The translations under genes and the position numbers were made by a program. A stretch of DNA of 64,000 nt from Bryopsis sp. KO-2023 (lineage: Eukaryota > Chlorophyta > Ulvophyceae > Bryopsidales > Bryopsidaceae): contig BSYQ01000006.1 of the NCBI GenBank assembly GCA_030272585.1, positions 5,791,001-5,855,000 on the forward strand, read 5' to 3'. This document shows positions 1 through 64,000 of this stretch, piece by piece. Below the pieces are notes generated by a model. It did no database searches and was not told the origin of the DNA. It saw nothing but the letters and a program-made list of their open reading frames with translations. How positions within the stretch are numbered: position 1 is the first letter of the stretch; each line of letters starts with the position of its first letter.

Positions 1-145
1 GTTCCCAATGGGGTTTGGTGTTGCTGGTGATTGCAACTTCAGGAAAGGTAGTTTCACGGTTGAATGAACTTGCTGTAAGTATTATGAGGCCACCAGGTGG
101 TGTTGTTAATGTTTCTTTTCCTCAAGACTTTTTTAGCACCATCTT

Positions 146-3100
146 TCACTGTTCAAAAGGTATTACCTGCGTGTCCCGGCCATCAGGATTCCCTTCCACC
201 CTAGCAGGGGGATCGTACGGTGTACCTCCCCCATGGAAGCTTCCGGAAGATGTTCCCTGCCTGTCTGTCGGGGAGGCACTTGGGTCCCTTCCTTTCACAA
301 TGGTTTCTCGAATCACTTTCCCATTGGCCCCCTCAATCACAATCCTTGCACCCTTCGGGAGAGTCTTGGCGGTGCTCTGTGAAGTGAACGAAGCTGGGAG
401 AATCATTCTGTGGTACTTAGCCCCCACCCCGAGAGGTGGAGGACCAGAAACACTGCCATCTGGATTGAGCTTATATCCTAAAATCCCCGCCACCGAGAAC
501 ATATCGTCACCCTCCTCAGGTGGCAATTCTTCTGGACACAATTCTGGCATGTTCTCCTCTATCCTCTTTTTCTGTGCCCTGGTCCGTGGTTTCTTTTCAG
601 CCATCTGCTCTATCAGCCTCTGGGGCTTCTTTATTTCCCTGCGGGATCGAGACATCGTTTTTGGTGATACGATGCCCTCATCTTCATGCCCATGTCTGAC
701 GTGCTCTCTCCTCCTCCCCCCCCCTTGCACATCATACAGGTAGCGCTCATCCAGTACTTCTTCATCGCAGGGATGGTACTTGCTCTGTTGAAACGGGTAT
801 CCTCCCCTCAGACTGTGCCTATGTCTATACTGGGACTCATCCCAGTTGTTCCCACAGAGGGAGCCACCCGACATGTTGCACCCATTCACAGCCCCAACAC
901 GATTGGCTCTGGTTCGTCTAGCGTGCGGGCTGGTAACTTCATCGCTGCCTCCATCTGGCATTTGATCCATGCTCATGGTGTCCTCACTGATGTGCTCCTC
1001 CATATTGCAGTCTAGCCCCCTCTTCAGCTCATATTGAGAGAATCTCAGTGGCCGTTTTGATAACTCTGAAGCGTTCAACCGTCTTCCATCTTGGTTTTGC
1101 CAATACCTCATGTCTTTCAGCCCACACCTGTCTCCATGGGAATACCTAGGTACACTTCCGGGATGTGGATCATCCCCGACTGGTGTCAATCTGGTGGGAG
1201 GCCGAACCTTTCTTCGCACCTTCGAGCTCGTTTTCCTCCCTTGGCAGCCCGGTGGGATTCGAACCGTTTCCACTTTTGCATCTCTGAGCTGCTGCCTCCG
1301 GATTGCCGTTTGATACAGCATCTCTTCAATACATTTCCGAGGATTCAACGTGGACCATGGGTCAAAAGGCTTCCCATGATTGTTCCTTGTGTACCTTCGG
1401 ATTATTTCCCCCACGGTGTTCACAATCTTGAACTTTCCTTTTTCAGCAAACATATCCATGAGGAGACTGCTGGGCCGACTGGCTTGTATGTTGCATGCAT
1501 GTCGTAAGGTTTCAGGGAACAGCGTCCAAGGCTCTTGGCTGGATGAATCCCTCACCCCCATGGGAACCATCAGTATGTTGGATTTATTGCCCACAGCTCC
1601 TCTGTGGTCTGTTTCTTGGAGGGATGGCTGTGGTGGAGGGAGCGGTGGTGGCATTGAGGCCATGCTGTTGGGGGCACCCAATACAATCGAGCAGAGGTTT
1701 CCCAACATGGCACCACTAGAAGTTGGTTCAGACTCCCCATCAATCACCATTGGATTGCAGGATGAGCCATGCTCCATGTGAGCAGGGTTTTCAATAAGGT
1801 TTTTGCCCGTACTTCTGTTTGGTCGAGCCTCAACCGATGTATGGCTTGTTCCAGTGATCTGGAGAGTTGAGCAGCCGACCATGCCTACCCTGTTTTCCCC
1901 AGTCGCTATCTGGTTTATGGCACCACAGCCATTTGCTGATGGAACGTTCCTCTCTCTTGGAGTCGATGTTAAAGGTCCCACTGGTTCGACATTCAGAGTT
2001 TGGAGGTGGAAATCCTCTGGATGATTGGGAAGGGTGCTCTGTCTTATTGATGGTTTGCTCCACATGCTGATTTGTTGTTCATTCAACGGCTGTTCTGCCT
2101 GAGTGTGGTGTCCCGCCACACACTGCTTTCCAGAAAAGGGCAATCTTTGATGCTCATGCACGCATGCCAAGCTTCCGTTTACTCCTTTATTAGCATCAGC
2201 ATTGGCATGCCCTTCCCCTGCTTGTTGTCCAGCATACTTGCTTGGTCCAGCTACTGCCAACACGTTTCGTCCCTCAGAGAACACCAGACCTCTTCCAGCC
2301 AAGGGCTCACTGTAAACAATCGGCTGTTTCGCAGCAAGAATCTCGTGAACCTGGTTGTCATAGATCAGGCACTCCACACCACCGCCCAAATCAGCAACCT
2401 CATCTCCTATCATCAGGTTTGCAGCCATTGCCGGACACTCTGGAAGCATCCCAGAAGGGGGTGTCTCCTGCTGGCGTGCTAAAACAATCCCTAATCGGGG
2501 GTCATGAGCAACAGGTACATAGTGGGGCACCAGGTTTCGAAGAGCATCCTGGGTTGTATTCCCTTGATCTGTATTTTCTTTCGTAGCTTCAGTAGCATTC
2601 AATCCTAAACCTCCAGAAGAAGTTCCTTGCGGCTCAGGAGAGCAACCCGAACCCGAAAGGACAGCGTCTTGCTGGTGTGATTGTTGAGGTTGCTGATTGA
2701 TCTGTTTGTCGACAACTGCTGAACCATCCATCGGCTGTGTAGAGCAGACTGCTTCTAGCTGCATTTCCACGGGTCCCTGTGCAAAAACAAGCCATCCAAA
2801 ATTGTGATCAGGGGTCTGGTGACAGACTGAAATGCACCCCCTCATGATGAATGTTTAATGCCACATCGTGGTCCTATCACGGAATGTTGTTCTATATTGC
2901 TGAATGTGTATGGACCGTTGTTTCCCCACCAAGAAAAGTAGAGCAAAAGGACTTCACACCTGGGGTGCTGGGGGATTTGCTCCATTGTCGAGAGAAACCC
3001 CACATATCACAAGGGCACCTGGATCAATATCACTACGACAGGGAACGCAAGCATCCACGGAGCGGTTCTTCTCCATGTTATGCACATCCGTGTTCTCCAG

Positions 3101-3649
3101 AGGGGCAGGTGGATCAAGGTTTGCTTCACCAGGGTTTCTTTTTTCCTCAGTTCCAATATATCTCAACCCAGATCCATCCGATGCGCTTCCTGAGATGGAG
3201 AACTTGGCTTGTTGCTCCTTCAAGTCGACCATTAATGCTATCCTGTTTTGGTTGTCAGAACTACAGGCAGGGGAGGGGGGTGGGGACAAGTCCACCGAGT
3301 TGTGACAGTCTGGAGAATCAAGTCTGGCTGTTGGTACTCCCTGCCCCTCCAAGACAAGGTCTGCAAAGCTTCCTTCTGGGTCTCTCCCTGGCCCAGGCTC
3401 AGGACCTGCGAGTCAAACCAGACACAAGACGTTACAACGGCGACGCTGCAACACTAAGATCCTGTGGCGTATTGTATCCTTGCACAGCTGCAATAAGTCT
3501 CCAGTACCTTGGTAGAAGGGTCCCCAGGGGATCTCTGCGTTGACGTCTTCGTTCATACCAAGATATTCCACTCCATTCTCGTGCACAGGGAGGTGATGGT
3601 TTCCTCCAGAGTACGGAAGCTCGTGGCCATCTACAAGCACAATCCTTTT
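146..3649 (-). CDS. Large uncharacterised, mostly disordered protein (5' end unresolved)
   Basis: I do not recognise this protein. Three exons join in phase: 3649-3508, 3405-2960 and 2776-146, giving about 1072 residues. The first of these opens at a splice acceptor (TTACAG), so at least one upstream coding exon is missing from my model. The early part is acidic and Pro/Ser/Gly-rich. The middle carries a more ordered stretch starting near a Met-Asp-Met-Phe-Ala-Glu-Lys motif and followed by Arg-rich sequence. Toward the C-terminus comes a very basic Lys/Arg block, then an acidic Glu/Pro/Asp segment, then a final region with a Gly-Ala-Arg-Ile-Val-Ile-Glu-Gly motif. Alternating basic and acidic low-complexity sequence suggests a nuclear or chromatin-associated protein, but that is inference. 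No catalytic motif is visible. The very long last exon, 877 codons, is unusual beside the short-exon genes around it. Confidence 0.7.
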
Positions 3650-4446
3650 CTGTAAGCACCATAAAAATAGTCGTCAACTCGAAATGAGCAGGGCGTCAAG
3701 GCCCACACGCTGTGCGCCCACGTGCGACACAACGTCTGTTTCTGGACCGGATCACTGAGCATAGTGCGAAAAGATATCAATGGGATCCAAACGAAGGCTA
3801 CCGCGAAACTGCCGCAGCCAAGAGAAATAAATGTACGTCAGTGGAAAAGTCGTCGTCTGGACGCTACGAGAATATGTGCTTTACCCAGAAACCCACCCTC
3901 CCCAAACAGCGACCATAGCGCTTTCTCCACTTTATACTTAAATTTGCGCCAAAACACTCCAGCTATTTATGTCTGACCGTTCGTTTTCCCTTGCCAGTCA
4001 AACTGTATGGGCCGGCGTTTCCAATCAAAGACGCACTATTGCATGTTTGTGACGATACGAGTGACAAGACGAACTGCGTTTCCCCCCGCGACCGCCCAAG
4101 AACGTCGAGAGTACTGAGCAAAGCATATCAACGCGAAAAGAAATACTTCTCACCGCCCGGATCCTGAGGGCGCGACTTGTGTCTCTCAGATAGTATCCTA
4201 TCCATGCTTCTGGTCTGTCGACTTTCTTCGCGTCGACCTTCCACCTACTGACTGAGCTAAGAGGTTGACGACCTCCACGAACAGCTGCTCGTAGCGACGG
4301 TAGCCACACTGGCGGAATGGCTTGTTTCGCGGTGTGGCCAGAAACGCGCGCAAGAAATCAACAGAATGTCTGACCACGCACAGGTTGAAATGGGGGAGAG
4401 GTGGAACCACCAGTCAAGGAGCAGAATTGCGGTTGTATTTGGAATT
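3650..4446. other. Intergenic / 5' region
   Basis: This lies upstream of the large disordered protein and downstream of the MYB gene, both on the minus strand. The missing first exon(s) of the disordered protein should lie here. A short minus-strand ATG reading frame near 3916-3880 ends at a GTAAAG-like donor, but its phase does not fit the next exon, so I do not join it. No other feature seen. Confidence 0.4.
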
Positions 4447-5287
4447 TCAAATTCTAATCACGATGGTGCGATCGTGGTTTCTGTGCTGACCATTCACCAA
4501 ATTCCCTACAGAGAGCCACCCTCTTCTCCAAACGACCGGCGGAAAGGAAGCTGCTCAAGGTAAGAAAGCTCGGGAGCAACGAAGTTGACTTAAAGGTGCA
4601 AGGAAATGTTCTATTTAACCATAGTTTCAACAAAACACCTACTGCCCTGGGACTTTAGGGCTCCAAGACCCCAGGGCTTGGAGGAAGGACCGCCTTACCT
4701 GAGAATTCGACAATATGTTGCACTGAGTTTTCCGGTCCGCAGTGGTATCCATAGTCGCACTCGCAGTCGTATTGGTAGTCCTCATAATCGTAGTCATAGT
4801 CGTCATCTTCGTCCGAGTCGCTCTCATCTTCGTCAGGGTCGTTTCTAGCTCCAGCTCCCAACACTCTACGCTTTAAGTGGCCGTGCCAATGGTTCTTCAC
4901 AGCGTTATCAGTCCTCCCAGGCAAAAAGCGCGCGATTCTGGCCCACTTATTTCCATACTCAGACTGCTTTTGAATGATAGTTTTCTCTTCCTCCCGCGAG
5001 AACGGTCCTTTTCTTATCCCAGGGTCAAGCTGATGAATCCAGCGCGACCGACAACTCTTCCCTTTCCTTGAGACGTCGCTTTTCAACTCCTTAGCGATCT
5101 GGCCCCAGTTTTTGGTTCCGTATTTCTTCACCAGTGACACAAGCTGTGCGTCTTCCTCCGGAGTCCAGTACGGCCGACGACCCTTGGGTCCGAAAGGGCG
5201 CGACGTCGAATGGGGTTCGTGCCTGAAGTTGTGTCGTCCTGGAATCCCGACTCGCGGAATCAAGCGGACGTGGGGATAGGGCTCCAT
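4447..5287 (-). CDS. R2R3-type MYB transcription factor
   Basis: Nuclear DNA-binding transcription factor of the MYB family. The first exon is 5287-4699 and starts at the first ATG; the in-frame extension upstream has no ATG. Residues about 39-90 form repeat R2 with Trp at 41, 61 and 83. Residues about 91-142 form R3 with Phe96 in the first position, as is common in plant R3 repeats, then Trp115 and Trp134. The recognition-helix sequence GRTDNAVKNHW is typical of R2R3 proteins. An Asp/Glu/Tyr-rich acidic tract follows at about 150-180 and could act as an activation region (inference). The exon ends at a clear GTAAGG donor in phase 1. A second exon at 4550-4447, ending in TGA, fits the phase and gives a 230-residue protein, but it is tentative. 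The MYB call itself is secure; the target genes are unknown. Confidence 0.88.
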
Positions 5288-7013
5288 CACGATTTGCGCG
5301 CGCAAGGAAAGAATAAACTGGAGCGGTTAGGCAATGAATGGCACGGAATGTCACCAATGTGAGTCGTGAGAAAGGTGCCAGCTTCGTTCTGGGGTGATCC
5401 AGTGGAACGTCGAATTAGGGTCTGCACCCTCGCGCGTGGCGAAAAGCGATGTACTCCAGCGAGTGAATTAAATCAAGTGTCAGTTGGTTGCTGACTGGCA
5501 GTTATGACTTCTGGGGCAGGTGGGAGTCAAATGTAGCTGTTCTGCTTGGCGTCGTTCGGCGGAACGCCCGTTTGAATGCCGAAGGGGAACGAGTTCAACT
5601 TCACAGTCTTCGCTTTGACTCGATGGTTGGGCGAAACTGTAGAACAGGGAGGGGCCAGTGGATCGTCCGCCGATAATCGGCGTGGGTCCGTTGGTGGTTT
5701 GACCTGCATTGACAAGGTTGGTTGAAACATCGCTCCACAGTGTGGTGGTTACTCCAGGAGAGCCTGTGTGTGTTTTGGAGGACAAACAGATTTTGGGGGA
5801 TTGTCAGTTCTCCTAGAGAGGAGATGAAGCAACCACCAGCCTGAGTTGGAGTAGTGATGCTTCAAGGCTGTGTGCATTCCTTGTGTTCTTTGCTTTTTCT
5901 CCTCCCAAGGCTACCAAAGTTTCAGGTGGGTCTTGATCACACACCATGGCCTTGATTCTACATAAGTTTGATTGAGCTGGCTGGCTATTATTTGTGAAGA
6001 TTCTTCATCATTCATGGGGGAACTAAGTGGGGCTTGGGTGTTGGGACAAGGTCAAAACAGTTCTGGGAGTGAGGGATGCCCAGAATTTGCTCACCTTGCA
6101 TGAATTGTATGATCTATTTCAGTTATTGTGCTTCTAGATTTGGTAGCTCCAAGTTGTAAGATATTTTTTGGAGGAAAGTGCAAGCGTTGGGAAGATGGAA
6201 TGTGTAGAGGGGGCAAATCACATTCAGGCTGTTTCATGGATCTACGTTTCAAGTGCCTTCAGAGCTCAATAGAAAAAAGGCACGCACCTGGGTCAGAACT
6301 TAAAAAACAGAAAGAAAGAAAGGACAACGATCGTTGCTTGTAGCTGTGTAATTGCACGTTATCGCTTTTGCTGTTGGAGCGAAGCGCAGATAAATTTCCA
6401 CCATTTCCCCAGCACATTGGTTTTCTTAACAAGGAGTGTGCGTTCCATTCGCCGTCCCTTGTTTTGCCATCATGAGTTGTCTTCTTCCTGCAGTAACAAT
6501 TTTGAGCACATACCGGCAGTGAATTGAAGGAAAACTCTCCTTGCCATGCAACATCCACCAGACTCATTCCGCCCAACTCCTGCGGTCCTGACGAAAAAAC
6601 ATCTGACGGAACTTGAATTGTGCGTGTTGGCATTTGTGGCGTTGTGGGACAAATATCTTGACATTTGATGATGATGGCGAAAATCCATGCACAAACAAAA
6701 AAAAAACAAACATCAATTACATTGTGTAGGAGAGACATTCTCCTATGACAAGGATCAGTAAAAAAAACAAATGTGAAAATCCATGCACCACTGTGGTGAC
6801 GAATCTAGTGATGGTCAACCCTAACTGATTGAATGGGTTAGGTGCCAGATTCGGACTGAGTTGAAATAGCCCATCCATTCACTGTAAATTGTCCTCTCTC
6901 TGGAAACATTCCGATCGATCCTCGTTGCTCACTCAACACACCACTCACTTGAAACTTTTTGTTGGCCAGCAATTGGGAACTCCGACTGTTCTTGGTGAAG
7001 CAACCTGATCGCG
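5288..7013. other. Intergenic region with one weak secreted-protein candidate
   Basis: This separates the MYB gene (-) from the HPAT-like gene (+), which are divergent. The stretch nearest the MYB start is CpG-rich and likely its promoter. A minus-strand ATG frame at 6738-6259 (159 codons) begins with a hydrophobic stretch resembling a signal anchor and then has several Cys residues. It has no recognisable domain, no splice support and a T-rich start, so I do not call it a gene. Confidence 0.35.
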
Positions 7014-10000
7014 ATGGCGCTGTTCGTGACAAAGCACCGCGTGGGGCCCGCAAGGTTATGCGTCTTCGGGCTCGCGGGCTTGTTCATTGGACTGACGGTC
7101 GGGTACATTTTTATGGCATCTTCACAGGCGGTGAGCTTACAGCAAGAAACACAAACTGGTTGGTGGAGGCATCTTTGAGAGTTCCGAAGCTTAGCGCTGA
7201 TCACCGCCGTTGTTTTCTACTCAACGTGCGTTTCTTTCAGCGTCGAGGCGAAGGATGTAAAACTGGTGTGCAAGCGAAGTACACATGGTGTTGTTTTGTT
7301 GCAGGTGATGGAGGTGGGAGCTGAGAATCACTGGATCGAGGAGAATGGGAACGCCGTGACACTGAAAACAGCAGATACTAAGAAGAAAGCCACTGCTGGA
7401 GACGGAAAGGTAGAATTCCGCTGCTGGGAAACTCTACAAAGACTCCCTCATAACAACAGCTATCGTTCTTGTGGGTGGTTTCGAAAACAGTTGATGAATG
7501 CTCAACCACTGACGAATTTGATATCTGCAGGTGGACTGGGGAAACCCAGACAGTGTCCAAGCCATCAAAGGATCTAAGGAATGGCCAACCAAGGGTGACA
7601 CCATTCACGTTATCCTGACAAGCAATGGAAGCCCGTATCAAAACATTCAAACCAGAATCATGTAGGTCCTATTTGCTACGGGAAATTATGGTTAAATTAA
7701 GCCATCTCATTTGTATGACCCTGCTTCTATGTGCATATAGTTGGGTAGCACTGGCTGACACAACAGTGTGACATGCTGACACAGGTATGCGACATACAAA
7801 ATAGCCCGAAAAATGCCCGGGGGAGAGAAAATGGTTGCTTTGACAAGGGTCCTCCACAGGACTGCAGAGGATGCATTGATGAAAGAGGTACCCTTGAATA
7901 TACCATATCAATTTTGCTAAGAAACACGTGGCCTTTTCCCTCAGTGCAACGTACAACAAGGCTTGCTTTCATGCACGAAAAACGCCACATGACTCCCAAA
8001 GGAAAGCATATATCATTTGATACTTTCCACACTCAAATAGAGCATTGTACAAATGAATTACAAACACATAAGATCTCATTGGTAACTTTTGGTCAGGTTC
8101 ATAGTTCTCCATGGCTCTAAGGTGAATCAAATATTCATATCACACATGTGGGACAGTCTCTCCCAAATCAATGCTGGAAGCCTTAACATTAACATATCAT
8201 TGTCTTTTAAAAAATGCAGGTGCCGACTTTCAGAGCCGAACCTCATGACCCCAAGTGTGACATTTGGTGTGAGTTCCCGGTCGCTGATCGGCCTGGGGCT
8301 GTGAGACAATTTTTGGAAGCAGCTGCCAGAACCCCCTCATTAATCAAGGCCCCTTGGTTGCTGCTGATAGAGTCTGATTATGTGTGGAAAAAGCCTGTGG
8401 TGGTGAGTTGTGCGCCAGTCATCGTGTTTTCACATGCAAAGTGGAAAAACCAACATGTTCTGTGTGCATATTATGGAATGTCATGCAAAACGTTGGATAA
8501 GAAACTCCTGTGGCAAAAATTATTTTCGAAATTGCATCTAGACGGAATGAACTTGTTAACTCTTGGGTTAAACTGGATTTTTTTTCGCTGAAATACAGGC
8601 TCCAATGGCTGACTCGTCAGCGAAGGCGCAAGCATTTCCATTCAGCTATATCCCACCGGCACACTCAAGTGGGTCGATCAGGTGAACACAAATATTATTT
8701 TCAGAATGTTGAAAAAAAAAGAAAAAAAAAAGAGGGAAAAACCCTCACTGAAAAAATCCCCCAAACAAGATGCCATTTCTATATCATTGTCAGTTCAAAG
8801 CATGGTCACCAATGTAGTCAGTGCGGTACATGCCACCCCGAAAGTCAGACATATGACCGAAGGTTCATTAACTAGTGCAACGCATTTAATTCAAAGCCCT
8901 TTCCCCTCTCACAACAACACACCCTGTCTCTAAGACGTAAATCATTGCTAAGAACATTTGCAACATTCTATAATTGTCATCCACTATGTCTAGATGTAGC
9001 TGCCGCGATGCGAGCCATGTACCCAGAGGAGAAGGGGCCCTTGACTGCGATTATGAACTCTGGTCCAGCGCCAGTGTTGTTGAGAGTCGATGAACTGAGG
9101 AAAATCACCCCTGAATGGGAAAGGCTGACATACTTTATTGAATCCACACCTACTATCAAGCAAACTTTAGGTAAATTGGGTGCCATGTTCTGGAGGAAGC
9201 TGCTTTTTTTTGTCTGTTTTAAGCATCGCTGGGATTTTCCTCTTAAATGTATTTTTTGAAAGTTTTGGGTAACCGTGCTCGAAGGGGAAAATGTCATTAG
9301 CTTCATGTTGCAATCGGCTGTCACCTCCATCCATTCTTTTTCTCCTGTTGATTTTTCTTTGCTCTTTTGGAAAATAAACCTTGACTGATTTTGTGTCCCT
9401 TGGGGTTTGCGCTGCACTTGCAACAGGTTGGATCCGAGAAATGTATGCTTTTTCCATAGCGGCTGCACTACAAAATGTTCCATTTGACCTGCCCGTACCT
9501 GGAGAAAATCAACTTATTGTGCAACCTCCAGAAGACAAAAGAATTGGAAATGCCGCTATGTACCATTACACATGGGGATTGTTTTTCCTGGAGAAGAACG
9601 GAACCAAAGTTTTTACTTTTGAGAAGAGGTTCTACATCAAGCAGGAAGATGTCTACAAGGTAAGCGCTTCCACAGTCTTTTTCGAAGCCCTTTTGGTTTA
9701 GGGGATGGTTTGGTTTGGTTTTGCATTAACAGGGCACAAGAAAAAACAGAGAAAAAGAATCTGTTGAATTTGCCACCCGTCTTTCTATTCTATTCTATTT
9801 TTTTTTTTTTTGGGGGGGGGAAGGGCAATTACTCTGCCTTGCAGTTTTGGTTTTTTTCTGACCATAAACACCACTTCTTCTCAAGGAAGGGCATAACGAT
9901 TCATCGATACAACAAAAATCCTTCTTTGCTTTTATTTTTTTTCGAAATGATGTATCAACTTGTCCAAAGGGTGTTACCTGCTGATGCCCTCATGTGACAA

Positions 10001-10169
10001 TGACTAATAGGTGCCCCACATGTCAATCCCACCACCGTTCAAAAAAGGATGGTCGCTCCTAGAAGGAAACGAAGTTACAAAAGATATGTATGAAACAATC
10101 AAGGACATGATCATAACCATGAATGCTGGAATCGACACTCTGGATGTCCTTCCTCCATTTCCATCATAG
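7014..10169 (+). CDS. Hydroxyproline O-arabinosyltransferase-like glycosyltransferase (HPAT/GT95 type)
   Basis: In plants this family adds arabinose to hydroxyproline of secreted and cell-wall proteins in the Golgi. Nine exons join in phase: 7014-7130, 7305-7409, 7531-7661, 7785-7887, 8220-8402, 8599-8668, 8994-9170, 9427-9659 and 10011-10169, giving 425 residues. The seventh could start at 9000 instead. A type II signal anchor lies at about residues 17-36. HPAT-type landmarks follow in the family order: the Thr-Arg-Ile-Met-Tyr segment, TRVLHR, ESDYVWKKP (about 204-212, the putative acidic nucleotide-sugar motif), PFSYIPP, the NSGPAPVLLR segment, GWIREMYAF and YHYTWG near 341-346. The length fits plant HPATs. 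The related serine galactosyltransferase (SERGT) family shares some landmarks and is the main alternative. The sugar and acceptor specificity is inferred from family resemblance only. Confidence 0.87.
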
Positions 10170-10991
10170 CCTCACAACAATCCTGTCTGTGTGTCTACAT
10201 GACAGACCAAGGGTTCAAGGGGGAGGGGGGTAGGCCAGGGAAATGGGCATGTTCATAGTCTGTTCTCTGGGAAAAAAAAAATTGAAAAAAAAAAGGTGGA
10301 GAAAAGGGAAAGAAAACAAGAATGATTAGTTTATCGGGTTTATCTTGAACGCCAACGTGGAGGGTTGGCTTCTTTTTGTTGATGACCCTTTCTTTCTTTC
10401 TTTCCTTGTTCGGTTTAGAAACAAAGGAAAAAGATGGGTTTTTTTTTGTTTTGCCGATGATTGCTTCTTCATAAAAAGGGAAATGGAAAGAAAAAAAAGG
10501 GAATTAAGAAAGAAAAAACGCGACCGGTTTGTATTGTACTTTCTTTGGTTTGGTTCTGTTTCATTGCCATTGCTGTGACTTGGGGGAAAAATCATGTACA
10601 TGGGGGGGGGGGATTCTACTTGGACTGTTCGATTTGTTTTGGGTTGCTGTGGGGATGCACTGTGGGGTAAAGCCTGTGCTGCTTATGAAAATTGGCTTCC
10701 ACTTGCATGACAGTCTGGGAAAGGAAGTGGCGGTACGATGGGGCACTACACTCGCTATTCAGTCTGACCCAGGTATGTAACATCGAATCAGTGTAACAAT
10801 CTCGAAGGCCCCATGATATTCCCTGCAAAAGACGCTTTAACAACATAATCCTACATTCATTCGCAACAAAGTCTTTAAAACCCCAAACTCCAACACTTGC
10901 ATACCCCCTCTACACCCCTAATACTGGGAAAGCTCTGCGCTGTTATACACTCCCTTTTAAACCAACCCAATCACTACCCCCCCTCGCCCCC
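10170..10991. other. Intergenic region between convergent genes
   Basis: The first 350 bases after the HPAT-like stop are G-runs and purine tracts on the plus strand (about 10,209-10,320). The last 130 bases (10,860-10,990) are C-rich, which is G-rich in the sense of the minus-strand gene that ends here. No coding signal seen. Confidence 0.5.
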
Positions 10992-13904
10992 CTATTCATC
11001 TAGATCTACCCCCCATGTTTCCTTCATGGAATAAGCAAACCTAGCGTAATCCTCCTTGTAAATGGTATATATTTTCCTCAGGGTTTCGTTTGTGATCCGT
11101 TCGCCTTTTCCCATGACCCCAGCATTGTGTCGTTTTGCTTTTGTGAATGACAAATCACCATTTATGCCCCACCCTGACGCTCCATACTTATCCCACAGCC
11201 CCAGAGATGTCAAAAACACCTCCAAATCGTCAGCAAGGGACTCTATCCTCGCAACAAAATCATAACGAACGAGACGAGTGCTGGCAAACTCCGACATGGG
11301 TCTGAAATGTGGATCAGTCAGCCTCATTCTTCCTTGTTCAGTTACATTCACGAAATGGTCAAGCACCTGGAAACCACACCAAGAACCCCTCAATCAAACA
11401 TCAAAATGAATGTACGAAGGAAGTAAGCTGAAAGGATCAGCCCTTTTTTTTGTCAAAGCGGTGAACAAAGTCCGTCCGCTCGAATTCTAAATTCTAAAAT
11501 TATTTGAATTCTTAACCATAAAACTCACATAATCAAAGGAAGGCACCTCCTTTCCATGGTAACCGATCCTCCCGAATTCTTTCAGATTGAGAATTTTGTC
11601 CAAATAGGCAGACAAAACTCGACTGGCAGGCTCCCTGACCACCAGAAGCTTTATCCAGCTGGGGTCGTTCATTACTTCCTGGTAAGCAGTAAAATTCTTT
11701 TTCGCATTCACCCAATGAAGGCCATTAACGGACCCATGGGTGTGCCCCTTGGTGTCGTTCCAGGACTTGATTCCGTTCATTCGGCGAAGCAATATGTTCA
11801 TTGTACTGCTGCCACATTTGGGGATCCCTGAAACGCAAACCTTGTCTCGAGAAGCTAAAATACATCCCTGATGACTGAACAGCACATGACAAAAAAACAA
11901 CAACATGAAACAGAAACAGAGTTAGATTTATTTGTACGACGTTTTCTTCGCACAGGAATTGCATCTGAATTTGAAGATTTGATTTTCAGAAAAGTGTGGG
12001 GGGGGGGGTTGGGGAGGGGAGATTCCACACTATGCAATGAACCTGCTTAAAAGACGTAGTTTGACGATCGGTGCGGAAGCTCGCCTTTCGCACTCTTGCG
12101 AGGACATATGTTGAAATTTGGGATTTGAGAAAAAAAAATGGAGCGAAAATTCTTGTTTTGTTCTGAACCCGGCTGGCTGTGGGTTTTTTTCCCCCAATTT
12201 CGGTGAATTGCACGACGACACGATGCTATGAAATCAACTCACTCATGTCCTTCGAAGGAAGCGAGATCCACCCTCCATTGATTGCCAGAACAAGCCCACC
12301 GATCTTTCCCCTGGATTTTTGACCAGGCAGTTTTCAAAATGATGTTCATTTCTTTGGAAATCTGACCAAGGGGCCCCGCATCGCCACAGCCTTGATCAGC
12401 ACCATCGCCAGATAAACCCAGAAGTTGCACCAGAGAATCTGGTGCTTTGAGGACACGGTCCGGGCAAGGCCACTGGTCAGACATAAATAGATTCTCTTTT
12501 TCGGATCCCAGCCACATGGCTCTGGTGTCCTTTCCAAGATTGTACCTGAAATCCAGGAAGGATTTCATATCTATATAAAAAAAAGATAATAATAATACGT
12601 ACTGCTCGTCAATATATCTTGTAGCAAACGCTGTTTCAAAAACGAAGTCCAAACAGCTGGAGCAATCATTTGCACAGCCAAAAAGAGGGTTTCCAACAAT
12701 CATTTTGATTTCAGGGAAAATAAAATGGCTTTCACCTTTTGATGATGTTCATCATTATTCTACCACAGCCTTGCGATAAGCACATGAAAACATGATCAGA
12801 CCCTCCAAACCGGATATAATCCCGGTCCCTGGCGATGTCTGTCATGAGATCATCCAGCATCGATATGTAAACCGAAGAACTATTTCTGTACTGAATCAAC
12901 CAGTCCAATGGCACAATCACCAGCTCATCGCTGGACTCTGTCAAATCCCTCCCTTCTTTCAGCACCTTCATCAGGGGCTGCAATTTGACGCAAGGATTGC
13001 ATTGGCTGTCAGGGCCGGGGGCGCAATTGGTGGAGGTTTTTCCCATGCGTACGTGGAACGATACAGAAATTTCATCTTCAATTGTTTCTGAGTCAGACGC
13101 CTCCGAATCGTTCCTTCCGAAAGATTCGATCGCTTTTTGCGGATCGATGGACGTCTCCTCAATGGCGGAGTAGAATTGAAGTTCATGACCAGGCTGGTAG
13201 TTGAATAATAGAAATAAAGGTAAGCAAAAATAACAAGAAGCCAAACAAAAATGAATGATTTGGACCAAAAAAGACAAAAAGAAAACTCAGCGAAGTCTAA
13301 ACAAGATAAAACCTTGCTAGTGGACAAGAGAACAGTTGGTGTGAATTTATCAGTTTCGAAGATTTTTACATGGGGTAGAATGGGAAGAAAAAATCTGGTG
13401 GGCCTATGTGATAATCTTACCCCACCTGTGTGGTTCGAAAACTACTCCCTGCACGACATGAGTAACACAAAAATGCCATTTAGAAAGCCATCAAATTAAT
13501 TCATTTAATAATGTTACTCTTTTATTTGGGGGGGGGCGGGGAGAAGAAAAAACGCCAAGAAAAAGAACCTGTATACTTTTTTGAATATGTCATAAACAGC
13601 TGAAATTTGGAACATAGATATTTTATGGAAAAGCATTCAGCATTTCTTTTTTTTCAACTGTACTATTCTGTGCAAACGAGAAGCAGGGGTCAGCCACTCT
13701 AACAAAAACAAGCAGAGTTCCCCTCACATGTCCCCTTTGTTTGTGGATAATTGCACACAAATATATGTTTTTTTCCTTACTTGGATATTGATCGCTGACG
13801 TACACCCAGATAATTGCAGAAAGGGAAAAAACTGATATGATGCTCACAATGTGCTTCACTCTTGGTGGCAATCCACCAAGAAATCCCCGTTGACCAGGGG
13901 TCAT
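10992..13904 (-). CDS. Golgi-type sulfotransferase (Sulfotransfer_2-like) with exostosin-like N-terminal half
   Basis: Predicted type II membrane protein that would transfer sulfate from PAPS to a glycan in the secretory pathway. Six exons join in phase: 13904-13728, 13193-12736, 12656-12603, 12545-12243, 11874-11529 and 11366-10992, giving 570 residues. A signal anchor lies at about 17-38. The C-terminal half carries the 5'-phosphosulfate loop SGIPKCGSSTM, the 3'-phosphate motif VVREPASRVLSAY and the terminal DYARFAY sequence typical of carbohydrate sulfotransferases. The N-terminal half has a VPLDWL segment and a YIRFGGSDHVF segment that recall exostosin/GT47 proteins. That resemblance is weaker and its active-site residues cannot be assigned. 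A CCA-A/GTAAGG donor inside exon 1 is an alternative exon end, but its phase does not match exon 2. The sulfotransferase call is good; the GT47 call is tentative. Confidence 0.8.
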
Positions 13905-16124
13905 CTAAAGAAAAAAAAAAACAAGACGATTCAGACAAGAACAAACTGGTGAATCAAAAATGAAAAAAAAATGAAAAAAAACTTTCATCGTTTCTGCACC
14001 CTCTGAAAAACAGATAAAATAGTGACATTTAAAAAACTATGTTCGCAGGTAAATGATTGATTCCCCCTGGAAATGCACCGTTCGTTTTGGAGAATCCTGG
14101 GAGGGTTGTCTTAAAATAGAATTTTAAAAAAATCTTGAAAATGGAAGTCATTGAAGCCCAAGCAGAGAAAAGACTTGAAAAAAATGTTGACTGAAAAGAC
14201 TGGTATCATGCGACAAGTTGCACAGTTAATGAAATGAAATGAGGGAAAGGGAGTGCGAACTTCTGGAGAAAATTTTGCATTTGGAGGTACTGATTATGCC
14301 AATTTTGAAAAGGGAAAGGAAAATCTTTATATTTTTCATCTTTTTTGCAAAATGGTTTATAGTTTGCCCATTGAAATGAGTCCAGCAAAGTGGGTTTGGA
14401 TTTTTTCCTTCTGGTGTTCCCCCAACATTCGTCCAAGACTCATGCATTTTTGCAGCCATGAGAAGATATGAGGAAAATGCACACAGTGCCCCCACAATCG
14501 ATAACTATCGACGGAACGTCAACACAGCAATGCCAGTCAGAAAATATTTGGAAGAACTTCTTGGGCACTCTGTTGCACACCTTACGATCAATATGGTCGA
14601 TGAGGTATCCCCTCTTTTTGTCGCAAAGCAGCAAACTGGAACGGCCACAAAAAAAGAAAGAGTTCCCCAACCAGCTGAAGGTTGAACTTCAAACACAGGA
14701 TCGGTTATTTTTTTCTAGGTGCCTCAGATCCCGTTTCTTGGATCTGTGCGTGGCAGCGGGGTTGGAATTAGGGTGCGCGCGCGGTTAGGAATGCAGCCAG
14801 CACCAAGCCTGAGCCCAATGCAAAAAGAAATGCGGTCGCAACACGAAACGTCAAACTGTATTGAAAGGATCGCGCATGTCGGTTTCTCTGAATTTTTTGA
14901 GGCAACCCGCGCGCGGTTCGCTCTCTCAGAAAGTATTGATCCGAAAAACCCTTTGAGGAAACGAAGATAGGCTGTTCGACCCACGTTCCGTCCCATCGTC
15001 GTTTTCATAGCTCAGAGATATGGGATCGATATTTTTGAACATATCTTTTTCACTGCGTGTGTTGATACACCGTTTTGTGTCACTGGTAGGCAACTTCCCT
15101 TGCACTACACCGAAACAGTTGTAGGAATATCTTCTAAAGTAACATAATGCAGCAGCTCTTGGTTTATACATCAGAGGGAAAGGATAATCCGTTCTTGCAA
15201 GTCTGTTACGCATGGACTCACTTGAATTTATTCACTTTTCCATCAATGACACTACAATTTTCTAGGAAATAAGGAAAGACTCCTTTTCTTCCAAAGCGAG
15301 TTCTGGCTTGGTCCCACTGAGTAAGCAAATCAGTTCACCCCCCGGCTACCCTCCCCCCCCAATCAAAAAAATATATAGCTTCGATTCTGAGTATGTTTTC
15401 AACACATCCCCCTAAGCATTTTACCTGCCTGATGCCCCCCTCCTTAGAAACACCCAACCACAACTCCTTTAAGAATATTCCCCTCGAGACCACCTGCTCA
15501 TGACTCCACAAATCTTGGAAAGAACCTGCAATAATATCAACAATCTTTTCCCTTTCAGATGCTCTACGTCGAGCATCTATTTACAAATATGCCCAACACT
15601 GCCTTTTTCATTCTGCAACCAAACTCCACCAAGCTACCCATTAATCGTGATATGATGCGAACAGCCCTCCCTACCAAATCATTATTGTTATCAACATTAT
15701 GACTAATCATCAACAGAAATATAGAACAGAAGGGAGGACTGGGATATCTCCTAAATCCTGCATTCGTATCATACAGAGATGTACATCAATTACACAGCGC
15801 TTGCATTGATACAAAGCCATTGCCTGGATATTCTAAACATGAGAAAACCATACATTACCAAAACCTCCAGTGTTTTCAAATCGTATACCTAACTTTCCCC
15901 CACCAGTTGCTTTCGATATCACACTCTCAAAATTTCACTAGCCTATCAAACTAACCCAGAAAACAAACAGCAAGATACCCTCCCCCCCCCCTTTCTCGAA
16001 AAAAAATATCATTCCATTCTTTCCACCTTTAAAGGAAAGGTTACTTTATGTGCTTGTGGTTTTGCCCAGGTATAATTCCTCTTTTTCTATTTTGATCGAC
16101 CTTTACGAAGCTCGTTGCATTCTC
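13905..16124. other. Intergenic region, no supported gene
   Basis: The stretch at 14,500-15,010 has more CpG and a few short open frames on both strands, but no family resemblance and no consistent splice chain. It may be promoter DNA of the sulfotransferase gene. From 15,300 to 16,050 the plus strand is C-rich with several C-runs, matching the 3' flank of the minus-strand ATG101 gene. Confidence 0.45.
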
Positions 16125-16778
16125 TCAGCTGAGCATCGGTGGTGGACAAGTTTGCATGAGTACTTTTTTCATCAGCCCGAAACCCATCGACAGTTTCCCG
16201 TCGCTGGGAATCCACACGTCGAAAGGAAACGAAACCGCCCCTGGTGATGACACCGCCGGAATGTGGTCTTTCTTTTGGTTCACGTTTCGCACGATGAAGG
16301 CCACCACGTCCTCTACTTGTTCCGTCAATCGATTCTGGCGCTCGCGTCGGAACGACTCGCCCGCCGTTGAACCGGAAAAACTCGCGCTCTCGAGTTCCAA
16401 CCTACTCGCCCTCGCATTCGTGACTTTCACGCAGATCCCCCACTGTTCCCAGAACATCCTCTCGTCCGAACGACCCAGCCATCCCGACTGCCTCTTTCGC
16501 TTCTCGAAAAACGCCAGGCACAGTTGCCCCGCTTGCCCGGGATGGCGTTCCAGCCAGCTGCAGAATTCCGCTACTTTGTGCTCGAGGAATCGCTCCACTT
16601 CTTGGTCTCCGCACGTGGCGTAAGTGACGTCGAACAACTCGCTGTCGACCTCGCGTGGCGTGGTGGGGCCGAGGGATCGACAGAAAACGATGGTGTGCAG
16701 CGCGCACCGCAAAACTTCGCGGACTTGATGCGCCTCCAAGCTGAGCTCTGGGAGCGAAAACGTCTCGCAGTTCGACAT
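16125..16778 (-). CDS. ATG101: Autophagy-related protein 101 (ATG101)
   Basis: Cytosolic HORMA-domain subunit of the ATG1/ULK autophagy-initiation complex, where it partners ATG13. It is a single exon of 217 residues, very close to the 218 of human ATG101. The start is the first ATG; the frame runs further upstream only through non-ATG codons. Family landmarks include EVLRCALHTIVFCR near the start, the DVTYATCGD segment, the CLAFFEKRKR helix and the FWEQWGICVKV strand. The Trp of the WF finger is present at about residue 100, but the following Pro-Phe of the human protein reads Leu-Gly here, so the finger may be altered. The gene is intronless, unlike most neighbours. It shares a 273-bp divergent spacer with the histidine phosphatase gene, which suggests a bidirectional promoter. 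Confidence 0.88.
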   Translation of the reverse strand: MSNCETFSLPELSLEAHQVREVLRCALHTIVFCRSLGPTTPREVDSELFDVTYATCGDQEVERFLEHKVAEFCSWLERHPGQAGQLCLAFFEKRKRQSGWLGRSDERMFWEQWGICVKVTNARASRLELESASFSGSTAGESFRRERQNRLTEQVEDVVAFIVRNVNQKKDHIPAVSSPGAVSFPFDVWIPSDGKLSMGFGLMKKVLMQTCPPPMLS

Positions 16779-17051
16779 CGCAGCTTGCCGCAACGCAACT
16801 GCCAGGGGCGAGATTCTGGACGTTTTTCCCCCCCAACAAATCTCTTTAATCCAAATGCAAAATTAGCGAAAATGGATCAGAACAGGTCGTCAGCTTCCGG
16901 ACGCCTTCTCGGCCGCCAAACAGCGATACGTTTTCGGAATCTCGTTCCTTGATGCTTTTACTCACAGAACCAGCCAAGAAACATCAAACCCCCTTCCATC
17001 CACACCGCCCTCGATATTTTCGGCGCTGTACCCCAGCTCGCTGTTTCACGA
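16779..17051. promoter_or_regulatory. Divergent spacer, likely bidirectional promoter
   Basis: The 273 bases between the ATG101 start (-) and the phosphatase start (+) must hold both promoters and both 5' untranslated regions. I see no obvious TATA box placed for either gene. Confidence 0.5.
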
Positions 17052-19596
17052 ATGGACGATCAACGATTTCAAGCCTCCGTCGCACAATTGAACGCTGAGT
17101 TCGCGCAATGGGTGCACAAGGAAATTCTGCAGAACGAATCGTGCAATCTTAAACAAGGCGCCAAGGAGTACGTGGGGAAATTGGAGCGTCTAGAAAGGCA
17201 AAGACTTTCCGCATTGTGTAAGGGAACTCGATCGCCGCCGCCACCTCCCCATCCCACCCAATGCGTTTTTTCTTCCCCCTTCTCATGCAAATGAAACCCA
17301 TCCGTGTGCAAATGAGCGTTGCATGGGCTCCTCCAAAAAATAAAAATAAAAAATGTTTGTTTAAATCGAATTCTTTGTTTCTGGTTTTCCCTCGCAAATC
17401 TTGTTGGTGTCGGAAAGGCCATGAAGAATCGAGAAAAAAGGGGGGGACAAAAAAAGAAATTGGTTCGCTCCTGATTTGTAAAAACATTATGACAAAATTT
17501 TCTTTTTTCAATTTTTTTTTTGCAACCTGAAGCCCCATCTCTTGATTTGATCCAAAGTTTGCTTTGTAATGGTTCAGGTAATGGACAGCCGCTACAAACA
17601 TGTCAGTATTCACTCACACCGAAGCAAATCACAAAGGTGAACATATGGCCAAATCACAATAATTCCTTATTTAGTATGTATATTTTTAGAGTATGTATAT
17701 GTATGTATATGTATAATTCCTTTATTTAGTATGTATTTTTAGAGTATGTATATGTATGTATAATTCCTTTATTTAGTATGTATTTTTTTTTAGTATGTAT
17801 ATCTTTTTTTTTCTTTTTTTTTTTTGTACTGAAACGACTGTGTTGACTCAGTGAAAATAAAAGCCGCACAGTTGGACATCGAAACATGAAATTCTCAACA
17901 AACTTGTGCAAAGCAAGAATCAAATTTTGGTCTGTAGATATGAAAAAGGAGATTATGTTAAATTAGATACGCGAAGATTTAAAAAAGAATTGCCCGTTTG
18001 TGGACAGGTCGTGCATTTGGTTCGACATGGGAATGGTTATCACAACCCTCCTCACATGCGAAACATCGTCGATCCACACCTGACTCCATTGGGTTGGAAA
18101 CAGGCCCATCAAGTTAAAAATCATTTAGCCAAATTGGGAGGGAAAGTATCTATGGAGGTGAGTTTTTTGAGTCAGTTATTTCTGGACCAGCAAAGGAGTG
18201 TTTTTACAATGGGTTGTATTGCTGTGACTGTTTGCTTGCACTTTTTTTTTTCTCTTTTTCGCAGCCGGAATTTTCCCCCCAGCGAGTGCATTATAAGAAA
18301 TGTAAATTATTTGTAGATTGTGGAAAAGAATGAATCGATTTTCCTTTTTTTAATACATCGTTCATTTTACCCCCCCAAAATGAAATTTTCCTTTTTTTAA
18401 TGTGAAATTAGGTCGTGATCGTGTCCCCTTTGATTCGTACGCTGGAAACCGCTGTTGGAATTTTTGGAGAAATGTCGTTTGGAAATGAAGGGAGTGTGTT
18501 GATGAACGCAAGAAAAGAAACCCTGGAGCGACCAGCACATCCAACAGCTTACAAACCACCTTCACTAAATTTCGTGGCGCAAGAAATGTGTAGAGAGACA
18601 CTGACAGGTGAGGCCGGGGAGGGTGAGGTGTTTTTTTGGGTTTTTTTTTGGTTTTTTTGGTTTTTTTGGTTTTTTCGTTGGCTTAGTGAATGCTCCACGT
18701 TGTATAATGTTTAATGCGTGCAGTGGTTTAATCGATTCGATATCACTGTGGTCAGGATGAGGTTATGTAAAAGTGTGAGATGAAAAAAAGTGTGAAGTGT
18801 GAGAAAAATAGACCAACCAGTTCTGTATCGTATTGTCCACAATTTTTTTGATGTAATTTTTTTGTTTTTTTCTTTTCTGGAATTTACGTTTTTTAAAGGA
18901 AACGATTGTGATATTCGTCGAAGCATCAGCGAACAATCGCAAGATTTTCCTGGAGTGGATTTCTCAGAGGTTCAGAACGATTTGGACGTGCTGGGGTCGA
19001 AAAAACCACACAATGACAAGGCCGGCAGCAGAGCCTGCAATTTCCTCCACTATCTGTTTCAACGGTATGTTTTTTCTCTTTTTTTTTTTTATCTCATTTT
19101 CTCGCTTTATTTCGTCGAAATGTATATCTGACAAACGATATATATTTTTTTTCCATTATGAAAAAAAAAATAGTTTGGTCGCAATGGAAGGAAAAGATTA
19201 ATAAATGATAATTGAGCCCATAAATGACATAGTTTAATATGTCAAAATTATATAGTTCAGTTTATTTTGGCATGTTTTCTTTTTGAAAACCCCCTCAAAA
19301 ACTGATAATGATCACCTTATTATTTGGCGTAATAACCTTTTTTTTATATCTCTCCTGTGCATTTATGCAGCAAAGAAACCCATCTGTGTGTAGTAACACA
19401 TGCTGGATTTCTATGTCACATTCTTGACGAAGCATGCAAGCATTTACGAGGTCCCATCGCCAACACCTCCACCCCCGTCAGGGCTTTTCGAAATTGCGAA
19501 TTTCGAACCTACGTTTTAACCATAAACGATTCCGGCGTGCTGTCCGGAATGCCTGAAGGAACATGGTTCATACCCGGAGAAAAAGAAGGCTGGTAA
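17052..19596 (+). CDS. Histidine phosphatase (phosphoglycerate-mutase-like) with extra N-terminal helix region
   Basis: Member of the histidine phosphatase superfamily; it would act on a small phospho-substrate or phosphoprotein through a phosphohistidine intermediate. Six exons join in phase: 17052-17217, 17533-17577, 17967-18157, 18412-18607, 18899-19064 and 19371-19596, giving 329 residues. The catalytic RHG triad is at about 90-92 (LVRHGNGYHNPP). The PLIRTLETA segment supplies a phosphate-binding Arg near 143, CDIRRS is a conserved segment of this subfamily, and THAGF carries the second catalytic His near 265. The first 60 residues are not part of the fold. They have an L-N-x-x-F-x-x-W pattern followed by a Tyr-containing helix, which recalls a short motif of Nup50-like proteins (weak inference). 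The substrate cannot be told from the sequence. Confidence 0.85.
17661..17802. repeat. Tandem AT-rich repeat in a phosphatase intron
   Basis: Three imperfect head-to-tail copies starting at 17661, 17715 and 17762, about 54, 47 and 41 bases long, each beginning AATTCC and followed by TATGTA-rich sequence. They lie wholly within the intron between exons 2 and 3 of the histidine phosphatase gene. Confidence 0.75.
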
Positions 19597-22500
19597 TTTC
19601 CTTCGGCCTTTTTTTTTTCAGTTACTTTTTTCGACTCGTTTTTGAATCACCACCGCCGCCACCGAGCAGGAATCGAAAAAAAGGACCTTCAAAAAGCGGA
19701 TCGCATCTTCACACAAAGAAATTCGAAAAAACACATGTTTTTTTATTGCATGTATAAAATAATGGGAAAGGGGGGGAAGTAATGGTTTAGCATGGAAAGT
19801 ATGGAAATTTGATTTTCGGCAATCAGGTGCGCTTGCCTTTAGTTTTTTTTTTCTTTTCATTTATTTTTATGGGTGTAAATTATCTGCTTCGTTAAGGTAC
19901 TTCACAAGGAAAAATCCTCTCTCTCTTTTTTTTTTCATTTTATTTCCACCTATTCGGGGTGCTTTGGAGCATCTCATTCCATTCAGAGCGTTATTCTTTT
20001 CATCACCATTTCAGGGTTGGGGTTTTTCATCGGAATTGGGGTGTTTTCTGTATTAATTTTTTGTAAAGCTGACCGCATTTCGCGTCCACTTGGAATGAAT
20101 AGTAATATTCAATAATTTTCAGGCGGTTGAAAAGTCAGTGGACCTCAATGTTGAACTGGACCAATGTTTGGCCCTTCATGAAATTCACCTTTTTATCATT
20201 GAGAGGTCAGAAGTTTTTTCTGATTGCAAATCAAATGAGTATTTTTCTGACCTGGTATTGTCCTCTGTACTTATCACAATCGATTTTCATGCCCCTCACC
20301 CACCCGTTTGTCGCAAGCGTTTTCTAATCAAGTTGGCTACAACCCCTTATGTAGAACCCCCTTGCTGCGTACCTCAATTTCAATTAAAAGAGGGGTTTTC
20401 ACCGTAGGCATAAGCTAGGTTGATATTTGTTTTCCCCCCCCCAACTTATTTTCTTTCAAAGGGGAAATTAAACAAAAACACATTGGATTGCAATGTTGAT
20501 GGACGGTCAAGTTGTGTGCAAACACCACAAGAAATTGCAAAAGAGACTTCCAAAACAAATCCAAATTGTGATGTTACAAAGCTTACAAGGCCCCTTCTAT
20601 CAACTTGTCAATTGATAGGACCCCCTGAACCCAATGCTCGCTCCCTTTCTTCTAGCACCCAAACCCCATCCAACGCCAAACAGCATCAAAAATCCAGCAG
20701 AAATTGAGAAAAAAAATAAATACCAATATCATATGGAATATTATGCAACCAGATCTCAGGCAGAAACTAAAAATTAAAAAAAAAAAAATTGGGGGAGGAT
20801 CGACTGTTATTAAAGCCTGTCCGACCCGTTCTTTCTTTTTCCTTCTTTTTCTCTCTCTTCTACTTTGGATGATTTGTGTTTTGTTTTGTTTTTCCTCTCG
20901 CCCATCCCCTGGTTGGCAAGCAAAATTCTTTTTTCACAAAACCAGAAGCATTTTTTCTTTTTCTTTTCTTTTTTTTTTATCTTTTTGAAGTGATGCCCAG
21001 CAGGCTGCCACTACTGGAAAGCTAGGAAAACAGCCAGTCCAGCTCACTCGGGAGCTAGATACTAAGAAAACTAGGATGCATTAGATTACAGAACCCAATC
21101 CTACAGTTCAGCCCACAAACTATAGCAACTAGGCCACTCGGAGCCTGTTTGCTTGTTTCTTTTTTTTTATATATGTATTTTTATATACTTAATCGCAATG
21201 CAACCTGTTGCAAATTTTCTTCCGCAAATTCTTGTCCTTTTTTTTTCATGAAATTCCCCCACACAGACTGTTCTTTTCTCCTTTTTTTCTTCTTCTCACA
21301 ATTCCCTTTTCTTTTCTTTTTGTGTTAAAACCCCCTGTTTTCATCTTCCCCCTTTTTAACAAAAATAAGAAACCCTGTGATTTCAAACTGTCTTTCTCTC
21401 TCTCACTCTTTTTCCACTCCATCTCTCCCTGTTTTTCTTTTTCTTTTTTTTTTTCTGCATGGCCGTCTTCTCACACTAGTAGACCATTCTTCACAATAAA
21501 CCTTCCCCCCTCCCCCCCCCCCCAAAAAAAAAAACAGAAACAAAACATACCCTATCATTGGTTGTATCTTCTCATGTTGAACGAAAACAATTCCATGCAC
21601 AATTTTCACATGCAAGCCCACCACCCAACTCGTTCCTTATCTTTTTCTTTCTTTTCCTTTTTCGACCCCCTCTTTTTTTTTCTGTTCAAAGTCTTTACAC
21701 ATATCTTTTTTCTTTTTTTTCCTTTCCTAAAAAAAATCCATGCACTCATCTCTCTCTCTCTCTCTCTCTCTCTCTACTGTTTCTTCTTTCTTTTTTTTTA
21801 TGCAACCACACCGGGAGAGAGTGTATTTTCATTTTGAAGAAAAAAAAAACCAAAAAAAAACACACACAAAAGTGAAACGGTCTAGAGAGTATATTTTAAG
21901 AAAAAGGGTCAAAAACTAAATCAAACTAAACCTGAATTTTTTTGTAGTACGTTCTCTTGAAAGGGGGGCATGTTCTCTTTTCTTAGTTTTTGTATTCTAT
22001 TTTTTTTCCCTTTCAATATTTTTTCTTTTCTTTTCTTTTCTTGAATTTCTCTCTTTCTTTCCCTTTCATCGCATGAAATCGAGTCGAGGTAGCCATCCAA
22101 ACGAAGAAAAAAAAAAGGCATAATAAATCCCCCACCAAAAATCAGTACCAAACAACCCCCTAGAAAAACATACATCTACGGCAAAAAAAAAAAAGCAAAG
22201 CGAAACAAAACAAAACAAAACAAAACAAAGAAACCACACATGCACACACACAAAAACAAGAACTTCAACACCAAGCTAGGGTGGAAAATCCTAACCAAGT
22301 CCCCCACACCTTTTTTTTTTTCTCTTTCCTGGTTTGTTCCTTTTCTATCACACTACAGCAAACTCTGTTCCTCCAACCTCTTGTTTTTACATCTATTTTC
22401 TGTTTTCTTTTCTTTTTTAAACTTAAATCTCAAGAAGCCTAACAATTTCTCCTCTCATCATCGAATTTTTTCTTTTCTCTTGCACACGAAATATGGTCCC

Positions 22501-23054
22501 ACTCTGAAGTGCTACCCCCATTATCAAGTTTTTTTTTTTTTCTTCTTCTTCTTCTCACGAATCCTTGCGTTTTTTTCTCAAATCTCTTCTTTTTTTTCCG
22601 GAGGCACTCGGCACACAACATTAAATACCTTTTTCTCTCTATATATAAAAATTTCTGTCTATCTTTTTCCATGTGTGTGCATCCTTGGTATGTGTGTGTA
22701 TGTTTTTTTTTTCCCTCCATTCTTTTTTCTACTCTTTGCCAAAACGTCGGAGCTTCAGAATCTATTTCCTATTACTAAGTGCATTGACATGTTGCTCTTG
22801 CCCCCTGAGTAAAGTGTGGATGGAAATCCCCCCAAAACTCGATGGCACTATAAAAAAATGCCAAAAGTCCATGAGCATCAATTTTCCTTTGTTTTTTTTT
22901 TCTCGTCTTGTTTCGGTGGTGGATTTTTTTGTTTGGTTTCTTCGTTATATATATAAAAAAAAAACTCTCCCTCCCCTCCTCCCACCCCCCCCCCCCCCTT
23001 TTTCTTTCCTTTTTTTCGTGAATCCACTCTCCTATCCAGGGAAAAAAAAATCAA
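19597..23054. other. Long intergenic region between convergent genes, pyrimidine-rich on plus strand
   Basis: No supported gene in about 3.4 kb. A G-run follows the phosphatase stop near 19,768. From about 20,820 to 23,045 the plus strand is overwhelmingly T and C, including a C-run near 22,984, which is purine-rich in the sense of the minus-strand TPR gene. It contains simple repeats, including (TC)n at 21,749-21,775 and (AAAAC)n at about 22,203-22,229. Long open frames here are products of biased composition. Confidence 0.55.
21749..21775. repeat. (TC)n microsatellite
   Basis: About 13 uninterrupted TC units within the pyrimidine-rich intergenic tract. Confidence 0.9.
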
Positions 23055-23564
23055 TCAGTCTTCGCTAGTACCCACATCTTCCCCGATTAATATTGACCCG
23101 TACAAAGCAGCAGCTTCCTCTCTCATTTGCATCGCACACAGGAACCACCCCATCGCATCGTAAATCGCCGCCAGGTTCATTAGACAGCCCCCCACGTTCG
23201 GGTGCTGACCTCCCATTTGCATCACCACAATATCTTTCGCCGCGTAGCACACCAACAGAGCCTCCTTGTAATTCCCTTGCAGAAACAACGCCTGCCCCTG
23301 CCAATCCAGCGAAAAACTCAGCTCCAGGTGACCTGCTCCTAACTTGGTGGATGCGATCGAGAACGCCCTGCGATGGGACCTCTCCGCTTCATCCAACAAA
23401 CCCAAAGCCAGCAGTCTGCATCCCAGTAAACTCAGAAAATAAGCAGCTTGCAGATTGTCAGGTGCACGTTGGGAAATTCGAAGGCATTGGTTGACGCGAG
23501 CTGAAATGGGGAGGTCTTCGGCGTGGTTCAAGCTGAGAATCAAATTCTTGACGCATGAAACGAC
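23055..23564 (-). CDS. TPR-repeat protein, C-terminal exon only
   Basis: Last exon of a minus-strand gene: it opens after a GGCAG acceptor and runs 169 residues to a TGA. It reads as tandem helix pairs of the TPR type found in kinesin-light-chain-like and SMYD C-terminal regions. Examples are the A-x-x-L-L-x-L-G-L-L-D-E-A-E segment, the Q-G-N-Y-K-E-A-L segment and the G-x-x-H-P-N-V-x-x-C-L-M-N-L-A-x-I-Y segment. The protein's job is unknown. Upstream exons must exist toward 25 kb. A 13-base micro-exon (acceptor near 23,640) would connect in phase to either of two candidate exons in 24.2-24.5 kb, but I cannot fix the chain. The 3' flank is C-rich on the plus strand, like that of other minus-strand genes here. 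Confidence 0.65.
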   Translation of the reverse strand, partial: VVSCVKNLILSLNHAEDLPISARVNQCLRISQRAPDNLQAAYFLSLLGCRLLALGLLDEAERSHRRAFSIASTKLGAGHLELSFSLDWQGQALFLQGNYKEALLVCYAAKDIVVMQMGGQHPNVGGCLMNLAAIYDAMGWFLCAMQMREEAAALYGSILIGEDVGTSED

Positions 23565-26118
23565 CTGCCATCACAGCCATCACCGTCTGAGGTGTTGGAG
23601 AAGGAGTGCCACCTACCAGAAACAACCGTCTGCACTCACTCTTTCTCACTCTTCACTCCCCTCTTCACACTTGCCACAAATCAGCACTTTTCCAACAGGA
23701 GAGAAAAACAAATGCCCGAATTTTCGTATTTTCTCCTGATGTATTTAGCATCTAGAGTTTCTGCTCACTCGTTTTCAGTTAAAGTTGGAGTGGATTCCAG
23801 TGGATGGAAATTTGTCATTTCTCCATTTTTTTCCATTAAAACTGAGACCCTGGCACCTGTGGGATATCACCCATCACCCTAAAAAAATGATGAACCGACA
23901 GATTTTCCCCAGTATCTCACCCGCTTTTTCCTTCTATTTTTGTTAGTAATTGACCCGAATCCCGACTTCATCTCTAGCTTATGAAAGGAGGTCCATAAAA
24001 TCTCTACTGTAAACTAATGCAACAGTTGTCACCCAGCAACTGGCTCTGCGGACATGATTTCTGCCACCAACCCAGTCACTCTACAGAGATGTCCGTTTTG
24101 CCCGTTTAGATGTTGCATTATCAGAGATGACTGATATAATTATGGCAACCCAACTTGGATTTTTTCGCTGTGCGTCTGTGCTTCGACTCACCCAATTCCC
24201 TTCTTCGCTCGGAACCCCTTGACTGGCGAACTCCACGAACGGAACTCTGCGAAAACCAAAGCCACCACCCCGTCAGTTTTCGACGCGAGCATCCCGCGCG
24301 AGTCGGACAAATCCGAGCCATTTCTCGGTGGAATATTCAACAGGCACGTATATTCGACAGCGGCTGCGCAAGAGCATTGTCTTACTTTCGTTGGTACAAG
24401 GAGAATGGTACCCTTCCGCCTATCGCAGCGCCTTGGGACATACCAACGAAAGCTCCAGTGGAACTCCATAGCGACGGGTTCATCTGGGCTTCCTTGTTCA
24501 CCCCACGCCGAACAGCGTCACGCTGACAGTTTTCCTCCTTGGACACCACGGTCTGCCACGAGTATCAAACCTCAGCAGGACCCTTTCTTTCTTCTTTTGA
24601 CAAGCCCCCCCAGCGCGCGAAACGAATCCCATGCAACGCCACTGCCGTAAGGGGGGGGGAGGGAGATAACCAACCGATCCCTGCTCCAAAAAAAAAAAAA
24701 GCACAACCCCGTCAGTGAAGATCCGACAGGGAGAAGCCCTTTTCTTCTCGCGGAGCTACGCTGGTTTTTCCTTTTTCTTTTACTGAGTAGTGAGACAGAT
24801 AGTTCGACGAGCCGTCAAAAATGACGCCGACTCACAGAAACTCGAATCTTTGAACGACGTCTCTCTCTCCCCTCTCTCATCACTCCTGGGTCCGTTTCGT
24901 TTATCGAGAATTTATGCGACGCAACACGCGCCCCCACCGCTGACGGACGCACGTCGCCACAGTTACACGAGAAGCGCACGGTGCGCGCCAGCGGATGACG
25001 CTCACGTTGGTTAACTTTCTGGTATTTTTTAAGAACGTCCCCGAAATGGTCGACCGACGTTGTGTTTTTTTTCTTCTGACTCGAACCTTGTTCGTTGAAG
25101 CTCCTCGCAAGCGATACCTTTCTTCAGCAACAATATCTCGAGACGTTCTGCAGGGACAGCGGCCCTCTTCCTGCAGCACCATCGCGTAGACAGAAACTCT
25201 CTGCACACTCTGGGCAAAATCTTCGAGATGCTGGGAGATTCACTCCCTGACGAGGGAACGAATCCCTGGCCGACCTAGTCCGTCAGACGCGCAACCACAC
25301 ACGACATGAATTTCAACAGACGCTCAATTTCCCACCATCGAAAAACTTTGGTTGGTTGGCGTTACGACCCGCTCCACAGAAAGAAAGTACCACCAGCAAG
25401 CAAGCGACCGTTTTTTGCTGCAGTGTTGGTTTGGCGATAAGACACTGGGACGAGGCGATTGCTATCTTGGAAAGGGGTTGAAAAATTGAGCGCGGTGTCG
25501 AGCGTTAGGCTTTGCTGTGCGTTGTCTGCGGCGGATCAGCGCGCGACAGGGAAAAGGGGGGAAGATTGTCGTTTTTTCTCCTTGGAGTTCCGTTATTGGA
25601 GAGTGTTTTGGTCATCGAACCATAGAGAAGATGCAGAAGCCCTTGCCGAAGCCCAACAAAAAAACTTTTCTTCATTTGGGTTGGAATCCAGGTATGTCTG
25701 ACATACGTCTACCGTTACTAAAAGGGTAACTCCCACAAACTTGGAGAACGAAAATCCTGAACTCATCAGACAGTGGATCGAAGTGGGCAGTCTCGTTGGT
25801 GGCCTTGATCGCGCGCCATCCTGAAAGCTTTCCAAAAGAGAAGAGTTGCTGGGGGGTGTTCGATTTCCCACCGCCCGCACTCTGACATTCAGATTCGATA
25901 TCCATCGCGGGCGGGTGGGCGAAGCTTGAACAGATCCACAACCGAGGTTCCACAACCGAGGTGCATTTCCACTGCAAGCAAATGGTTAGGAGGTGGCTTT
26001 GCAGCATCTCCTTTCCATCGAGTGGGTTTTCTGTGCGTGAGCGTCGACGCGTTGAAAAAAGTGCGTCAGGAGCTAGTTCTCTTCCTTTTTGTAGGGATTT
26101 GCGAGAAACGAAATCGAT
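23565..26118. other. Region holding unresolved upstream exons of the TPR gene and the SANT gene promoter
   Basis: The minus strand has good donor sites at about 24,188 (GTGAGT) and 24,415 (GTAAGA), following open, CpG-rich sequence at 24,190-24,540. One minus frame there encodes a Gly/Ala/Ser-rich stretch starting MNPSLWSS. Further open frames lie at 24,901-25,217 and 25,672-26,175. These probably include 5' exons of the TPR gene or a separate small gene, but no chain could be confirmed. A 14-base direct repeat (CACAACCGAGG) lies near 25,936-25,963. Confidence 0.35.
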
Positions 26119-28451
26119 ATGACGGGTACCAGGCGCTCCAAGCGTCGAGTGAAACGCACGTTGATCGACGTCCACAGCGAGGAGCCGCTACAAGAAGATG
26201 AGGAGCTCGAGAACGAGTTCGAAAGAGAAGTGGGTGAAACCCGAAGTTACCGTGTCGTGTTGAATATCGCTCGGGGGGTTCGACTTGTATCGGAAAAGCG
26301 AATGACGACTTTTTATATCAATCGAAGATGATGCTCCAGCGACTCCGATTAAACTTCAATTTTCTAGCAATTCTGCCTTCAACGGACACCGCGTTGAATT
26401 GCAGAGAGAAGAATTTAACTGAAGCCCAGCATCCAAAACATATAAAAAAATATCGCTTGTCATCATCATCCAAGCTTTCCACCTGTCCATTCCAACACCA
26501 ATGCAAATTCAGAAGAATCGGTCCAATCCTCTTTCAGGCATCGATACACAGATTCTGGCAGGAGGGTTTTTTTTTGCATTGAACCTGATTTTCTTCTCCT
26601 ATTTTTTTCTTTTGCTTCTGTAGAGGGCTGAAAGAATTCGACGAAATGAAGCTATTATGGAGAAGTTGGGGGTTCAAAACGCTGCCAAGCGACTAGGGAA
26701 CAGGATGGATGCAGATTTGAAAATACGGAGCCCAGCGAAACGAAAAGCTCCAACGAAAGCTTCGAAACAAGTAATTGTTTTTCTTCTGTTTCTTTTTTTC
26801 TTTGCTTTTTGGATTCCTCTTGTGCATTGTCAACAGACAGCTGAACAGTAAATCAGGGGGGGTATTGCAGGATGTCGATTCTCCTGTCATGATGGCTACA
26901 AGGCGATCCGCCAGAATCAAAGGGGTGCCTGCGAAAATCCAAGCCTTGCTGGAATTGGAAGATCCCAGCGACAAAGAGGAAACTGTGCCAAAAAAGAAAA
27001 ACAAAGGAGGTGAGACAATGCCAAAAAAAAAAAGAAGGAAAACAGCGCACTTTCCTTGGGTGGCTTTTTTTTTAACTTTTCGTGCAAAATGGCATCCCGA
27101 CACCGGAATATAACCCAGCATACATAATTGCTTGGATGATTAAAAATCTGGGGGAAAAACTGATTGAGGCAAGGATACTCGACATGGTCTGGGGAACAGC
27201 ACAATTCCGGAGGAAAAAAAGGAGTACAGTTTCAATTTCAGCCCTTTTCTTTTATAGATAGGAGTCCGCAGTTGGTTCGTTTCTTTCGTTAATCATCCCA
27301 CCTGACTGTTTTTTTTTCTAATTTTTTGGATATTGCACAGAGGATCATGGGAGTGCGATGTTTCAGGAAGACTACTTCAAATTTATTGGGGAAGAGGTGG
27401 AGCCGGTGTTGGTATCTGATGCTCACTTCAAGGGGTACAGTTTCCTTCCCAATCCATCCCGGATTTTATAGAATTTTAATCTGGTTTGGACAATGCTTCT
27501 TTGTTTGGAAAGGACGTTTTGAAGCCCAGTGTGGTAAATCATTCTTGATGCTTTATTTTGTGTCGAAAAAAAAAGATTTCAATTGAATGCAGGTGGGTGA
27601 ATCCTGAAATATGCGAACGATACGACATAGAACAAAATGCGGACCTGGCTTGGGAAAAGAATGGAGGCGGAAAATGGACCAGAAAAATCGACAAAAACGG
27701 TAACGAAGCAACACACATTGAAAACAATTATGCTTCTTTTCTCCCTCATCAAACAGGGCATCTTTTCTTCTGTGTCCTACCAGGATCCCTCACTAAGGTA
27801 AAAGTCCCTTGAAAAAGTAAAAATAAAAAATCCAAGAGATTGGAATGAAAAAAATCCCAAAATTATTGTCTTGATGTTTTCGACAGAGATTCCGTCAAAT
27901 TTGAAGGCTAAAGGCTGGAGCGATGCTCGAGCGTACGCTTCCACGATGTTGAAAAAAAATCCAAATTCCTATTTTTATCGACATGTGGCACCCCATCAAA
28001 AACAGGTGCTTCCAACCTTTTTTTTTCTTTTTTTTCTTCGTTCGACATTTTTTTTTCACAACGGGATTTAACTCCAAGAGCACATGTTGGAACTCCAACT
28101 CTTACGGAAAAATGCCCTGCAGTCTATGGCTCTTTCTAGCAATTATATTTCCTAATATATATAGATAGATAGATATATATCTTATACATATCTTGTTTCT
28201 CTTTTTTGCTTGAATGGATTCAGGCACATGGTGAATGGACTCAAGAAGAGCATGATGCTTTCCTGGACACTGCAAAAAAATTCGGCGTGGGGGATAAATG
28301 GGGTTTGTTCGCTTCGTACATACCCAACCGAGTGGGATATCAATGTTCTGCGTACTATAGGGATGTCATTATCGCCCAAGGCCTAATATTCGACCAGAGG
28401 TTCAAAATCACCCAATCAGGAAAAGCACATTTTGTGAAGAAGAGTACTTGA
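26119..28451 (+). CDS. SANT/Myb-like domain protein, probable chromatin or transcription factor
   Basis: Eight exons join in phase: 26119-26229, 26624-26770, 26871-27009, 27341-27434, 27593-27699, 27757-27797, 27889-28005 and 28224-28451, giving 327 residues. The N-terminal half is very basic, with Lys/Arg clusters that look like nuclear targeting signals, broken by an acidic patch. The C-terminal 110 residues hold the best-conserved part: KNPNSYFYRHVAPHQKQ, then GEWTQEEHDAFLD and WGLFASYIPNRVGYQCSAYYR. That is a SANT/Myb-like helix-turn-helix with the usual spaced aromatics, preceded by a conserved Tyr/Phe-rich lead-in. A role in DNA or histone binding is inferred from the domain. A long G-run follows the stop at about 28,487. 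Confidence 0.78.
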
Positions 28452-29438
28452 TGTTTTCTTTTTTGTTTTTTTTTGTTTTTTTTTGGGGGGGGGGGAGGGG
28501 AATTGTGGGAAATAGAGCTTTTGGTGAAGAATGAGTGAGCGGAAAAGAGTGAAGAAACTGGAAAGAAAATTGAACAAGTGATAAAGCGAAAGAACTGGAA
28601 GTTAGCAGGATAGGGGTGGGTGGGATGTACGATTTTATGGCGAGAAAAAAAACCAAAAAAACATCACAAGATTAGGTTGAGTCTAGAAGATTAATTTTTC
28701 TTCTTTTTTTCAAAGGGTAATTGCAGGGGGCGTAATGACTGAGAATCGATTGTCTGGAGTACAGCATAGGTCTCTTCCTTCTGAAAAGAAAAAAAGAGCG
28801 CAATTCGAGGATTAGTTTTTTGGAGCGAGTGCTTGTTGATCCTTCCAAGAAATTGACACCGTTTCTGTTATGATGATTTGCAAACCTTCCACCTCCAGGA
28901 CTTTTCATGGCAAAATCACCAAGCCAAACCTTCAATATCATGACCAGTATTTTTTGCCGCCAACTTCCGTTGCTGTGGGGTCCTCATTATCAAAGTCCGT
29001 CATACATTTCCGGAAGTGCTCCTGCCTTGAAACGCCTTCAGCTCGCGTCAAGCATTCAGTTGGGAAGAAATTACGCACGCCTTTCGATTGATCCAATGTA
29101 CTACACCCATAACAACGCGACGTTGTGCAGCCTTTTTCTCTGGATTTGGTGGTGTGGCAGTCCCAGACAGAATAAAGCTTGCCCTTCTTTCGCTTTCTCG
29201 ACCTTTTCCTGGACACGTTGAACCGAAAGCACCCCTCCAGCGGGCTCCTCCTCCTTTCACACTTTTTTCGCCGTCTTTTTTGTCAGCCACCCTCCCCGAA
29301 AAATCACTACACCTGAAAAAACCCTTGACTCAGAATTTTCACACCAAATCAAATCCAAATCTTCTGTTCTGTTTTTTTTTTTTTTCTTGTCTGGGGGACT
29401 GTTGCATTTCCTGTCCCCCCCAAAAAAGGAAAAATACC
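28452..29438. other. Intergenic region with a possible small minus-strand exon
   Basis: The first 200 bases are purine-rich on the plus strand, as after other plus genes. On the minus strand, about 29,020-28,938 reads E-H-F-R-K-C-M-T-D-F-D-N-E-D-P and ends GGKKYWS before a stop, after a GGCAG acceptor. It looks like the last exon of a small protein. A possible preceding exon (29,290-29,110) has no ATG, so I do not call a gene. Confidence 0.3.
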
Positions 29439-30910
29439 ATGACTTCATCGACGCCTTCTGTTCGCCACTTGGGTCGCGCAAATTTACAGGATATTAAGCC
29501 ATGCAAATTGTGTTGTTTCAAACACAGTCGATTGTCTGCGGGGGGCCCTGCGACTGCGTCCAGAAGGAGGTTCGTTCCGCAGTCATATCTCAACGTTGCT
29601 GATTGGCTGGGAGGAAAAAAGGAAGACACTGGTGAGCGCATTCACGGGTTGCCAGCTGCAACACGCTCTAGGGGGGGATTGAAAACTACCCATTCCAAAA
29701 AATGCCTTTGAAAAAAAAAAAAAAGTGTGACAAAGGGAAAGAAAATCTGAAAGAACAGGCTGATTTTTGATGCTAAGCAAGGATTGACATTGGCGGAATC
29801 GGGGCTGCGATTCTCTCTCAAATCCTTGGTAGAGTGGTTTCTCTTTCGAGTTTTTTTTTTTTTTAAACCCTTTTCAGTATGATATTTACTATTCGTTTGA
29901 TACATGAAGTCAAGTCAAGCTATTTCAGTATGATAGAGAATAACAACATATCTATATATACGAATACATATAATGTACAGTGGACGCAAATGAGCAGCCC
30001 AAAGGCCTGCCAAGGAGCAAGGGAGATTCAGTCATAAAGTTTTTGTTTCATTTGGTAGTTTGAACTCCCTGGACTGATGAATGTTTTTTGTGTTGCTATT
30101 AATGCTGTTGGTGTAGAGGGGCTGTGTCCAGCAAAGCAGCTATGGGAGGCCAAAGTCGAAGATGGAAATCTGAGCATTCCTCCTTTATCGAAAACAGATC
30201 AAGGGTTTACTGAAGATGGGGTGGAATTCGTGGAAGGCCATCAAGAGATCAACGTCGATGAATTAAACGACTTGTTTGAAAAGGTACAGTCATACAAATG
30301 TTTTTGTACATCTCCATGCATGTGCTCCGGGTATTCTTTGATTTTTTTAATTCAATTCAAACTTTTTTTTAATTTAATTTCCTTGTATTCTATCAAGCCT
30401 TTTTTTGGGAGGGGGGGGCTAAATTATATATACAATTGTAAGGTATTCTTTGTAACATAATATAATATGAAGTCTATCGAGAGCTGATCAGTTGCATAAT
30501 TTGACCAGGTGGGATTCCCTCGACGAGACCCTGCTAAATTATGCACCGCCATGGAAAACACCCACTGCGTCTTCTGGATACGATCGACAAAAACCACCAG
30601 ATGGGCGAAAGCTGGCCAATTGCTGGGTTTCGCCAGAGCAATGAGCGACGGGGTCATTTCGGCCTCCATTTGGGATGTCGCAGTTTTGCCAGCTTGGCAG
30701 CGATCGGGGCTGGGCAGGGGACTGATGGAAAGAGTGCTGGTCAAATTGAGGAAGGATAACATTAGTAATATTTCGCTCTATGCCGAACCGGATGTGGTGG
30801 GTTTGTACGAGCGTCTGGGATTTATCAAGGAGCCGGAAGGTATCAGAGGAATGGCTTTCCAAAGAAAGAGCAAAATTGGGATGAAGGTTGCCATGAATCA
30901 AAACTCTTGA
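29439..30910 (+). CDS. Plastid-type GNAT N-acetyltransferase
   Basis: GCN5-related acetyltransferase resembling the plant chloroplast GNAT1/2 (NSI/SNAT) group, which acetylate protein N-termini and lysines and also arylalkylamines such as serotonin. Three exons join in phase: 29439-29631, 30117-30283 and 30509-30910, giving 253 residues. The first 60 residues are basic and Ser/Arg-rich with no acidic residues early on, as expected of a plastid transit peptide (inference). The segment ELNDLF...VGFPRRDP spans the exon 2/3 junction and is the hallmark of the plant group. The acetyl-CoA loop is Q-R-S-G-L-G-R at about 184-190, followed by NISLYAEPDVVGLYERLGF, the typical C-terminal half. No catalytic change is evident. 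Substrate preference, protein or serotonin, cannot be decided from sequence. Confidence 0.88.
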
Positions 30911-32434
30911 CCCAGAGGAAAGCTGCAGATTTGCTCCTGTATGTGTGTGTGTGTGTGTGTGTGTGCTGTTTTTCCCCATAGCCAGGGCAGATTCCTTTTA
31001 ACAAACTAGGTATTTGACGTTTGTGTGTGTTGTGGGGGATATATTAAGCCAGTTTGATCTAAGGACGTGTGGTATATGGGGAGGGGGGAGGAGAATGTGA
31101 AAGAGTGATATGGGGTCAACAGATGGGAACTAGGTGTCGGATGAAAGAAACGAGGTTTGATCAAAATTCGATTGAAACGGGTCAGGGAGTTGCTGGTTGA
31201 AAGGAAAAGAAAAAAAAAAGAAAGAAAAAAACAACAAAAAAATGTTCAGCAGGCATTGTACAGTGTTTTGAAATATGGTGTCGGGGTGAGTGAACTCTTG
31301 TAATTGAATTTGCCCCTTTTCCAAGGAAATCATACTTTGTTTATTTATTTGTAAATCTCGTGGGAGAGATGTTCTGATGTTTTCTCCTTTTGGAACGCGA
31401 GTCTCCTGAATTCGGTGTTTTGAAGGATCTGCTCACACTTATTTCACACTCCCCACACATTTCGCAGGGTATTTGTATCCACTGTTCAAAATCTTGCTCT
31501 TTAGACATCAGAATAGGGCTTCTTTCCTTCCCCACCAGTGTTAGGCTGGCACCAGGGTTTGATCGACTGTACACGCTCATTTCTTTCTTTTCACATGAGC
31601 TGACTTTTGAGCAAATGAGGCAGTTTCATTCGAAGGGACTGAAGCTGCAAAATGTTCTTTCAGGATATTCAGTTCTGATTGCAAAAGTAATCCTTTTCTT
31701 TTGTCTGCCCTCCTGTCCATAACTCTGCTGGAAGGTTCATGCTCAATCCAATAGATTTGTTCCCCAAATCAAAACTTTCACATTTCACTCTGTTTCAAAA
31801 AGCATCAGGGACTGGTCAGAAATCGTCCTACCAAGATGCTTACAAGAAACCAAAAAAAATTGAAAAGGAAAAGACCGGTTAAAAGATAACAAGAAACAGC
31901 CCCTTCTTTTCCTTGGACACACTTTCCAGCATCTCGCAGTACCCTACCCTATCCCACCACCCCAAAACCTCACTTGAAACATTATTATTTTTCATGACCC
32001 CAAACAGTGGCTCTTAGAAAACCAGAGGAATAAAAACCAAACCTCCAAAAAACACCGACAGAATCAAAACCCCCATAAGTAATCCACACGAGGAAATCCC
32101 GGTCAAAATTCCTTTCAATGGAGCATATCGACAGTTCGTGGAAAGAAGCCACTAACCTCCATTCTTTGTCACTTCCTTGCCACTTCTGGGGCCAATATAT
32201 TCATTTTCAAGCTTTTCCCTGAACAAATTCCCATTTCAATACACTCCACCATGGTAATCAAAGCCTGGGGGTAGAGAAAAGCCCCAGTAAAACTTGAGTC
32301 ACCCACCTTCTTTCCCCCAGCTCTTGTTTCATGCAGCTTCCTGAAATCTCAGAAATTCCCCCCCACAACTGGGAACTCTTTCAGCCCTTTACTCGTCAGG
32401 GAAAACACACCCTCCGAGTCGAAACTCAAGACTC
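30911..32434. other. Intergenic region between convergent genes
   Basis: A (TG)n microsatellite lies at 30,942-30,965, followed by G-rich purine sequence (31,075-31,110) behind the GNAT gene. From about 31,900 the plus strand becomes C-rich toward the end of the minus-strand beta-COP gene. No supported gene. A minus frame at 31,580-31,341 with a C-x-x-C-x-x-C cluster is noted but not called. Confidence 0.5.
30942..30965. repeat. (TG)n microsatellite
   Basis: Twelve uninterrupted TG units just downstream of the GNAT stop codon, probably in its 3' untranslated region. Confidence 0.9.
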
Positions 32435-35400
32435 TCAGCCCCCCTTTTGCCTCAGAGTGATCTTGTCCCCTAGCGAAAGCGCAATCCCTTGAGTCTTCGA
32501 TCGAATCCTGATGTACCCCCCCAATTTCCCCTCCGGCTGCTTCTCCACACTCAAATTCACCAGAGCATCCTCTTCGAACACACTCTTTGCATACAGATTT
32601 GCTGCAAGATAGCCGCAATCCCCAGCCAAAGCACTGGGCGGTGTCAGACACTTCATGTTGGTGGATTCCACGATGTGATTGAGAAACTCGTTCGCGTCCG
32701 TAATGTTGGTGTTGATCGCAACCTTGTTTTCCCACTCGAATTCCGCCCACATGGCTCGGAATTGAACGTCCTGACAGGTGGCTGGGTTGATATAATCCAT
32801 AATGTCGATGTGAATATCGTTCAGCACCACGAGGTTTCGATCGGAGTAGCCGCCGGACTCGTAAATGATATTTCCAAATATCACTCCAGTTTCGGTGGAG
32901 GAAACCTTGATGTTGGCTCGGATCACCTGGAAGCAAAACGAAAAGGCAAATAAGAAGAACACTTTTATCAAGGTGGCACACTTTCTCGTGTCAAAATTCT
33001 GGCTGAAGTTTGTTTTGAAAAACACAGAGGAGCTGACCCTACCAAATGATACCATATCTCCTGTAAATTTTGTCTAAAGTGCTCCAGCATTGATCATTAT
33101 ATTTTTCCAGCAAGGGATGGGAAAGAAACCGTCCTCCTCCCCCCCTCCATCCAACACACCTTTTGATCGCCAGGAGCGAGTGTGTGATTCTGTGGCCTTT
33201 CCACAAGCTTCAAATCCCCCATGGTCGCCAGCTCCAAACACAAATTTTGCATCACTTCCCTGCCCCGGTTCAACACTGTCACATCCATGACTATGTCGTA
33301 CTGATGCACAGTGACATACGCTTCTGCGTACACCAAATCCGAAAGCCCCGTCAATTGTAGAATCCTGTTCAGCTTTTTGTCCTCCCCGCTGCCATCCCCC
33401 CCAGCAGCCAAGTGAAGGTCTGATCCATCCCCCATGGCTTCACTGATTCCCTTCTTGGATTTCAGTTGAGAAAATTGAATTGTTTCATCGGGTTGGGTGG
33501 CTTGTTGGGCTTCCAAGCTTTTTGCCTCCTTAGCTTCTCGTTCTTGCTTTTCAGAAAGCATCGAAACAAACGCATCCCGACAGCGGTTCTACACAGAAAA
33601 AGGGCCAAACACTAGCTGTCAGTACTAGCTTGGATATAAACCAAAGTGTAAAAATTGGAGGAAAAGAAGCAAATACACAGGGAGATTGTTGTGCATCCTG
33701 GGTTTTGCACTGTCAGTTTGCTGACCTCTTACCAGCCAGATCTTAGCCATTTCGGTTTCAGGGCCAGACAAAACTCTCAAACACAGTGACATTCTGTCCG
33801 AATTATCCGCATCGATGGGGTGAGCGACGATCGCCGATGTTCCTAGCCTCAGCATATTGGCCACCAGAAGCATCGACTCCGCAATAAACTTGTTGACCAC
33901 TTTGGGTGCAGCCCCTCCCCCAGCTCTCAACCTCAGGGCCATCTTGGTCAAAGAAGCCGCACACACGCTTCCCACAAAGAAATCCCCGCTCAGGAGGAGG
34001 GCCCTCACATTCGGCATAGAGTCGGAGAGATCATCAGCCGCCAAAACCGCTTCTGCAACCGATGTTTGGGTTGCGTACGTCCCATCGGCTAAGACGACTG
34101 GACGGCTGGAGGTGGGCAGGACCGAGGCTTCGGTTGAAGATTTTCCAGCAGTTTCATTCTCTTCCCCGTCGTCGCCTTCAGTTGGACTGACCTCTGGGGG
34201 AACGAGAGGCAAAGGGCCGAGAGCTTCTTTGATCACCTTCAAACCGTCGGTGATTTCAGTGGGCGATTGGCTGAACTCCCCGAGAATCCACAATGCACAG
34301 GAGCACACTCGAGACGACCGGATTTGAGTGAAAGACTCCAGAAGCTGTTCCAGAATGGACTCGCGGAGTTTGGGGTTGGTGTGCAGGATTTCCCTGACGA
34401 AGAAAACAACATCCAGAGCCGAAGCTGTGTTGGAGTCCCCGAGAAAGTCCATCAAGATGTGCACCACGCTCGCAGCCACATCCTGGAACCTCATCGCACA
34501 TGTGTGAATGGCTTGCACCAACAGTTGCCGATACTCGCCCCCCTTCTCCATATCCCGGTCCTGCGTTTTCACCAGCTCTTTTTTCAGCAAGCCCACCACT
34601 TCGTTGATGTTTCTGGAGGTGATGAGGTCCAGTGCTATGTCCAGCGTTTTCTTCTTGATGTCTAAATTCGGCGACCCTAGAGCCCTGAGAATGTCCATCA
34701 TCAGCTCCTGCATAACATCCCGGTGCCTTTCCTTCAGCTCCCGAATGCGGTCCAGCACGATCAGCTTCACATTGTTGTCAGTGTGGGTGACCAGGAGCTC
34801 GCAGAAGCAATTGGCTGCGGCCCGAATCGCAGTGGGGGCCTGCGAGAGGGAAACCAAAGCCACCGCTCCTTGATACACCACAGCTGAATGCCTGGACTGG
34901 AGCAGACTGAGGATGAGTTTCAGGTATTTCCCCTTCTCCGTGGGCTTGGATCTGCACACTTTCACTATGAGGTCCAAGAGGGACATTTGCACCAGGTCCC
35001 CCCAGTTGTTGATCTCATCCACGTGTTGCCTGAGAAACTTGACAGCCCGGTCTTGGGCATGCTCAGCCAGCATCATGAACGCGTTCCTGCGCGCAGCGAG
35101 ATCTTGCTCCGTTTCCAACAGCCTCTCGATCGTTTCGGGGGCGTCCTGGAGCAAAAGCTCGCCCTTGGGCATTTTGTATATGGCGGAAATCGCCAAGACC
35201 GCGTTTCTCCTGACGTACGAGTGTCGGTGCTCCAAGTTGGACAAAATCGAGCTGACCAGGGGCTCGATAATCTCCTCCTCCTTTATCCGACACAGAAAAC
35301 GCAGCGTAACCCCACGGATATACTCGTTCGGGTGCTGCAGGTTGTTCCTCAGGTTTTGGCAAATCAAGATCATCTCCGGCAGCAATTTCCCGCCCGAGTC

Positions 35401-35658
35401 CGTTTTCTCAATGATTTCCAGGTAAAGCAGCAACAACCTCTGGATGGTGTGGTCCTCGGACGGAAGAACGTATCGAACGATGGTGATGAACAGCTGGTGG
35501 GGCAACTGCTCTTGGTTCAACAACATCATTATGGCTTTTTTCATCGCCAGCACTTTCGCCGCGGTGTCGTTCCCTTCCAACGCCTCCTTAATTTCGGTAG
35601 CAGACGCTGGCCGGTCGAAGTGCACCAGCATCGGGCAACTTTTCTCCACCATCGCCAT
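32435..35658 (-). CDS. COPB1: Coatomer subunit beta (beta-COP)
   Basis: Core subunit of the COPI coat that buds vesicles for Golgi-to-ER and intra-Golgi transport. Three exons join in phase: 35658-33733, 33588-33160 and 32926-32435, giving 948 residues, the usual beta-COP length. The first 640 residues form the adaptin-like HEAT solenoid, seen in segments such as [35 protein letters not shown] and [17 protein letters not shown] low-complexity linker with Pro, Glu and Ser sits near 505-535. The C-terminal third holds the appendage-type domain with [20 protein letters not shown] and the [10 protein letters not shown] segment. The first exon alone covers two thirds of the gene, an unusually long exon for this locus. 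Upstream lies a divergent pair partner, the small protein at 36,015, 357 bp away. Confidence 0.96.
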
Positions 35659-36014
35659 CCTGAGAGCACCGCCCCTCTACTCCAAGATGTTTTCTCCTTT
35701 TCGTTTGCTTGCTTCCTTCGTTACCCGGGCCGCCCAGAAAGACAGCGACGTCGGTGAAAGCCGCAGCAGCTTTCCCTCAACAGCAGAAAATATTCGGGGG
35801 GGGACAAGTTTGAAAGACCACCACGAATTGCTCGTCCAAACAAGAAAAGCAACGGAAGGACGTCGGTTCTTGCCATATGTGTGACGTTTTCGCTTTGTAA
35901 TCTATCGTTACTAATCGAGATTCTATTTTTGGAAACGACAGAAATCACGTTTTATGAAAATCCCTCCGCCCCAGCTTTACACCCATTCCTGGGAATTCAC
36001 TTCTGGCGGCAGCG
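35659..36014. promoter_or_regulatory. Divergent spacer, likely bidirectional promoter
   Basis: The 356 bases between the beta-COP start (-) and the small plus-strand gene must carry both promoters. No clear motif recognised. Confidence 0.4.
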
Positions 36015-36457
36015 ATGGCGGGGCTGCAAATCTTTCTTTCCAAAAGCTGCCGGATATCTCGAGCATTGGCCTCCATCTGTGCTGCAACTTCCCACTCGTC
36101 GATCGTTGAACAGCACGCTCTCACGGGTGGATCGACATGGCTTCAACCGACGACGGAAAGCCAAGTTCGACGGCTGTGCAGTAGCAACCGGGCGGAGGGA
36201 TCTGCCGAGATGGTACATCCAAATTCTTTGTGAGTCTGCCCTGCCCTACTGACCCTCCCCTGAAAGATCCTGCAAGTTTCTTTGACTTCATTTCCTTCCC
36301 AAAACAACCCTGAAAAACGGAAATTTAAATGTATTCACATCTGCTTACTTTTTTTATTTTCAGACTCTTGGAGGACTTGAGAGTTTTACTTGCTATTGCA
36401 AACTATGGACTTTCTGAGAAAACCATCAACTGGCTGAATGAATTAGACTTCCTCTAA
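36015..36457 (+). CDS. Small protein with likely mitochondrial presequence
   Basis: Two exons join in phase across a short intron, 36015-36229 and 36364-36457, giving 102 residues. I do not recognise the family. The first 35 residues lack acidic residues and contain Arg, Lys, Ser and Ala spaced as in an amphipathic targeting helix (SKSCRISRALASI), so import into mitochondria is a reasonable inference. The C-terminus reads as one Leu-rich helix, LLEDLRVLLAIANYGLSEKT, ending in ELDFL. There is no transmembrane segment or metal motif. The gene is divergent from beta-COP and sits only about 200 bp before the ankyrin-like gene on the same strand. Its second exon cannot be spliced in phase into that gene, so they look separate. 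Confidence 0.5.
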
Positions 36458-36663
36458 GGAACAAGCACTCATCAAGATTTGAACCCAGGTCAATAAATCC
36501 TGACTCCGAAGTCATCATTCCACATTTGATGATTCGCCCATCATATTATTAATAGAGAAAATTCTAGTGAGCATCAGCATAACGCACATGCTTTTATTTT
36601 TATTTTTTTGCGTAGCTTTTATTTTATTTTTGTTTTTTTTGTGTCCCAGGAATATGAGCCCCC

Positions 36664-38748
36664 CATGCAATTGCATGAAGCTGCTGTTTCGGGGGACTTG
36701 GGCGGTCTTCATCGGTCGTTGATGGACACTTGGAGTCACATCGACTCCAGGGATGAAAAGGGCTGGACGGTGTTATCCAGAGCGGCGTTTGCCTTGCAAC
36801 CGGAGGTGGTGGAGTATCTGCTATGGAATGGGGCCGATGCTCGAATTCCATCGAAAGACGGCGAAGATATTATATATCAATTGGCAAAAGTTCCACCGTC
36901 AAAGGAGCGATTCAAAGGTGGGAGGAAAAACCCACGATTCTTTGTTGGTGTTAATGGTCCTTCCCCCCCAAAAAATAAAGATAAAAATATAAAATATATA
37001 AATGTATGAAAAAAAATATATATACATACTTTTTTTTCTTTTATGAAGGCTGAAATCCTGATGCAGCCCATCCACTGTGTGGCTGGAGCCCATATTACCA
37101 TTGCTGTACATATGCAGTTTTGTTGATTTTTTGCTGTTGATTTTTTGCTGCTGATTACAGGAAGGATTCACAAAGCTATGACACCAGCCCAGTGCAAGAA
37201 CAGAATCACCGAAGCAATCATTTCAAATTTCCCTGAGTTTCAGCCCGAGACGCCGGATGGACAAATTTTTCCAAAATTGAGCCACAAAGTGGTATGTGAC
37301 ATGGAGACCATCCTGAAACAAAAATCAATGCTGGAAAATGGAAAGTACTGGACGATGGATGCCCGGGGTTTGGGGGGCTGCTTCATGCAGCTGGATTTTA
37401 TGGTGGATTTCTTTTTCAAAATGCACAAGTCCATCACTAAGAAACAACTCGTGGATGCGTTGATCGAAGCGGGGGTTCCGGCAGTCAGCACGACGAAGGA
37501 GGCCCTGGAGGTGAGTGGGGTTTTGTTTGCCGATTTTTTTGCATATGATTCATTCATCTGAGTTCTCAAACGCAGAAATGGAATTGTAGGGAGAGGTGTC
37601 CAAATCAGATGATGCTTTCGACAAAATGATATGGAAAGTGGTGCAATGGGGCGTCGGCGAATGGAAGCTGATGGGGGTTTCGGGGCCCATGTTCAGGGGG
37701 GATGTTGAAATTGAGAATTCTGGCACAGTTTGCGATGTTCTGCGGAGATTTGGAGCTTTGGACAGGTTATGGGAAGTCAATGTCGGGTTCAAGAAGGCGG
37801 AGGAGCTCTTTAGTTTACAGCATTTGCAGGTGAGGAATTCGATTGGTGGGGAAGAAAAAGAAACAGAAAGTCAGAGTGGAATAGCAAATTTCATTTTTTT
37901 TTTCCTGCTGATTTTTTTGATATGCTCCTTGTATATGAAGGCGTCGTGCTTAAAACAAAGACTCGTTTGAAAGAATCTGTCGTTCGAAGCTGCATCCCTC
38001 ATGTATTGAAAAGGTCGTTTTTCAAAGAGAAAAAACCAAACAAACGAGAAAATCGATTCCTTGATGTCCTTCTGAGCAATTTATGCTGGAAATGATCTTT
38101 TTTTTTTTGTTAATTTATTTTCGTGTGTGTACTTCGCCAGAACATCTGCGTTCGATTTTCAATCTGCGAAGGCGGCTTTCGGAGCCTCGCTCCGTGCAGG
38201 CCCAGGGGTTTCCACCAGGATTTTTCCACCCCCGTGGCCGAAGCTTTCAAACAGGCCCATGGATCTCCTGAAGCAGCATACGATGCCATCTGTAGAACAG
38301 ACTCCACAGAAAGAATCAATCGCTGGCTGGGGACCAATTCATTGCTGGCCATCCAAGATCTTCCCAGGTAACGCATGAATGTTGACCCAGGCCAGCCAAT
38401 TGGAGCTGCTGTGCATTTGTTAGGGAAATGTACAGCAACACCTCTTCGATTCTGGTTGAAAATGCTTGTGTGTGTGCTTCGTTGTGCAGCCACGGGACGA
38501 TTTCCTTTTTGAGTGCCGGGGGTGCAGCTACCCCTCTAGATGTGTCAAACTGGATCAGGGCGCTTCACTGGTTTGTTTGCACGGCAGACCTGGCCATTCC
38601 GCTTGGGAAGAAAAATGGAGTTCTGGAGAGGGACGATGCCCTGGATGCCGTTCTGAAGAGGTTCATGGGGGATCCGCTGTTGAGGAGATGGGGGAGGGAA
38701 AGACGAAAAAGAGAAATTGATTTGGAAAACATCAGGAGGATGCATTGA
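36664..38748 (+). CDS. Ankyrin-like N-terminal protein of unknown function
   Basis: Five exons join in phase: 36664-36916, 37161-37510, 37590-37829, 38141-38367 and 38490-38748, giving 442 residues. The open frame continues upstream to an acceptor (TCCCAG) at about 36,649, so an earlier exon is possible. The first 75 residues look like two ankyrin repeats: MQLHEAAVSGDLGGLHRSL, then DEKGWTVLSRAAF and EVVEYLLWNGADARIPSKDG. The rest matches nothing I know. It contains a GKYWTMDARGLGGCF segment, a helical LVDALIEAGVPAV segment, a VVQWGVGEWKLMG segment and a very basic Arg/Lys-rich C-terminal helix. No signal peptide or membrane span. The in-phase joins over five exons support a real gene, but the function is unknown. 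Confidence 0.68.
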
Positions 38749-39454
38749 TTGCACACAAGGAGTTTTCTATAAGGGGTGGGGGAATCTGGAGTAGCAGACC
38801 TTAACATTTTTTTTATTTTTATTTTTTTGGGGGGGGGATTTTGGAGTTGGCAGGAAATGTGTCTGTGATGTGACGTTCTTTAGATTTCTGTTTTTCTTGA
38901 ATTGAAATTTAAACAGTGCAGTCGCTCACTTGAAACACACACTCCTCCACTGGTCGCAATGTGATGCAAGCAGAATGTTGTTGAACCAATATTGGGCATC
39001 CTACTATGCATGCCCCCTCCCCTCTCTTTACCTTTCCAATTCTGGGAAGGTCCGGTGCAGGGGTGAGGCCCTCCCAATCAATTCCACTGAGAAGGGCGTT
39101 GCACTTTTCGAGGAAGGGGGGGAGGGGACCTTGTCGTACAACTTTTCCATTCCTGTTTTTCTTCGCCACGTGCGCAAGTGCTGGCTCGCTTCCACACAAA
39201 AATTTTGAACACGCCTTCAGCTCTTGGAATTTTTTCCTTCTTTCCATCACGAAATCTCGATTTTCGAGGCGCCTCGCGCGAAAAAATAGGAAAAACAAGG
39301 AAACGGGAAAAAGAACTTCATTTTAGACAATACAGAGTGGACGGAAAAAAACAAACACGAGAAGAAAAAAAAAAGAAAAAAAAAACGCAGCGCTCCAGCC
39401 TGGCGGTCTATGCTCGAGGCGATCGTTTCGGAAGCTTGAGCTCGGGCGGAGAAC
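38749..39454. other. Intergenic region
   Basis: A G-run within T-rich sequence at about 38,810-38,840 follows the ankyrin-like gene. A minus frame at 39,298-38,909 is open but has no family resemblance. CpG content rises toward 39,400, probably the promoter of the zinc-finger gene. Confidence 0.4.
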
Positions 39455-40834
39455 ATGCCGCAATCGTACAAGCAACAAAAACGACAAATCACTGGCGACC
39501 CATCTTGTGGCGAATGCGGGGAGGCAGGGAAGATGGAGTGTTTACTTTGTCTAAAGGCGGGCACGCGGCCTTCCCCCGTATTTTGCTCTATGGATTGTTA
39601 CAGACGGCATTGGAAAACGCATCGGGCGTCGCCCAGTGCGCTGTTGCCGAAGACAAGGTGGGTTTTTTTTTGTTTTTTTTTTTGCCTGGTTGTTCGTCCC
39701 TCGGTTGTGATTTTACGAGGGCGGAGAGAAGCAGGAATGCAAAAAAGACAGGATTTCGAGAGTTTTGTTGAGGTGCCTGGAAAGAAAATTTGGATTTGAG
39801 CGGTGGGGTTTTCGTAACTGATTCGACCTTGCGTTTGTGCGAATGGACTGGGGTTTTTCTTCCGGTGGGACCGGTGCAGTCCTCCCGAATTTCGAAACGT
39901 CGGTGTGAAAACTCGGTGGAAAGCTCGAGGCCGAGTGTTTAGAATCGGGGAGGGGGCGCTTTTCTGGCCCATGCGCGAACCAAAAAAAAAGTTCAAAGAA
40001 AAACGACCAGAATGAAAACACACGCACACACTGGAGTTGGATGCCAGCAAATGGTCTACTAAGATCCACAAGCACATAGGGATCCTTTCCTATTTCTCCT
40101 GAACAGAAAACTGTTAGCACCACAGGGGTCCTAGAGTTGGCCACCCCACAAAAAAATGGGGTCGCTGAGAAGAGGTGTGTTTGGTGTTGCTTGATGCAGT
40201 GCTTTTCCTGGGAAGATATTTCAAGGGAGCCAGCCATTTTCATCCACCATGCTGCCAGTTCAAAACATTCGGTAAGTGGCTGTCTCACTCTTTTTTTTTG
40301 TATTCACTCTTTTTTTTGGTTCAGGATATGTTTGTAGAAAAGTTACTGAATCTTGTAGGGGGAAACCAAAAACAATCGAGGTCTCAATAACTTACACTCG
40401 ACCCACAATATGCTCCGTTTTTTTGGGGGTTTTTTTAAATAGGATCCGTGGTCTGCCTTTACAAATGGCGAATATTTTTTTCCCTGAAAAAAACTCATCA
40501 TTGCAATGGTTATATCCAAAAATTCATTTTCTGGTGGGAATATTGAGTTGTGTGGATAGTCGATTTTATTTCGTCTGACAAAATCAAGTATCTTTGAGTT
40601 GCCCGCATGACTTTCATGTTTCTATAACGGGCTATTCACAATATGTATTAATTTTGACACCCTTTTTATTTACTTTTTTTTTTTTTTTTTTCCAGGCAGA
40701 GGCACTCGTCCACATTGGCTCCCAATCATGCTCATCACACTCATGCGGTGATGTCCCCCATGATATACCAGCATCCAATGCGAATGCCTTGGCCAATGAT
40801 GCACTCCGTCCCAGATCCGGTCAGAAAATCTTGA
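39455..40834 (+). CDS. Small stand-alone C6H2/MYND-like zinc-finger protein
   Basis: Two exons, 39455-39657 and 40696-40834, join in phase across a 1-kb intron and give only 113 residues. Residues about 18-55 form a zinc finger: C-x-x-C, C-x-x-C, FCSMDCYRRHW and a closing His. This matches the C6H2 finger at the N-terminus of type 1 methionine aminopeptidase and also resembles MYND fingers. No aminopeptidase domain follows. Instead the second exon encodes a His/Met/Pro-rich tail (ANHAHHTHAV-like, then several Met-Pro pairs) and stops. Unless exons inside the long intron were missed, this is a free-standing finger. It could bind the ribosome, as the MetAP1 finger is thought to, or act as an adaptor. 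That is inference. Confidence 0.6.
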
Positions 40835-43800
40835 CCAAGTTCCAGCACAAAATCCAACCACCAAAATTCAGATCCAAAACACCAATCCATCTCAACAGGA
40901 AAAATCGGAAATGCAACTGGTGGACGGGGGCTGGAATTTGGTGGTGGGAAGGGGAAGGGGATAGTGTGAGTGTATTATTGGAAAAAAAAAGAAGAATTGA
41001 ATGGAAAAAAAAAAGAATTATATATATATGGGTGAGGAAGTAAAGAAAAAATGGGGTTTTGGGGGATGAAAAAACGGGGAAAGGGGGGGAGGGGGTTTGC
41101 TGTTCGCGTCGTCGTTGAGCCCTGAGCGTCAAAGTCATTGGAAATAATGTCTTCTTGAGGGGCGAAATTCGGGGGGATGGGGGAAAAGAGAAGCGGCGGG
41201 GAAAAATATGGGTGAGGAAAGAAAAAAAAGGATAAAGAAGTTTCGGGGGTCGGGGGAAAAGGAAGTTGAGGAGTTGGAGTAGGTTTTGTAGGTTCTTTTT
41301 TTTTCAGTTTTATGGGGATAACAATTATGGGGGTGGAGAAAGGAAGGAGAGAGAGAAAAAAAAATACGGAAAGCAAAAAAAAGAAAGGGTGAGGGAGGAA
41401 GTAAAAGGGAAAGCCCATGATGGGAATTGTTATGAAGATTTTATTGGGGAGCAGGCGAATTTTAGAAAAAAAAAAGAGAAAACAAAAAAACAAGATGGGA
41501 AAAGTGAGTGTGGGGTGGAGGGTGCACGCCTCTAGAAAAAAAAAAAAAGAGGAAAAAAAAAAAAGGGGATACACAATGTGAAAAATTACATTAATACATT
41601 GCTGGAAAGGTGCAGTTTCCTTGTCCCTCCCCCCTTCCTCACTTCTCCTTTTTATTATTTTCTTTTTTTTTTTTAACTTTTTTTTTATTGGGAGTAGGGG
41701 GGGGGGGGTGCCCCCTAGCTTCCCATCGTCGCCCCCCTGAACTCTTCTTTTTGGGAATTCGTTAAAAAAAAAAAATACAGAACTTAACCGAAAGGAAGAA
41801 AAGCAAAATTTTAAATTCGCAGGGCCATCTAATATTGGGCTGGATAAACCAAAAAGAGAAAAAAAATTAAAAAAAGGAGGAGAAAAGGGCTATGCGAGGT
41901 GGATGTATGTAGAATATTGTGGAAAAGAAAACGTGCGGTATGATGGTCTATTTTTTTTTGAAGTGGGTCTTGGGGTCTACAGGGATTTTGTTTATGTTTC
42001 ATTTTCCAAAGGAAAAAAAAACCCTTTTTTTTCCCCTCCCCTTCCCTCGCCCCCTCCCGAATTGGTGGGGTGTTGGGAATTTTGGCTTGTGTACAAAATG
42101 AGGAAGAAAAAAAAAACTTGTAAAGGATCTTGTTGTGCAAGATGTGAGCATGTATAAAGAGGGAAAAAAAAAAGAATTGAAGGTGGTGGGGCAGGTCTTA
42201 CAGGAGTGAAAAAAAGAGTGAGAGAGACTTACAGGAGAGAAAGAGTGAGAGAGAGAGAGAGACTTTTATTTTTTTTTATACAAAGAAAAAAAAAATCAAG
42301 ACGTTTTCAAAAGAGATAAAAAGAAATGAACATCCAAGACTTGAGGACAGAAAAAAAAACTTATCATTTCAGGTGGGGGATTTGTATTTTTTTTTTTGTT
42401 CCAAGATGCAGAAAAAAAAGGAAAGAAAATGAAAACACACAGGGAAAAGACAAAAAGAAAAGTAGGGACAGAGGGTTAGGTTGTGGATGAAAAAAAAAAA
42501 AAAGAAAAACGGAATGGAAATGTTGGTTAGATATAGGGAAGTTTTTTTGCTTTTGAAGGTCCAGGGTGTTTTTATTTTGATCAGCGAGATAATTTTGACG
42601 GTCTTGGTTGGTGAACGATTGATTGGTGAAATATCCAAGACAAAAGGAAAAGTGAATGTGTCCTCTGCTGAGAAAGGTTGGATCTTTCGTTTTCCTCTTT
42701 GTTTTGCCCCATTTTTTTTTCGTTCTTTGTTTTCCTTTTCTTTGCTATTTGTTCGTTGTCATTTTTAGACTTTTTTTTTCGTTTTTTTTTCAAGCCAAAC
42801 CAATGTACTGTTTCAGAGAGCAGATTTGGACGCCACCTCTGGAGTGTGAAATTTACGACAGGGAGAAAAAGAAAGGGGGGGGAAATGCACACATATAGGA
42901 GATATTGTTTTGGTGTAATGGATGGTGTAGTTCTATTCTTACATTCAGCTCCATCGAAACGAGAGTTGCTTTTACGTAAGGTTAAAAAAAGAAAAAAAAG
43001 AAAAAAAAAATTCACTGGGGGTAGGGATTTGAGCGAAGGAGGGAGGAGAAAAAATTCGGAAAAAGGGTGTGTGTGGGGGGAGGGGGGGGGAAAGAAGAGA
43101 GAAGGGGAAGATGGAAAAAAAATATAGTAGCTGGGATTTTGAGGTTTTAAAAAAGAAACCCAAAGAAACAAAAAGTTGAGGGAAGGGGGGCGATGTGGGA
43201 TTTGGGGACGGGAATAAAAAAAAAGGAAAAGAAAACAATTGTTAGATTTTTTTTCTGGTTTTCGCCTCGGGTTCCAACGAATCCGTGCTTAGGTTTCGAA
43301 GGGTTTTGGTGACAGTCGTTTGTGTAAGTAAAAAACAAAAAAATGAAAATTATTTTTCATGTGTGGTGCTGACCCTCAGTGTGTGTGTGTGTGTGTGTTT
43401 TTATGGCCCATTTTGGCCTGTTGAATTCACATTGCTGCAGTAAAAGTACGACCCCTGCTCCAATCAAATGCCACAACCCAGCGTCCTACTTGTACAAACT
43501 ACACAGCGACCACCGAACTGAATCAGCCCTTTCCACTGGCCCAAATATGAAAAAGACTAAAAGAAACTTGAAAAATTTGAAAAACTTCACAATTTTACTG
43601 GGGCCCACAATGTGGCCAAAATATTATACTCTGCTGCTGAGTCATGTTTCCATTTCAAATTCAAATTGGTGTACGAACGCCTTCTCGAAGGTTGGCTGTC
43701 CACCCCCCCTCCCATAAAATCTGACACGTCCACGTTTTCGTCTACAGACTTTCGAGACGTCTTTCACTTTGAGTGACGTCTTTCATATGGATGCGCGGAG

Positions 43801-44165
43801 GCTGGAGACGGGAGAGTGGGAAGTGAAATTTGTCTATTCCCACCCAGGGATGGAGGTGACTTCCACCGAAGACTGAACCAGGGGCAAAGCCCCCTGAAAC
43901 GAGCAGAGCGAGAGGTGGGTTTGGAAAGTCGTTTTCTTTTACCCTTCCCCTCAAAAAAGCAACAGCAAGAAAAAGCGTCCGTTAGCGTAGAACGAACGTA
44001 ACGCTTGAGGAACTGTTCGATTGTATTTTTGTACAAGATGTTGTACCATGTGGGAAGCCCACGTGCGTGAGCTCGTTCGACAAGTGACTTGGACGCATTG
44101 GGGACCTCACTTTTCTCGCTGCTTGCTTCAACCTTCTGACTCCGAGACGTGATTTTCGGTCAGCC
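40835..44165. other. Long purine-rich intergenic region with weak exon candidates
   Basis: From about 40,915 to 43,300 the plus strand is mostly G and A with many A-runs, the same sense-strand purine bias as behind other plus genes. A (GT)n tract lies at 43,379-43,398. On the plus strand, 43,567-43,692 reads as a good candidate exon (HNFTGAHNVAKILYSAAES, ending KLVYERLLE) before a GTTGGC donor. A 57-base T/C-rich intron would follow, then a short frame DFRDVFHFE and a stop at about 43,774. A further candidate lies at 42,797-42,880. They may belong to one unresolved gene. Confidence 0.35.
43379..43398. repeat. (GT)n microsatellite
   Basis: About ten uninterrupted GT units at the boundary of the purine-rich tract. 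Confidence 0.9.
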
Positions 44166-47100
44166 ATGCCAGGCGAGACTCTCCGACGACTGGACGTCCA
44201 CTCTGCAGGACAAGCGAAGGAGGGACATAGCGACGACGAGCAAAATGCCAACCGCGCCAATGCCACCGTGAGCGGGGTTGCCACGCCAGGGCCGTTGCAG
44301 CTCGATTACAGGATCCCGAGCGAAGACGAGCACAGGGCAGATTTCGCGTTGGTTCCGATAGCGATTGTGGCCGGAAGCGTCGTCGCCTATGTGGGAGCTC
44401 GAAAACTGTGGCAGACGGTTTTCGGAAATCGGACTGGGATATACGAGAAGAAACCCAAAAAGGCTTTTGTATGGAAGGCCAAGAGGCAACAGAGTTCGCC
44501 CAACGAACTGACGTTTGTCGTTGGCGAAAAGTAGGTGTTCCGTGTGCATCCTGCATCTTTTCGCTTTTCCCCCTGGGGATCAAACCACCACTTCTATATC
44601 TTTATCCTGGTTGGTTTCACAACTTACCTTCAGCAAAGTTTTTTTCCTTTCCACATACAAACCATATTGTTGAATTGAAGCTGGGATTATGTTGCTGTTG
44701 TTCGCCTTTGAAGGCCAAACCACCATTTCATATGAAAAAATGTGGTGGTAGAGTTGCTTCATGATTTTTTTTTTTCCATTTCATTCATTGAGAAAAGAAC
44801 CCACAGGGCAGTGTTTTGGCCTCACTATTTTTAGATGGAGATATCGGTGTTCAATTTAGTTTTCTAAATAAATGTGCTCTTTTCTGGTTGTGTGCAGTTT
44901 CAAGCTCCAAGATTCTGGGGCAAATCGCACAAGCGAGGAATGGGCCACCCTGCTGGACTCCATCGAACGCTCCGCTGCTGTGGTGGTGGATAAAATGGTG
45001 GAGGCACAGTTTGGTTGCATTGGAAAAGCAATCACCGGCTCCGACTTCACAGAGTGAGTTTTCAACAAAACATCGAGTTCCAAAAAAAAATCTCCCTCTG
45101 CATATGAACTGTCATTAACGCAAACACAGTAAGCTATGGAAAAAAATGGATTTTAAAGAGGTGCTGGTGTCGCATTGTGGCAATGAATGAGTGTTTTTTT
45201 TTTTGAGTGTTTTATTGTTGAAATGTCCAATGAAAGTCGTTTTATTCTCTGCTGTTTTCTGATAAATCAGTGCCGCGAGTGAGGGTCCATTCTACTTAAC
45301 AAATCCTTCTGCGCAAGGCCATGTCTGTGGAGGATCCAATACTGGGGCAGCTGTTATTGTTGCTGCTGGATTGGCAGATTTTGCCTTGGCCACAGACACC
45401 ATTGGTGGACTCAGGGTAAGCCCCAGATTCGAGCGAAACAATGGCTTCTTCTCTACGTCTCGACTTGTGTTTTGACCTGTTGATCGAGGGTGAGGCCGGC
45501 AGGGTGCCTCCTTGAAAAAAAAGCCTAAACAAAAACCGAAAAAGAAAGATTTAGTCACCCTGTTTCACATTGTTAAGGTTGGGCCCTTTTGCAGCTCTGT
45601 TAGGGATTCTTGCACCAATGCCTCCCTCTTTTTGGCTGATTGGTTGAAAGCAGGATATATATCCACAGATGAAAAATATAGTCAATTTCGACTTTGACCT
45701 TTTGTTTTTCTGATGCTACTTGAGTGTCTTTTCATAGATTCCAGCTTCCTGCTGCGGGTTGATCAGCTTTCGGTCAACCACCGGCTCGATTTCTTCTGAA
45801 GGAATTTACGGCACATCTCCTTCTCTGGACTCCGTCGGTTTCATGACCAAAAGCCCCACGCTGCTTTCTCGAGTGGGCGACGTGCTGGGAGTGCCCGGGA
45901 AAAAAAATTGGAAGGGGGATGTGGTCAAAATCTTTTTGGCAAAAGACATGTTCGAGTCTTGGCTGGTGGAGGATGATCGGGAAATGTATGTCGGACTGGC
46001 GAAAGCTTGTCTCGCATGGGCTGGTAGCGAGCTTGTCCAGGAGGTAGGTAAGCCCCCCCCCCCCTTCCTGCCTGGAAGTTTTCCAAGCTATTTCCTCATT
46101 TGGAACAAAATCTCCATTAATTGAATGGTAGGGGAAGATCTGGATGGGAATTCAACAACAGAAAGAAAACAATCGGGGTGTATGTGTCTATTTCTCAGGT
46201 GGACCTTAAGGATTTTTTGGAAAGCCACTCAACTGGCTGGCAGTATTTCGCTGAGAGTGGCAAGAACATTTTCGAGGCCTTGAGGGGGGTGTCGACAGCT
46301 ATTGCCAAACATGAAGCAAAACATCACCCTCTGGACCCAAGCCCACCTTCAGCAGATGACGAGGTGGGTGCCTGCAGTGATTGCTTCGTATGGATTTAAA
46401 ATTTCAGACAAAAAAAAAGGGGGGGGAGGGGGAGAAAGGACCCCTTTCTTTGTCTTCAAAATATATTCTGCCGTTCATGCACCCTTACACCAGCCTCCGC
46501 TTTTGACAGAAGGTTAATCGAAGCGTCCCAACTGCTACCCCCACCCCCTTCAAAAAAGAGAAAGAAAAGGAATGAATGAATGAATAAATAAAAGGAAAAT
46601 TTAAAAGGGGTCAATGTTCTTTTCATTCCGCTCGCTGCCTCGTGTTTTCAAAAGAATTGTGCAGAGAGCATTTGAATTGCAACCGACAGTGGACAAGGGC
46701 TGTTTGCTGAGTGTTTTTTCTTTCGTCTTTCAATTTTAAAAGGAGGAGCCACTCTACAGGAACGCAATGGCCATCAAGGATGCCATCCGAAAGAACTTCA
46801 AAGCAGGCATTTCAGAGCATAAAATCGTGGTGTTCCCAGCCTTGCTGCAGCCAGCTGTCCACCGAACTTCCGAGCACATGAAACACACACTTTTCTACCG
46901 CCAATCCCAGCAGATGTGCGCTCTGGCGTCCTTGGTGGGCTGCCCTCAGATCAATTTCCCCATCCGCAATCGAGCCGGTGATTTGTTCTCCGTGGGGATG
47001 GTTTCGTTGAACAAAACGGACCGTCAGTTCCTTGCAACTGCCGAGAAGCTGATCCGAATGGTGGAGAAGCAAATGAAGAAGCTGCTGAGTCAGCCGCCGC

Positions 47101-47891
47101 AGAGGGGCCGAATCACGGCAGCCGGAAGTTCTGTGGGGAAAGCGCCCAGCACTTCTGCCGAGCCGGATCGCAACAGGGAAGAACAGGAGGCCGAAGGGCT
47201 GAAAGAAGCTGGAAACAAGGCTTTCAAGGAGGAGAAATTCGAAGAGGCTGTTATGGCATACACGGAGGCCATCAGGAGAATGCCAAAGAAGCCGATGTAT
47301 TATAGCAACCGGGCAATGGCATTCATCAAGCTGGTTCAGTTTTCAAATGCGGAGAGAGATTGTAATTTGGCGCTGGCTTTGGACAGTGTGAATGCGAAAG
47401 CTCTGTTGAGGAGAGGTGTGGCCAGAAAAGCGATGAACAATGTTGCGGAGGCCAAGGCTGATTTCGAACAAGTGAGTGAATGAACAGAAGGGAGTTGACG
47501 CTTTTTTTTCATTATATTGAGGAATTTTGAATCTTCATGGGGTTTTTTTTCTTTTCTTTTCTTTACCCCACAATTAGGAATATCTTTCTATTAAAAATAT
47601 TGTTACTTTTTTTTTGGAGAGCATTGATTTATACATTTGTGTGGTAGGCAGGTTTTTTTTTTTTTTTTAAGTTATTAATAAATTATATACGTTTCTCTTT
47701 TTTTTTTTTTTTTTTTTTCCGATATTGTAACAGAGGGGAGAATTTCCTCTGCTTCAGTTTTGCTTCGGTGTTGTCCTTTCAATTTATTTCTTATTTTTTT
47801 TATTTTAAATCAGGTCCTTGCGATTGAACCTAACAATGCTCAAGCCCGCCGCGAGCTTCGGGACTTGCTGCAATTTTATAGGGTTCAATGA
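44166..47891 (+). CDS. Toc64/OM64-like outer-membrane receptor: inactive amidase plus TPR domain
   Basis: In plants Toc64 (plastid) and OM64 (mitochondria) sit in the outer organelle membrane and dock Hsp90/Hsp70-bound preproteins. Seven exons join in phase: 44166-44530, 44898-45053, 45271-45415, 45738-46043, 46199-46363, 46743-47471 and 47814-47891, giving 647 residues. One membrane span is at about 60-77. The amidase-signature region follows, but its catalytic residues are gone: the usual Lys-Asp segment reads FKLQD, the GGSS loop reads GGSN (194-197), and the nucleophile position in the GGS motif is Leu221 (DTIGGLR). Three TPRs occupy about 530-640 with carboxylate-clamp residues intact (KEAGNKAF, YSNRA, KALLRRGVAR). 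The loss of amidase residues is typical of this family. Plastid or mitochondrial location cannot be decided. A G-rich tract follows the stop. Confidence 0.92.
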
Positions 47892-50800
47892 AAAAAAAAA
47901 AGAAAAAAAAAGAATGGCCAAAGGCCAGCAGAAAAAAAAAAAAAAAGGAAGGAGCGAGTGAAAGAAAGAAAGATATATATATATTTTATTTTTTTTTCAG
48001 TGAAAGAAAAGAGGGAAAAAAAAGAAACAATTGAAGCAAAACATGCCGTTTATTTCCCTCTGTATGCAATCATAAGAGAGAAAAACAATTCCTTGTATTC
48101 TTTTTTGTTTGTTGATTTTTTTTTATTGGGGGGGATGGCTGGGGGAAGGGGGTTCTTATTTTCGTGTGTTTTGGTGGTGTTCAATTTTTGACCCACCATT
48201 AAAAAAAGAAATTCATATGAAGGGGTGCGGATTTTCGACAGGATACGTTTTCGTTTGTGAGAAGAAAAGGCTACTATTGGAGCCAAAAAAAAGAAAAAAG
48301 AAAACCAGCAAAGAAAAGAAATATAGAAGAAAGGGGAAAAAACAATGCATTTGTTCGAGTGGGGACAAAGATGGCGGAGGGAAAAAAAAAAGACGCAAAA
48401 GAAAGAAAAAAAAAAGGGAAGATTGAAAGAAAGAAAACAGAACCTCATGGTCATGTTATGATCTCTTTTTTTTTTTCTTTTCGTGTCGGGAAAGGGCTTT
48501 GGAAGGTGGGTTCAGAAAAAAAAAAAAAATTGAAAAAAAAAGAAAGAAAAAGGAAAAAAAAAAAGGGGGGGGGGGATTTGAGGGATTTAATCAAACTATT
48601 CAGACAGTTGTGAACGACTGTTAAAAGGAAAAAAAAAAGAGGGGTGGGGGAAGCCATAGGGGTAAGGAAAAAAATACTAGGGAATGATTCCAGTCGTTGA
48701 AAAAAAAAAGAGTTTTCGAGCTTTCATTCATCTTTGGGGTTTTTTTCATATTCTTTGTTTCTCTTTGTTCATTTTCTGTCTCAGTGATTTTTATCGGCAC
48801 GTGGAGGAAAGCAATATGATGCATACTGTTTTTTGGACCCCCAAAAAAAAGTTTTCGTTTTTTTCTGGGGGAGGCTTTACTGCATATGCTGAACTCGGTT
48901 TTGGAAAGAGAAAAGAACAGTGGTAGATTTTTATTTTTCTTCCCCCACTCCCTTTTGGGGTCCGGTTTTAGTGGGGTGTCTTTTTTTGGGCCCTTTTTTT
49001 GTTGGCAAATCGATTTGTCATGACTAAAGCTCAAAAAACGTACAGGAGTTTGAAAAAAAAAAAAGAGAAGAAAGGGGAAAAACAGGTTTAGATAGGGGTG
49101 AGAGGCTTTCCATTATTCAACAAACAAGAACACCCAAACAATCTAGCTTTTTCTTTTTTTTTTCTTTTTTTTGGTGTGTGTGTGGAGGAGAGGGGGGTTG
49201 GGTTGGGCTCAATCAGTTACAAACTGAAAGAAGAAGTTGAGCGAGTGGGTTAGGACGATAACAGAAGCTTGAGTTTCAGGGACAGGATTTTTTGACATGG
49301 AGAACTCTGTATATGAAACCGATACATGTAGATATAACTGTTACAGGGAAGCCTTCAAATCGCATCCAAAATGCCCCTTGTTTTTCTTTTTCTGTTGCTT
49401 TTTTGGGTATGATTAAATGCTGGTTTTTCCTCGAGGAAAAAAAAAAAGAAGAGAAAACTGGAATCGTGTTGGAAATCAGGTGATAAATTTGTACAATTGT
49501 ATACATAAGAGAGGTTGGTTTTTTTGTTTTTGTTTTTGTTTTTGTTTTCGTGGTTGTTTTTTGTTGAATTTTGCATCCAAGAGAAGGGCTGTTGCGAGAA
49601 AGATGCAGCGCAAGGGCACCGCAAATTCTTGTGGAAATTTTGGACGACTGAAATTTATATATAACGTAGGATCGACTGTTAGTCAATTTTTTGGATAGAG
49701 TGGACTGTGGCATGCGAACTGTGGCTCCATTTTTGTTGTGTATGTGTATTTTCGATGTGGGAAAAAAAAATTGATCGGGGCTTTCAGAAAGTGGGAATTT
49801 TGGGAGATATTTTGTGATGTCGCCCACTGATGCTGGTGGAGATTCAATGCTGAGAATGCAATTTTTTTGTGTTATTTTGTTTTTGGACCGAGAAAAAATG
49901 GTGTGAGAATTGGATGAGAATCAGACCCAAAGCTTTGATGTTTCGAAACGAAACATATGGGCTGGGCCTCACTGGGCTGCAGACAAGAGTTGTCCAAACC
50001 TTTCACCTTTCCAGTTGGTGCAATCAGCTGAAAGTGCACAGAATGAAGTTTGGACTCACAGAAATACTGTGTGGAAAGTTGAATTGACGTGGAATTGTGT
50101 CAAGTGGGGTCGCACGAAGGGCAATTCCCTCCCGATGTGAAAGTTCGCCAACATGACCCCCTCAATGGAGAATGTTGGCCTTCGTTCTGACTGACACCCA
50201 GTTTCAAACCATTTTTCTTTGTATTCTGTGATGTGTTCTGTATGTAATCAAGAAGGGTACTATGGGCTTTTTGTTCGATATGGATGCTTTCCACCGAGTC
50301 ATCATGCCAAGTTGTTGCTCAATAACTGCACAGCTGAAAACCAAGTAATCAACTTCCTGAGAGAGCAGGAAGTATATTGGACATGTGCAATACAGTCGGG
50401 CTGATGGTACTGATGGGGCAGATCTGCATCATCTGTGGATGTACGGTTGCAGAGTAGTTGGTGTGGAAAGTGTAAGGATGATGGTGCACATCAACAGCCC
50501 ATTGATTGAGACTTACGGTAATCAATGGGCTGTTCATGATTGGGATTCGAAACAGGTGGAACACCGTAGCAACCTCCTGAAATGTAAAAAGATTCCAATT
50601 CAGCAAGGACAGGAAAACTCTCAACAGCTCAGTGGACTTCACTTAAGGACCTCAGTCCAGGATCTTACACCATACCATCTCGATTTCTTTTTCTAATGTT
50701 CAAAAAGTTTCAAGCCATATATCGTTCGCTTGCAAATTGCAAAACGAACGAGGGAGGGCAGGACTATCAAACTGCCCTCCATTGCGTGCCGCAAAACTGC

Positions 50801-52740
50801 ACTCTCCCAAAGAAAAACAGAAGAAAAAAAGAAAAAAAAAACACCCACAAATCGCAACCCCTCAAAACACATGATTCGTGTCATGAAAAAAAACAAAAAA
50901 AACAAAAAAATAGCATGGCAACCCCATGCTTCTATCCAATCTCACCACAGCACCGACGCTTTTTTTCCACCAACACTCAACATCTGAATAGTTTGCATCC
51001 ACAAATGATTCGACCATCGAATCTATGCAGACCTGTCCATATTAAAAAAAAAAGAACCCCCATTGATCATGCAGGGGATGTACTTGGACTCCCCCCCCCC
51101 AAATTTTTTTTTCCTCTCCAAACTTTTCAACCACACATTCACCCCACCATACGCGCAACAAAAAGAAAAGAGAAGAGAAAATCGGTGTATCATTTCCCCC
51201 CCCCTCCCCCCAACATCAGATTTGCATGCATGTGATCTGATCTGTTTTTTCCTCCCTCTTTTCGATGCAAAAATTTCCAATTCTCGACTTCCCTTCTCTT
51301 CATTTTGTTGGAAAAAACCCTGCAGTCGAAGAGAAAAAGAAGAGACTTTTTTCAACCCATCCAAAAAAAAAGACAGCCCCCATTCACCCCCCCAATCCAC
51401 CCCCAAAACTATTTTTTCTGTCCTTGGCGGCTATTCAATTCCACTTTCGTGTAATTTTTCTTTTCCTTGTTTTTAATAAATGTCTAAAACAACAATGACA
51501 AGAGAAAATCAATCATAAGGTTAGATATTTCTTTTTCACCATCACACCTCAATTCCAACTTTTTCACCCATCTTTTTTTCCAATCCGAGGTTATTGGTCT
51601 ATTTTTCATGTATATGTATATATATATATATTTTTTTTTTCCAAAAAGGCCCTCCCACAAATACTGCTCAAACCCTTTTTGTTTTTCTTTTTTTTTTTTT
51701 TTTCATCCCCCCCCACCACCCCTAATGAAAAATTTCCAACACTTCAAAACTGACCACCGCATTTTCATTTTCCCTTCCCATCACATTAAGAAAATGAACC
51801 ACCCCATTACTAATCCAAACGAAAAATAAGGCACACGCATCATGGGATTTTTCTTGAGAATTTTTCATAGTGTTCAAAACAAGAATTTCTCCGCCCGTTC
51901 GATCTTTTTCTTTCTTTTTTTTCGTTTTCTAAACACAAACAAAACCTTGTGCAATTTTTTGAATATGGAAAAAAAACGGATGGAAGGATTACTAACCATT
52001 TTTTTTTCCTTTTCGTTTTATCCTATTTTTCTTATGCAAGCCCTTATCATCTCGATTGCTTCATCTCTTTTTTTCATCCCGACTTTTTTTTTCACGCTTG
52101 AAAACATTACTGCCCTGTTTTCGATGGACACCGCACAGCCCCCATTTTTGGCTTTCCAGTTTTTTCTTCTTTTTTTTAAATCTTTTCGCCCACCCAAAAT
52201 TTGGAATTTAAATGTCGAATTATTGCTAAGGTATCTAGATCCCCGTTCTTTATGTTTTTAAGTAAAGTCAAAAAATAAAAATAAAAACCCCATCATCTTT
52301 TACATTGCCTAAAACAGAATTGTGAAATGACCCCAACATGTACATGAATGATCTCTGTCTCGATGCTTTTTTTTCTTTCCAAGGGTCTTTTTCGTTGTGT
52401 TCTTTTCCAACCTCCCAGGTTTTTTCCCCACACGAAAAAAAAAGCACCAATTTAAAAAACATGTGGAAAAAAATTTCCCCCCCCCCCACCCCAACCAGGC
52501 ATCATGTTTAGAAATCCCCACATTGCACCCTTGCTTTCTTTTTTCAAAAAAGAAAAACCCACCCACTTGCAAATAAAATAAAAATCAAGAGTTCCTCTTG
52601 TCCCTTTTTTTTCTTTTTTCTTTACAAAAAAACAAAACGTTTTCTCGTCTATACGTATCATCGCACCTCGATCAATGTACAACTTTTTGCTCGTTTTTTG
52701 CTTCTTTTTTTTTTGCTTTTCTCTCTTCTTGCAGAAAAGG
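47892..52740. other. Long gene-poor region between convergent genes
   Basis: About 4.8 kb without a supported gene. From 47,900 to 49,200 the plus strand is purine-rich with G-runs (48,128-48,150 and 48,566). From 50,800 to 52,640 it is pyrimidine-rich with C-runs, matching the 3' flank of the minus-strand membrane-protein gene. The switch falls near 50.7 kb. The middle part (49,860-50,700) has more balanced composition and a perfect inverted repeat, but no coding chain could be built. Confidence 0.5.
50493..50534. repeat. Perfect 15-bp inverted repeat with 12-base loop
   Basis: Left arm 50,493-50,507 (AACAGCCCATTGATT) and right arm 50,520-50,534 are exact reverse complements, able to form a hairpin with a 12-base loop. 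It lies in intergenic DNA between the Toc64-like and membrane-protein genes. No target duplication or transposon ends were seen around it. Confidence 0.85.
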
Positions 52741-54250
52741 TCAATTTGGCCCCGTTGACAGGGAAAGCACAGCCCACGATGCTTGTGCAAAGAATAATGC
52801 AGCCCAACATCCAAACCACAATGCATCGTGCAAGAAACGGTGAATACCGTCATGATGTTCGGAGCCCAATACCTTTTGGCCAAAAAAAAAAAACACGAGA
52901 AAAACTGTTGAGTTGCATATTTTCTTTGCTGAAACAGAGCTGCATAGACCTAGCACGCTCATTTACGCTAACCATAATGGAAGGTTGATATTCTCTAAAA
53001 TATTAAAAAATTATTGGCTTGGTTTTTCTGTATGTCCTTTCAACCTTTATTCTTGCATTGAGTTATTCAGAATGTTTCGACTGCTCGACCCATTTTTTTT
53101 CCTTCGTTTCAGAGGTGCAGCAGTAATTTGGCACAAGAAAGAGCAATACAAATGCACGGCCATACGTACTGTTTCAAAACTTCGATCGATTTTCACACCA
53201 AAGTTTGGATAAGGTACAAAACGAGGAAGGCATTTCCATATATCTAAAACTGTGCGCAATGTTCAATTATCCTGCAACTCCAGCAATAATTTTTCACATG
53301 CCCTCTGCTTCGCGCAGGACTTTTGCAAACACCTAGACTTCGTTATCTTTCCTGTTCACTATTTTCTCAAAAATTCTCATCGGGTCGACATGGGGCTGTA
53401 TATTTTTTTATTTTTTTTTTCTCACCTTCATCAGAAATTCTGCCCTCGATTGCACCTCCAACACAAACACCAGCAGAGTGGGCATCACGAATCCCACCAT
53501 CATGTGCAGAAAAGAAACCACAGCGTAGCATGGAACTGTGATGCCCCTCTCTGCATCCGTGATGAAGGGCAAATACATTTTCACCATCAATCCATCCAGC
53601 CCCTCCCCGATGGAATTGAACATCCACCCGAACTGGCTCCCGTTGAAACACATCGCTTGAAGCCAAAACGTGCACAGCAGCGTGGCTGCGATTTGCGCGG
53701 GGAAATGGACTCGGAAGGGCAGTCTCACGTTCACCGACGAAACCACCATTGGCGCGAGGGGTCCCCAAATCATAAGTCGCCCGAGAAACGACCCTCCCGA
53801 AACGCTCCGGCTCAAGCCAGAAACAGCGACGCTGGCCGCTTGCACCGCGGTTGCTATGCGAGAAGCGGACAGAGTCGCGCTGCGATACCTAGCGTACGAC
53901 GGTTTCGACGTCCACAAGTAAAGCAATGGGCAAGTCGCGGACGAACCCAACAACGACAGCTTCAGCACGGGCGACAGCGATTTCCCCGTCACCATGAGCG
54001 TGATTAGGGGCGGCACGAACGACATGGCGTGCGCGAAGGAGTCTGCTTCCAGCCAGTCCGCCATTCTATCTCGAGAAAACCAAGCTTCTAAATCCTCGTC
54101 TTCGAATCTCAAATCGAAAGGGTTCCAAAATCGCGTGTGTCCAGTTTCGACCCGACCGAGAGTTTTTTTTTCGGCATCCTTGTTACATACATCGACGTCG
54201 CTAGGACCAGCGGCCAAACTGCACTCTCCCGCGGTAATTTCTTCCGCCAT
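52741..54250 (-). CDS. Multi-pass membrane protein of unknown family
   Basis: Two exons join in phase, 54250-53426 and 52872-52741, giving 318 residues. The first 95 residues are hydrophilic and acidic (FDLRFEDEDLEAWF) and probably face the cytosol or stroma. About five to six hydrophobic stretches follow: FVPPLITLMVTG, LSLLGSSATCPLLYLW, LAPMVVSSV, IAATLLCTFWLQAMCF and FLHMMVGFVMPTLLVFVL. A last one lies in exon 2 (ALWFGCWAALFFAQASW). The intron is 550 bases and could hide a small extra exon, but the direct join is in phase and ends with a stop just after the final span. I recognise no transporter or enzyme motif. The start is the first ATG in a CpG-rich 5' region. Confidence 0.65.
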
Positions 54251-55051
54251 AATTTCAAAACTGACGTTTTCTTTCTTTTTCCAATCCGTTTTTTTTTCTA
54301 TTTCTCGTTTTCCCCTTTTTCAACGGTTATTCTGAAAAAAAAAAAGAAGCAAAGAAAGCACTGCTGCAACTTAAATGCGTCAAAGTGTGACTTCGTGAGG
54401 GGAAAAAAATCCCCTTCGTACGCAGCGCAAGGGAGAGGCAGCAAATACAATCAGCCCGCTTTCACAGCTCTAAACTAACCGTCGCTGCGTGCGCGCGTTC
54501 GGCGTTGTCCAAATGTTTTCCTCGGCGAACAGTTTTTCGCGAGGGCGGGCTGGCGAGAAAATGGCCCACACCAAGCAAAGGTGTGTTCTTACCAGTCACC
54601 ACGTGCACTGTACCAGCGCGCGTTGCGTACGGAGTGCCTCGCAGGCGTTTTTCTTCGATCGCGAAGTCATAACAAATTGACATGCAAGCGTTACGCTGGT
54701 TTGCTTCAGTTTTCTCACTGTTTTTCTTTCTGTCAATCAATCAATATTGTTTTTCTGTCTGTTTTTCGTCAAATTCTCTTGATGATTGCGAGATGGCCAA
54801 TTGTTGAGTCGTTGATGGAGGTCCATATCAGCCCCCAAAATAAGGCCACACAAACAATGAAACCAAGAATTTTCTCTCCCCACACACACTTGATATCACA
54901 TCTAGAAAGCCCACTATTCCCCATTGTCAGGAATCTCTGAAGCACAGGCTGGCATGTACCACCGTCACCATGCATGCACTCGACCCTTGATGCAAGTCTT
55001 GTGCTTTGAGTGCGTCGAGGCAGTGGGTTGCAAAGGATTTTTTTCCCCCGT
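54251..55051. other. Upstream region of the membrane-protein gene
   Basis: CpG-rich near 54,400-54,680, probably the membrane-protein promoter. No supported gene before the LTR element's target site. Confidence 0.4.
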
Positions 55052-55056
55052 GCATC
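55052..55056. repeat. Target-site duplication, left copy (GCATC)
   Basis: The 5 bases GCATC directly before the 5' LTR are repeated directly after the 3' LTR at 57,741-57,745, the length typical of LTR-element integrases. Confidence 0.85.
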
Positions 55057-55571
55057 TGTAGTTTGAAGGGGCAGCTTCAGCCAATCTGTCTGATCTATTA
55101 GTGTAGACTGGAACAGTGGGGTAGACGCCGGCGTTTGCGTCGGTCAGTGGGAACACCTTTTAGTCATCGTGGAAAGCGCGAGTTTGGCAGAGTCCCTGTT
55201 TCTGGCGCCTGGCGGCGTGTGGACTCTAGTGTCTACGCAAAGGCGTTTTCTGGCGTTTGGGGATGACAGGTGGATGAGTCGTGGACTTGCGTTCGTGAGG
55301 GGTGTTTTCTCTGCGGAGGTTGACGTTTCGAATACCCAGGCTGGGGTATATTAGTCGGGTTCATTGTTTGTGTTAGTCGAACGGGTTTGTTTAACAGAGT
55401 TTGTGTGGAAACTGTGTGCGTCCTATCAAAGCACCCACGTCTTGAGTTCGTAGCGTCGACTCGAGTTCGTTTTCGGTTCTCCTCCTCTGCGAAACTCCCC
55501 AACCACAACCTCTTTCCTCTCCAACTCCCGACACTCTCATTTACAATGATGATCACCAGCAAACAACTACA
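55057..55571 (+). repeat. 5' long terminal repeat
   Basis: 515 bp, TG...CA ends within the inverted pentamers TGTAG/CTACA. A TATA-like sequence (TATATTA) lies at about 55,347, placed to start transcription near 55,375. The ORF's first ATG falls inside the last 26 bases of this repeat. Confidence 0.92.
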
Positions 55572-57156
55572 TGGTTTCGGAGCTAAGGTGACGCCAGTCG
55601 GCGCAGGGAGGAGAACGGGAAAGTTGTTTCGCACGACCGCTGTTTGGGTAATGCTGTTTGCTCTGATGCACGTGGACAAAGTTCTGGAGGCGAGCGTGAA
55701 GGGGGGTGCGTGGACGTGGCTTTTCGGGTCGCGAAAAAGTGAGAAGGTGGTGATTGTCGACGGGTGCATATTGGCGGGGCAGCTGCGCAAAGCGTCACCA
55801 CGAGGAAGAGGTGACGATATTACAAACAGTCAAGTGTCGAAGCGTGCTAGTTTTATACCACATGACGACCTCGGAAAGACAAGGGCGCGCAGAGAAATCG
55901 ACAAGCAGAGGGATGGAAGAACAGCAGCGTCGACAGTCGAACAAGTGACAAGGATAGCGCGTATGCCGTTTAAACGGGACGTATCTCGAGAAAAGGTTCG
56001 TGGGGAAGACGTTTGTAACGTTAACAAAGAGAAAGAGATATTCAAAGTACTGATACGTCGGGGAATCCCGAGTGAACTCAGGCTGGAAAATTTGTGGATA
56101 GAGTTGGTGCGTGCTTTGAAGTCGGAGGTGCGTCGAGGGCAGGAATTTGATGCGTTTATGGTGCGCGCACTAGAGTTGGAGCACGCCTTGGAAGTGGAGC
56201 TGCGCCAAGTAAAGGATTCAAGGAAAGTCGTCGGTGAGATGACCACAGGATTTCAGGTTGACGGGAACCTACTCTTATGGATTGTTCTGGTTTGGGTCCT
56301 GACAAGGTTGGTGGCTGCGGGAAAGAGTGGGAATGAAGACCAGTGCGTAGAGCGCGAGGAGGTGACGCCAGCCGTTAACCTGGCTAGACTACAGAAAGAT
56401 GAGGGAACATGTCCAGCAGCCGTAGGTACCAGCAGTGAGCTGCCTGAGTGCGCACAATCTCAGGAGAGTCGCGAAGTATTTGAGTCACTGTCGGGAGACG
56501 GATTTGAAGATTGGACAGTGACCGGGGTGCTGGTGCCTGACGACCCAATGTGGAAGTTTCTGGGTTGTAGGCTTGCGCGAACGGTGGATGACGAAAGGGT
56601 GTCCAGCTGGGAGGATTATGATGGAAGTGAGCGAGCGCCCTGTGAGAAAAACGGAGCAGATGAAGTGGAGCAGAGTATCGACCACAGTTGGGCATCGACT
56701 CCAAAAGAAGCCACGACTAGGTCTGGAGCGAATCTATCGTGGTCTTCACAGACTGCGACAAGCAGCGCTGTGGCGAGTCCAACGCACACTGAAAGTGTTG
56801 TGGACTACGATCCTTACTTCCAGACTCAACACAGATTTGTCGGACGTAGAGTAAAGCGCTGTCGCAGCTCCCGGCAAAATAGGAGAAGTCGGAGGAATGG
56901 GAGGCGTTGCTACATTGGGAATTTAGCGTGGCGGACTTCGTGGCAGAGTCTAAAAGATGTGTTTCGTGGGTATGGAAGTGACGTCTATGCCAACGTTGTG
57001 CGGTCAGAGGATGGACGATCGAAGGGCTGGGGATTTATCGAGTTTCAATCTGCAGAAGAGGCCATAAAAGCTGTTGAAACGATGAACGGTATGGATTTGG
57101 GTGGACGACCGATACTCCTGCGCGAGGACCGCGAAGACACGCGTTGGTGGTCGTGA
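55546..57156 (+). CDS. RRM-domain protein encoded by the LTR element
   Basis: Single uninterrupted ORF of 536 residues starting at the first ATG of a doublet near the end of the 5' LTR. The frame is open further upstream but has no ATG. The C-terminal 80 residues form an RNA-recognition motif: RNP2 (CYIGNLAW, about 455-462), RNP1 (KGWGFIEF, about 493-500) and the closing AIKAVETMNGMDLGGRPILLRE. Two hydrophobic stretches lie at about 31-42 and 241-257, the second long enough to span a membrane. Between them is a charged, helix-rich stretch, and after the second comes acidic Ser/Thr-rich sequence; Arg-rich sequence precedes the RRM. I see no gag zinc knuckle or capsid landmark. The RRM looks host-derived (inference). 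It may bind the element's own RNA, or simply be cargo. Confidence 0.85.
   Translation: MMITSKQLHGFGAKVTPVGAGRRTGKLFRTTAVWVMLFALMHVDKVLEASVKGGAWTWLFGSRKSEKVVIVDGCILAGQLRKASPRGRGDDITNSQVSKRASFIPHDDLGKTRARREIDKQRDGRTAASTVEQVTRIARMPFKRDVSREKVRGEDVCNVNKEKEIFKVLIRRGIPSELRLENLWIELVRALKSEVRRGQEFDAFMVRALELEHALEVELRQVKDSRKVVGEMTTGFQVDGNLLLWIVLVWVLTRLVAAGKSGNEDQCVEREEVTPAVNLARLQKDEGTCPAAVGTSSELPECAQSQESREVFESLSGDGFEDWTVTGVLVPDDPMWKFLGCRLARTVDDERVSSWEDYDGSERAPCEKNGADEVEQSIDHSWASTPKEATTRSGANLSWSSQTATSSAVASPTHTESVVDYDPYFQTQHRFVGRRVKRCRSSRQNRRSRRNGRRCYIGNLAWRTSWQSLKDVFRGYGSDVYANVVRSEDGRSKGWGFIEFQSAEEAIKAVETMNGMDLGGRPILLREDREDTRWWS
55572..55583 (+). other. Putative primer-binding site
   Basis: TGGTTTCGGAGC directly abuts the 5' LTR. 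It matches the usual plant initiator-Met primer site (TGGTATCAGAGC) at 10 of 12 bases. The match to this organism's own tRNA cannot be checked here. Confidence 0.6.
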
Positions 57157-57225
57157 AAGGTATGGTCAGTCGGTGAAGTGATGTTTTATTTCGGAGTTTT
57201 ACACAGTGGATAGCAGGTGGGCACA

Positions 57226-57740
57226 TGTAGTTTGAAGGGGCAGCTTCAGCCAATCTGTCTGATCTATTAGTGTAGACTGGAACAGTGGGGTAGACGCCGG
57301 CGTTTGCGTCGGTCAGTGGGAACACCTTTTAGTCATCGTGGAAAGCGCGAGTTTGGCAGAGTCCCTGTTTCTGGCGCCTGGCGGCGTGTGGACTCTAGTG
57401 TCTACGCAAAGGCGTTTTCTGGCGTTTGGGGATGACAGGTGGATGAGTCGTGGACTTGCGTTCGTGAGGGGTGTTTTCTCTGCGGAGGTTGACGTTTCGA
57501 ATACCCAGGCTGGGGTATATTAGTCGGGTTCATTGTTTGTGTTAGTCGAACGGGTTTGTTTAACAGAGTTTGTGTGGAAACTGTGTGCGTCCTATCAAAG
57601 CACCCACGTCTTGAGTTCGTAGCGTCGACTCGAGTTCGTTTTCGGTTCTCCTCCTCTGCGAAACTCCCCAACCACAACCTCTTTCCTCTCCAACTCCCGA
57701 CACTCTCATTTACAATGATGATCACCAGCAAACAACTACA
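57226..57740 (+). repeat. 3' long terminal repeat
   Basis: 515 bp, reads as identical to the 5' copy, including the TATA-like site at about 57,516, and is followed by the right target duplication. Confidence 0.92.
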
Positions 57741-57745
57741 GCATC
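57741..57745. repeat. Target-site duplication, right copy (GCATC)
   Basis: Matches the five bases directly before the 5' LTR. Confidence 0.85.
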
Positions 57746-58898
57746 CTTGCACGGAGTCGCCATCACAACTGGTTGGGTGTTGTGTAACTGTCGCCGTAAC
57801 TGTTGTAATCTAGAACCCATGGGTTTCCATGCTGGCAGGTTGAATCAAAGTGAGGAGCTGCATAAAACCACCCGCTGGTCGATTCTAACATTTCGAGTTT
57901 TCTTGCTGCTCGAATGAAGTGGTCTGACGCCAGGGTAATGTTCCAGGCTGTTTTTTTTCGTTTTCATCAATTCTCCTTGGCACAAAGGAACATACGAATT
58001 TTGTTTCAATGCCCTGCCCAGGTGCGATACGGAAATTTGTGTTGTACAGGCTACATTGGCAAGATATACTGCCAATTGACACATATTTTTTTATAGATGC
58101 AATCATTTCTTGAAGGTTTTGTTATCTCCCTTTTCTTCTCCACCTCCTTTGTGGCATCATATTCTGTTTTTTTTTCCTTTTTTTCTTGGCGCACAATTTC
58201 CCCCCAACACACACACACAGAAATCCAAACATAACAATTAACAATTACACAGGTTTCAAAGATAGAAACAAACCCCTCAGTATCCAGAAGGTCGATCTTG
58301 CCGTTACACCTTCCACACACGCAGTTGATTTTCCCATCACTTTTTTTCTGAAACCTCCCTGATTTTTTCTTTACACAATGCCATTGCCACACCGAAAAAC
58401 ACTCAGAAAATTCGCATCCTTGATGAGAAAATGATCGACCTTCCATGAGGCCTTTGAATAAAACTCAATCTACAAACGCTGAGATTTTTTTTTCTTTTAC
58501 AAATGCTGGAAGAGTGGCTGGAAATGATAACATAGAAAAACCAAAGCCCCCTTTCCCAGAGGTTGAAATAGCACTCGTCTGGTGAAGTCAGACGGGATCA
58601 GCAATAACATTAAATTTTAGCGAGTCGAGCATTGTTTTTTTTTGAATTAAACACCCCCAACCACCCCCCTTTTTTTTTAAGCCTGTTTTCCTTCCAACAA
58701 TGCTCTTACCCCCTGAACCCCCTTTCCAAAAAAAAACTAGAAAACGTGTGCTCACTTTCTTCGACAGCACGAAATGTACTCAATTCAAGAAAAAAAAGGG
58801 GGGAAGGAGGCCCACCCACATAAACACATGAACCAGATATGAATTTTGGGGGTGATGCTTTTTCTTTTTTCTTTTTCCTTTCTTTTATTGGTTGGTTC
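57746..58898. other. Intergenic region between the LTR element and the acyltransferase gene
   Basis: No supported gene. A minus frame at 58,446-58,051 is open and Cys-containing but crosses simple CA-repeat and T-run sequence. C-runs near 58,651-58,672 and pyrimidine-rich sequence fit the 3' flank of the minus-strand acyltransferase. Confidence 0.45.
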
Positions 58899-61056
58899 TC
58901 ATACAATGAAGAGAGGTCTGTTTTCCCACCCAAATTCGGCTTTGTTTTCATCATAAAGGCGCCGGAGCTCTTCTTGAACTCGGAGGTGCAGTTCATCCAC
59001 TGCTTTGGGGAAAGAGGGGTCATCTGGCTTGACGGCTGTTTTGACCTTCACAGCCCTTCCTGCGACCATGTAAATGGGGTGGCGTTTTGGAATCGGCAGG
59101 CCCCACCTGAGCATTTGATGAAAACACAAGATTTAAAGAAGAAAAAATTCAAAGAAAAATTTTCCAAATGATCAGCAAGGCAAGAGTGAATGTTTTTAAT
59201 GTATGAAGAAACTGGGCCCATATATAGAGAGAGAGAGATAGATAGATTAATGACCTGACCTTTGTTAGAGAAGCTTTAGGTTAGATTATTGCAACCAAAA
59301 TCCCCCTCCCCCCCCCCCCCCCCCCCAAATCGAAAGAAAAAAACATAAATAAACAACTAAATTCTATCGACTGTAAAAAAATTAAATCATTTAAATCAAT
59401 TTTGAAAAGAAAAAGTGGATCCTACAAATATTAAACAAACAATTATCCTCACCCCAGGAAATAAAAAACCTAAAATAATTCAACACCGGATTTGTGTAAG
59501 CCAAAACGAAACGAAAAAAAATTAATTAAAAAAAGAAGAAAAAGAACAACTGACCTGCCAATGAGCATGCCAAAGCTCATCCTCATTTTTCTGCAGAGCT
59601 CCATGAAGGATTGTGGCCCGATGGAAAGGACCCGGCTGTTTCCAAAATGATAAACTGGAACTATGTCTACTCCATTCTGCAGCGCCATCTTGATGAATCC
59701 TTTTCGAGAGGCCAGCAACACCTTTGAAAAAAAACAAAAACAAAAACGTAATGCAGTTGCTCATTTTATGTTTTTTGTTTAATTTCGCTCGTAAAATACT
59801 ATCGCTATATTGCTGGAAAAAAAAAACGCGATAGGAAAAGAACAGAAAAAATGCACATCCAAGCTTTCAAACCTGTGTCTATAACATTCTAAGTATGTTT
59901 TATTTTTTTAATAGGGACTTGTCCAATTTGCTGAACGAAGCAAGTGCACCAAAAACTTCATTCCAAACATTCAACCCCCCCCCCCCCCCTCCTCACCTGC
60001 TCCTTGTCTTTATATTGCATGAACATTTCAGCAATGCCCCCCACCACCACCGCCACATCTCCTTTGTTGACCAAGGATTGAAAAGTTTGCCTATCGGCTG
60101 GCTGGCTCCCCATCCAGGTCATTGCATGCTTAAGGCCAGGAATTCTGAACAGAACGGAGGCAGCCACGGAGTATATTTTTCGTCCAGGAAACATTTTAGG
60201 AATGAGGGTGCCAGCCAGCAATGGCCCCATTGGATATGTCCCATGTGGAAATTCAGCAAAAATTACTTTTCGATTGAAGTCCAGTTGCTGCAAAAGGGCA
60301 AATGCAAACTTCATCCTCACACCATTTCCCCCAAAAAAAACCACAGAAAAAGAGGAAAGAAAAAGTTAAAAGGGAACCAATTCGACAGAATCATAACTGA
60401 ACTGAGGACGACTTTCTTCCTGCAGATATGAAAACCATCTTAATTGCACATGTAAAAAAATATAATTCTGTATAATCGACTCCAGGCATTTACTGGCTGT
60501 TGTGATTGGCATCAAAATTATTATTAAAATTCTTGTTTCAGGAACTGGTATTTGTTTCGTTTTATTCACATTCTATGTGTGTCCGCCTCTGCGCTTTACA
60601 GAAATATATTCCATGATTGATCGAACAAATATTGAGTGGTAAGCATCCACACTATAAATCCTCTTCCCAAAAGAAACCCTTTAAAAGGTAGATGTTTCAA
60701 AAAAATTGTATGCATTATGTAGCTTTTTTTCTGTTCACCTCTGTCATCTTGTAGGAAAAACTGAAATACTCTCGCCAGGTCCTGAACAGGTCCCAGTTGA
60801 GGAAATTGGGCCAATAAAGCTGAGCGGGCATCAGCAGCGTCGAATAAAGGACCAGGTTGACGAAGAAGATTGGGGGATACCACGCGAAAAGAAGAAGCAG
60901 GAACATGACGTAGGGCCACGCGGTGTAAACCCCCAAACTGATGATGGCGATGAACGTTTCGTACAAGGGCGGCTGGTACTTAGGGCCCGAGTTGTCTGTG
61001 TACGCTCTTTTGCCGACGACAGCGGCATCCCAGCCGGAGGGAGCCTTCCCGTTCAT
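58899..61056 (-). CDS. DGAT2/MGAT-family acyltransferase
   Basis: ER membrane enzyme family that transfers acyl-CoA to diacylglycerol, monoacylglycerol or wax alcohols, making storage lipid. Exons recognised: 61056-60739 (two hydrophobic segments, then NFLNWDLFRTWREYFSFSY), 60315-59997, 59721-59555 and 59106-58899. The last two joins are in phase. Family landmarks are FAEFPHGTYPMGP, matching the HPHG motif of animal and fungal DGAT2 rather than the EPHS of land plants; VVVGGIAEMF; ASRKGFIKMALQNGVDIVPVYHFG; and WGLPIPKRHPIYMVAG. The link between exon 1 and the FPHG exon is unresolved. A piece at about 60,424-60,370 (EESRPQFSYDSVEL) fits there, but no standard donor gives the right phase. An in-frame ATG at 61,182 could add 42 residues. 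Substrate specificity is not decidable. Confidence 0.88.
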
Positions 61057-61182
61057 CGTTTCGCTCGCTCGCGCGCTCTCGTTCTGTTGGAAAGGGAACG
61101 CGCGCTCGGTTGAAAGATCTTTTGTGACGACAGAAGTTTTCGAGCTGATTTCTGGAAGGCCAAAAGCGGGGAGAAACGGCAA

Positions 61183-62103
61183 AAAACAACGGACGAGCGC
61201 ACAAGCGTCAAGGACGCTTATCCAGGCGCATCTGTTGAATCTCTTCCTTTTCTTTTTTTTTCAAAGCTTTGGAAAAGACACCATCGCCCTTTCAAAAGCT
61301 CTTGCGCGACATCGCCCCCCCCTCACGAAAACAAAACAATAACAACATCAACAAACAGATTCCAATCGCACCAAGAGTTCCGTTCTTTGAAACGAAGCGC
61401 GCTCCTCCACGACCACTCGTGAGACTTTCGTCGGATCCAGTTTCCGAAACGCTGGGGGTGCGAGCAGCGCCGTGAAAAGTTCCGATCAAGCGTCCTCTTT
61501 TCGCGCGCAACTGGTGGTATGTTTTGAGTGGTGATTTCCAGTCCTTCGTTTGTCGTCTCATTGTTCAGCGACGTTTGGTGGGGCAAAAAAAAGTGATGGA
61601 TGGATTTTCCTTTCATTTTTTGGTTTTGGATGAACGAACTTCTCAAAGGGCTTCTCCTCCAATTCTGTTCGAATCGTTGGAAAATGGCCATTTCGCAAAT
61701 CTTCTCGTTGCAATTCAGCAAAATTATTTCGTCGGTGCAGCATGGGTGTTTCAGTTGCTATTCCGTTTCAGGTCAGTTTTTGATTTTTTTTTCCCCTCAA
61801 TCAATCAAACAAACAAACAACAAGTTACATTGTGGAGCAGAGGACCCCCCCTCTCCTCCAACCAAGCACCAGCCACTCACCCGGAAATTGATACTTGACA
61901 TGGCCAACCATAAAATCCTTTTTTGGTGTCGTTGCAAGTGGCGAATCCAGGGGTCGAGTACAGAAACTGTCAGTCTGACGTGACCACTGATTCACTCTCA
62001 TTATCAATTCTGCATTGGCCGATTTCTGTTCGGTTCCTGTAGAGCAACGCGTCGCTTTCCGAAAAAGAATCCCACACTTTTTTTTCTCCCCAGCTCGCTC
62101 ACT
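61183..62103. other. Divergent intergenic region
   Basis: CpG-rich near 61,200-61,530, upstream of the acyltransferase gene (-), and again just before the S1-domain gene (+). Open frames on both strands show no family resemblance. Confidence 0.4.
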
Positions 62104-63646
62104 ATGTCGGGATTCACTTCTGCGTTCCTCAGAGGGCTGCGTTCCGCAGCAAAACGCGCGAGCTCCCTGGAAGCACAGACTTCGAGCGCGAGGTTGCACA
62201 CTCTTTCAGATGCAATCCCACAAGTGCGTGGTTGGCGCAGGATGCCAGATTTCTGGACGCAGGGTTACGAATTGGTTTCCGTCTCATAACTGGTGCACCT
62301 GTGTCGTTGCCACAGTTTCGAGCTCCAGCCAGCGCGGCGGCGGCGAAATTAGCTGGAGGAGCTACGGGTCCATTGAGGTAGGACCCATTTCGGCGAGCAT
62401 CGAAGATGTGTGCAGTCAAGGGCGGCGCGATCACAAACTCTGTTGTTCACAGAATGTGTTGGCGTTGGTCGTTTTCTGGCTGGACGGGGGGGCCAGATAT
62501 TCTATCGGCGATTCTATTTCCCTGGCTTTCGTACACCCACTTCGGGTTTGCTCAGTATCCAACAGTCGTATCTTTTGCGTTGCAGCCTGCTGTCGTTCGG
62601 CAGAGCGAGTTTGGGATCTTTGGGCCAGCTTCGATCCGCTCACAGGAGCTCTGTCGGTGGGGTGATGCCCCCTTCGAGTCAGGCCGATGAGTCGGAATTC
62701 GATATGAAGCACAATCAGATGTCGTTCGAGGATGTCGAAGTAGGAAAGGTCTACGAGGGAAGAGTGGTGAGTTTACGATCGACCTGGAAAGTCTGCCATT
62801 CGAAAAAAACTTTTCCAAATATATTCACAAGTTCAAACCCCTGAAAGAAATAAAATGAAACCTGCCCAAGGGCAAAAGCAAAATTCAATTGCACACTCTA
62901 GTTGAACCAGTTTTGGGCCAGTATTGAGGATTGAGTTTATCATGAAGGGTTGTGTTTTAAATATACAAGGTTGGTTGTTTTTTTCACTTGGTGTTGGTGG
63001 TTATATATTATTCATTCATTTTTGCTCAATCCTTCAATGTTGGATGCCATTTTCAGGTGAACCTCGCCAATTTCGGTTGTTTCGTGAATTTTGGGTGTGA
63101 GATGGACTGCCTTGTTCACATTTCACAGATGTCGGTGAGTCAAATTTGTTTGTTCAAGTTTGTTTGTCAAATTTGTCAAATTTCGCTTCAAAAAGAAGCG
63201 AGTTTGTTAGGGCCACAGATGTATGGATTTTTTTTTTTGCACCCGAGTGTAAAAGAGTGTCATCACACATTGGAAGAAACTGTTGATGTGCATTGGTTAA
63301 TTTCCATGCTGTATGACAAACAAACTAGGCTTGTTTGCTTTACTTGAGGCAAATTTGAGCCAACAACACTTCCTGCCAGCGCCATTTTGAAACAAATCCA
63401 CCTTTAAAAATGTAGAACAGTGCAGCCGTGCAGGAAGATAAGTTTGAATTTTGGCTTCAATTTTTTTTTTGATTTTTGAGGGGGGGTTGTTTTGAATTGC
63501 AGGATTCGTTCGTGAGGGATGTGGCCGATGTTGTGAGTGTGGGAACTGAGGTGCGAGTCAAAATTTTGAACAAGGATGATGACCGGCGCAGAATTAGTGG
63601 TTCTTTCAAGAGCACTGACATGGAATCCAGGGGGAGCTACTACTGA
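62104..63646 (+). CDS. Organelle-type S1 RNA-binding domain protein
   Basis: Five exons join in phase: 62104-62223, 62316-62377, 62586-62766, 63057-63134 and 63503-63646, giving 194 residues. The first 100 residues are rich in Ala, Ser and Arg with almost no acid residues early on (FLRGLRSAAKRASSLEAQ), so a mitochondrial or plastid targeting peptide is likely (inference). The C-terminal 80 residues form one S1 domain: VGKVYEGRV, then VNLANFGCFVNFGCEMDCLVHISQMS, then VGTEVRVKILNKDDDRRRISGSFK. This layout, with a single S1 domain on a transit-like leader, resembles small plant plastid S1 proteins involved in RNA binding or translation. Exons 3-5 each carry about a third of the domain. A long G-run follows the stop at 63,733. 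Confidence 0.82.
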
Positions 63647-64000
63647 AAACGTCTACTAACGAGACTTGCAAATCGATGGCAGTATTTGCACTAGATTTCT
63701 TTCTTTTCTTTTTTTTTTTTATTTGCCAGAGTGGGGGGGGGGAAGGGATTGGAGAAAAAATACACAGGGCAGGGGGGGGATAAGTGGACAGAGGAAAAAA
63801 AGAAGAAAAAAAAAGACAGGCAGCAAATGAATGCGAGTAGACTTACTTGGGGAGAATGTGAAGGGCGAGCGAAAAAGGCCGTTCTTCATCAATGGTTTTT
63901 TAAATGTTCGAATCGATAGTTAAAAGATGCACCCAACCCTGGGAGAGTTTCTGGAAATATGTGACTGTCCGAACAACCTTGGCTCAAATTCAAGACAAGG
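63647..64000. other. 3' flank of the S1-domain gene
   Basis: T-run, then G-runs (63,732 and 63,771) and purine-rich sequence in the gene's sense strand. Nothing else seen. Confidence 0.5.

What the first reader, a model, noticed from the sequence alone, without database searches (positions are those of the whole stretch)
55052..57745. Young non-autonomous LTR element whose only protein is an RRM RNA-binding protein
The sequence directly shows two 515-bp LTRs reading as identical, TG...CA ends, a 5-bp target duplication, a primer-site-like sequence and one intact 536-residue ORF with a C-terminal RRM and two hydrophobic stretches. Known non-autonomous LTR elements usually carry no ORF, or a gag-like one. 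An RRM protein as the sole and undamaged product is unusual. It suggests captured host sequence or a novel RNA-packaging factor that recruits enzymes from another family in trans (inference).
Basis: partly seen in the sequence, partly recalled or inferred. Interest (0 to 1): 0.85.

Follow-up and report, generated by a model that had tools for sequence, protein, structure and literature searches.

The report
Retrotransposon carrying captured host gene pieces
A recently inserted non-autonomous retrotransposon carries one long hybrid gene stitched together from pieces of at least two host genes, one of them (an RNA-binding domain) clearly copied from spliced RNA, and it probably borrows its copying enzymes from full-length relatives in the same genome.

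Summary
LTRs 55057-55571 and 57226-57740 are identical (515/515), with a GCATC duplication, a TGGTTTCGGAGC primer site and one 536-codon ORF (55546-57156). The ORF starts in the 5' LTR, at the first ATG after a TATA-like box, and reads through the primer site. A second complete copy lies on contig C16: internal region 99.3% identical, first 300 LTR bases only 87%, so U3s are exchanged. The RRM is captured host sequence: it aligns gap-free over 77 codons with a C4 host gene whose two GT-AG introns are cleanly missing, so it came through spliced mRNA. A second piece matches a host RabGAP-TBC exon. The TBC-bearing block, without the RRM, also sits in a different LTR element. Elements with reverse transcriptase (one about 5.3 kb, with both LTRs) share its U3 and 3'UTR-PPT and are the likely helpers, but neither its ORF nor its internal DNA was found in them. 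Selection on the ORF is at best weakly supported. Closest precedent: maize Bs1. A new variant of a known kind. That the RRM replaces the Gag nucleocapsid is not excluded but untested.

The parts
55052..55056 (.). target-site duplication GCATC, left copy
55057..55571 (+). 5' LTR, 515 bp, TGTAGTT...AACTACA
55347..55352 (+). TATA-like box in the LTR (TATATT); first ATG downstream of it is the ORF start
55546..57156 (+). 536-codon chimeric ORF; begins in the LTR and crosses the primer-binding site
55572..55583 (+). primer-binding site TGGTTTCGGAGC; the 15-mer ACATGGTTTCGGAGC occurs 305 times in the genome (0 for the reversed control)
55585..56736 (+). block shared with another LTR element on C1 (L038; 94-96% DNA identity, two frame-keeping length differences) and with two broken copies on C11
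55642..55698 (+). hydrophobic stretch 1 (residues 33-51)
55990..56106 (+). piece related to a host RabGAP-TBC gene exon (residues 149-187); the longer piece is in L038
56266..56322 (+). hydrophobic stretch 2 (residues 241-259)
56421..56555 (+). 135-bp in-frame segment absent from L038 and L044; origin unknown
56905..57135 (+). captured RRM (residues 454-530); the host introns would fall at 57013/57014 and 57060/57061
57157..57225 (+). 3'UTR and polypurine-tract-like end; stretches of 50-89 bases across its junction with the LTR match the 3' junctions of other elements at 81-90%
57226..57740 (+). 3' LTR, identical to the 5' LTR
57741..57745 (.). target-site duplication GCATC, right copy

Best explanation
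It is a young, non-autonomous LTR retrotransposon of a gypsy-like group. Its single ORF was built by capture of host mRNA during reverse transcription: a short, perhaps Gag-derived start, a degenerate piece of a TBC-domain gene, sequence of unknown origin, and at the end one RRM from a host RRM gene. SHOWN: anatomy, two complete copies, intron-less match to a host gene, the TBC match, the same block in a second LTR element, and relatives with reverse transcriptase sharing its U3 and 3'UTR-PPT. INFERRED: transcription from the LTR; translation from the first AUG across the primer site; copying and integration in trans by the related elements; host pieces and foreign U3s gained by template switching between co-packaged RNAs. 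The most likely role of the RRM protein is passenger: an RNA-binding protein translated from the element but not needed for its copying. I give about 0.25 that it helps the element in some way.
For: Anatomy. Second complete copy C16:1254693-1257376 with TSD CCTTT and identical LTRs; internal region differs at 11 of 1654 sites, ORF intact. RRM versus the C4 host gene: 77 codons gap-free across two GT-AG introns of 247 and 267 nt, 57 of 77 residues identical. TBC: E 3.2e-11 over 71 residues of the L038 ORF and 2.7e-5 over 51 residues of the window ORF in genome searches; the host exon carries Pfam RabGAP-TBC at 2.3e-13. L038 element: identical 146-bp LTRs, TSD GAGGT, same primer-site start. Helpers: of 19 rows for the 3'UTR-PPT-U3 query, 8 are 3' junctions of other elements, 3 of these 8 with a same-strand RT within 2 kb upstream; the C11 one has both LTRs and an RT-bearing open frame of 945 codons. 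U3 exchange: C16 LTR 86.8% in positions 1-300, 97.7% in 301-515; 3 of 8 single-LTR loci examined show the same split, 5 do not.
Against: No expression or mobility data. The helper assignment rests on shared 3' ends and U3 only: R-U5 and leader were not found in those elements (16 rows), and of the likely helpers only the C5 one shows the exact primer site in the listed part; the C3 one shows none although contig C3 is listed whole (the list ends in C5, so C6, C9, C10 and C11 could not be checked). The related host genes are only about 72-78% identical in DNA, so the exact donors are unknown. The TBC piece is short and degenerate, and intron loss could not be tested for it.
Confidence: 0.8

Rival explanations
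1. The chimeric protein is a working Gag substitute: hydrophobic N-terminus as in the group's own Gag, with the captured RRM in the place of the CCHC zinc knuckles, binding the element's RNA.
For: Gag of the related family F has hydrophobic stretches, then two CCHC-like motifs and a protease-like motif (read by eye; only sub-threshold Pfam matches); the window ORF has two hydrophobic stretches, then an RRM at the same end. The RRM scores 75.3 bits against 80.1 for the host relative, and the two copies rank second and third of the 150 RRM matches listed (of 255 candidates). RNP1 (motif name recalled) reads KGWGFIEF; the host relative has I where the element has the F. Frame kept across a 216-bp and a 135-bp difference.
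Against: Selection is weak: window versus L038 dN/dS 0.45 (0.26-0.84), but a shuffle keeping the mutation spectrum gives P 0.096 for the number of changed residues and 0.018 jointly with no stop. C6 versus C16: 8 nonsynonymous, 3 synonymous. The RRM changed more on the element side than on the C4 side with three of four outgroups (12:2, 5:1, 8:1, and 5:5). The L038 element lacks the RRM and has identical LTRs. Pfam finds no capsid-like domain.
Confidence: 0.12
2. Simple internal deletion derivative of an autonomous element; the RRM is part of that element's gag.
For: 3' ends shared with RT-bearing elements.
Against: The internal region finds 15 rows in the genome, none inside those RT-bearing relatives; of the 28 rows of the ORF search none lies there either; the RRM matches an intron-containing host gene.
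Confidence: 0.04
3. The ORF has become a host gene that happens to be flanked by LTRs.
For: Intact in 2 of 2 complete copies.
Against: Two young insertions with own TSDs and identical LTR pairs; the other rows are partial matches, so no complete copy outside an LTR pair was found.
Confidence: 0.04

Closest known systems
Bs1 of maize (LTR element with host gene segments in a hybrid ORF)
   Same: LTR element whose ORF fuses segments of several host genes, as described in passages of PMC13317346; host-gene capture also named in PMC7264820
   Different: Other host genes (ATPase, xylan endohydrolase, glucanase); here RRM and TBC, an ORF starting in the LTR across the primer site, and part of the ORF also found in a second LTR element
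TR-GAG elements (plants)
   Same: Non-autonomous LTR element with one ORF (seen in a search listing; definition recalled)
   Different: Here the ORF has no Gag or CCHC domain recognised by Pfam
Ty1 of yeast
   Same: Passages of PMC5454406 imply that the primer site lies inside the GAG frame (primer-site changes chosen to keep the GAG residues) and describe a mini-element mobilised by helper proteins
   Different: Ty1 is autonomous and copia-like (recalled); here a gypsy-like group and a captured ORF
LINE ORF1 with RRM (e.g. BNR)
   Same: Retroelement protein with RRM (title in the reference list of PMC3605345)
   Different: LINEs have no LTR and no tRNA primer site (recalled); this RRM comes from a host gene

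Membership tests
LTR retrotransposon | TG...CA LTR pair with target-site duplication | tested here: met
   second copy
LTR retrotransposon | primer site after the 5' LTR and purine-rich tract before the 3' LTR | tested here: met
   the primer tRNA was not identified
Non-autonomous element with autonomous partner | no pol; relatives with RT sharing LTR and PPT | tested here: met
   only U3 and 3' end are shared
Non-autonomous element with autonomous partner | mobilisation in trans | not testable with these tools
   no functional data
Bs1-like host-gene-transducing LTR element | intron-less host exons fused in one ORF | tested here: met
   RRM; TBC, intron loss not tested
Bs1-like host-gene-transducing LTR element | Gag remnant in the ORF | tested here: inconclusive
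   about 15 residues resemble the Gag-type start in L044, E 0.018 in a two-sequence search
TR-GAG | ORF is a Gag (definition recalled) | tested here: not met
   only RRM_1 in Pfam at E up to 1
TRIM | very short and without coding capacity (recalled) | tested here: not met
   2684 bp with a 536-codon ORF; the related 1.4-kb C19 element fits better
Internal deletion derivative of an autonomous element | internal region colinear with the parent | tested here: not met
LINE ORF1 RRM protein | LINE structure without LTRs | tested here: not met
   LTRs and primer site present

The most novel reading that the evidence does not exclude
A retrotransposon lineage is rebuilding its Gag from host parts: a captured host RRM has taken the RNA-binding place of the zinc knuckles, giving a non-autonomous element that packages its own RNA with a host-derived domain and takes only the enzymes from relatives.
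Probability: 0.1. Interest if true: 0.85.

Novelty: new variant of a known kind. Interest (0 to 1): 0.52.

Why it matters
It catches exon shuffling by an LTR retrotransposon at a recent stage, with a host relative, a sister element, probable helpers and two young copies all in one genome, so the order of steps can be tested. If the RRM serves RNA packaging, it would show how a retroelement can acquire a new nucleocapsid-like function.

Tried and rejected
Copia-type helper: the RVT_2 search gave nothing, but its controls were silent too, so it shows nothing. Intron reading of the 135-bp segment: the best-fitting breakpoints are not GT-AG; a GT-AG reading needs one extra substitution, so it stays open. 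Structure prediction of the whole protein: mean pLDDT 31.9 with 3 rows, unusable; no fold search was made. Primer tRNA: no tRNA in the window by a scan with the bacterial setting; not followed further. Other RRM-bearing elements: of 66 RRM matches on C1-C4, none lies within 5 kb of a primer site on the same strand and 3 lie within 5 kb on the opposite strand, against the 93 primer sites listed there (taken from the 150 RRM matches listed and the 100 of 305 primer sites listed); the two known copies on C6 and C16 lie outside that subset. First protein calls had a frame error and were repeated. A paper on Bs1 (PMC2899935) is not held. The organism was not identified.

Full report
OBSERVATION. 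The two LTRs are 55057-55571 and 57226-57740, 515 bp with no difference, ending TGTAGTT...AACTACA and flanked by GCATC. The primer site TGGTTTCGGAGC follows the 5' LTR directly. The ORF runs from ATG 55546 to the stop at 57156, 536 residues, with RRM_1 at 456-523 (E 1.6e-19) and no other Pfam family at E up to 1. It is the first ATG after a TATA-like box in both complete copies. In two other elements of the group, on C11 (L039, L044), the different sequence before the primer site also supplies an ATG in the frame of the same primer-site peptide HGFGA; that this sequence is an LTR end is inferred. In L038 and in the C19 mini-element the frame is open there but holds no ATG. Ty1 of yeast has a similar overlap of primer site and GAG (passages of PMC5454406).

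COPIES. The genome is 91 Mb in 28 contigs, unnamed. The ORF search gave 28 rows: 2 complete copies (C6, the window, and C16:1254693-1257376), 8 partial rows on C1 and C11 that stop near residue 398, 1 weak row on C1:4842354, and 17 rows to the RRM alone. The C16 copy has TSD CCTTT and an identical LTR pair. Its internal region differs at 11 of 1654 sites (7 changed residues). Its LTRs match the window's at 86.8% in positions 1-300 but 97.7% in 301-515. Of 8 single-LTR loci examined, 3 show this split and 5 do not. U3 segments have therefore probably been exchanged, as expected from template switching between related RNAs. One search listed 41 LTR matches (40 of 60 candidates scored), a lower bound. 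Five single-LTR loci (L045-L048, L052) show matching 5-base ends by eye, and a sixth (L051) lies in a run of G.

WHAT THE ORF IS MADE OF. (a) RRM. The closest host match is a gene on C4 (L042). Its exons, joined at GT-AG borders (GTGCGT...TTTCAG, 247 nt; GTGAGC...GTCAG, 267 nt), align without gaps to residues 454-530: 57 of 77 residues identical, 77.5% in DNA, dS 0.95, dN 0.148. The element lacks both introns, so the capture passed through spliced mRNA. (b) TBC. The L038 ORF matches an exon at C1:4842303-4842506 over 71 residues at E 3.2e-11, the window ORF over 51 residues at 2.7e-5. That exon and the next carry Pfam RabGAP-TBC at 2.3e-13 and 1.9e-17. The piece is degenerate, and the window lineage lacks a 216-bp stretch that includes part of it. 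(c) The block 55585-56736 is also in L038, an element with other LTRs (146 bp, identical pair, TSD GAGGT) and no RRM, and in two broken copies on C11. L038 begins with a Gag-type N-terminus shared with a family I call F. (d) The 135-bp segment and residues about 398-440 have no other match in the searches made.

HELPERS. A member of family F (C4:714523) encodes two CCHC-like motifs and an LIDTGAEVNIL protease-like motif, read by eye; Pfam gives only sub-threshold protease and zinc-knuckle matches. It also has an open RT stretch (RVT_1, E 6.2e-24). The RT query listed 140 matches (139 of 1670 first-look candidates scored). Of the 100 primer sites listed (of 305), 35 have a listed RT within 6 kb downstream on the same strand, three of them the same RT; controls: 1 upstream, 0 opposite strand (with the rows on C1-C4 and the covered part of C5). 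A second family, G (RT 47% identical to F's), shares the window's U3 (73-76% over about the first 300-360 bases) and, across the 3'UTR-PPT-U3 junction, 81-90% identity in 8 of 19 rows. Of these 8, three have a same-strand RT within 2 kb upstream (C11, C3, C10), four at about 9-11 kb and one at about 18 kb (positions). The C11 element has both LTRs (about 5.3 kb in all) and an RT-bearing open frame of 945 codons. The exact primer site is listed for the C5 element; the C3 element shows none although C3 is listed whole, and C6, C9, C10 and C11 are beyond the listed part. The window's R-U5 and leader were not found in G, and neither its ORF nor its internal DNA matches there. So G is a relative at the 3' end and the probable enzyme source; I find no sign that it is a parent whose interior was deleted.

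SELECTION. The intact ORF alone proves little, since identical LTRs mean a recent insertion. C6 against C16: 8 nonsynonymous, 3 synonymous, dN/dS 0.80 (0.19-3.58). Window against L038 over 335 codons: 0.45 (0.26-0.84). A shuffle of the same 50 substitutions with their spectrum gives P 0.096 for as few changed residues, 0.146 for no stop, 0.018 for both. Both length differences keep frame. This is a hint only. In the RRM, with one C1 domain as outgroup, 12 residues changed on the element side and 2 on the C4 side; three other outgroups give 5:1, 8:1 and 5:5. The domain still scores 75.3 bits against 80.1 for the host relative.

HOW IT MOST LIKELY WORKS. Transcript from the LTR; a tRNA primer at 55572; copying and integration by enzymes of related elements; protein made from the first AUG. 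Only the sequence features are shown. My best estimate is that the protein is a passenger. The bolder reading, a Gag substitute with an RRM instead of zinc knuckles, has a suggestive layout but no direct support.

COMPARISON AND NOVELTY. Bs1 of maize is the closest precedent (passages of PMC13317346 and PMC7264820). Searches for an LTR element with a captured RRM listed 10, 1, 0 and 0 papers. None of the listed titles and abstract starts describes one; in the only one of them looked into (PMC3605345, passages) the RRM is in the title of a cited LINE paper. The library is partial. I call it a new variant of a known kind.

Noticed in passing
L067 (C4:714990-716090) with P0002 residues 1-171: The Gag-type ORF of family F has several strongly hydrophobic stretches, the first like a signal peptide (by eye), before its CCHC-like motifs; a membrane-seeking Gag would be unusual for a gypsy-like element.
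   Followed up: partly
L056 2445-3834 (C19): A complete 1.4-kb mini-element with 283-bp identical LTRs and TSD CAGTG shares both ends with the window element; its longest ATG-started ORF is 97 aa, on the minus strand.
   Followed up: partly
L038 5687 (C1:7465183): A second primer-site sequence lies inside the L038 element, with an upstream peptide like that of the C11 copy in L039, so L038 itself looks composite.
   Followed up: no
C6:2578105-2623172 (contig coordinates): LTR and RT matches recur at a spacing of about 11.94 kb, suggesting a tandem array of elements.
   Followed up: no
C3:8186263-8188123 (contig coordinates): Three primer-site sequences on one strand within 1.9 kb, upstream of one RT match.
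   Followed up: no
L044 5504-7231 (C11): A Gag-type start is fused in frame to what looks by eye like the end of a non-LTR reverse transcriptase ORF (no Pfam support at threshold), with repeats nested around it.
   Followed up: no
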